Assembly: GCA_902801165.1 (NCBI GenBank)
Contig: CADCHI010000027.1
Span: 1 to 34,622 of the forward strand
Source: an uncultured Eubacteriales bacterium
GTDB lineage: Bacteria > Bacillota > Clostridia > Christensenellales > Aristaeellaceae
Length of the DNA: 34,622 bases
Direction of reading: 5' to 3'
The notes beneath the pieces were generated by a model, which searched no databases, was not told the origin of the DNA, and worked only from the letters and a program-made list of their open reading frames with translations. The position numbers were made by a program, and so were the translations under genes. Positions 1 through 34,622 of the stretch are shown one piece after another; positions within the stretch are counted from its first letter, which is position 1, and each line of letters begins with the position of its first letter.

Positions 1-174
1 AAGCCTCGTCGCCTCCGGCTCCTCGGCTTTACATCATAGCCATTTTGTTGGTGTCATTTATTCCGCATCTTTTTTGTCCAAATTTGTGTACCAATTTGGG
101 AGCGAAGAATCCTTTCATCATCTGTGTCGATCCTGACATAGTTTTAGTGTAATTTCATTTTATCCGCCAACGAA
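1..174. other. AT-rich gene-free stretch
   Basis: No credible gene is seen here. From about position 36 to 174 the DNA is clearly richer in A+T than the rest of the window. A 7-bp inverted repeat (CCAAATT at 78-84, AATTTGG at 93-99) is preceded on the plus strand by a T-run; read on the minus strand the hairpin is followed by A residues, so it does not look like a terminator on either strand. The first 30 bases can also fold (AAGCC near 1-5 against GGCTT near 25-29). It may be the remnant of an intergenic region or of a decayed gene. Confidence 0.5.
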
Positions 175-672
175 AATTCCCGGCGCTTGAATCAGTGGCG
201 CCGGGAATTGATGTCAGGAAGCCGATAGCATATGGAGCAGAGTGCTTTGCGCTCAGCGCGGCAGCAAATGGAAGCCGGCCTTGCCGGCCCCTGCGCTTGA
301 ATCAGTGGCGCCGGGAATTGTTGCCAGGAAGTCGATAGCATATGGAGCAGAGTGCTTTGCACTCAGCGCGGTAGCAGAAGGAAGCCGGCCCTGCCGGCCC
401 CTGCGCTCAAAGGCGGCAGCAGATGGAAGCCGGCCCTGCCGGCCCCGTGCGCTTGAATCAGTGGCGCACGGGATTGATACCAGGAAGGCGGCAGCAATCG
501 GGGTTGAGCGCCCTGCGCTCAAAGGCGGCAGCAGAAGGAAGCCGGCCCTGCGTCTTGCTCTCGTAGACTAACGCTTCCTGCAAAGGAAAATCCCGTGCGC
601 TTGAATCAGTGGCGCACGGGATTGATACCAGGAAGGCGGCAGCAATCGGGGTTGAGCGCCCTGCGCTCAAAG
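175..672. repeat. Palindromic repeat array (REP-like), four modules
   Basis: The core motif CGCTTGAATCAGTGGCG occurs near 184-200, 294-310, 449-465 and 597-613. The first copy is a near-perfect hairpin: AATTCCCGGCGC at 175-186 pairs with GCGCCGGGAATT at 198-209. Between the cores lie shorter palindromes of the type GCCGGC-CT-GCCGGC and repeated tracts ending in CTGCGCTCAAAG. The segment at 444-524 is repeated almost exactly at 592-672, giving an 81-bp direct repeat with a 148-bp period. The last copy runs into the 3' end of the minus-strand gene at 667-1773 and supplies its stop codon. Short open frames across this region are composed of repeat units and are not credible proteins. The array may be a REP/MITE-like element family or a transcription-terminating block. 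Confidence 0.8.
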
Positions 673-1773
673 GGATTGGTCCCGCGCCAGCTGGCGGTTC
701 TTGTAGGCGGGGTCGCCGGTGACGTCCTTCAGCACGGTGATTTCCGGCGGGGTGGGCAGGCCGGCGCTGGGGGAGTACATGAACAGCACGGCCCTGTCGG
801 CGCTGAAGGGGTACACGTCCAGCTCGAAGCGACAGCCCGAGTAGAAGAAGCGGTACTTGGTCTTGCGCACGCTGTGCAGGGAGCTGTCGCCCTCCATCAG
901 GTAGCGGATGTAGGCCTTTTCGGAGATCGGCTTCTCGGTGACCCACCGGGCGCCGTCCTCCATGGTGTGCTTTTCGGTGTAGAAGTAGAGGTAGTCCTCG
1001 CCGTTCTTCTGCTGGCGGATGCGCCGCTCCACGCCGGGGTGGGAGACGTTCAGGTAGGTCTGCATCATGTCCAGGGCCAGGGCGTTGTAGCGCTGGGTTA
1101 GGGCCTCGACGTCGGGCATTTCCACCAGGAACTTGCGCTTCTCGACCATCGGCTCCGGCTCGCCCAGCACGCGGTAGATCTCCCGCATGGCGTGGTTGAT
1201 CTTCTCCTCGAAGTTCACGGAGTTGTCCACGATGCGCAGGTTGGGGTGCCCGCTCCAGGCCCGCAGGGTGCGGTCGTCCATCTCCCGCGCGTACTCCAGC
1301 GACTCCGTGCGGGCGGCGTTGCCCAGGTTGTAGGCGAACTCCGCGCCCTTGGCGCAGGTCACCAGGTGGATCACGGCGTCGTAGCCCGCCAGCACGCCGG
1401 CCTCGGTGCGGCCGTCGAAGCGGGCTAGGACCTCCCGGAACTCGTCGTCGGTGATGTAGGCCTTGTCGTCCATCAGGGCGCGGTCGTAGATGATCAGCAC
1501 GTTGTCCTCGGGCACCACCTCGGCGGCGCGCAGGGCCAGCTGCTCCTTGTGGATCTGGTCCGCGATGACGAAGTCCTGGAAGGCGAGCATCGACATGCAG
1601 CCGCCAAAGGGGCGGATGCCGAAGCCGGAAATCAGCTCCGTGGCGGTCTCCGGGATGGTAATGACCCGCCAGCCGTCCTCCTGCTTGAACTCGTGAAGCA
1701 CGCGGCTGATCAGCGTGGTCTTGCCCGCGGCGGGGCCGCCGGTCAGCACGATCTTGGTGATTCTCTTCGCCAT
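667..1773 (-). CDS. P-loop NTPase fused to a CYTH-like domain (Ttd14-like family)
   Basis: 368 residues. The N-terminal half is an AAA_28-type kinase-like P-loop domain: Walker A GGPAAGKTTL at about residues 12-21, followed by a DRALMDDKAY segment typical of this family. The C-terminal half (about 210-345) has alternating charged strands, including YLYFYTEKHT and RFELDVYPF, consistent with a CYTH/triphosphate-tunnel fold. The same architecture occurs in the eukaryotic TRPL translocation defect protein 14 family; the bacterial versions have no firm function, and binding of nucleotides or phosphorylated ligands is inferred. The ATG follows AGGAGG with good spacing. It lies 34 bp downstream of the HAD gene on the same strand, so the two are probably co-transcribed. 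The last residues and stop codon fall inside a repeat copy, so the natural C-terminus may have been altered by repeat insertion. Confidence 0.82.
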   Translation of the reverse strand: MAKRITKIVLTGGPAAGKTTLISRVLHEFKQEDGWRVITIPETATELISGFGIRPFGGCMSMLAFQDFVIADQIHKEQLALRAAEVVPEDNVLIIYDRALMDDKAYITDDEFREVLARFDGRTEAGVLAGYDAVIHLVTCAKGAEFAYNLGNAARTESLEYAREMDDRTLRAWSGHPNLRIVDNSVNFEEKINHAMREIYRVLGEPEPMVEKRKFLVEMPDVEALTQRYNALALDMMQTYLNVSHPGVERRIRQQKNGEDYLYFYTEKHTMEDGARWVTEKPISEKAYIRYLMEGDSSLHSVRKTKYRFFYSGCRFELDVYPFSADRAVLFMYSPSAGLPTPPEITVLKDVTGDPAYKNRQLARDQSL

Positions 1774-1807
1774 GGGATTCGCTCCTCCTGTCGTCGTCGG
1801 ACGTGGT

Positions 1808-2461
1808 TCAGTCGAAAAGGTGCGCCATCAGCTCGGGCACCGTCTTGAAGTACAGGTCGCAGTTGTCGCGCATGAAGCGCTCGATTTGGGGAATATCGTT
1901 GGCCCAGCCCGCCGCCGCGAAGGGCACGCCCGCCGCCTGGGCCATGTCGTAGCCGGGCTTCAGGTCGTCCAGTACCAGCAGCTGCTCCGGCGCGAGATCG
2001 TAAGTGGCCATGATCTGCTCCAGTGCCCAGGGACTGGGCTTGCGCTGCTCCGGCGGGCACTCCCAGCCGAAGACCATGTCAGGCTCCGGCAGGTCGTTGG
2101 CCCGGTAGTCCCGCAGGATGTTGTCCCGGTAGGAGTGGGAGATGACGCATAGCAGACCGCCCCGGCGCTTCTGCTCCAGCAATACTTCGCGGATGCCCGG
2201 GTAGGCCTGGGGCACGTGGTCCTGCACAAAGGCGTTCCAGTATTCCTGCTCGTGCTTCATCTGGGCGTCGCTCATGCCCACGTCGTCCCGGAAGAAGGCC
2301 ACCACGCCCGGGTCGAAGTTCTTGACGAAGTACTCCTCCAGCGTGCAGCGGTAGTCCGGGAAGTGCTCCCGGGTGTACTGCACAAAGCAGGGGTAGTGCA
2401 CGGTGGCCGTGCTGTTGACGACGGTGTCGTCGTGGTCGACGACGAGACAGGGATATCTCAT
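1808..2461 (-). CDS. HAD-superfamily hydrolase (phosphatase-like)
   Basis: 217 residues, a normal length for a HAD subfamily I phosphatase with a helical cap. Motif I is VVDHDDTV at residues 7-14, with nucleophile Asp9 and acid/base Asp11. Motif II is the Ser in VISHSY, motif III the Lys in RKPSP, and motif IV the acidic pair in LVLDDLKPG. The cap lies between motifs I and II. The fold predicts hydrolysis of a small phosphorylated metabolite in the cytoplasm; the substrate cannot be read from sequence. The ATG has AAGGAGG just upstream. The gene is first in a two-gene minus-strand unit with the P-loop/CYTH protein and is divergent from the ABM-fold gene at 2680. Confidence 0.88.
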   Translation of the reverse strand: MRYPCLVVDHDDTVVNSTATVHYPCFVQYTREHFPDYRCTLEEYFVKNFDPGVVAFFRDDVGMSDAQMKHEQEYWNAFVQDHVPQAYPGIREVLLEQKRRGGLLCVISHSYRDNILRDYRANDLPEPDMVFGWECPPEQRKPSPWALEQIMATYDLAPEQLLVLDDLKPGYDMAQAAGVPFAAAGWANDIPQIERFMRDNCDLYFKTVPELMAHLFD

Positions 2462-2601
2462 GGGCCCTCCTTGCGGCGCGTGAAGCGCATATATGAAAGA
2501 ATTAGACGAACGACGCCGAAAATCCTGCCTCCACCGCGGGAAAATGCAGAAAAACAGGGGGAGCCGCGCCTGGAGGAAAGGCGCGACGCCTTCGTCCTCC
2601 C

Positions 2602-2630
2602 TTGACAGTGCCCGCCGATCCTGCTATGAT
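2602..2630 (+). promoter_or_regulatory. Strong sigma-A promoter for the ABM/Nudix pair
   Basis: TTGACA at 2602-2607, a 17-bp spacer, and TATGAT at 2625-2630. The -35 is a full consensus match and the -10 has one mismatch. The start of transcription should fall near 2637, which leaves the gene start at 2680 with a leader of about 43 nt and rules out the longer reading frame that begins inside the -35 element. Confidence 0.85.
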
Positions 2631-2679
2631 GAAACCACATCAGGGAACGCTTGAAAGCACAGCTGCGGAGGGATGGGGA

Positions 2680-3003
2680 ATGATCACGGTCAACCTGTAT
2701 TATACCGGCGCAAACGGCGCCGCCCGGCGCTTCGCCGAGGAGATGGAGGCCAGCGGAACTGCTGACGCCATCCGCGCCGAGGCGGGCAACCTGCGCTACG
2801 CCTACTTCCTGCCGATGGACGACCCGGAGACGGTGCTGCTCATCGACAGCTGGGAGAGCCAGGAAGCCATCGACCGGCACCACGCCTCGCCGATGATGGC
2901 GACCATCGCGGCGCTCCGGGAGAAGTACGACCTGCACATGCGGGCGGAGCGGTTCGTCAGCGCCGAGGACGCGCCGGGGGACGAGCGGTTCCTTCGCAAG
3001 TAA
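2680..3003 (+). CDS. Antibiotic biosynthesis monooxygenase (ABM)-fold protein
   Basis: 107 residues beginning MITVNLYYTG. The pattern of a first beta strand, a helix with AARRFAEEM, the strand LRYAYFLPMDDPETVLLIDS, then SWESQEAIDRHH and a final hydrophobic helix with the strand MRAERF is typical of the dimeric alpha/beta-barrel ABM family (YgiN-like). Members include quinol and haem monooxygenases and many with no known reaction; no specific activity can be assigned. The start was chosen because GGAGGG lies just upstream and because longer starts overlap the promoter. It is followed by the Nudix gene after 36 bp, so they probably form one transcript. Confidence 0.8.
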   Translation: MITVNLYYTGANGAARRFAEEMEASGTADAIRAEAGNLRYAYFLPMDDPETVLLIDSWESQEAIDRHHASPMMATIAALREKYDLHMRAERFVSAEDAPGDERFLRK

Positions 3004-3039
3004 GAGATACCGAGCATAGAGGATGGAGATGAAGAACCC

Positions 3040-3543
3040 ATGCTGAAGGACCAGGGCTTTTGCCCGGCGTGCGGCGCAAAGCTGATCGAGAAGCCGCTGG
3101 ACGGAGAGGGCGTCGTGCCCTTCTGCGAGAACTGCGCGGCCTTCCGCTTTCCCCAGTACAACGTGGCGGTGAGCATGATCACCCGCGACCCCGCCACCGG
3201 GAAGATACTGCTGATCCAGCAGTACGGGCGGCCCAGCTATATCCTCGTCGCCGGGTACGTCAACCGGGGCGAGCAGGCCGAGCACGCCGTGGTCCGGGAG
3301 ATCCGGGAGGAGACCGGCCTGACGGCCACCGAGGTGCGCTTCAACCGCACGAAGTTTTTCGAGCCGTCCAACACGCTGATGATCAACTTCACGGCCTTCA
3401 TACGCGACGCCGGGGAGCTGCACACCAACGCTGAGGTGGACCGGTACAGGTGGTTCACGCCCCAGGAGGCCCGGGAGAACATTCGCCCCAACAGCCTCGC
3501 GGCGGAGTTCCTGAACGCCTACCTGGACGGGGAAGGGCTTTAG
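3040..3543 (+). CDS. Zinc-ribbon Nudix hydrolase (NudC-like)
   Basis: 167 residues. A zinc ribbon at the N-terminus uses Cys8, Cys11, Cys29 and Cys32 (CPAC and CENC). A complete Nudix box spans residues 72-94, with the metal-binding REIREE core. This arrangement is that of the NADH pyrophosphatase group, but the protein is shorter than E. coli NudC (about 257 residues) because it lacks the N-terminal domain, and the NudC signature after the Nudix box (SQPWPFPQS) is replaced by FFEPSNTLM. It should hydrolyse a nucleoside diphosphate linked to another moiety; NAD(H) or NAD-capped RNA as substrate is only a possibility. The start has GGAGATGAAG upstream. Confidence 0.88.
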   Translation: MLKDQGFCPACGAKLIEKPLDGEGVVPFCENCAAFRFPQYNVAVSMITRDPATGKILLIQQYGRPSYILVAGYVNRGEQAEHAVVREIREETGLTATEVRFNRTKFFEPSNTLMINFTAFIRDAGELHTNAEVDRYRWFTPQEARENIRPNSLAAEFLNAYLDGEGL

Positions 3544-3586
3544 GCGCGCCAAATCAGCGGCGCGACGGCAATGCAAACATGGGTTA

Positions 3587-3615
3587 GGGGACTTCTGCCA
3601 CTGGCGGAAGTCCCC
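3587..3615 (+). terminator. Hairpin downstream of the Nudix gene
   Basis: GGGGACTTCTGCC at 3587-3599 pairs with GGCGGAAGTCCCC at 3603-3615, with one G-U pair and a very short loop. The following bases are only moderately T-rich, so termination may be imperfect, but it sits between two convergent units where a terminator is expected. Confidence 0.6.
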
Positions 3616-3630
3616 CTGAACGTTTATGAC

Positions 3631-3669
3631 AAAGAAAAGCGCTTCAAGTCTTTCGACCTGAAGCGCTTT
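3631..3669 (-). terminator. Rho-independent terminator of the tRNA pair
   Basis: On the minus strand an 11-bp perfect stem (arms 3659-3669 and 3636-3646, TGAAGCGCTTT type) is followed by TTTTCTTTG. The first base of the stem is the final A of the encoded CCA of tRNA-Glu, so the terminator abuts the mature tRNA 3' end with no trailer. Confidence 0.85.
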
Positions 3670-3743
3670 GGTACCGCCACGGGGACTCGAACCCCGGTTT
3701 TCGCCGTGAGAGGGCGACGTCTTAACCGCTTGACCATGGCGGC
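3669..3743 (-). tRNA. tRNA-Glu (anticodon CUC)
   Basis: 75 nt including an encoded CCA. The acceptor stem is GCCGCCA with TGGCGGT (the outermost pair is G-U), the T-arm has GGTTCGAGTCC, the D-arm has GGTCAAGCGGTTAAGAC, and the anticodon loop is CTCTCAC, giving CUC, which reads GAG. It is the promoter-distal member of a two-tRNA unit, 5 nt after tRNA-Gln. Confidence 0.95.
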
Positions 3744-3748
3744 ATACC

Positions 3749-3822
3749 TGGCTGCCGAACCTGGATTCGAACCAGGACTAAATGAGTCAGAGTCATTCGT
3801 GCTACCTTTACACAATTCGGCA
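3749..3822 (-). tRNA. tRNA-Gln (anticodon CUG)
   Basis: 74 nt including an encoded CCA. The acceptor stem is TGCCGAA with TTCGGCA; the U1-A72 pair and G73 discriminator are usual for tRNA-Gln. The anticodon loop CTCTGAC gives CUG, which reads CAG. The T-loop is GGTTCGAATCC. It is the first tRNA of the pair, after a consensus promoter. Confidence 0.95.
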
Positions 3823-3860
3823 TCGTCAACCGGACACGACGTGCCCGACCGACAAGAGAT

Positions 3861-3889
3861 ATTATATATGCCAGCGGACAAAATGTCAA
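3861..3889 (-). promoter_or_regulatory. Consensus promoter of the tRNA pair
   Basis: Read on the minus strand: TTGACA (3884-3889), a 17-bp spacer, TATAAT (3861-3866). Both hexamers match the sigma-A consensus fully, as expected for a stable-RNA promoter. The tRNA-Gln 5' end is about 38 nt downstream of the -10. Confidence 0.93.
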
Positions 3890-3968
3890 GGCGTTTTCGC
3901 AAATTTATCTGTATTTTACCTTCTGAATGAATGCGGAAATTAAATATTCGTAAATGGGGTCAAAGTGC

Positions 3969-3997
3969 TTGAAAGTTTTATCTGAAAGGTTTATGCT
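3969..3997 (+). promoter_or_regulatory. Probable promoter of the HPr-like gene
   Basis: TTGAAA at 3969-3974, a 17-bp spacer, and TATGCT at 3992-3997. Each element has some mismatches. The predicted start near 4004 leaves a leader of about 50 nt before the ATG at 4054. Confidence 0.6.
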
Positions 3998-4053
3998 GGT
4001 ATTGAATGGAAAGAAAGTTCCCAACTATGTCAGTGAATAAGGAGACGGAGCCC

Positions 4054-4284
4054 ATGAAAGCCGTTAATATCAAGCTCAGCCTGGCGGAGAATGTCAAGAC
4101 CTTCGTCAACATCGCCAATCGGTATCCCTACGACATCGACCTCCGCGTGGGTCGCCACGTCGTGGATGGCAAATCCATCCTGGGTATCTTCAGCCTGGAC
4201 CTGTCCAAGCCCATCACCCTGGAAGTGTATGCCGACCATTGCGATGACCTGATGGAAGAGCTGAAGCCCTTCATCATCGGCTGA
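4054..4284 (+). CDS. HPr-family protein without the active-site histidine (Crh-like)
   Basis: 76 residues, slightly shorter than typical HPr (85-88). The second half fits HPr well: KSILGIFSL around residues 40-48 matches the regulatory Ser46 region (KSILGVMSL in many HPr proteins), with Ser41 as the Ser46 equivalent, followed by a strand like ITLEVYAD. The first half lacks the GLHARPA motif: around residues 12-20 it reads ENVKTFVNI, so the phosphorylatable His15 is missing. It therefore cannot relay PTS phosphate in the usual way. Bacillus Crh also lacks His15 and acts only through Ser46 phosphorylation with CcpA; a similar regulatory role is inferred. AAGGAG lies at 4039-4044. The longer in-frame start at 4006 would be almost leaderless and was rejected. 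Confidence 0.8.
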   Translation: MKAVNIKLSLAENVKTFVNIANRYPYDIDLRVGRHVVDGKSILGIFSLDLSKPITLEVYADHCDDLMEELKPFIIG

Positions 4285-4302
4285 GTTCGAGTATCGGAAA
4301 TT

Positions 4303-4335
4303 ATGAGCCGCCCCTGTGAAACGGGGGCGGCTCAT
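4303..4335. terminator. Bidirectional hairpin between convergent genes
   Basis: ATGAGCCGCCCC at 4303-4314 pairs perfectly with GGGGCGGCTCAT at 4324-4335. Short T-rich tails occur on each side (ATTTG on the plus strand, AATTTCC on the minus strand). It separates the HPr-like gene from the convergent DUF218 gene. Confidence 0.8.
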
Positions 4336-4353
4336 ATTTGTGTCGGGCAGGGG

Positions 4354-5091
4354 TTACAGCCTGCCCTTCAGGAAGGCGACCGAGATGGAGCAGGCCTCCC
4401 GGATCATGAAGTGGAACAGCGTCGGGCCGGTGTACTCCGCGGCGATGCCGTGGGCGTTGACCAGGCCGGCGCGCTTGGCCAGCCGCAGGGAGCGCCAGAC
4501 GTGGTAGTTGTTGGTGATGATGCCGATGGCGGCATCGTCCCGGTCGATCAGCGCCTTCGTGTTGGCGATGTTCTCGGCGGTATCCGCAGACTGGTCCTCC
4601 ACCCATATGCGCTGGGGGTCCACGCCCCGGCGCACCAGCTCGTCATGGATGCACTGGGCCTCGCTGATGGGCTCGTCCGGGCCCTTGCCGCCGGTGGCGA
4701 TGATCACCGCGTTGGGGTGCTCGTCCAGGCAGGCCATCACGGCGTTCAGCCGCCGGGTCAGCGCCGGGCTGGGTCCCTCGGGGTTCACCCGGGCCCCCAG
4801 CACCACCAGGTAGTCCAGGTTGGCCGGGGCCGTGGCGTGCATGCCGCTGATCACCAGCGATTCCAGCGCGATGAGCGCCGCCAGGCCCAGGCACAGCAGG
4901 CCGCGCCAGGCCCAGCGCACCCAGGGGGGCAGCTTGATCAGCGTGGAGAGCCCTGCCGCGATGAACAGCGCGCCCAGCACGGGCCAGATCCAGCTGATGC
5001 TCAGGCCGAAACGGGAGTAGCCGCCGATCACCAGGAAGTAGATGAAGCAGGCGGCGCCGAGGACCAGGTAGAGGGATCGGAGGATTTTCAT
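4354..5091 (-). CDS. DUF218 (YdcF/SanA/ElyC-type) membrane protein
   Basis: 245 residues. Three hydrophobic helices occupy about 5-24, 33-52 and 63-82, and the rest is an extracytoplasmic DUF218 domain beginning DYLVVLGARV (93-102). Conserved DUF218 features include the ATGGKG loop, the ED-x(3)-T-x(2)-N pattern in EDQSADTAENI, and TNNYHVWRS near the C-terminus. Relatives such as SanA and ElyC affect envelope integrity and undecaprenyl-phosphate use, but the biochemical activity of the family is unsettled. The ATG has AAAGGAAA upstream with rather long spacing. It sits alone, between convergent HPr and a hairpin-bounded spacer. Confidence 0.85.
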   Translation of the reverse strand: MKILRSLYLVLGAACFIYFLVIGGYSRFGLSISWIWPVLGALFIAAGLSTLIKLPPWVRWAWRGLLCLGLAALIALESLVISGMHATAPANLDYLVVLGARVNPEGPSPALTRRLNAVMACLDEHPNAVIIATGGKGPDEPISEAQCIHDELVRRGVDPQRIWVEDQSADTAENIANTKALIDRDDAAIGIITNNYHVWRSLRLAKRAGLVNAHGIAAEYTGPTLFHFMIREACSISVAFLKGRL

Positions 5092-5140
5092 GGTGTGTGT
5101 TTCCTTTCGTTCGGGGCAATGGGGGAGGCTCGCGAAAGTC

Positions 5141-5407
5141 GCGAGGCGCGGACGCCCCGTGGGCTCCGCGCCTCTCAGACCGCTGACAAAGCCCGCAAAC
5201 GCAAGAATCTCTGTTGAAAAAATGAAGAGGAGGAGATCCTTGCTTGCCGTGTTGGCTTCAATTGCAAATTTCGGTCACTTACGTGCGGGTAAGCTCCCTT
5301 ATTTGCAATTTCGCCGCCTTGCCTTGCGAGCTTTTTCAGCGGCCGCCAGTCTGTTGACTTTGTCAACATCCTGCGAGGCGCGGATGCCCCGTGGGCTCCG
5401 CGCCTCT
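5141..5407. repeat. Spacer bounded by two copies of a 35-bp palindrome
   Basis: Copies at 5141-5175 and 5373-5407 differ at one base. Each is itself a hairpin (AGGCGCGGA against TCCGCGCCT, with an inner GCCC/GGGC stem), so the pair also acts as terminal inverted repeats. Between them lies a second structure, ATTGCAAAT at 5261-5269 with ATTTGCAAT at 5301-5309, enclosing CTTAC (5278-5282) and GTAAG (5289-5293), and a palindrome GTTGAC-TTT-GTCAAC at 5353-5367. No credible gene is present. The right copy sits 8 bp past the Rrf2 stop codon and may help end that transcript. A non-autonomous mobile element is a possible origin. Confidence 0.7.
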
Positions 5408-5415
5408 GTCCGCGC

Positions 5416-5841
5416 TTACTTCGCGGGCTGGGAGATATTGCCGTCCACAACGTCCCGAAGGGAGATGCCGCTCAGGTAGTCGGTGACCACCTTGCCCAGG
5501 CCTATCCAGACGGGCAGGGTCTGGCAGCAGCTGCTGCGCTCGCAGGTGTTCTTGCCCTGCTCAAGGCAGGCGACCGGCGCCATGGAGCCTTCCGCCACCT
5601 GCAGGATGTCGTTCACGGTGTATTCTTCGGTCGGTTTGGCGAGCATGTAGCCGCCCTGGTAGCCACGGACCGCCCTGAGCATGTCGGCCTGGCTGAGATG
5701 CAGCGCGATCTGTTCCAGGTATTTCTTGGAAATACCCTGTCGCGCGGATACGTCCTTCAAGGTCACGTAGCCGTTCTTCTGGTTTTCCGCAATATCCACC
5801 ATCATCCGAAGAGCATAACGGCCTTTGGTTGATATTTTCAA
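5416..5841 (-). CDS. Rrf2-family transcriptional regulator (possible Fe-S or thiol sensor)
   Basis: 141 residues. It starts MKISTKGRYALRMMVDIA, the typical Rrf2 N-terminus, with the winged helix over about 25-68 (recognition helix near SKKYLEQI and wing RGYQGGY). Cysteines at 92, 100, 105 and 106 lie where IscR has its three cluster ligands (92, 98, 104), so Fe-S or redox sensing is plausible, though the spacing differs. The start codon is TTG (5839-5841), chosen because AGGGGG lies 8 bases before it and the N-terminus matches the family exactly. It is divergent from metQ. Some Rrf2 proteins, such as CymR, control sulfur amino acid uptake, so control of the neighbouring methionine transporter is inferred. 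Confidence 0.9.
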   Translation of the reverse strand: MKISTKGRYALRMMVDIAENQKNGYVTLKDVSARQGISKKYLEQIALHLSQADMLRAVRGYQGGYMLAKPTEEYTVNDILQVAEGSMAPVACLEQGKNTCERSSCCQTLPVWIGLGKVVTDYLSGISLRDVVDGNISQPAK

Positions 5842-6140
5842 GTCTTCAGCCCCCTATTGAGTTGTGCATAGTATACCCGTTTCAAAAAACAGTTTCCCCG
5901 CGGGATATGGCCTTGCCGCGGCAAGGCGCGCCCGCAGTCAAGCGATGCGCGGTATCGCCTCCTTCCGTTTGGCGGAACCGAAACGGAGTATTATGAGATT
6001 GTACATATTGAAAATGGTATAATACATCTGCTTAATAATAACATATATGGAATAAGAATGCAAGCCGACGTGTTACCGTGGTGACAGACCCCTCCCGTTA
6101 ATGCGGTGACACGGTGTGATTGCGTCGATGAAGGACCTTA

Positions 6141-6163
6141 ACTTATAGATTAAAACTATAAGT
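6141..6163. promoter_or_regulatory. Perfect 8-7-8 palindrome, candidate operator
   Basis: ACTTATAG at 6141-6148 and CTATAAGT at 6156-6163, separated by ATTAAAA. It is AT-rich within GC-rich DNA and ends 18 bp upstream of the -35 element at 6182. Length and symmetry suit a dimeric winged-helix regulator such as the divergent Rrf2 protein; the pairing of the two is inference. Confidence 0.55.
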
Positions 6164-6181
6164 GGATATGCGTTTCGCGTA

Positions 6182-6211
6182 TTGGACAAATCTATAGCCC
6201 GGTGGTATACT
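6182..6211 (+). promoter_or_regulatory. Probable metQ promoter (extended -10)
   Basis: TTGGAC at 6182-6187, an 18-bp spacer, and TATACT at 6206-6211 preceded by TGG (extended -10). The weak -35 is compensated by the TGn motif. Confidence 0.6.
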
Positions 6212-6366
6212 GGTACCCGACTGAAAGAAAGGGGGCGTGCCCGGTGGAAAAGTGCGCATATGTTTCCCGCGCGGTGCTGCTGAGCCGCTGTCGAATGTGC
6301 CGCTGAAAACGAAAGAGCATGTTCGAACAACCCCGAAACCATGAATTGATACAGGAGGTAAATCCC

Positions 6367-7215
6367 ATGAAGATCCGCAAACTGTTCGTCGGCCTGCTGG
6401 CCGCTATCCTGGTCCTCTCCTCCGTCGCCGCGCTGGCCGACGTTACCATCGGCGTGCCGGACGACACCACCAACGAAGCCCGCGCGCTGCAGCTGCTGGC
6501 GGACAACGGCATCATCGAGCTGGCCGAGGGCGCGGGCGAGACCGCGACCAAGGCGGACGTCATCGCCGAGGGCATCGAGATCGTCGAGGTGCAGGCCGAC
6601 CAGCTGGTCAACCAGCTGCCCGACCTGGACTACGCCGTGATCAACTCCAACTTCGTGCTGGACGCGCTGGACGCCGGCTTTGAGATCAACACCGCCCTGT
6701 TGACCGAGGTGGAGGAGAAGTACCTGCCCCGCGCCAACGTCATCGCCGTCAACGGCGCGAACGTCGACGCCGACCTGACCAAGGCCCTGGTCGCCGCGGC
6801 CACCAGCCAGCAGGTGAAGGACTACATCGAGTCCACCTACGCCGGCGCGGTGCTCTCCGTGGTGGACGAGCCCACCGACGGCTATGACCCGGATGTGGAT
6901 TACGACGCCCTGGCCGGCACCACCCTGGTGATCGCCGCCACGCCCGCGCCCCACGCCCAGATCCTGGAGGTCGTGAAGGCGATCCTGGCCGAGAAGGACA
7001 TCAACCTGGATGTGGCCGTGTTCACCGGCTACACCGAGGAGAACCCCGCCGTGGACGCCGGCGACGCCTACGCGAACTACTTCCAGCATCAGCCCTACCT
7101 GGACGACTATGTGGCCGAGACCGGCGGCAACGTGGTCAGCGTGGCCGTGGTTCACACCGAGCCGATGGGCCTGTACGGCGGCAAGCAGGCGGACCTGAGC
7201 GCCCTGGGCAAGTAA
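6367..7215 (+). CDS. Methionine-type ABC substrate-binding protein (MetQ/NlpA family), circularly permuted
   Basis: 282 residues. Residues 1-24 are a signal peptide ending AALA. Residues 25-166 match the usual C-terminal half of MetQ: VTIGVPDDTTNEARALQLL, then QADQLVNQLPDLDYAVINSN, then IESTYAGAV, which is normally the end of the protein. After a linker rich in Asp, Pro and Tyr (167-185), residues 186-282 match the usual N-terminal half: TPAPHAQILEVVKAILAE, FQHQPYLDDY and HTEPMGLYGGK. The domain order is thus exchanged, with the join at the position where normal proteins pass from a LDDL-type loop to the AIPND strand. No lipobox cysteine is present, unlike almost all Gram-positive MetQ proteins. 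AGGAGG precedes the ATG. It should bind methionine or a similar ligand for MetNI. Confidence 0.88.
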   Translation: MKIRKLFVGLLAAILVLSSVAALADVTIGVPDDTTNEARALQLLADNGIIELAEGAGETATKADVIAEGIEIVEVQADQLVNQLPDLDYAVINSNFVLDALDAGFEINTALLTEVEEKYLPRANVIAVNGANVDADLTKALVAAATSQQVKDYIESTYAGAVLSVVDEPTDGYDPDVDYDALAGTTLVIAATPAPHAQILEVVKAILAEKDINLDVAVFTGYTEENPAVDAGDAYANYFQHQPYLDDYVAETGGNVVSVAVVHTEPMGLYGGKQADLSALGK

Positions 7216-7230
7216 GCGGGCCGTGCCCGC

Positions 7231-7251
7231 GGGTCCGGTTACGCCGGACCC
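7231..7251 (+). terminator. First hairpin after metQ
   Basis: GGGTCCGG at 7231-7238 pairs perfectly with CCGGACCC at 7244-7251. There is no T-run, so it may protect the metQ mRNA 3' end or help the terminator that follows. Confidence 0.5.
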
Positions 7252-7276
7252 ATTCGCAGCCGCGCATCAATGACAT

Positions 7277-7314
7277 ACTTTGGGGGCCGCTGATTCAAGC
7301 CCCCAAAGTTTTTT
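7277..7314 (+). terminator. Rho-independent terminator between metQ and metN
   Basis: ACTTTGGGGGC at 7277-7287 pairs with GCCCCCAAAGT at 7299-7309, followed by TTTTTT to 7314. This is a textbook intrinsic terminator, so metQ is separated transcriptionally from metNI at least in part. Confidence 0.92.
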
Positions 7315-7346
7315 GTTTCGCCTCCATTTCGGCAGTCAATTTGAAC

Positions 7347-7375
7347 TTGCAACCGCGTCTGAACTCCCTTATAAT
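7347..7375 (+). promoter_or_regulatory. Promoter of metNI
   Basis: TTGCAA at 7347-7352, a 17-bp spacer, and a consensus TATAAT at 7370-7375. It lies downstream of the metQ terminator and gives metN a leader of about 65 nt. Confidence 0.8.
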
Positions 7376-7445
7376 ATACAAAGAGGCAATATCGGAATGT
7401 GCCGGTATACGCCTGTTCCTTATCAAGCACAAAGGCGGAGATACT

Positions 7446-8473
<1,028 letters not shown>

Positions 8474-8477
<4 letters not shown>

Positions 8478-9184
8478 ATCAGTTCGCGCTGGCGTTCACG
8501 CCTGAAAAGCTGCAGGAGGCCTGGCACGTATTCCTGACCGAATTCCCCATGGGCCTGTGGGAGACCGTCTACGTGACGGTGCTGGCCACCTTCTTTGCCA
8601 TCGTGCTGGGGCTGCCCCTGGGCATCCTGCTGGTGACCGGCGACGAGAAGGGCATCCGCCCCCTGCCGAAGCCGCTGATGAAGGTCATCAACGTGATCAT
8701 CAACTTCCTGCGCTCGGTGCCCTTCCTGATCCTGATCGTCATGGTCATCCCACTGACCCGCGCGATCATCGGCACCTCCATTGGCTCGGTGGCCTCCATC
8801 GTGCCGCTGGTGGTGGCGGCCTTCCCCTTCGTGGCCCGACTGGTGGAGTCCTCCCTGCGGGAGCTGGACCCCAACATCATCGAGATGGCCCAGAGCATGG
8901 GCAGCTCCACGATGCAGATCATCTTCCGGGTGATGCTGCCGGAGAGCGTTCCCTCGCTGGTGACCAACTTCACCCTGGCGATCACCACCATACTGGGCTA
9001 CACCGCCATGTCCGGCGCGATGGGCGGCGGCGGCCTGGGCAAGATCGCCATCAACTACGGCTATTCCCGCTACAAGTACGCGGTGCTCTACCTGGCCGTG
9101 ATCGTGCTGGTGATACTGGTGCAGGTGTTCCAGAGCATCGGCACACGGCTGGCGGCCCGGCTGGACAAGCGGATCAAGAAGTAG
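8474..9184 (+). CDS. Methionine ABC transporter permease MetI
   Basis: 236 residues with about five transmembrane helices and the BPD_transp_1 fold. The coupling-loop motif is seen in VESSLRELDPNIIEMAQSMG, followed by the typical MLPESVPSL segment and the LGYTAMSGAMGGGGLG loop, which are highly conserved in MetI. Its length is close to E. coli MetI (217), with a slightly longer N-terminus. The start overlaps the metN stop by 4 bases, indicating translational coupling and a 1:1 complex. It forms the membrane channel that receives substrate from the permuted binding protein encoded upstream. Confidence 0.96.
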
Positions 9185-9282
9185 CGGCTCCGCGCCGAAC
9201 GGAACGGAACGGGCGCGCCATTCGTCCAATGGGGTGAGGTGCCCTGTGGCACGACACGAACGACTTCAAGGAGGTAAGGTTT

Positions 9283-9861
9283 ATGAAGAAGCTGATCGCC
9301 CTGGTGCTGGTTATGACGCTCATGGGCTGCGCGGCCCTGGCCGAGGCGCAGGCGTTTTCGTTCAGGGACGGCGTCGCCTGGGGCATGACGCAGGACGAGG
9401 TGCTCGCCGCGGAGGGGAACCCCGAATACAAGTCCTTCAACGCCAACGACGGCATGACGGGCATCGAGATTGACGACGCGGCCATCGCCGGCGTGGAGGC
9501 CGACCTGATGTACAACTTCATGAACGGCAGCCTGGTGATGTGCGGCTACGAGTTCGATGCGGAGGACATCACCGTCGACGCGTTGGCGGAACAGCTGGCT
9601 TCGGAGTACGGCCCGGAGAGCGAAGCGGATTACGCGGCCGTCGTGGAGGTCTATAACATCATGTTCGGCGCGGGCGGCATGACCGAGGAGTTCCTCACCG
9701 AACGTGAGGCGCATTGCTGGACGCTGGAGGATGGCACGATCCTGCTGCTGGTCGCCTACAGCGATGACGATCTCGACCTGGCTTACATGGACGCCGCGGG
9801 TATCCGCGCCAGCCAGTCCGTGGACGAGCCCGCCCCGGCCCTGAATCCCGACGACCTGTGA
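9283..9861 (+). CDS. Small secreted or lipid-anchored protein of unknown function
   Basis: 192 residues. A signal peptide covers about 1-20; TLMGCAAL contains a lipobox-like LMGC with Cys16, but cleavage by signal peptidase I after ALA is equally possible. The mature part is strongly acidic. The segment WGMTQDEVLAAEGNPEY resembles the short motif (W.M..eEV...lG.P) seen in BamE/SmpA-like and other small secreted domains, without enough to assign a family. The C-terminal tail is rich in Asp, Pro and Ala. A very strong AAGGAGG lies 9 bases before the ATG. It starts 98 bp after metI and ends before an intrinsic terminator, so it could be the last gene of the metNI transcript, but no functional link is evident. 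Confidence 0.75.
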   Translation: MKKLIALVLVMTLMGCAALAEAQAFSFRDGVAWGMTQDEVLAAEGNPEYKSFNANDGMTGIEIDDAAIAGVEADLMYNFMNGSLVMCGYEFDAEDITVDALAEQLASEYGPESEADYAAVVEVYNIMFGAGGMTEEFLTEREAHCWTLEDGTILLLVAYSDDDLDLAYMDAAGIRASQSVDEPAPALNPDDL

Positions 9862-9939
9862 TTCCGGCAATTACCCGATGGGTAGATCTGACGAGGCGCC
9901 GTTTCAGGGCGCTTTGACCTTGCGATTCCATGACAGAGC

Positions 9940-9986
9940 CACCCCGCCTCCGGACCCAATTGTGTCTGGAGGCGGGGTGTTTTTTT
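9940..9986 (+). terminator. Rho-independent terminator
   Basis: CACCCCGCCTCCGGAC at 9940-9955 pairs with GTCTGGAGGCGGGGTG at 9964-9979 (one mismatch or wobble), followed by seven T residues. It ends the metNI/secreted-protein transcript just before the convergent fusion gene. Confidence 0.93.
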
Positions 9987-9989
9987 GTC

Positions 9990-12368
9990 TCAACCCTTCG
10001 CCGCGCTGGCGAGCCGCTTGAGCTCGCGCTCGCAGAAGTCGCACAGCTCCCCAGCGAACTCGGCGCTGGCCGCCTCGGCGACGATGCGCAGCTCGCTCCT
10101 GCGCTCGTCGGGGCAGATCCAGGCCCAGCCGCCGTCCCGGCAGAGCCGCATGCCGCCGCCCAGCTCCACCCGCGCCTCCCGCTGGGCGAGGGCGTGGAGC
10201 ACCCGCCCCGTCTGGGCGGCGGCGACGGGCACGCTGCGGCTGCTCCGGGACACGGCGGGCATGCGCTGCCGCCATTCGGACAGGGAGAGCCCCGCCGCTG
10301 TCAGGGCGCTCAGGGCGGCCAGCGCCGCCGAGATGCCGTCGGACTGGAGCAGCCATTGCAGCGGGTGGCGCTCCGCCAGGGCGTTCATCCACAGGGCGGG
10401 CTCGCCGGAGAGGTACTCCGCCCGGGCGCCGTACTGCCCGGCCAGCACCTGTATGGCCCGGGTGGCCTGCACCGGCAGCAACAGGGCCCGCTCGCCGGAC
10501 TCCAGGGCCGTCCAGGCCAGCAGCAGCTGTACCTCGCCCTCGCTCAGCGGGCCGGAGGCATCCGCCAGGGCAAAGCGCTGGCCGTCCTCCGAGAGCTCCA
10601 CGGCAACTTCATTCTGTCCTGCTGCCGCGGCTTTTTCCCCGGAATCTGCCCCTGGCATGGCTTCGTCCCCGGACGCCGCGTCGTCGAGCCGGACGGCGAG
10701 CCCCGCCCGGAGGAAGGCCCGCTCCGCCAGGGAGAGCGCCAGCGCGCCTTTTGACCGCAGCAGCACCCTCGGCGCGCGGGCCGGGTCGGCGGCGAAGCAG
10801 GCCGCCGCGCCGGCGACGTAGGCGGCGTCCGTGGGGCCCGGGTCCGCGGTGGAGGGCGTCGCGCCGGAGAAGGGGGCGGCGTAGTCCTGCCGGATGTTGT
10901 GGGCGGTGATGGCGCGCTGCTGTCCGTTGGGGAGCCTCGCGCCCAGCCGGTTCAGCGGCAGCAGGCTGTCCGGGAGTACCAGCGCGGCGCAGTCGCAGCC
11001 CAGGGCCCGCTGGGCGGCCCGGAGCTGGGGCAGCAGGCAGAGGCCCGCGTCCACCACCCGAGCGCCCTGGGCCATGGCTCCGGCGGCCGCGGCGTGCCAC
11101 AGGGCGCCCGCCCGGCCGCCCTCGCCGCGCCCCAGCAGCAGCTCCCGGGGCTTCAGGACCGAGACCACGGCCTGGGCGGCCCGGGCCGCCTGGGAGGGGC
11201 TGTCGATCTCCAGCGCGCCGGCGACGAATCCCGGCTCCCTGCGCCTGCCCCAGACCAGGTTGGCGTCCAGCCGCTCGCCGTCGGCGGCGCGCTTTTCCGG
11301 CCACAGCTTTACGCCGGGCAGCAGCACGGTCCGCTCGCCGGCCACGGAGCCCGTGCCCAGGACGCTCTCCTCGTAGGCCTGCGCACCGGGGCCCAGCGCC
11401 GCCCCGGTGGCCAGCACGCAGCCCCGGGCCTGGGCGCCCGCCTCCAGCCGTGCCCCGGGCCACAGCACGGAGCGCTTCACGCTGGCGCCTTCGCCCACGA
11501 CGCAGCCGCTGCCGAGGACGCTGCCGGGCCCGACGTAAGCCCCGGCGAGCACCCTCGCGTCGGGGCCGATCAGGCAGGGCCCCTCCAGCACGGCGGAGCG
11601 GTCCACAGCGGCGCCGGGCATCAGGGTGACCCGCGCCTCGGGGACCAGTCCCTCTAGGCGTATGCGCCCCTCCAGGGCGTCTGCGTGGGCCGCGAGGTAG
11701 GCGCGGATGTCGCCGATGTCGCACCAGTAGCCCTGCATCACGTAGCCGAACACGGGCAGCCCCTCCTTCACCAGGGCGGGGAAGAGGTCGTGGCCGAAGT
11801 CGCAGGGGCGGCCCTCGGGGACGCGCCGGAGGACCTCGGGCTCCAGGATGTAGATGCCGGTGTTGACGGTGTCGGAGACCACGTCGCTCCAGCCGGGCTT
11901 TTCATGGAAGGAACGCACCCGGCCCTCCCCATCGGCGCAGACCACGCCGTAGTCCATCGGGTTGTCCGCGTGCTTGAGCACCAGCGTGGCCAGCGCGTCG
12001 CGGCTGCGGTGAAAGGCGATGGCGTCGGTGAGGTCCAGGTCCGTGATGCCGTCGCCGGAGAGCACCACGAAGGTCTCGTCCAGGAAGTCCGCGGCCTGTC
12101 GAACGCCGCCCGCCGTGCCCAGGGGGGTCTTCTCCAGGGTGTAGCGCAGGTCCACGCCGAAGTCGTCCCCGGCCCCAAAGACGTCCATGATGGCGTCGGG
12201 CAGGTAGCCCAGCGTGGCCGCGGCCTGGGTGATGCCGTGCCTCTTAAGCAGCGCCAGGGCATACTGCATCACGGGCCGGTTCATCAGCTTGATCATGGGC
12301 TTGGGGCAGTCGCAGGTCAACGGCCGCAGCCGCGTTCCCTCGCCGCCCGCCATGATGATCGCCTTCAC
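9990..12368 (-). CDS. Sugar nucleotidyltransferase / left-handed helix / degenerate phosphomannomutase fusion
   Basis: 792 residues from the GTG start. Residues about 1-230 are a nucleotidyltransferase: KAIIMAGGEGTRLRPLT with the signature G-G-x-G-T-R-L, then CPKPMIKL, VLSGDGITDLDL and FHEKPG. Residues about 245-370 show hexapeptide (left-handed beta-helix) repeats, for example VLEGPCLIGPDARVLAGAYV. From about 375 to the end the protein follows phosphohexomutase order but has lost its motifs: no TASHNP serine loop, a weak SEDGQRFALAD in place of DGDxDR, and CPDERRSEL in place of RPSGTEP. The N-terminal part probably makes an NDP-sugar, with GDP-mannose or UDP/dTDP-glucose as candidates. AAGGA lies 11 bases before the GTG; the upstream ATG would overlap that site. 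Confidence 0.85.
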   Translation of the reverse strand: MKAIIMAGGEGTRLRPLTCDCPKPMIKLMNRPVMQYALALLKRHGITQAAATLGYLPDAIMDVFGAGDDFGVDLRYTLEKTPLGTAGGVRQAADFLDETFVVLSGDGITDLDLTDAIAFHRSRDALATLVLKHADNPMDYGVVCADGEGRVRSFHEKPGWSDVVSDTVNTGIYILEPEVLRRVPEGRPCDFGHDLFPALVKEGLPVFGYVMQGYWCDIGDIRAYLAAHADALEGRIRLEGLVPEARVTLMPGAAVDRSAVLEGPCLIGPDARVLAGAYVGPGSVLGSGCVVGEGASVKRSVLWPGARLEAGAQARGCVLATGAALGPGAQAYEESVLGTGSVAGERTVLLPGVKLWPEKRAADGERLDANLVWGRRREPGFVAGALEIDSPSQAARAAQAVVSVLKPRELLLGRGEGGRAGALWHAAAAGAMAQGARVVDAGLCLLPQLRAAQRALGCDCAALVLPDSLLPLNRLGARLPNGQQRAITAHNIRQDYAAPFSGATPSTADPGPTDAAYVAGAAACFAADPARAPRVLLRSKGALALSLAERAFLRAGLAVRLDDAASGDEAMPGADSGEKAAAAGQNEVAVELSEDGQRFALADASGPLSEGEVQLLLAWTALESGERALLLPVQATRAIQVLAGQYGARAEYLSGEPALWMNALAERHPLQWLLQSDGISAALAALSALTAAGLSLSEWRQRMPAVSRSSRSVPVAAAQTGRVLHALAQREARVELGGGMRLCRDGGWAWICPDERRSELRIVAEAASAEFAGELCDFCERELKRLASAAKG

Positions 12369-12490
12369 GAATACACACATCCTTTTTCAATGACGATAGA
12401 TTACCAGCGTGCGTTATTCTGGGCCGGGAATGCCCAGTTTATGCGCGGGATTTGTACATTTTTTGTCACAGGCGCGGGTCTGACGGCGTG

Positions 12491-12519
12491 TTGACGGCGG
12501 CTGTGTATGGGGTTATACT
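12491..12519 (+). promoter_or_regulatory. Promoter of the SH3b/beta-propeller gene
   Basis: TTGACG at 12491-12496, a 17-bp spacer, and TATACT at 12514-12519. Each hexamer has one mismatch to consensus. The leader before the ATG at 12553 is about 27 nt and contains AAAAGGGGG. Confidence 0.85.
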
Positions 12520-12552
12520 ATAATTACATATGATGTAAAAGGGGGATTATGA

Positions 12553-13416
12553 ATGTTGAAGCGAGTTTTAGCGTGTCTGCTGGCTGCCTGCCTGCTGTTG
12601 GGAATGAGCGCGATTGCGCTGGCCGAGACCGAGTATATCGGGGAAATGACCGTCATCAAGTGCAAGGAGGCCGTGAACCTGCGCCAGGGCCCCAGCACCG
12701 ACACGCCCAGCCTGGGCCTGGTGCCCCTGGGCACGGTGGTGACTGACTGCACCCGGGAATCCGGTCAGGAATGGGTCTATGTGAACTACAACGGCACCAA
12801 GGGCTACATCCGCGGCGACTTCCTGGAGGCGGTGCCCGTGCCCGAGACAGTCTACGCCAATGAGTTCACGATCCTCGACGAAACGGTGAAGGGCCTGCAC
12901 ATCCTGGCGGACCAGCAGTACGCCAACGGCGGCGAGCAGCTGCAGGTGATCTGCGCCGACGGCAGCGGTCGCGAGGTCTGGCGGCAGGAGACCGCCACCA
13001 GCGACGTCACCGAGCTGACCCAGACGGACGCCTTCATCGGCGGCACCCTGGACATGCCCATCGTGCTGATGTACAACGCCGAGCAGGGCCTCACCGCCCT
13101 GGACGTTGCCACCGGCAGCGTGCTGTGGACGCTGGACCGCGACACCATGCACCTGGGCGCGAGCATCTCCCGGGTCGTGGACGCGGGCGGAACGATGTAC
13201 ATCGGCGGCTACTACGGGCCGGACCCGGTGGCCATCGACATGAACGGCAACGTCCTCTGGCAGTCCGACGCCGGCAGCGACGACATCTTCTGGCTGTACA
13301 GCATGGAGCTGCGGGACAACGGCATCGCCTGCCACTACGGCAGCATGGGCGATTCGGATTCCGGCTGGGTGCTGTACGACTTCAACGGCCAGGTGGTGGA
13401 GATCACCTCCGACTGA
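12553..13416 (+). CDS. Secreted SH3b-domain protein with a PQQ-like beta-propeller segment
   Basis: 287 residues. A signal peptide spans 1-24 (hydrophobic core LLAACLLLGMSA, cleavage after IALA). Residues about 35-92 form a bacterial SH3 domain: the hallmark VNLRQGPSTDTPSLGLVPLG and then EWVYVNYNGTKGYIRGDFL. The rest contains repeated strands with GLTALDVATGSVLWTLD and PVAIDMNGNVLWQSD, the blade signature of PQQ/quinoprotein-like propellers, but with too few blades for a full ring. SH3b domains usually bind cell wall peptides, so a surface-bound sensor or scaffold role is inferred. A second ATG four bases upstream at 12549 is out of frame. It is convergent with hslU. Confidence 0.82.
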   Translation: MLKRVLACLLAACLLLGMSAIALAETEYIGEMTVIKCKEAVNLRQGPSTDTPSLGLVPLGTVVTDCTRESGQEWVYVNYNGTKGYIRGDFLEAVPVPETVYANEFTILDETVKGLHILADQQYANGGEQLQVICADGSGREVWRQETATSDVTELTQTDAFIGGTLDMPIVLMYNAEQGLTALDVATGSVLWTLDRDTMHLGASISRVVDAGGTMYIGGYYGPDPVAIDMNGNVLWQSDAGSDDIFWLYSMELRDNGIACHYGSMGDSDSGWVLYDFNGQVVEITSD

Positions 13417-13430
13417 TACGCTAAGCGAGT

Positions 13431-13510
13431 AAAAAAAGCCCTGCCCTTCGTTCAGGGTGACGCGCGAAATGTCGCTGTCACTCTGCGCGAAGGGCAGGGC
13501 CTTTCCTTTG
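13431..13510. terminator. Bidirectional long hairpin between SH3b gene and hslU
   Basis: AAGCCCTGCCCTTCG at 13436-13450 pairs with CGAAGGGCAGGGC at 13488-13500, with an inner GTGAC/GTCAC stem inside the loop. On the minus strand it is followed by seven T residues (hslU side), and on the plus strand by CTTTCCTTT. The stem arms contain the TTCGTTCAGGGTGAC motif, which is related to the hairpin at 23398-23472. Confidence 0.85.
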
Positions 13511-13531
13511 GAAGTACCGGTATGATCGGGG

Positions 13532-14899
<1,368 letters not shown>

Positions 14900-14938
14900 G
14901 GCGATTTCCTTTCGGTGATCGTGGTTTGTGGGTGAGGC

Positions 14939-15439
14939 TTACAGTATGCATTCCGCTTCGAGGACCGTCCATTCGTCCCGGGGGACTTCGCGGATGACCT
15001 CAAAGCCGTTCTTTTTCCAGAAGTGATTTGACTGGGGGTTGGCCTTGTCGATGGCGAGCCGGACGGCCCGCAGACCGTTCTGCTTCAGGAAGTCCTTGAT
15101 CTCCCGGATGAGGGCGCTCCCCAGCTGCCTTCCCTGGAAGGCGATGTTCATCATAAAGAAGCCGATGTAGGCGATGTCGCCCTCCGGGTAGCCGTCGATC
15201 AGGTCCATGACCGCCACGAGGACGTCGCCCTGATAGAAGCCGACGTAGTGCTTGTGGGATTCGTCGATTCCCGGAGGCGTGATGTGCATGTCGCTGAGGA
15301 CCTGCTCCCGCGTGGGCTCGGCCGCGCAGTAGCGGTAGAACAGCTCGTTCCCCTCGCAGAGTGCGAGCACCGCGTCCGCGTCGGAGTCCGACAGGCGGCG
15401 AACGTCGTATCGCCGGCTCAGAGAGGGTATGTCTATCAT
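14939..15439 (-). CDS. GNAT-family N-acetyltransferase
   Basis: 166 residues. The GNAT fold is visible: strand AYIGFFMMNI, then the acetyl-CoA loop FQGRQLGSALIREI (matching the Q/RxxGxG/A pattern), then a helix and LRAVRLAIDKANPQSNHFWKKNGF, the classic end of GNAT domains. It should transfer an acetyl group to an amine; the acceptor is unknown. GAGGTG precedes the ATG. It lies between the DUF559 gene (34 bp upstream) and hslU (39 bp downstream), so it is probably read together with hslU. It does not belong to the usual hslVU operon and looks like an insertion there. Confidence 0.9.
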   Translation of the reverse strand: MIDIPSLSRRYDVRRLSDSDADAVLALCEGNELFYRYCAAEPTREQVLSDMHITPPGIDESHKHYVGFYQGDVLVAVMDLIDGYPEGDIAYIGFFMMNIAFQGRQLGSALIREIKDFLKQNGLRAVRLAIDKANPQSNHFWKKNGFEVIREVPRDEWTVLEAECIL

Positions 15440-15473
15440 GGCGCACCTCGTGATGGATGGGGAGGCGGGAGGG

Positions 15474-15827
15474 TCATTTCAGGTACTTCATTATATCCTC
15501 GCACACTGAACTGAAGCTCCGGCTCACGTCCGTGTTGGAATACCGAAGTACCTGAAGCCCCAACGAGGAAAGATATGCGTCCCGGTCCTGATCAGAGACG
15601 ATGCCTTCTTCTTCGTAGTGCTGGGAGCCGTCCAGCTCAATGACGAGCTTGGCATCGGCACAGTAGAAGTCTGCGATGTAGGGGCCAAACTGCTTTTGCC
15701 GTCGGAATTGGACCGGACATGCTCTGAGAAAATCGTACCAGAGATGGCGCTCCTGTGGGGTCATTTCCCGCCGCAGCTTTTGGGCGAAGCGCTTGTTTCT
15801 CTGATCGTAAAGATACATCTTGGACAT
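15474..15827 (-). CDS. DUF559 / very-short-patch-repair-like endonuclease-fold protein
   Basis: 117 residues, typical for stand-alone DUF559 proteins. Characteristic segments are ARKLRREMTPQE-type N-terminus (here AQKLRREMTPQERHLWYDFL), RRQKQFGPYIADFYC, then LVIELDGSQHYE and LRYSNTDV. The D-x(n)-E-x-D arrangement (Asp in IADF, Glu and Asp in IELD) is the PD-(D/E)XK-like active site seen in Vsr-related enzymes. The biological role of these proteins is not settled; they often sit in mobile or variable gene sets. GGAGTTT precedes the ATG. A repeat element with terminal inverted repeats lies just upstream, supporting acquisition by transfer. Confidence 0.9.
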   Translation of the reverse strand: MSKMYLYDQRNKRFAQKLRREMTPQERHLWYDFLRACPVQFRRQKQFGPYIADFYCADAKLVIELDGSQHYEEEGIVSDQDRDAYLSSLGLQVLRYSNTDVSRSFSSVCEDIMKYLK

Positions 15828-15856
15828 GCTGGAAACTCCGGTGGCTGTTGGGGATA

Positions 15857-16140
15857 AACCTCATCCGACCCCGCTTGCGCGGGGCCACCTTCCCCAAGGG
15901 GGAAGGCTTTCGGGAAATGACGGATGGGGCTACCTTCTCCAAGAGAGAAGGCTTTTGGGAAACGATGGATGGAGACACCTTCCCATGAAGGAAGACCTTT
16001 GGAAAACGACGGTTGAGGCCGATTCTCCATGTGGAAGTGGAAAGCCTTTAGGAAAAACGATGGCCGGAAGTGCCTTCCCCTTTGGGGAAGGTGGATTTTC
16101 ACATAATCGCTTGCGATTGTGTGAAAAGACGGATGAGGTT
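15857..16140. repeat. 284-bp MITE-like element with terminal inverted repeats and internal hairpins
   Basis: AACCTCATCCG at 15857-15867 is exactly complementary to CGGATGAGGTT at 16130-16140. The interior has at least four degenerate units, each with a hairpin of the CCTTCCCC/GGGGAAGG type followed by a GG(G/A)AAA.GA.GG tract. Examples are the hairpins near 15890-15905, 15931-15950 and 16071-16092. A further hairpin (TTTTCACA with TGTGTGAAAA arms) lies near 16097-16126. No credible protein is encoded. No clear target-site duplication was identified. It fills the gap between hslV and the DUF559 gene. Confidence 0.75.
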
Positions 16141-16193
16141 GACATGGCAGGACGGATGTATTCCCACTAGCCCCCTCGCCCCTTCCATACCCG

Positions 16194-16745
16194 TCACACC
16201 GTCTCCACGATGATGTTCCCGTTGGTGTACACGCAGATGTCGCTGGCGATCTCCAGCGCCTTGCGGGCGATGTCCGTCGCGGAGAGGTCCGTGTTGCCGA
16301 TCAGGGCGCGGGCGGCGGCCAGGGCGTAGTTACCGCCGGAGCCGATGGCCAGCACGCCGTCGTCGGGCTCGATGACCTCGCCGGTGCCGGAGATCAGCAT
16401 CAGGTTGTCCTTGTCGGCGCACAGCAGCAGCGCCTCCAGCTTGCGCATGGCGCGGTCCATGCGCCAATCCTGGGCCAGCTCCACGGCGGCCCGGGGCAGG
16501 TTGCCGGAGAACTGGGTCAGCTTGTCCTCGAACTTCTCGGACAGCGCGAAGGCGTCGGCCACGCTGCCGGCGAAGCCGATCACGACCTTGCCGCCGAAGA
16601 TGCGCCGCACCTTTCGGGCGGTGGCCTTCATGATGGTCTTTTCACCCATGGTCACCTGGCCGTCGCCGGCGATGGCGATCACGCCGTCCTTCCTGACGGC
16701 GCAGATGGTGGTGCCGCGAAACGGGCTCGTGGGTTCATAGCTCAT
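16194..16745 (-). CDS. ATP-dependent protease subunit HslV (ClpQ)
   Basis: 183 residues. The catalytic N-terminal Thr is Thr12 in [12 protein letters not shown], so residues 1-11 form a short propeptide that must be removed; E. coli HslV has only its Met there. Other typical features are [11 protein letters not shown], the Lys in KVRRIF (Lys33 equivalent), [10 protein letters not shown] and [14 protein letters not shown]. It forms a double-ring peptidase driven by HslU. Its start overlaps the trmFO stop by 11 bp, which suggests translational coupling. No other start gives a plausible frame. It is separated from hslU by about 1.3 kb of inserted DNA. Confidence 0.97.
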
Positions 16746-18051
16746 AGTCTTTGATCACCTCGTTCAGTGTGTCGATGGCGGTCTCGCTCAGCTTTTCGTA
16801 GCGGTTCCTCTTGCCCTTCACCCTGAAGGGGAGGGACTCCAGTATGCCGAAGTTGGCGTTCATCGGCTGGAAGTTGGGGGTGGGGGTGGACACGTGCCGC
16901 GCCAGCGCTCCCAGGATGGTTCGACCGGTGAAGTCCGGCTCCGGCTCGCCGCGCAGGGCCTTGGCCAGGCCCACGGCGGCCACCAGGCCGCTGGCGGTGG
17001 ACTCCATGTAGCCCTCCACGCCGGTCAGCTGCCCGGCGAAGCGGGTCAGGGGATGGCCCTTCATGGCGTAGTTCGTCCCCAGTACCTGGGGGCCGTTCAG
17101 GTAGGTGTTGCGGTGCATCACGCCGTAGCGGGCGAATTCCGCGTGCTCCAGGCCGGGGATCATGCCGAACACCCGCTTCTGCTCGCCCCACTTCAGCCGG
17201 GTCTGGAAGCCCACCAGGTTGTACAGCGTGCCCTGGACGTTCTCCTGACGCAGCTGGACCACGGCGTAGGGTTCCTTGCCGGTGCGGGGGTCGATGAGCC
17301 CCACGGGCTTCAGGGGCCCGAAGGCCAGCGTCTGGCGGCCTCGGGAGGCCAGGATCTCCACCGCGAGGCAGCCCTCGAACACCAGCTTCTTCTCGAAGTC
17401 GTGCAGCTCGGCCAGCTCCGCACCGACCAGCGCGTCGTAGAAGGCGTTGTACTCCTCCTCGGTCATGGGGCAATTCAGGTAGTCGTCCGTGCCCTTGCCG
17501 TAGCGGGAGGCCCGGAACACCTTGTCCATGTCCAGGGAGTCGGCGGTGACGATGGGCGCGGCGGCGTCGAAGAAGTTCAGCGCCTTGGACCCGGTGCGCG
17601 CCGCGATGGCGTCGGTCAGGGCCGGGTCGGTCAGCGGGCCGGTGGCGATGATGGCGGGCTCCTCGGGGATGTCCGAGACCACGGCGCTCTCGAAGGTCAC
17701 CAGCGGGTGGCCCTTCAGCGTTTCGGTGATGGCGTCCGAGAACCGGTCCCGGTCCACGGCCAGCGCGCCGCCCGCGGGCACGCGGCTGGCCTCGGCGCAG
17801 CGCAGGATCAGGCTGTTCATGGCCCGCAGCTCCGCCTTCAGCAGGCCGGAGGCGTTGGACAGCTGCTCCGCCTTCAGAGAGTTGGAGCAGACCAGTTCGG
17901 CAAAGCCCGGGCTCTTGTGGGCCGGGCTGTATTTGATGGGCTTCATCTCGAGCAGGCGCACCGGGATGCCCCGGCTGACCAGCTGCCAGGCCGCCTCGCA
18001 GCCCGCCAGCCCCGCGCCGACGACGGTGACGGTGGGAAGGGTGGTTTGCAT
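16735..18051 (-). CDS. Methylenetetrahydrofolate-tRNA-(uracil-5-)-methyltransferase TrmFO
   Basis: 438 residues, the family length. The FAD-binding loop is [15 protein letters not shown] (10-24), followed by LLEMKP. The segment [18 protein letters not shown] includes the conserved Cys55. Near the C-terminus are ATPNF-like [15 protein letters not shown] and the basic [10 protein letters not shown]. It methylates U54 of tRNA using methylenetetrahydrofolate and FADH2, in place of SAM-dependent TrmA. The start at 18051 was chosen because GGAGATACC lies upstream and [14 protein letters not shown] matches family N-termini; the longer frame runs into the repeat region. It lies in the classical topA-trmFO-hslV series. 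Confidence 0.97.
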
Positions 18052-18087
18052 GGGTGGTATCTCCGAATGAAAGGTATTATTCGGCAA

Positions 18088-18201
18088 GTGTGGAGTGTGG
18101 AGTTTGGAGTGTGGAGTGAATAGTGGCTGCCGCTCTTTGACGCGAAGTGTACACGTCAAACGGTATCTTTAACTCCACACTCCACCCTCCACACTCCAAA
18201 C
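18088..18201. repeat. Long inverted repeat between topA and trmFO
   Basis: Two 30-nt arms (18088-18117 and 18172-18201) made of TGGAGTG units pair with only three mismatches. The 54-nt loop holds a second perfect stem, TTTGACG at 18136-18142 with CGTCAAA at 18154-18160. It lies between co-directional topA and trmFO. There is no T-run, so it could be an mRNA-processing or stability element or a member of a dispersed repeat family. Confidence 0.75.
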
Positions 18202-18211
18202 TAAAATTCAG

Positions 18212-20323
18212 TCAGTTCTCTCCGTCCTCGCCGGACGTGTTCTCCACCTGCACGCGATGGCGGCAGGTCTCGTTGGCGCAGACGTGGTACAGGTTGTCGC
18301 GGCTGTGCTTGAGCACCATGTAGCTGCCGCAGACGGGGCACTTGTCCGCCACGGGGCGGTCCCAGGACACGAAGTCGCACTCGGGGTACTTTTCGCAGCC
18401 GTAGAACTTGCGGCCCTTGCGGCTGATGCGCTCCAGCAGCTCGCCGCCGCACTTGGGGCAGGGCACGCCGATGTTGTTGGGCAGCGCCAGCGTGTGCCGG
18501 CAGGCGGGGAAGTTGGGGCAGGCCAGGAAGCGGCCGTAGCGGCTCATCTTGTAGACCATCATCGCGCCGCACTTCTCGCAGGGCACGTCGGACACCTGGT
18601 CCTCGATGGCCACCTTTTCGATGCTGGCCTCGGCCTTCTCCAGGTCCTTCTCGAAGGGACCGTAGAAGTCGGCCACGATCCTGCGCCAATCGGCGGTGCC
18701 GGCCTCCACGTCGTCCAGCTCGTTCTCCATGGTGGCGGTGAAGGCCACGTCCACGATGTCCGGGAAGTTGTTGCACATCAGGTCGTTGACGATCCTTCCC
18801 AGCTCCGTGGGGATCAGCCGCTTGTTTTCCTTGGCGATGTAGCCGCGGCGGCCGGTGATGGTGGAGATGGTGGGGGAATAGGTGGAGGGGCGGCCGATGC
18901 CCTTCTCCTCCAGCGTGCGCACCAAGCTCGCCTCGGTGTACCTTGGCGGCGGCTGGGTGAAGTGCTGCTCGGCGTTCATCTCGCCCTGGATGGCGGCCAT
19001 GCCCTCGGAGAGCTCCGGCAGGCTGTTGTTCACCGTCTCCTCCTGGGGGTCGTCCACGCTCTCCACGTAGACCACGGTGAAGCCCGGGAAGCGCAGCTTC
19101 TGGCCGTTGAAGTGGAACCGGACGCCGGTGTCGCCGTCGATGTCCACGGCCAGGGTGTCGTACAGCGCGGGGGTCATCTGGCTGGAGACGAAGCGGTCGT
19201 AGATCAGCTTGTACAGCCGGTACTGGTCCCGGGACAGGGAGGCCTTGATGCTCTCGGGCCGGCGCTCCACCACGGTGGGGCGGATGGCCTCGTGGGCGTC
19301 CTGGGCGCTCTTGCGGGTCTTGTAGACGTTGGCCTTTTCAGGCAGGTAGGCTTCGCCGTAGCTCTCCAGGATCAGCGCGCGGACGGCCTCCAGCGCCTCA
19401 TCGGCGATGCGGGTGGAGTCCGTGCGGATGTAGGTCACCAGACCCTGGGAGCCCTCGCCGGCCAGCTCTACGCCCTCGTAGAGCTGCTGGGCGATCTGCA
19501 TGGTCTTCTGGGTGGAGAAGCCCAGCTTTCTGGAGGCCTCCTGCTGGAGGTTCGAGGTGGTGAAGGGCGGGGCGGGCAGCCTGCGGCGCTCGGCGCGCTT
19601 GATGGCGCCCACGGAGAACTTCGCGCCCTCGCACTTCGCGATGATGGCGTCGGCGTCCTCCCGGGTCTTCAGCTCCTGCTTCTCGTCGCCCATGCCGGTG
19701 AACCGGGCGGCGACCTCCGCGTCGCCGATTTTGAAGGCGGTGGAGAGGGTCCAGTATTCCTCGGGGATGAAGGCCTCGATCTCGGCCTCGCGGTCGCAGA
19801 TGATCTTGGTGGCCACGGACTGCACGCGGCCCGCGCTCAGACCCTTCTTGACCTTCTGCCACAGGATCGGGCTGATCTTGTAGCCCACCAGGCGGTCCAG
19901 CACGCGGCGGGCCTGCTGGGCGTTCACCAGGTCCATGTCGATCTTGCGCGGGTTCTTCACCGCGGCCTTCACGGCCTTGCTGGTGACCTCGTGGAACTCG
20001 ATGCGGCAGGCCGACGTCTCGTCGATGCCCAGCACGTTGGCCAGGTGCCAGGAGATGGCCTCGCCCTCGCGGTCCGGGTCTGTCGCGAGGTAGATCTTGC
20101 TGGCGCTGCGAGCTTCCTTGCGGATCTTCGCGAGGATCTCGCCGCGGCCGCGAATGGTGATGTACTTGGGCTCAAAGTTATTTTCCACATCCACGCCGAT
20201 CTGGCTCTTGGGCAGGTCGCGAACGTGTCCCTGGGAGGCCTCGACCTTGTAGCCGCGGCCCAGGAACTTGCCGATCGTCTTTGCCTTCGCCGGGGATTCG
20301 ACGATGACGAGCTTGTTTGCCAT
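18212..20323 (-). CDS. DNA topoisomerase I (TopA)
   Basis: 703 residues. The Toprim domain begins KLVIVESPAKAKTIGKFLG with the acidic triad in ATDPDREGEA. The nicking Tyr is Tyr298 in VTYIRTDSTR. Conserved blocks include LVNAQQARRVLDRLVGY, GLSAGRVQSVA and EKGIGRPSTYSPTI. The C-terminus has three four-Cys zinc ribbons (CEKC...CPNFPAC, CPKC...CEKYPEC, CPVC...CANETC), a usual Firmicute arrangement. It relaxes negative supercoils behind RNA polymerase and forks. The ATG at 20323 was preferred because GGAGGA overlaps the upstream alternative ATG and MANKLVIVESPAKA is the standard N-terminus. It follows dprA by about 80 bp. Confidence 0.98.
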   Translation of the reverse strand: MANKLVIVESPAKAKTIGKFLGRGYKVEASQGHVRDLPKSQIGVDVENNFEPKYITIRGRGEILAKIRKEARSASKIYLATDPDREGEAISWHLANVLGIDETSACRIEFHEVTSKAVKAAVKNPRKIDMDLVNAQQARRVLDRLVGYKISPILWQKVKKGLSAGRVQSVATKIICDREAEIEAFIPEEYWTLSTAFKIGDAEVAARFTGMGDEKQELKTREDADAIIAKCEGAKFSVGAIKRAERRRLPAPPFTTSNLQQEASRKLGFSTQKTMQIAQQLYEGVELAGEGSQGLVTYIRTDSTRIADEALEAVRALILESYGEAYLPEKANVYKTRKSAQDAHEAIRPTVVERRPESIKASLSRDQYRLYKLIYDRFVSSQMTPALYDTLAVDIDGDTGVRFHFNGQKLRFPGFTVVYVESVDDPQEETVNNSLPELSEGMAAIQGEMNAEQHFTQPPPRYTEASLVRTLEEKGIGRPSTYSPTISTITGRRGYIAKENKRLIPTELGRIVNDLMCNNFPDIVDVAFTATMENELDDVEAGTADWRRIVADFYGPFEKDLEKAEASIEKVAIEDQVSDVPCEKCGAMMVYKMSRYGRFLACPNFPACRHTLALPNNIGVPCPKCGGELLERISRKGRKFYGCEKYPECDFVSWDRPVADKCPVCGSYMVLKHSRDNLYHVCANETCRHRVQVENTSGEDGEN

Positions 20324-20404
20324 AGATTCCTCCAAATAAAGGGAACAGGGAACGGGGTTCGGGAAGCGGGGAGCTGCCTGAAAACCGATGCCCTTTCCTC
20401 TGGT

Positions 20405-21514
20405 TTATGCGTATGAGCGGTACTGACCGCCCGGGACCTTTTCTATTATTCCCCGAAGTTCCAGTATTGTCAAGTGGGAATTTAATTTCGCGGCGGGGAA
20501 GCCGGTGACTGCCGAAAGCTCGTCGAAGGTGAGCGCCTGCTCCCGAAGCGGCTCCACGATCGCCGCCTCGTCGGCGTCCAGCTCCACGGGCTTCGCCTCC
20601 CGGCGAGGATCCTCCCCGGGCCGCTGGGCCCAGCGGTAGTGCTCCAGGATGTCCCAGTGGCAAAGCGCCGGAAACGCGCCCTCCAGGATCATCCGGTTGG
20701 GCGTGGCGCTCAGCGGGGAGTAGATGCTCCCCGGCACAGCGAACACGTCCCGGCCCTGCTCCAGGGCGAAGTTGACGGTGATCATCGCGCCGGAGGCCTT
20801 GGCCCCCTCCACCAGCAGCGTGCCCTCGCTCAGTCCGCTGATGATGCGGTTGCGGGCGGGGAAGTTGCCGGGGGCGGGCGGCGTGCCCGGCAGGTATTCG
20901 GAGATCACCGCGCCGCCGGAATCCAGAATCTCGGCCATCAGGCGGTCGTTCTCCGGCGGGTAGACGATGTCCACGCCGCAGCCCAGCACCGCGATGGTCT
21001 GGCCGCCGCCGTCCAGCGCGCCGCGGTGGGCGCAGGAGTCGATGCCCCGGGCCATGCCGCTGACCACGGTGACGCCGTTCTCGGCCAGACCCTGGGCGAA
21101 TTCCCGGGCGGCCCGCTGGCCGTCCCGTGTGCAGCGGCGGGAGCCCACCACGGCCAGCATCCGCTCGCTGTCCAGGGCGCCCTCGCCCCGCACGTACAGC
21201 GTGGTCGGGGGATCGTAGATCGAGACCAGCGCCGGGGGATAGGCGTCGCTCAGCCGGGTGACGGCGCGCACGCCCAGCTGGTCCAGCCGGCCAAACAGGC
21301 GGTAGAAGTAGCGCTCGTCCCGGGCGGCGCGCAGCTTTTCCAGCACCGGCGCGCCGAGAAACTTCATGTCCGGCGGCGTCAGCGGACCGCCCAGGGCGTC
21401 CCACACGCTGCGGGCGTCCTCATACAGGCTGAGCAGCTGGTAGAAGCGCTTCGGGCCGATGCCCTCCACGCTGGACAGCCAGATCCAGTACTGCTCCATG
21501 GCGGTGTAGTCCAT
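20405..21514 (-). CDS. DNA-processing protein DprA (Smf)
   Basis: 369 residues. The N-terminal helical part has the HhH-like YWIWLSSVEGIGPKRFYQLL. The Rossmann-like DNA-binding domain contains the hallmark VVGSRRCTRDG, then VTVVSGMARGIDSCAHRGAL and TIAVLGCGVDIVYPPEN, then NRIISGLSEGTLLVEGAKASGAM, all diagnostic of DprA. A C-terminal winged-helix segment of about 60 residues (DEAAIVEPLREQALTFDELS) follows. DprA loads RecA onto incoming single strands in transformation. With yifB/comM in the same window, the natural-transformation core could be functional, but no comE, comF or pilus genes are visible here. GGAGGTG precedes the ATG. Confidence 0.97.
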   Translation of the reverse strand: MDYTAMEQYWIWLSSVEGIGPKRFYQLLSLYEDARSVWDALGGPLTPPDMKFLGAPVLEKLRAARDERYFYRLFGRLDQLGVRAVTRLSDAYPPALVSIYDPPTTLYVRGEGALDSERMLAVVGSRRCTRDGQRAAREFAQGLAENGVTVVSGMARGIDSCAHRGALDGGGQTIAVLGCGVDIVYPPENDRLMAEILDSGGAVISEYLPGTPPAPGNFPARNRIISGLSEGTLLVEGAKASGAMITVNFALEQGRDVFAVPGSIYSPLSATPNRMILEGAFPALCHWDILEHYRWAQRPGEDPRREAKPVELDADEAAIVEPLREQALTFDELSAVTGFPAAKLNSHLTILELRGIIEKVPGGQYRSYA

Positions 21515-21556
21515 TGCGCACCTCCGGGCGTTTGTGGGAATCGTTCTGTGCGGGCG

Positions 21557-22597
21557 CTATTTGGCCTTCTTGCGGAACACGAACTTGCCCTGCATGATGA
21601 AGCTGAGGGAGAACAGCAGCACCTCGGTGACGATCTTCGCCAAGGCGAAGGGCCAGCCCAGGGCGGTGAAGCCGTGCATCAGCAGCAGGTTCAGCACCAG
21701 TATGGCCGCGGCCAGGGCGACGTACTTGGCAATGGCCTTGCCCAGGCTCTCGTTGCCCTTGAACACCACCTTGCGGTTCACGGCGAAGTTGACGGAGCCG
21801 CTGACGATGCGGGCGACGATGACGCTGAAATTCAGCGACAGCGCGGCGGGCCAGGGGGAGGTGATCCCCTTGAGCAGCAGGGCCAGCAGGTAGTCGATCA
21901 CGAAGGCCAGCAGCGACGAGGCGCTGAACTTGAGGATGCACAGGTAGATCTTCAGGGAGTCCTTGAAGGGGTTGAAGTGGGAGGAGGCGTTGTCGTTCAG
22001 GTAGACCGTCTCGATCCACTCCTCGATCACCGGCATGCCCGACTGGGCGGCGGTGAGCAGCATGTTGATCTCGTACTCGTAGCGCTCGCCGGGGACCTCC
22101 GCGAAGCGGGCCATGCCCTCCCGGCCGAAGGCCCTCAGGCCGGTCTGGGTGTCGTAGACCTTCACGCCGCTGGCGATGGCGAACACCTGGCGGGTGATGC
22201 CGTTGCCCAGCCGGCTGCGCAGGGGCACCTCGCCCTCGAACTTGCGGCTGCCCAGCACCAGAGCCTCGGGGTTTTTCGCGGCGGTCTCGCACACCTTCAG
22301 GATGTCCCCGTAGCGGTGCTGGCCGTCCGCGTCGGCGGTGACGGCCAGCGCGCACTCCGGGCAGTGGTCCAGCACGTGGCGGAAGGCGGTCTTGAGGGCG
22401 GCCCCCTTGCCCCGGTTCTCCGGGTGGCGCAGCAGCGTCACGCCCTGGGGCAGGGCGTCGAACACGGGCCGGAAGGGCTCGCCGCTGCCGTCGTCCACGA
22501 CGATGGGCAGGAAGGCGTCGTTGCCCTCGAACTGCTTCAGCAGGCCGATCAGCTCCTGGGCGGGCTTGTAGGCGGGTATGATCAGTGCGGTTTTCAT
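21557..22597 (-). CDS. GT2 glycosyltransferase fused to a GtrA membrane domain (polyprenyl-phosphate sugar synthase-like)
   Basis: 346 residues. Residues about 1-215 are a family 2 glycosyltransferase: MKTALIIPAYKP, VVDDGSGE, NRGKGAALKTAF and the metal-binding TADADGQH. It resembles the dolichyl/polyprenyl-phosphate mannose synthase group. Residues about 225-343 are a GtrA domain with four hydrophobic helices (SSLLAFVIDYLLALLL through EVLLFSLSFIMQGKFVF). GtrA domains are linked to translocation of lipid-linked sugars. The fusion should transfer a sugar from an NDP donor to polyprenyl phosphate and help flip it. It may supply the GT39-type enzyme at 29243. GAGGAG precedes the ATG. It lies 42 bp upstream of dprA, so it may lead that transcript. 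Confidence 0.9.
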   Translation of the reverse strand: MKTALIIPAYKPAQELIGLLKQFEGNDAFLPIVVDDGSGEPFRPVFDALPQGVTLLRHPENRGKGAALKTAFRHVLDHCPECALAVTADADGQHRYGDILKVCETAAKNPEALVLGSRKFEGEVPLRSRLGNGITRQVFAIASGVKVYDTQTGLRAFGREGMARFAEVPGERYEYEINMLLTAAQSGMPVIEEWIETVYLNDNASSHFNPFKDSLKIYLCILKFSASSLLAFVIDYLLALLLKGITSPWPAALSLNFSVIVARIVSGSVNFAVNRKVVFKGNESLGKAIAKYVALAAAILVLNLLLMHGFTALGWPFALAKIVTEVLLFSLSFIMQGKFVFRKKAK

Positions 22598-22685
22598 CGT
22601 ATTTCTCCTCGTCGCCCCGGCGTTCCGGGGGTCAAATCACGCGGCTTTCGACGCGAGCGGGCGTCCTTATGGAAACTCTTGATAG

Positions 22686-22714
22686 ATCATAACACAAACG
22701 CGGGCAAATGACAA
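22686..22714 (-). promoter_or_regulatory. Promoter of the GT2-GtrA/dprA unit
   Basis: On the minus strand: TTGTCA (22709-22714), a 17-bp spacer, TATGAT (22686-22691). Each hexamer has one mismatch. It lies about 90 bp upstream of the GT2-GtrA ATG and diverges from the loaP promoter. Confidence 0.85.
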
Positions 22715-22780
22715 GAAAAACCCGCGCGAAACGGGTAACTATCATAAGTAGGGAAATCCGGAAGGGCTGCCCCGGGGATA

Positions 22781-22809
22781 TTGACAACGCGGGTGGGCTT
22801 TGATAATAT
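22781..22809 (+). promoter_or_regulatory. Promoter of loaP
   Basis: A perfect TTGACA at 22781-22786, a 17-bp spacer, and TAATAT at 22804-22809. The leader to the GTG at 22873 is about 57 nt and ends in GGGGGGAGGTGA. Confidence 0.8.
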
Positions 22810-22872
22810 TGTGCTGTGGTAATCGGGGATGGACGCGGAGCGCCCATCGAGCGTCGGGGGGGAGGTGAGCCC

Positions 22873-23364
22873 GTGTACGCCTACTGCCTGCATTGCAGCA
22901 CGGTGAAGTGCGCCATGGTGGCGGAGAGCATTCGCCGCAAGCTGGGCTGCGAGGCCTTTTCCCCGCGCATCGTACAGCGCAAGTGGGTCAAGGGGAAGGC
23001 CGTGGAAGAGGTGCACGACTACCTGCCCGGCTACGTGTTCGTCTACACCCGGGAGCCCATCGCCTCCTTCGAGCCCATCCGCTCCATGGAGGGGGTGCTG
23101 CGCTGCCTGGGCGAGCGCCGGGAGGGGTACCTGCTCGGCGGGGACGACCGCCGGTTCGCGGAGATGCTCTACGCCAACGGGGGCACCATCGGCATCCTCA
23201 AGGCCTATGAGGAGGGCGATCGGGTGAAGCTGACCGGGGACGCCTTCGAGGGCTTCGAGGGGGAGATCATCCGGCTGGACCGCCGCAAGGGCCGGGCGCA
23301 GATACGCTACACCTTCGACCAGACCGAATACAAGGTGTGGGTCGGATACGAACTGATGAAATAG
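22873..23364 (+). CDS. NusG-paralogue antiterminator, LoaP-like
   Basis: 163 residues from the GTG start. The NGN domain (about 1-100) shows YAYCLHCSTVKCAMVAESI and later VHDYLPGYVFVYT, the pattern by which LoaP and other NusG paralogues are recognised. A KOW domain follows (about 112-163: EEGDRVKLTGDAFEGFEGEI). LoaP proteins hold RNA polymerase in an antiterminating state over long polysaccharide or secondary-metabolite operons and usually sit next to their target. Here only hairpins and convergent genes follow, so the target is not obvious. GTG was chosen because GGAGGTGA lies 4 bases before it; the longer frame begins in the leader and has no ribosome site. Confidence 0.88.
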   Translation: MYAYCLHCSTVKCAMVAESIRRKLGCEAFSPRIVQRKWVKGKAVEEVHDYLPGYVFVYTREPIASFEPIRSMEGVLRCLGERREGYLLGGDDRRFAEMLYANGGTIGILKAYEEGDRVKLTGDAFEGFEGEIIRLDRRKGRAQIRYTFDQTEYKVWVGYELMK

Positions 23365-23480
23365 GGGGCCTCGCGCAATGCGGGGCCGATTAAAAGCAGA
23401 AGATCCTTCGCTGACGCTCAGGATGACAGGAAACCACCGATCTGTCGTCCTGAACGAAGTGAAGGATCTTCTCTTTGTTT
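23365..23480 (+). terminator. Tandem hairpins downstream of loaP
   Basis: A small hairpin (GGCCTCGC with GCGGGGCC, around 23368-23387) is followed by a large one: arms 23398-23429 and 23442-23472 (AGAAGATCCTTCGC with the complementary GAAGGATCTTCT) with a 12-nt loop and a few mismatches, then CTTTGTTTG. It could terminate loaP. The sequence type is that of dispersed TCCTTCGCT...CAGGATGAC palindromes, so it may also be a mobile repeat. Confidence 0.7.
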
Positions 23481-23495
23481 GATTCCCGGAAACTG

Positions 23496-24335
23496 TCAGA
23501 CGTTCAGCAGCACCAGCGCCGCGAGCACCGCCGCCACCGCCGCCAGTTGCCTGCGCCCGAGGCGCTCGCCGAAGGCGGCGCGGCCGATGAGGGCCGCCAG
23601 CAGCAGCGTGCCGCAGGAGAAGATGGGGTAGGCCGCGCTGGCGGGCACTTGGGACAGGGCCAGCAGCAGGAAGCGGGAGGAGAAGTAGTTGGGCACGCCC
23701 AGCAGCGCACCGAACAGCCAGTCCCGGACCGTGGGCCTCTGACGCTGGGCGGCACAGAGCGCCGCGCACAGCAGAAGCGCGAAGCCGAACACGAACAGCA
23801 GGAAGTGCCCCTCCAGCCGGGGGTCGCCCCAGGCCTGGTAGACCTTGCTGAGCCCGTCGGCCAGGCCGCCGCACAGCATCAGCAGCACCAGCGCGGGCAG
23901 GCGGCCGCCCTGCCCCCGGGCGGAATCACGGGAGCCGGACAGCAGCACGATGGCCGCCAGCGTCAGCGCGATGCCCGTGCCGCGGAAGGGCGTCAGCTGC
24001 TCCCGGAACAGCGCGACGCCCATCAGCGTGGGCACGATCACGCCCAGCTTCATGAAGGCCGAGGACAGGGTTACGCCGCTCTGGCGCACGTTGTGCTGGA
24101 GCAGCAGGAAAGCGCCGAGGTACAGCACGCCGCCCACCGCGCCGAGGCCCAGGGCCGTGCCCCAGTTGCCGCTCTCCGGCGCGGGGCCGCCCTCCAGGAA
24201 GCACAGCGAGACCAGCGCGCAGGTCAGGTAATTCACCGCCAGCAGCGGCTTGCGGGCCTCGCTGCCGGCGCTGCCCAGGCGCATCAGCACCGAGATCATG
24301 GCGCTGCAGAAAATGGCGAGTATCAGATAGAGCAT
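23496..24335 (-). CDS. EamA/DMT-superfamily transporter
   Basis: 279 residues and about ten transmembrane helices in two EamA halves. Features are the N-terminal helix MLYLILAIFCSAMISVLMRL, the end-of-half pattern LSSAFMKLGVIVPTLMGVALFREQLTP, and the repeat of the same pattern near the C-terminus (AYPIFSCGTLLLAALIGRAAFGERL). It is a cytoplasmic membrane carrier, probably for a metabolite or amino acid; the substrate and direction cannot be told. The start has only a weak ribosome site. It is the last gene of a minus-strand run, 107 bp after the malic enzyme gene, from which a hairpin separates it. Confidence 0.88.
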   Translation of the reverse strand: MLYLILAIFCSAMISVLMRLGSAGSEARKPLLAVNYLTCALVSLCFLEGGPAPESGNWGTALGLGAVGGVLYLGAFLLLQHNVRQSGVTLSSAFMKLGVIVPTLMGVALFREQLTPFRGTGIALTLAAIVLLSGSRDSARGQGGRLPALVLLMLCGGLADGLSKVYQAWGDPRLEGHFLLFVFGFALLLCAALCAAQRQRPTVRDWLFGALLGVPNYFSSRFLLLALSQVPASAAYPIFSCGTLLLAALIGRAAFGERLGRRQLAAVAAVLAALVLLNV

Positions 24336-24372
24336 GTTTTTTCATCGGGCGGAAGGACCGCATAAGAGAGAA

Positions 24373-24403
24373 CTGTCTCCAACTCCTCCGGAGCTGGAGA
24401 CAG
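24373..24403 (-). terminator. Hairpin after the malic enzyme gene
   Basis: CTGTCTCCA at 24373-24381 pairs with TGGAGACAG at 24395-24403, extended inward by ACTCC/GGAGC-type pairs. On the minus strand the tail is TTCTCTCTT, moderately T-rich. It lies between the malic enzyme and EamA genes. Confidence 0.65.
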
Positions 24404-24442
24404 CAGAAAAGGTGATTGTCAGCCGGTTGAGGCGGCTCCGGG

Positions 24443-25615
24443 TCAGATGCGGGCCACGCCGCTGTCGCGGGCAGCCTGGGCGACGGCCTTGGCCACGGCC
24501 TCGCCCACCCTGGGGTCGAAGGCCTTGGGGATGATGTAGTCGGCGCTCAGCTCCTCGTCGGAGACCAGCTCGGCCAGGGCTTTGGCGGCGGCCATCTTCA
24601 TCTCCTCGTTGATGTCGCTGGCGCGCACGTCGAAGGTGCCACGGAAGATGCCGGGGAAGGCCAGCACGTTGTTGATCTGGTTCGGGTAGTCGCTGCGGCC
24701 CGTGGAGATCACCGCCGCGCCGCCAGCCTTGGCGTCGTCCGGGAAGATCTCCGGGGTGGGGTTGGCGCAGGCGAACACGATGGCGTCGCGGTTCATGGTC
24801 TTGACCATTTCGGTGGTCACGGTGCCGGGGGCGGAGACGCCGATGAACACGTCCGCGCCGACCAGCATGTCGGCCAGGGTGCCGGGCTTCTTTTCTAGGT
24901 TGGTGACCTGTGCCATCTCCTCCTTGATCCAGTTCAGGCCCTCGCGGCCGGCGTAGATCGCGCCCTTGCGGTCGCACATGGTGATGTGCCTGAAGCCCGC
25001 GGAGAGCAGCAGCTTGACGATGGCGATGGCGGCGGCGCCGGCGCCGGAGGTGACGATTTTGACGTCCTCCTTCTTCTTGCCTACCACCTTCAGCGCGTTG
25101 GTCAGGCCCGCCAGGGTGATGACCGCCGTGCCGTGCTGGTCGTCGTGGAAGATGGGGATGTCCGTCTTTTCCTTCAGCTTGCGCTCGATCTCAAAGCAGC
25201 GGGGCGCGGCGATGTCCTCCAGGTTGATGCCGCCGAAGGAGCCGGAGATCAGCGCCACGGCGTTGACGAACTCGTCCACGTCCTTGGTCTTTACGCAGAG
25301 GGGGAAGGCGTCCACGTCGCCGAAGGACTTGAACAGCACGCACTTGCCCTCCATGACGGGCATGCCGGCCTCGGGGCCGATGTCGCCCAGGCCCAGCACC
25401 GCCGTGCCGTCGGTGATGACGGCGCACATGTTCCAGCGGCGGGTCAGCTCATAGGATTTATTGATGTCCTTCTGGATCTCCAGGCAGGGCTGCGCCACGC
25501 CGGGGGTGTAGGCCAGGGAGAGATCCTCCTTGGACTTGACCGGCACGCGGGAGACGACTTCGATCTTGCCCTTCCATTCTCCGTGGAGCCTCAGGGATTC
25601 TTCTGCGTAATTCAT
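24443..25615 (-). CDS. NAD(P)-dependent malic enzyme
   Basis: 390 residues, the short bacterial form without the phosphotransacetylase extension of MaeB. Signatures are LSLAYTPGVAQPC (Tyr general acid), EGKCVLFKSFGDVDAFPL (catalytic Lys), the metal site IFHDDQHGTAV, the Rossmann loop TSGAGAAAIAIVKLL, and FACANPTPEI. It oxidatively decarboxylates malate to pyruvate in the cytoplasm, supplying NAD(P)H. Coenzyme preference is not certain from sequence; related short forms in Firmicutes use NAD. Upstream is a good promoter; AGGAAAGAGGG lies before the ATG. It is not obviously linked to its neighbours. Confidence 0.96.
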   Translation of the reverse strand: MNYAEESLRLHGEWKGKIEVVSRVPVKSKEDLSLAYTPGVAQPCLEIQKDINKSYELTRRWNMCAVITDGTAVLGLGDIGPEAGMPVMEGKCVLFKSFGDVDAFPLCVKTKDVDEFVNAVALISGSFGGINLEDIAAPRCFEIERKLKEKTDIPIFHDDQHGTAVITLAGLTNALKVVGKKKEDVKIVTSGAGAAAIAIVKLLLSAGFRHITMCDRKGAIYAGREGLNWIKEEMAQVTNLEKKPGTLADMLVGADVFIGVSAPGTVTTEMVKTMNRDAIVFACANPTPEIFPDDAKAGGAAVISTGRSDYPNQINNVLAFPGIFRGTFDVRASDINEEMKMAAAKALAELVSDEELSADYIIPKAFDPRVGEAVAKAVAQAARDSGVARI

Positions 25616-25659
25616 AGTGCTTGCCCTCTTTCCTTTATATTTCCAATGGATTTGAGACC

Positions 25660-25688
25660 ATTATATACGCCGCGCGGAGGCGTGTAAA
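25660..25688 (-). promoter_or_regulatory. Promoter of the malic enzyme gene
   Basis: On the minus strand: TTTACA (25683-25688), a 17-bp spacer, and a consensus TATAAT (25660-25665). Confidence 0.85.
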
Positions 25689-25734
25689 TCACTTTCATGG
25701 CGCGTGTACGTTGATTTTTTGGTTTATGACGCGC

Positions 25735-27096
25735 TCAGATGTGGATCAGGCCGAAGGCGTCCAGCATGGAGCTGACGAGTATGACCGCCAGCAGGGCCAG
25801 CGCCAGGTACCGGATCACGAAGCGGAACACGCCCCGGCGCTTGAACGCCGAGGAGGCGGCGATCTCGTCCTCCAGCCGCTTCAGCCCCACCACCTTCAGC
25901 ACCAGCAGGCAGGTGGCCGCCGCGGCGACGGGCATCATCACGGAGTTGGTTAAAAAGTCGAAGAAGCTGAGGATGTCCATGCCCAGGGGCTTGACGCGGC
26001 CCAGCAGGTTGAAGCCCAGGCAGGACAGCGTGCCCAGCGCCACCAGCAGCGCGCTCAGCAGCGCGGCGGACTTCCTGCGGGACAGGCCCAGCTCGTCCTC
26101 GAAGGTGGAGCACACGCTCTCCGCCAGGGAGACGGAGCTGGTCAGCGCCGCCATCAGCACCAGCAGGAAGAACAGCGTGCCGACCCAGGCCCCGCCCATG
26201 CTCTCGAACACCCGGGGCAGCGTGACGAACATCAGCGCCGGCCCCTTGTTCAGCGCGGCGGGGTCGCCGCCGGAGAAGGCGAACACCGCGGGAATGACCA
26301 TCAGGCCCGCCAGCACCGCGATGGCCGTGTCGAAGATCTCCACCTGCACGGTGGTGCCTTCGATGTCCACGTCCCGGCCGGTGTAGCTGCCGAAGGTGAT
26401 CAGTATGCCCATGGCGATGGACAGGGAGTAGAACATCTGCCCCAGGGCCGACACCAGCGTCATCAGCGAGAAGTGGCGCAGGTCGGGCACCAGGAAGTAG
26501 CGCACGCCCGCCATCGCGCCGGGGCGGGTGACGGAATAGCCCACCACCACCAGCGTCAGCAGCGCCAGAATCGGCATCATCACCTTGGAGACCTTCTCGA
26601 TGCCGTTGCGCACGCCGCCGAAGATGACCAGCATGGTCATGGCCGCGAAGGCGACAAAGCACAGCTCCATGGCCAGCGGGCTGCCCAGGAAGGCGTCGAA
26701 GGTGCCGTCGGCGGCCATCTCCACGGCGTGGCCGCTGACGTAGCCCCACAGGTAGCGGCACACCCAGCCGCCGATGACGGAATAGTAGGGCACGATCAAC
26801 AGCGGTATGATGGCGTTGATCCAGCCGCCCGCCCGCACGGATTTCTTCCCGCTGAAGGACGCGAACGCGCCGACGGGGCTCTTGCGGGTCATGCGGCCCA
26901 GCGCGGTCTCGGCCATGATCATGGCGTAGCCAAAGGTGAGGGCCAGCACGATGTAGACCAGCAGGAAGGCCCCGCCGCCGTACTTTGCCGCCAGATAGGG
27001 AAAGCGCCAGATGTTGCCCAGGCCCACCGCCGAGCCCGCCGCCGCCAGGACGTAGCCCAGCTTGCCGGAAAAACTGCCTCGTTTGCCGTTGTGCAT
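25735..27096 (-). CDS. Neurotransmitter:sodium symporter (NSS/SNF family) transporter
   Basis: 453 residues with about 11-12 transmembrane helices. Helix 1 carries the LeuT-type signature AAAGSAVGLGNIWRFPYL, then KYGGGAFLLVY in helix 2, and FFLLVLMAALTSSVSLAESV, which is the Na+-binding helix 8 region. NSS proteins bring in amino acids (Leu, Trp, Tyr or Ala in characterised bacteria) with sodium; the substrate is not readable. The start at MHNGKRGSFSGKLGYVLA was chosen because AAAGGAG lies upstream and family members begin there; the longer frame starts in the 5' leader. Bacterial NSS members usually have 11 or 12 helices. Confidence 0.95.
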   Translation of the reverse strand: MHNGKRGSFSGKLGYVLAAAGSAVGLGNIWRFPYLAAKYGGGAFLLVYIVLALTFGYAMIMAETALGRMTRKSPVGAFASFSGKKSVRAGGWINAIIPLLIVPYYSVIGGWVCRYLWGYVSGHAVEMAADGTFDAFLGSPLAMELCFVAFAAMTMLVIFGGVRNGIEKVSKVMMPILALLTLVVVGYSVTRPGAMAGVRYFLVPDLRHFSLMTLVSALGQMFYSLSIAMGILITFGSYTGRDVDIEGTTVQVEIFDTAIAVLAGLMVIPAVFAFSGGDPAALNKGPALMFVTLPRVFESMGGAWVGTLFFLLVLMAALTSSVSLAESVCSTFEDELGLSRRKSAALLSALLVALGTLSCLGFNLLGRVKPLGMDILSFFDFLTNSVMMPVAAAATCLLVLKVVGLKRLEDEIAASSAFKRRGVFRFVIRYLALALLAVILVSSMLDAFGLIHI

Positions 27097-27268
27097 CGGT
27101 TCTGCTCCTTTGCGCCGCCCGGGAGCGGCGTTGTTTGGAATTGTACATGATTGGAAAACGGAACGCTTTCCGGGTCGGCGGGTTTTGAAGGAACGCACCG
27201 ACAATCATTGTCAAATGAAAGGCCGGGAACGGGTCGAGCCCGGGCCTTTCGCACAGACCATTATACCA
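27097..27268 (-). promoter_or_regulatory. Leader and promoter of the NSS transporter
   Basis: On the minus strand an extended -10 (TGG TATAAT, 27260-27268) without a clear -35 gives a leader of about 155 nt. The leader begins with a hairpin (arms AAAGGCCCGGG and CCCGGCCTTT, 27218-27249). A 13-bp palindrome GACAAT-N-ATTGTC follows at 27200-27212, and a small GCCGC/GCGGC stem lies near the start codon. It lacks the glycine riboswitch core. The palindrome looks like a regulator site, and its 7-1-7 form recalls Fur-family boxes, but it would lie downstream of the transcription start. Confidence 0.45.
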
Positions 27269-27360
27269 ATTGGGCCGAGGGACGATAAACCATGAATGGG
27301 TAAAGATATGGGGGAGGCTGGAGTCTGGCCATGCTTGCCGTGAATTCAATAAAACACCGC

Positions 27361-27538
27361 CGGGAGGCCGTTGTTTGGCCGACCCGGCGGGTAAGTGTGC
27401 GCGGCAGCAAGAGGGGTCCGGGGCCCTGCCCCGGCGGGAGGCCGTTGTTTGGCCGACCCGGCGGGAGAGTGTGCGCGGCAGCAAGAGGGGTCCGGGGTGA
27501 TACCCCGGTGGGGTCCGGGGCACAGCCCCGGTTATCCC
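27361..27538. repeat. Tandem 74-bp repeat, two copies plus a partial hairpin
   Basis: The units begin with CGGGAGGCCGTTGTTTGGCC at 27361 and 27435 and run about 63 bp each, differing at a few bases, separated by an 11-bp spacer. After the second copy is a short hairpin CCGGGG-CACAG-CCCCGG near 27516-27532, and a related GGTCCGGGGCCCTGCCCCGG lies at the junction. The repeat ends against the stop codon of yifB. No gene is present. Confidence 0.8.
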
Positions 27539-29061
27539 CAATACTTTCGATCCAGCGTCCTGTACTGTACCGCCTCGGCGATCTGGGCCTCCTCGATCTG
27601 CTCGAAGCCGTCCAGGTCGGCGATGGTGCGGGCGACCTTCAGGATGCGGGTGTAGGCGCGGTTGGACAGCTTCAAGCGCTCGGTGGAGGCCAGCAGCAGC
27701 TCCTGGGCGCCCTTCGCCATGCGGCAGGCCGCGGCCAGGGTGCGGGCGTTCAGCTCGGCGTTGCAGTGGATGCCGGTGCCCTCGTAGCGGGCACGCTGCA
27801 CCTCCCGGGCCTCCTCCACCCGGGCGCGGATGTGGGCGCTGTCCTCGGAGAGGGTCGTCTCGGAGAGCTTCTCGGCGGGGATGGACTCCACCTCGATGTG
27901 CATGTCGATGCGGTCCAGCAGGGGCCCGGAGATGCGGTTCAGGTAGCGGCGGATCTCCGCCGGGGTGCAGCGGCACTGGCGGGTGCGGCTGCCCAGGTTG
28001 CCGCAGGGGCAGGGGTTCATGGAGCAGACCAGTATGAACCGGGAGGGATAGGTGCTCTGGGCGTTCACCCGGGTGATGGTCACGAAGCCGTCCTCCATGG
28101 GCTGGCGCAGGGCCTCCAGCACGTCCCGGCGGTACTCCGGCAGCTCGTCCAGGAACAGCACGCCGTTGTGGGCCTTGCTGATCTCCCCGGGCAGGGCGTT
28201 GGGGCCGCCGCCCACCAGCGAGGCGTGGCTGGCGGTGTGGTGGGGCGAGCGGAAGGGCCGCTCGGTGAGCAGGCCGCTGGGCGGCACGATGCCCGCCGCC
28301 GAGTGGATGCGGGTGGTCTCCAGGGCCTCCTCGAAGGTCATGTCCGGCAGGATCGTGGGCATGCAGCGGGCCATCAGCGTCTTGCCGGAGCCCGGCGTTC
28401 CGATGAGCAGCACGCAATGGCCGCCCGCGGCGGCGATCTCCAGCGCCCGCTTGGCCTTGGCCTGGCCCTTCACGTGGCAGAAGTCCTCCGCGTACTGCCG
28501 GCGGCTGATCAGCGTCTGGTAGTCCACCGGGCGGATGGGCTCCACGGGCAGCTCGCCCGTCAGGTGGCGCACCGCCTCGCCCAGCGAGGCCACCGGGAAG
28601 ATTTCCGCACCCTCGATGCAGCTGACCTCGCCGGCGCAGTCCGCGGGCAGCATGAAGCGGCGTACGCCCCGCTCCATGGCGGAGATGACCATCGGCAGCG
28701 CGCCGCGCACCGGCCGCACCGCACCGTTCAGCGAGAGCTCGCCGAACACGCACAGCCCGCCCAGGGCCTCCTGGTCGATCAGCCCCATGCAGGCCAGCGT
28801 GCCCAGGGCGATGGGCAGGTCAAAGGCCGGGCCCTCCTTCTTCAGGTCGGCGGGGGCCAGGTTCACGATCAGCCGCTCGGCGGGGAACTGGTAGCCGCTG
28901 TTCTTCAGCGCCGCCCGGACCCGCTCCCGGGACTCCTTTACGGAGGCGTCGGGCAGGCCGACGATCTCAAACAGCGGCATGCCGTGGGTCAGGTTCACCT
29001 CCGCGGAGACGGCAAAGCCGTCGATGCCGGAGAGCCCGCAGCTGGAAACGAACGCAAGCAT
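27532..29061 (-). CDS. YifB/ComM-family Mg-chelatase-like AAA+ ATPase
   Basis: 509 residues, full length for the family. The N-terminal ChlI-like fold has FAVSAEVNLTHGMPLFEIVGLPDASVKESRERV-type sequence (hallmark IVGLPD and KESRERV). The AAA+ core has Walker A GTPGSGKTLMARC, the RSPHHTASHASLVGGG segment, Walker B NGVLFLDELPEY, and a zinc-binding MNPCPCGN with later Cys residues. The C-terminal Mg_chelatase_C domain follows. In Haemophilus and Vibrio, ComM is a hexameric helicase that drives branch migration during natural transformation; the same role here, with DprA, is inferred. GAGGAGG precedes the ATG. Confidence 0.96.
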   Translation of the reverse strand: MLAFVSSCGLSGIDGFAVSAEVNLTHGMPLFEIVGLPDASVKESRERVRAALKNSGYQFPAERLIVNLAPADLKKEGPAFDLPIALGTLACMGLIDQEALGGLCVFGELSLNGAVRPVRGALPMVISAMERGVRRFMLPADCAGEVSCIEGAEIFPVASLGEAVRHLTGELPVEPIRPVDYQTLISRRQYAEDFCHVKGQAKAKRALEIAAAGGHCVLLIGTPGSGKTLMARCMPTILPDMTFEEALETTRIHSAAGIVPPSGLLTERPFRSPHHTASHASLVGGGPNALPGEISKAHNGVLFLDELPEYRRDVLEALRQPMEDGFVTITRVNAQSTYPSRFILVCSMNPCPCGNLGSRTRQCRCTPAEIRRYLNRISGPLLDRIDMHIEVESIPAEKLSETTLSEDSAHIRARVEEAREVQRARYEGTGIHCNAELNARTLAAACRMAKGAQELLLASTERLKLSNRAYTRILKVARTIADLDGFEQIEEAQIAEAVQYRTLDRKYWG

Positions 29062-29143
29062 GGTGGTGCCTCCTCGTCTGTGTCCCGCGCGTCAAGCCGG
29101 GAAGGGGATGGGGACTGTTTCAGAATAAACAATACCGCATGAT

Positions 29144-29181
29144 CCGCCCGCAGGCGCCAATCATGGCGCCCTTGCGGCGGG
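29144..29181 (-). repeat. Strong hairpin between the GT-C gene and yifB
   Basis: Forward arms CCGCCCGCAGGCGCC (29144-29158) and GGCGCCCTTGCGGCGGG (29165-29181) pair with one mismatch each and a 6-nt loop. On the minus strand no T-run follows, so it is not a typical intrinsic terminator, but it lies in the 3' region of the GT-C gene and could slow or end transcription. Confidence 0.6.
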
Positions 29182-29242
29182 TTGTGAATCATCGCTCAAT
29201 GATTGCATTGAAAAGCGTTGTTTTGGGATGGCCTTCAGCCTT

Positions 29243-32200
29243 CTAATAGTTGTACCACCTGAACCAGCGCAGGTACTTCGCGTACTCCTTCGAGCAGGGC
29301 AGGCCGCTCTCCAGCGGGTAGAACCCGACGAACAGTACCAGCGCCGTGCCCAACAGCAGTCCGGAGGCCGCGGCAAAGCCCTGGGGGGAACGGCTGCGGA
29401 TCCAGTCCAGCAGCAGCACCGAGGCGATGATGATGAAGGGCACGCTGGCGAAGTAGTGGTAGATGAAGGTGGAGCGGGGCACGATGACCCAGGGCAGGAA
29501 TTGCGACGCGAAGGCGATGACCACCATCACGTAGCGCCGGGGGGCGCGGCGCAGCCAGGCCATGCGCAGGATCACGAAGATCAGCGCGGCCAGGCCGAAC
29601 CACCACACCGCCGGGTTGCCCATGCAGCTGATGGAGGAGATCATGCCGTCGGGCATGTAGCCCGTGCCGGAGTAGTACCACATCGGCCACCAGATCACCG
29701 GCCACTGGTACCAGGGGGAGCGGAAGTAGTGCGTGTCGCCGCCCAGGCCTGCGTGGTAGTTGAAGATGCTCTTTTGCAGCTCGATCACCCGGTTCAGCCA
29801 ATTCGAGGAGAACATGTCGCTCAGGCGGCTCACGCCCTCGGGCCGCAGCTGCCAGTAGTAGCTGAGGTAGTAGATGATCGCCGGGATGATGATGAAGAAC
29901 AGCACGCAGAACAGCAGTGTGGTCACCAGGTTCAGCACGGTCTGGCCGCGATCCCGCAGGTGGCGAGCCTCCCGCAGCCGATGCCACAGCGTCCAGAAGA
30001 ACAGCACGGCCAGGCCGGCGGAGGCGTAGATGCCCACCCACTTGGTGGCCCAGGCGATGCCCATCGTCACGCCGCACAGCCCCAGGGGCACCAGCGTGCG
30101 TGCCAGCGTCTCCCGGTTCCAGCTCATCTGGCAGTAGCGGAACATGAACAGGTACATCAGCATGATCCAGAACACGGCGTAGCTGTCGATGGTGGCGATG
30201 CGCGTCTGGGTGAAGTGCATGGAGTCCAGTGCCATCAGGCACATGGCGATGAAGGACAGCCGGGTGTCCTTGGTCAGCTGCTTCACCAGAAGGTACATCA
30301 GCGGCACCATCAATACGCCCGTCAGCGCGCCCATGAAGCGCCAGCCGAAGGGCGTCATGCCGAACAGCTTGATGCCCAGCATCATCGTCACCTTGCCCAG
30401 CGGCGGGTGGGTCCACTCGTAGGCCGTCATGCCGTGGAGGTGCTCATAGGCGGTGCGGGCGTGGTAGATCTCGTCGAAATAGGTGGAATTCAGATAGCTG
30501 GGCACCGGGGCCACGGCGCTCTGCTCGTCGATCAGCAGCGCGGCGCTGGTGGCACTCTCCGGGTTCTGGCCGCTCTGGCTGACGCCGGATACCGGCAGGG
30601 GCGCGCCGTCTTCGTCCAGGAAGGCGACTTCGTACAGCGTCAGCCCCGCGGACTCGGCGGTGATGCGGACGTATCGGGCGGTCTGCATCGGGTAGTTCTC
30701 GCCGCCCCCGGCGTAGGTCACCCAGGCGGAGCCGTCCTTCGTGGGCAGCGTGGTCCGGTAGAGGGTGGTGCCGTCGTGGTCCATGGGCACGAACCACAGC
30801 CAGCGGAAGATCTCGCCCTGGTTGTACTTGGCCCAGCAGGGCTCGGTCCAGATCTCGCCGTCGTTGGAGAGCTCCACGGTGAAGGTGGTGTTGCAGATGC
30901 CGCCGTAGTAGGTCATCCGCCAGGTTTGAACGTCGCCCAGGTCGAACACCACGGCCTCCTCCGCGCGGCTGGACACCCAGCCGCTCTGAGGCGCCTTGGT
31001 GACGCCCAGGTTGGTGAAGGCCACGGCGCTGTACACCAGCGTCACCGCCGCCATCAGCAGCGCGTCCCTGCGCTTCAGGCCCATGCGATAGTTGGGGGCC
31101 TCGGCCAGCGTGCGCGCGCCGGAGGGGATCTCCTCCCGCTTTGGGGTGCGGGTCATCCAGACCCGGTCGTGGGCGCAGATGTCCACCGCCGTCCAGGCGA
31201 GGAAGCCGGCGTTGACGACGTTCACCAGGGAGACGATGCAGTTGAGCCAGTGCTCGCTGCTCTGCAGGTGGCCGTAGCTGGCGTCCACGATGCCGCCCTG
31301 GAGCACCAGCACCTCGTTCAGGAACAGCGTGGCGGTGAGGGCGACCAGCGAGACCAGCAGGCGGCGGTCCCGCTCGGAGGCGTAGGCCAGCGCCAACAGG
31401 ATCAGCCCGGGGAAGATGTAGCGCTCGTGGATCATCGGGCCGAAGCAGCAGATCAGCACGATCAGCAGGCCGCCGGTCAGGAACAGGCGGCGGGGACGCT
31501 TCGTGCCGATGGCCGTCAGCACCACGCACAGCGCGATGGCGGCGATGAACAGCGCCCAGGCGACATCATAGTAGAAGGGGTTCAAGCTGGCCCTGGCCCA
31601 GTTCAGGCCCAGCGGGTAGTACAGGTTCAGCGCGTTGACGGTGAGGTAGCGGTAGCCCTGCACCGTGCCGGAGTAGAGCTCCACCAGCCAGGCGACGGGG
31701 CGGGTCAGATGCCCGATGAAGCCCTCGGCCTGGCTGAAGGAACAGAGGAATGCCGCGGCGTAGAGCAGGCCCAGGCAGGCGGCCACGCCCCCCGCCAGCT
31801 GCCGCAGCAGCCGGCCGCGGTCCTCACGCTCGGCGCGGACGACGGCGCAGATGGCGGCGCACAGGCCCACCGGGCCGAACAGCAGCGCCTGGGGCTTGAG
31901 CAGCAGGGCGGCTCCGAACCACACCAGCGCCCGGAACCAGCGGCCATCCACGGCTTCCAGCGCGCACAGGGCCAGGGCCAGGGCCAGCAGGGCGTCGATC
32001 TGTCCCCAGGCGGCGGAGTTGGCGATGGCGGCGGGGTTGAAGGCCATCAGCAGGCCCAGAGCGATGGCGGCGCGCTCGGACACGCGGCGGCGGGCCACCC
32101 GCCAGAGCAGCGCGGCCCCGGCGATGTCCGCCAGCATCGGCATCAGTTTCAACAGCGCCAGGTAGGGTCCGGAGCCGGTGGACAGGTTCAACAGCCTGCG

Positions 32201-33352
32201 CAGCGCCCCCACCAGCCACAGCAGCAGCATGTATCCCGGGGGATAGTCGCAGAAGTAGTCCGGGGCGTAGAACTTCGCGGGCCCGACGGCGAACATCCGC
32301 TCGGACCAACCGGTGAAGCAGTTGATGTCCACGCCGTAGCCCGGCACCCGGACGGCGATGAACAGCCGCAGGAACAGGGCGATGGCGAAGCCGTTGAACA
32401 GGATCGCCCGCAGGCGGAACCGCTCCACGGCCTCCGGCTCCCGGCCGCTGAAGCGGTGGGCGAGCACCAGCACGGCGGCCATGGCCGCGACGGCCACGCA
32501 GGCGGCCAGCAGGCTCAGCCATCCCGCCGCGCCGGACAGGGAGCTCGCGCCCAGCAGCCGCACGCCCAGCACGATCAGCCAGCAGGCGGGGATCAACAGC
32601 AGCACGCAGGCGAAGACGGCGGAGGGCCACACGCTCCTGGGAGCGGCGGCCTCGCGGCCGCGCTTGCGGTACAGGGCGAGCACGACCACGACGTAGACGC
32701 AGATGAACAGCAGCCAGGTCTCCGTGGCGCGGGCGGGGGCTTCGTCGCCGTCCTCCGAGGGGGCGGCCTCCGCGGGCTCGCGGAACAGGTCGTAGACGAA
32801 GACCGTGTCAGGCGCCTCGTCCACGCGGACCAGGCTGAGGTTGTCGAAGCTGGCCGCGCCCCGGGAGAGGGTGCCGTAGCCGCCCACTCGGCCGAATACG
32901 GTCAGCTCGGTCTGGTCGGGGCCGGTGCGGCCGTAGAGCTCCACGTACTTCCAGCCGCCGTAGGTTTCAAACAGGGCGTCGGTGTAGACGAACACGTCCT
33001 CCACGGACAGGTTCGCGCCGTAGCCGTCGGTGTCGCAGTCCGTGGCGCGGATCATGCCGGAGAGGCGGTAGATCGAGTCCGGCTCCACGTCCACGGTCTG
33101 GGAGAAGCGGGCGTCGTTGGCGTCCACGTTCACGACGGTGACGCAGCCGCCCTCGTAGCCGTCCTCGTCGGCGTACAGCAGGCTGACGCCGGCGTCGGAC
33201 AGCCACATATCCTTGCGCCAGTGCTCGGGCAGCTCGCCGCTGAGCTGGGAGAAGTCGCCGTTTTGCAGCAGGTTTTCCTCCTCCGCCGCCGCGGCGATGC
33301 CCAGGGACAATATCAGCATGAGCGCCAGGGCGGCGCGAAGCAGTTTTTTCAT
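29243..33352 (-). CDS. Giant membrane glycosyltransferase with two GT-C modules, a CBM-like and a discoidin-like domain
   Basis: 1369 residues. Order: signal peptide 1-23 (ending AAAAEE); CBM-like beta-sandwich about 26-190 (NLLQNGDFSQLSGELPEHW); transmembrane segment near 207-225; first GT-C module about 245-760 with the loop motif GYGVDINCF (Asp near 342) and about ten helices; discoidin-like domain about 790-915 (VVFDLGDVQTWRMTYYGG, ARYVRITAES); second GT-C module about 930-1369, PMT-like (GT39), with TYFDEIYHAR (Asp960-Glu961) and WTHPPLGK (about 980-987). The enzymes use polyprenyl-phosphate sugars to glycosylate extracytoplasmic targets, often Ser/Thr of proteins. Two catalytic modules in one chain are unusual. 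AAGGAG precedes the ATG. Its neighbours are yraN and yifB, which are unrelated. Confidence 0.9.
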   Translation of the reverse strand: MKKLLRAALALMLILSLGIAAAAEEENLLQNGDFSQLSGELPEHWRKDMWLSDAGVSLLYADEDGYEGGCVTVVNVDANDARFSQTVDVEPDSIYRLSGMIRATDCDTDGYGANLSVEDVFVYTDALFETYGGWKYVELYGRTGPDQTELTVFGRVGGYGTLSRGAASFDNLSLVRVDEAPDTVFVYDLFREPAEAAPSEDGDEAPARATETWLLFICVYVVVVLALYRKRGREAAAPRSVWPSAVFACVLLLIPACWLIVLGVRLLGASSLSGAAGWLSLLAACVAVAAMAAVLVLAHRFSGREPEAVERFRLRAILFNGFAIALFLRLFIAVRVPGYGVDINCFTGWSERMFAVGPAKFYAPDYFCDYPPGYMLLLWLVGALRRLLNLSTGSGPYLALLKLMPMLADIAGAALLWRVARRRVSERAAIALGLLMAFNPAAIANSAAWGQIDALLALALALCALEAVDGRWFRALVWFGAALLLKPQALLFGPVGLCAAICAVVRAEREDRGRLLRQLAGGVAACLGLLYAAAFLCSFSQAEGFIGHLTRPVAWLVELYSGTVQGYRYLTVNALNLYYPLGLNWARASLNPFYYDVAWALFIAAIALCVVLTAIGTKRPRRLFLTGGLLIVLICCFGPMIHERYIFPGLILLALAYASERDRRLLVSLVALTATLFLNEVLVLQGGIVDASYGHLQSSEHWLNCIVSLVNVVNAGFLAWTAVDICAHDRVWMTRTPKREEIPSGARTLAEAPNYRMGLKRRDALLMAAVTLVYSAVAFTNLGVTKAPQSGWVSSRAEEAVVFDLGDVQTWRMTYYGGICNTTFTVELSNDGEIWTEPCWAKYNQGEIFRWLWFVPMDHDGTTLYRTTLPTKDGSAWVTYAGGGENYPMQTARYVRITAESAGLTLYEVAFLDEDGAPLPVSGVSQSGQNPESATSAALLIDEQSAVAPVPSYLNSTYFDEIYHARTAYEHLHGMTAYEWTHPPLGKVTMMLGIKLFGMTPFGWRFMGALTGVLMVPLMYLLVKQLTKDTRLSFIAMCLMALDSMHFTQTRIATIDSYAVFWIMLMYLFMFRYCQMSWNRETLARTLVPLGLCGVTMGIAWATKWVGIYASAGLAVLFFWTLWHRLREARHLRDRGQTVLNLVTTLLFCVLFFIIIPAIIYYLSYYWQLRPEGVSRLSDMFSSNWLNRVIELQKSIFNYHAGLGGDTHYFRSPWYQWPVIWWPMWYYSGTGYMPDGMISSISCMGNPAVWWFGLAALIFVILRMAWLRRAPRRYVMVVIAFASQFLPWVIVPRSTFIYHYFASVPFIIIASVLLLDWIRSRSPQGFAAASGLLLGTALVLFVGFYPLESGLPCSKEYAKYLRWFRWYNY

Positions 33353-33435
33353 GAGGGTCTCCTTGGAATCAATAGAAATTCTTGAACCTATATCATTTCC
33401 ACGCGCGGGCGGGGAATTCCTTCAAATGGAATGTG

Positions 33436-33464
33436 AAAAAAGCTTTGCCAGGGGATGGCAAAGC
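33436..33464 (-). terminator. Rho-independent terminator of rnhB-yraN
   Basis: On the minus strand GCTTTGCCA pairs perfectly with TGGCAAAGC (33442-33450 and 33456-33464), 5-nt loop, followed by TTTTTT. It ends the rnhB-yraN unit before the GT-C gene. Confidence 0.92.
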
Positions 33465-33514
33465 ATGGAAAGGATGTATTCTCGCTTGAGCTGCGGCCGT
33501 GTGGGCTTGCCGCG

Positions 33515-33871
33515 TCAATCCAGCCCGGAGGCGTCGAAGGCGTTCTCGATGTGCCGGATGCCGTCGGGCAGGACCTCGATCACGTCGAAGCGGACGGGGA
33601 CGTCCTGTAGGCGGTTCTCCTGGAGGTACAGCAGCGCGGTGCGCAGGATGTGGCCCTGCTTGGCCCGGTCCACGGCCTCCGCCGGACGCCCGTAGCGCAG
33701 GGAGGAGCGGCGCTTGACCTCGACGAACAGCAGCGTGCCGCGCTGTTTGGCGATGATGTCGATCTCCCCGGTGGGACGGCGGAAGTTGCTCTCCAGCACG
33801 CGGATGCCCTTTTGGGCAAGGTAGTCCCGGGCGGCCTGCTCGCCCTCGGCGCCGAAGCCGCGGCGGTTCAC
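33515..33871 (-). CDS. YraN/UPF0102 family nuclease-fold protein
   Basis: 118 residues. Features of the family are the start RRGFGAEGEQAARDYLAQKG, then GEIDIIAKQRGTLLFVEVKRR, and RFDVIEVL. The E/D-x(n)-E-x-K pattern (Asp in EIDII and EVK) is that of a restriction-endonuclease-like fold. Its biochemical activity is not established; the gene is nearly always near rnhB in Firmicutes. It overlaps rnhB by 4 bases (ATGA), so it is translationally coupled, and is followed by a strong terminator. Confidence 0.95.
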   Translation of the reverse strand: MNRRGFGAEGEQAARDYLAQKGIRVLESNFRRPTGEIDIIAKQRGTLLFVEVKRRSSLRYGRPAEAVDRAKQGHILRTALLYLQENRLQDVPVRFDVIEVLPDGIRHIENAFDASGLD

Positions 33872-34518
33872 GGGCGTTCCCCCAGGATGCCGCCGATGAA
33901 GCTGCGCCGGTGCTCGGGGCAGGGGCCGTACTTCTTCAGGGCGGCGATGTGCTCCGCCGTGCCGTAGCCCTTGTTGCGGGCGAAGCCGTACATCGGGTAT
34001 TTGGCGTCCAGCTCCACCATGTAGCGGTCACGGGTGACCTTGGCCACGATGGAGGCCGCGCCGATCATGTAGCTCAGCGCGTCGCCGTGGACGATGGGCC
34101 GGGCCTCGCCGGGGAGGGAGAGCCCCTGCACCGCGTCGATCAGGAACAGCCCGCCCCGAAAGCCCGCCGCGCAGGTCTCCATGGCCCGCTTGGTGGCGTT
34201 CAGGATGTTGATCTCGTCGATGACCTCCGGCCCGATGAAGCATGTCTCGGCATAGTCCGCCGCCGCCAGCAGCAGGGGATAAAGGGCCTCACGGCGCTTC
34301 TCGGAGAGCTTCTTGGAGTCGTCCACCCCCGGCACCAGCCGGTCCTGGGGGATGCATACGCAGGCGGTCACCACCGGCCCGGCCAGCGGGCCGCGGCCCA
34401 CCTCGTCGATGCCGGCGACGCGCAGGCCGTCGGCCCACAGGCTGCGCTCGATCTGCGTCAGCCGGAGCAGCTTTTCCTCGGGGGTCTCCCGCTTCCTGCG
34501 GGGCTTTTCGGTCTGCAT
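33868..34518 (-). CDS. Ribonuclease HII (RnhB)
   Basis: 216 residues. The catalytic pair is Asp38-Glu39 in AGIDEVGRGPLAGPVV; further signatures are VDDSKKLSEKRRE, FLIDAVQGLS (third carboxylate), and SIVAKVTRDR. It cuts the RNA strand of RNA-DNA hybrids and at single ribonucleotides. An N-terminal extension of about 33 basic residues precedes the core. The ATG has AAGGAG at a suitable distance. It is the first gene of a two-gene unit with yraN. Upstream at 34519-34622 lies only a short intergenic region with two small hairpins (one at 34586-34607) and no further gene start is visible. Confidence 0.97.
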   Translation of the reverse strand: MQTEKPRRKRETPEEKLLRLTQIERSLWADGLRVAGIDEVGRGPLAGPVVTACVCIPQDRLVPGVDDSKKLSEKRREALYPLLLAAADYAETCFIGPEVIDEINILNATKRAMETCAAGFRGGLFLIDAVQGLSLPGEARPIVHGDALSYMIGAASIVAKVTRDRYMVELDAKYPMYGFARNKGYGTAEHIAALKKYGPCPEHRRSFIGGILGERP

Positions 34519-34622
34519 GGGAAGGCTCCTTGTATAATGTATTTGGGTTTTGAGAGGGGCCCATACCCTCGAAAAGACTTGTTCGATTACCGCAAATGTG
34601 CGATAATTGAGCCATTGGGCGG

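Follow-up and report, generated by a model that had tools for sequence, protein, structure and literature searches.

Substrate-binding proteins of the MetQ/NlpA family (PF03180; TIGR00363) include the MetQ proteins of E. coli and Neisseria. In Neisseria MetQ, one lobe is reported to provide the ligand contacts R156, N213 and N238, and the other Y81, F98, H100 and Y103 (PMC6739813), and lipidation is reported as necessary for the interaction with MetNI (PMC8416018). A search of open-licence papers found no description of a permuted MetQ/NlpA protein, in line with an earlier note on this DNA; the only naturally permuted substrate-binding protein among its results is TpMglB-2 (PMC4990184). The TpMglB-2 type, proposed as Type Ic or Cluster Bc, is described mostly from treponemes and Gram-positive bacteria, and a possible link between its permutation and membrane anchoring is raised in the same paper (PMC4990184).

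The window analysed here, a stretch of 34,622 nucleotides, contains on the plus strand a metQ gene at 6367..7215 (ORF 6367-7212, stop codon 7213-7215), which encodes a protein of 282 residues. A ribosome-binding site, AGGAGG (6353..6358, plus strand), is read in the sequence eight bases 5' of the ATG. This protein shares with the described MetQ/NlpA proteins both halves of the profile, the seven ligand contacts and the neighbouring metN and metI genes, and differs from them in the reversed order of the halves, an additional linker, new termini at the crossover between the lobes and the lack of a lipobox. Four segments are distinguished, all on the plus strand. The first (6367..6438) encodes a predicted signal peptide with an AxA-type end, whose last residues are SSVAALAD and whose cleavage is inferred from the translation. 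The second (6442..6858, residues 26-164) is the usual C-terminal part of MetQ, corresponds to positions 98-234 of PF03180 and carries the contacts R39, N93 and N124. The third (6859..6918, residues 165-184) is the linker from the old C-terminus to the old N-terminus, with the motif DEPTDGYDPDVDYDALAG. The fourth (6919..7212, residues 185-282) is the usual N-terminal part, corresponds to positions 1-96 of PF03180 and carries Y222, F239, H241 and Y244.

Pfam finds PF03180 in two stretches with a total of 176 bits against a cut-off of 27, and the better of them joins residues 26-164 to profile positions 98-234. The PF03180 search of the genome places positions 97-234 of the profile at 6439-6858 and positions 1-96 at 6925-7212, with no stop codon inside. 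In the alignment with PDB entry 4ib2, residues 185-278 match positions 11-104 of the chain (i-Evalue 3e-19) and residues 27-163 match positions 111-249 (i-Evalue 1.7e-21). The protein matches 22 distinct PDB sequences, and the swap is visible in both alignments shown (4ib2 and 4k3f). Taken together, the Pfam, genome-search and 4ib2 coordinates indicate that the halves are swapped and not duplicated, as the earlier note had proposed; its boundaries for them, 25-166 and 186-282, are correct within a few residues. Since the C-terminal half precedes the N-terminal half, the protein is not colinear with PF03180 and is classed as a permuted variant of the family instead of a plain member. It scores far under the cut-offs of the NCBIfam MetQ models TIGR00363 (74.1 against 228.85) and PRK11063 (85.3 against 374). 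At E values up to 0.001, Pfam reports no family other than PF03180 in the protein, and on this result membership of the TpMglB-2-like Type Ic / Cluster Bc was rejected. No other PF03180 match was found in the source genome, a draft of 98 contigs that is 88.6% complete.

The permuted gene is the first of a metQ-metN-metI operon. The metN gene (7446..8477), which encodes an ATPase with a C-terminal NIL domain, and the permease gene metI (8474..9184) lie 3' of it on the plus strand, as the earlier note had stated. Divergent from the operon on the minus strand is an ORF (5416..5841) that we take to be an Rrf2-like regulator gene from its sequence and which, by analogy, may control sulfur amino acid uptake. 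It also adjoins the operon in close relatives, and a relative of it is found at the same place in 18 of the 106 loci of the main permuted group described below, many of which have short flanks. The window also shows two adjoining tRNA genes (3672-3743 and 3752-3822, minus strand) and an ORF of 796 residues (9990-12380, minus strand), whose product resembles a fusion of a sugar nucleotidyltransferase with a phosphomannomutase-like part.

The predicted structure of the mature protein, linker included, has a pLDDT of 93.2 and a pTM of 0.87, with block pLDDT values of 96 and 98 at the linker. In the alignments shown, the first 142 residues of this model correspond to the C-terminal part of solved MetQ structures: by sequential alignment, model residues 1-142 match 121-260 of 4k3f (rmsd 4.9 over 137 residues), 1-141 match 105-244 of 1xs5 and 1-135 match 130-262 of 3k2d. 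The predicted topology is permuted, with aligned ranges shifted relative to the solved proteins. The top Foldseek match of the model is a phosphate-binding protein and not a MetQ, because, in our reading, the sequential alignment does not cover both halves.

The seven residues equivalent to the contacts reported for Neisseria are kept, R39, N93 and N124 in the first half and Y222, F239, H241 and Y244 in the second; they are invariant in 18 aligned permuted proteins and match those of E. coli MetQ. The spacing of Y222, F239, H241 and Y244 (17, 2 and 3) equals that of Neisseria and E. coli. The spacing of R39, N93 and N124 in lobe 2 differs by indels, which shift the numbering, and these three were mapped through E. 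coli MetQ and the motif. The reported contacts divide by lobe between the first and second halves of the permuted protein, which places the break between the main parts of the lobes. A complete MetQ sequence begins here at the first crossover from lobe 1 to lobe 2, and the old termini are connected through a conserved linker some 20 residues long. The chain end of MetQ would run back into lobe 1 and leave a single covalent connection; with the break at one of the two crossovers, the lobes would have one covalent connection and not two. This single-connection hinge is inferred from the published contact positions and the general architecture of such proteins.

On the sequence and the model, the protein most likely serves MetNI as its methionine receptor, one of the two connections between its lobes being cut and an ordered linker connecting its old termini. 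It would be exported by its N-terminal signal peptide, fold as an ordinary two-lobe flytrap in which the linker holds the old termini together inside lobe 1, bind methionine between the lobes, and dock on MetI in the usual way. We are confident, short of certainty, that it is a working substrate-binding protein of the MetNI methionine importer whose chain has been cut and rejoined elsewhere. That it is instead a relic of a permuted gene, or that it binds another ligand and is not the receptor of the adjoining MetNI, appears very unlikely: the source genus lies on a long branch inside the main group, as such a reading would have it, but all seven methionine contacts are kept, the gene heads an operon whose MetN carries a NIL domain, dN/dS is well below 1 and a second PF03180 gene was not found in the genome.

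The lack of a lipobox in the 6367..7215 product, as judged by a pattern scan, counts against the receptor reading, given the reported need of Neisseria MetQ for lipidation. With the same simple pattern, a lipobox is found in 60 of 80 ordinary MetQ sequences and, among the permuted groups, in 69 of 106 main, all five Slackia, all five Gemmiger-group, one of seven group B and both twice-permuted (CP2) proteins. In the source family, Aristaeellaceae, the pattern is missing from 29 of the 34 MetQ sequences fetched, ordinary and permuted alike (20 of 22 ordinary, four of six main and five of six group B), although the source genome encodes Lgt and LspA. Since most of these sequences lack the pattern, lipid anchoring is not required there to keep the permutation. 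In two loci (L154 and L155), the N-terminus resembles by eye an uncleaved membrane helix.

Relatives were collected by scanning genome contigs (594 pattern stretches), and the best 80 of 511 confirmed relatives were kept. All of these 80 are permuted, so that chance does not account for the order: 78 show the order of the 6367..7215 gene and two (L107 and L109) have one more break. The permuted set includes isolates of Faecalibacterium, Slackia, Gemmiger, Fournierella and Lachnoclostridium, and one of its Faecalibacterium genomes is a complete chromosome. Seven genomes were searched through their loci, two of them CP2 genomes, and in the other five (G486, G487, G488, G489, which is the complete chromosome, and G490) the permuted gene is the sole match. 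In whole-gene comparisons of the 6367..7215 gene with relatives, dN/dS is 0.10-0.41 in 13 of 13; by single parts the maximum is 0.79, in the signal peptide. The permuted gene is under purifying selection, as judged from these ratios. That sequencing or assembly errors in one genome produced the order, as the draft state of the source and the many metagenome-assembled genomes (MAGs) among the relatives might suggest, is extremely improbable, as a permuted order recurs in all of the best 80 of 511 loci, independent isolates and the complete chromosome included, and the reading frame is uninterrupted, with dN/dS values that show purifying selection. Among the 231 loci examined, later 288, the halves occur as C-N, as N-C, in the CP2 order and, in one ORF, as C alone; a fused tandem of ordinary metQ was found in none of them. 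The three findings that the earlier note had named as fatal to its reading, an artefact, an ordinary order in the predicted fold and a duplicated ordinary gene in relatives, thus fall away, and sequence, relatives, tree and model support the reading of a naturally permuted MetQ/NlpA protein.

The permuted MetQ is a widespread minority form, neither specific to one genome nor confined to Clostridia. PF03180 is present in 65 of 100 relative genomes, source included. Judged from match coordinates, 22 of the 28 genomes of the source genus have the permuted form, four have only the ordinary form and two show no match; beyond the genus, nine more genomes of the source family have the permuted form. 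In wider, overlapping samples, counts are lower bounds, as only matches spanning both halves in permuted order (alignment A1) were counted and permuted matches in two pieces are missed. In Clostridia, at least 19 of 171 matching genomes among 391 are permuted (the source and a group B protein in G373 included), and in the phylum at least three of 219 among 398. The class of Slackia piriformis shows at least three of 47 among 119, and the order of G484 at least 15 and one CP2, of 68 among 245. The family of G484, with 34 matching genomes among 118, contains at least 14 main-type proteins, two of group B and one CP2, and one genome holds both a main-type and a group B protein. The search for MetQ proteins of the same order across Clostridia, suggested in the earlier note, is thus positive, also beyond that class. 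The four genomes of the source genus with a distant ordinary metQ (L164 in G005, L163 in G027, L013 in G015 and L015 in G023) have metN genes 40-52% alike at these loci, and in L164 a similar Rrf2-like gene adjoins the ordinary metQ, which would fit an exchange of the whole operon. Five genomes have two permuted paralogues, one main and one of group B: G029 (L149/L150), G033 (L147/L148), G035 (L145/L146), G038 (L152/L151) and G1243 (L261/L286).

The 231 loci yield 205 distinct proteins, one C-only ORF left out: 123 once-permuted, 80 ordinary and two CP2. Groups were named from a tree of 84 rows, representatives of the 205 proteins, and members outside the tree were assigned through the nearest representative. 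The main group contains 106 proteins, group B seven (two more were found later), the Slackia group five, the Gemmiger/Fournierella/Ruthenibacterium group five and CP2 two. The breakpoint is identical in all groups except CP2, before the xIxVPxD strand. Compared by eye, with 12 of the 106 main linkers shown, linkers are alike within groups and show no evident likeness between them: the main linker has NPTDGYD followed by DYDAL, that of group B is long and has FPAFDYD and GKTVV, and those of the Slackia and Gemmiger groups are short. Among the 106 main loci, 93 show the operon order metQ-metN-metI and the remainder are partial; six of seven group B loci show it too. The order is metN-metI-metQ in all five Gemmiger-group and all five Slackia-group loci (L180 by hand), as in 47 of the 80 ordinary proteins, of which six show metQ-metN-metI and the remainder are partial or mixed. 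A segment kept in the Slackia and Gemmiger groups is partly missing from all 18 main rows, and is also missing from two ordinary rows, L008 and E. coli.

In the 84-row tree, the permuted label requires four changes. All AU p-values are weakened, since the groups were named after inspection of the tree. Forcing all permuted rows of this set, group B included, into one clade costs 63 log units (AU p=0.086), and in a focused tree of 53 rows, a single clade of main and group B proteins is rejected (AU p=0.0016), group B being placed with E. coli-type ordinary proteins at 100/100. Slackia proteins group with ordinary proteins of their own class and do not form a single clade in a 71-row tree; the Gemmiger group lies near other ordinary proteins in that tree and weakly beside the main group in the 84-row tree (68/86). 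Unions were not rejected for main and Slackia (p=0.103), main and Gemmiger (p=0.12), Slackia and Gemmiger (p=0.057) or all three (p=0.101). In separate trees of the halves, the main and Gemmiger groups are intact in both, and the N-half tree splits Slackia.

The same cut at the inter-lobe crossover therefore probably arose at least twice, as judged from these trees, with the test of all permuted rows the weaker one (p=0.086). Two origins are likely and three or four possible; perhaps Slackia and Gemmiger/Fournierella have origins of their own, for which the AU tests are not significant. A single ancient permutation of all permuted MetQ proteins, with transfer or weak resolution scattering them in the tree, would agree with the common breakpoint, with the tolerated unions of all rows or of the main, Slackia and Gemmiger groups, and with the main and Gemmiger groups already lying on one side of a weak branch. 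It is nevertheless unlikely in view of the rejected clade of main and group B, the strong placement of the latter, the linkers that look unrelated across groups and conserved inside them, the two operon orders, and the segment retained in Slackia and Gemmiger, albeit one that L008 and E. coli also lack. By a narrow preference, we regard the inter-lobe crossover as a hot spot of permutation, with four separate cuts (main, B, Slackia and Gemmiger/Fournierella), each with its own linker, one re-permutation in a Clostridia lineage restoring the crossover, and selection, perhaps for N-terminal anchoring, repeatedly moving the N-terminus to the hinge. If so, methionine receptors would function with one or with two covalent connections between the lobes.

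The re-permutation is that of the CP2 proteins, L107 and L109, found in two MAGs and 99.6% alike. They show a lipobox signal peptide, positions 48-94 of the N-half, the C-half, a linker of the main type and positions 1-47 of the N-half, and in L107 metN and metI lie 3' of the gene. The proteins most similar to them are once-permuted (71% to L261), and in the tree they are nested in the main group, at 89/81 with L261 and 95/88 for a clade of nine rows. This nesting indicates that the ends moved twice and that the first crossover is whole again; with the ordinary N-to-C junction restored, 164-191 columns align with MetQ structures in Foldseek. As both MAGs are nearly identical, they represent one event, and no isolate with CP2 was seen.

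The permutation may have arisen from a tandem duplication whose copies were joined in frame and then lost their outer halves. The earlier note had likewise proposed a truncated tandem duplication, which is plausible at most: tandems of ordinary metQ exist, and the fused intermediate was found in none of the loci examined. In G218 (L289, contig C1, 1317000-1321500), three ordinary metQ ORFs lie in tandem on one strand (913-1758, 1836-2648 and 2668-3492 of the locus), the kind of array that could yield a permutation. A split into two half-genes that were then joined again in the opposite order would account for the missing intermediate among the 231 and 288 loci. We consider it unlikely, since ORFs of at least 120 residues in the loci include only one half-only ORF, a C-only one truncated by the start of L183 (N-only ORFs might fall below that length), and since the G218 tandem exists. 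Tandem duplication with trimming is the route we prefer.

The MetQ family thus has ordinary members beside permuted and twice-permuted ones, in gut bacteria such as Faecalibacterium, and is suited to testing whether flytrap binding proteins need two connections between their lobes and how a moved, anchored N-terminus affects binding or docking. As each half still scores as PF03180, profile-based annotation can hide such permutations. Like the MetQ protein, TpMglB-2 (Tp0684) is an ABC substrate-binding protein that is circularly permuted in nature. As described for it (PMC4990184), TpMglB-2 has a Type I, cluster B fold and binds glucose, whereas the protein described here belongs to the methionine-binding MetQ family; the TpMglB-2 permutation moves strands of the lobes and adds a fourth crossover, whereas that of MetQ cuts one. 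Unlike the TpMglB-2 type as reported there, the MetQ permutation probably has more than one origin. Engineered sensors contain man-made permutations in or around flytrap proteins, whereas the permutation of MetQ is natural.
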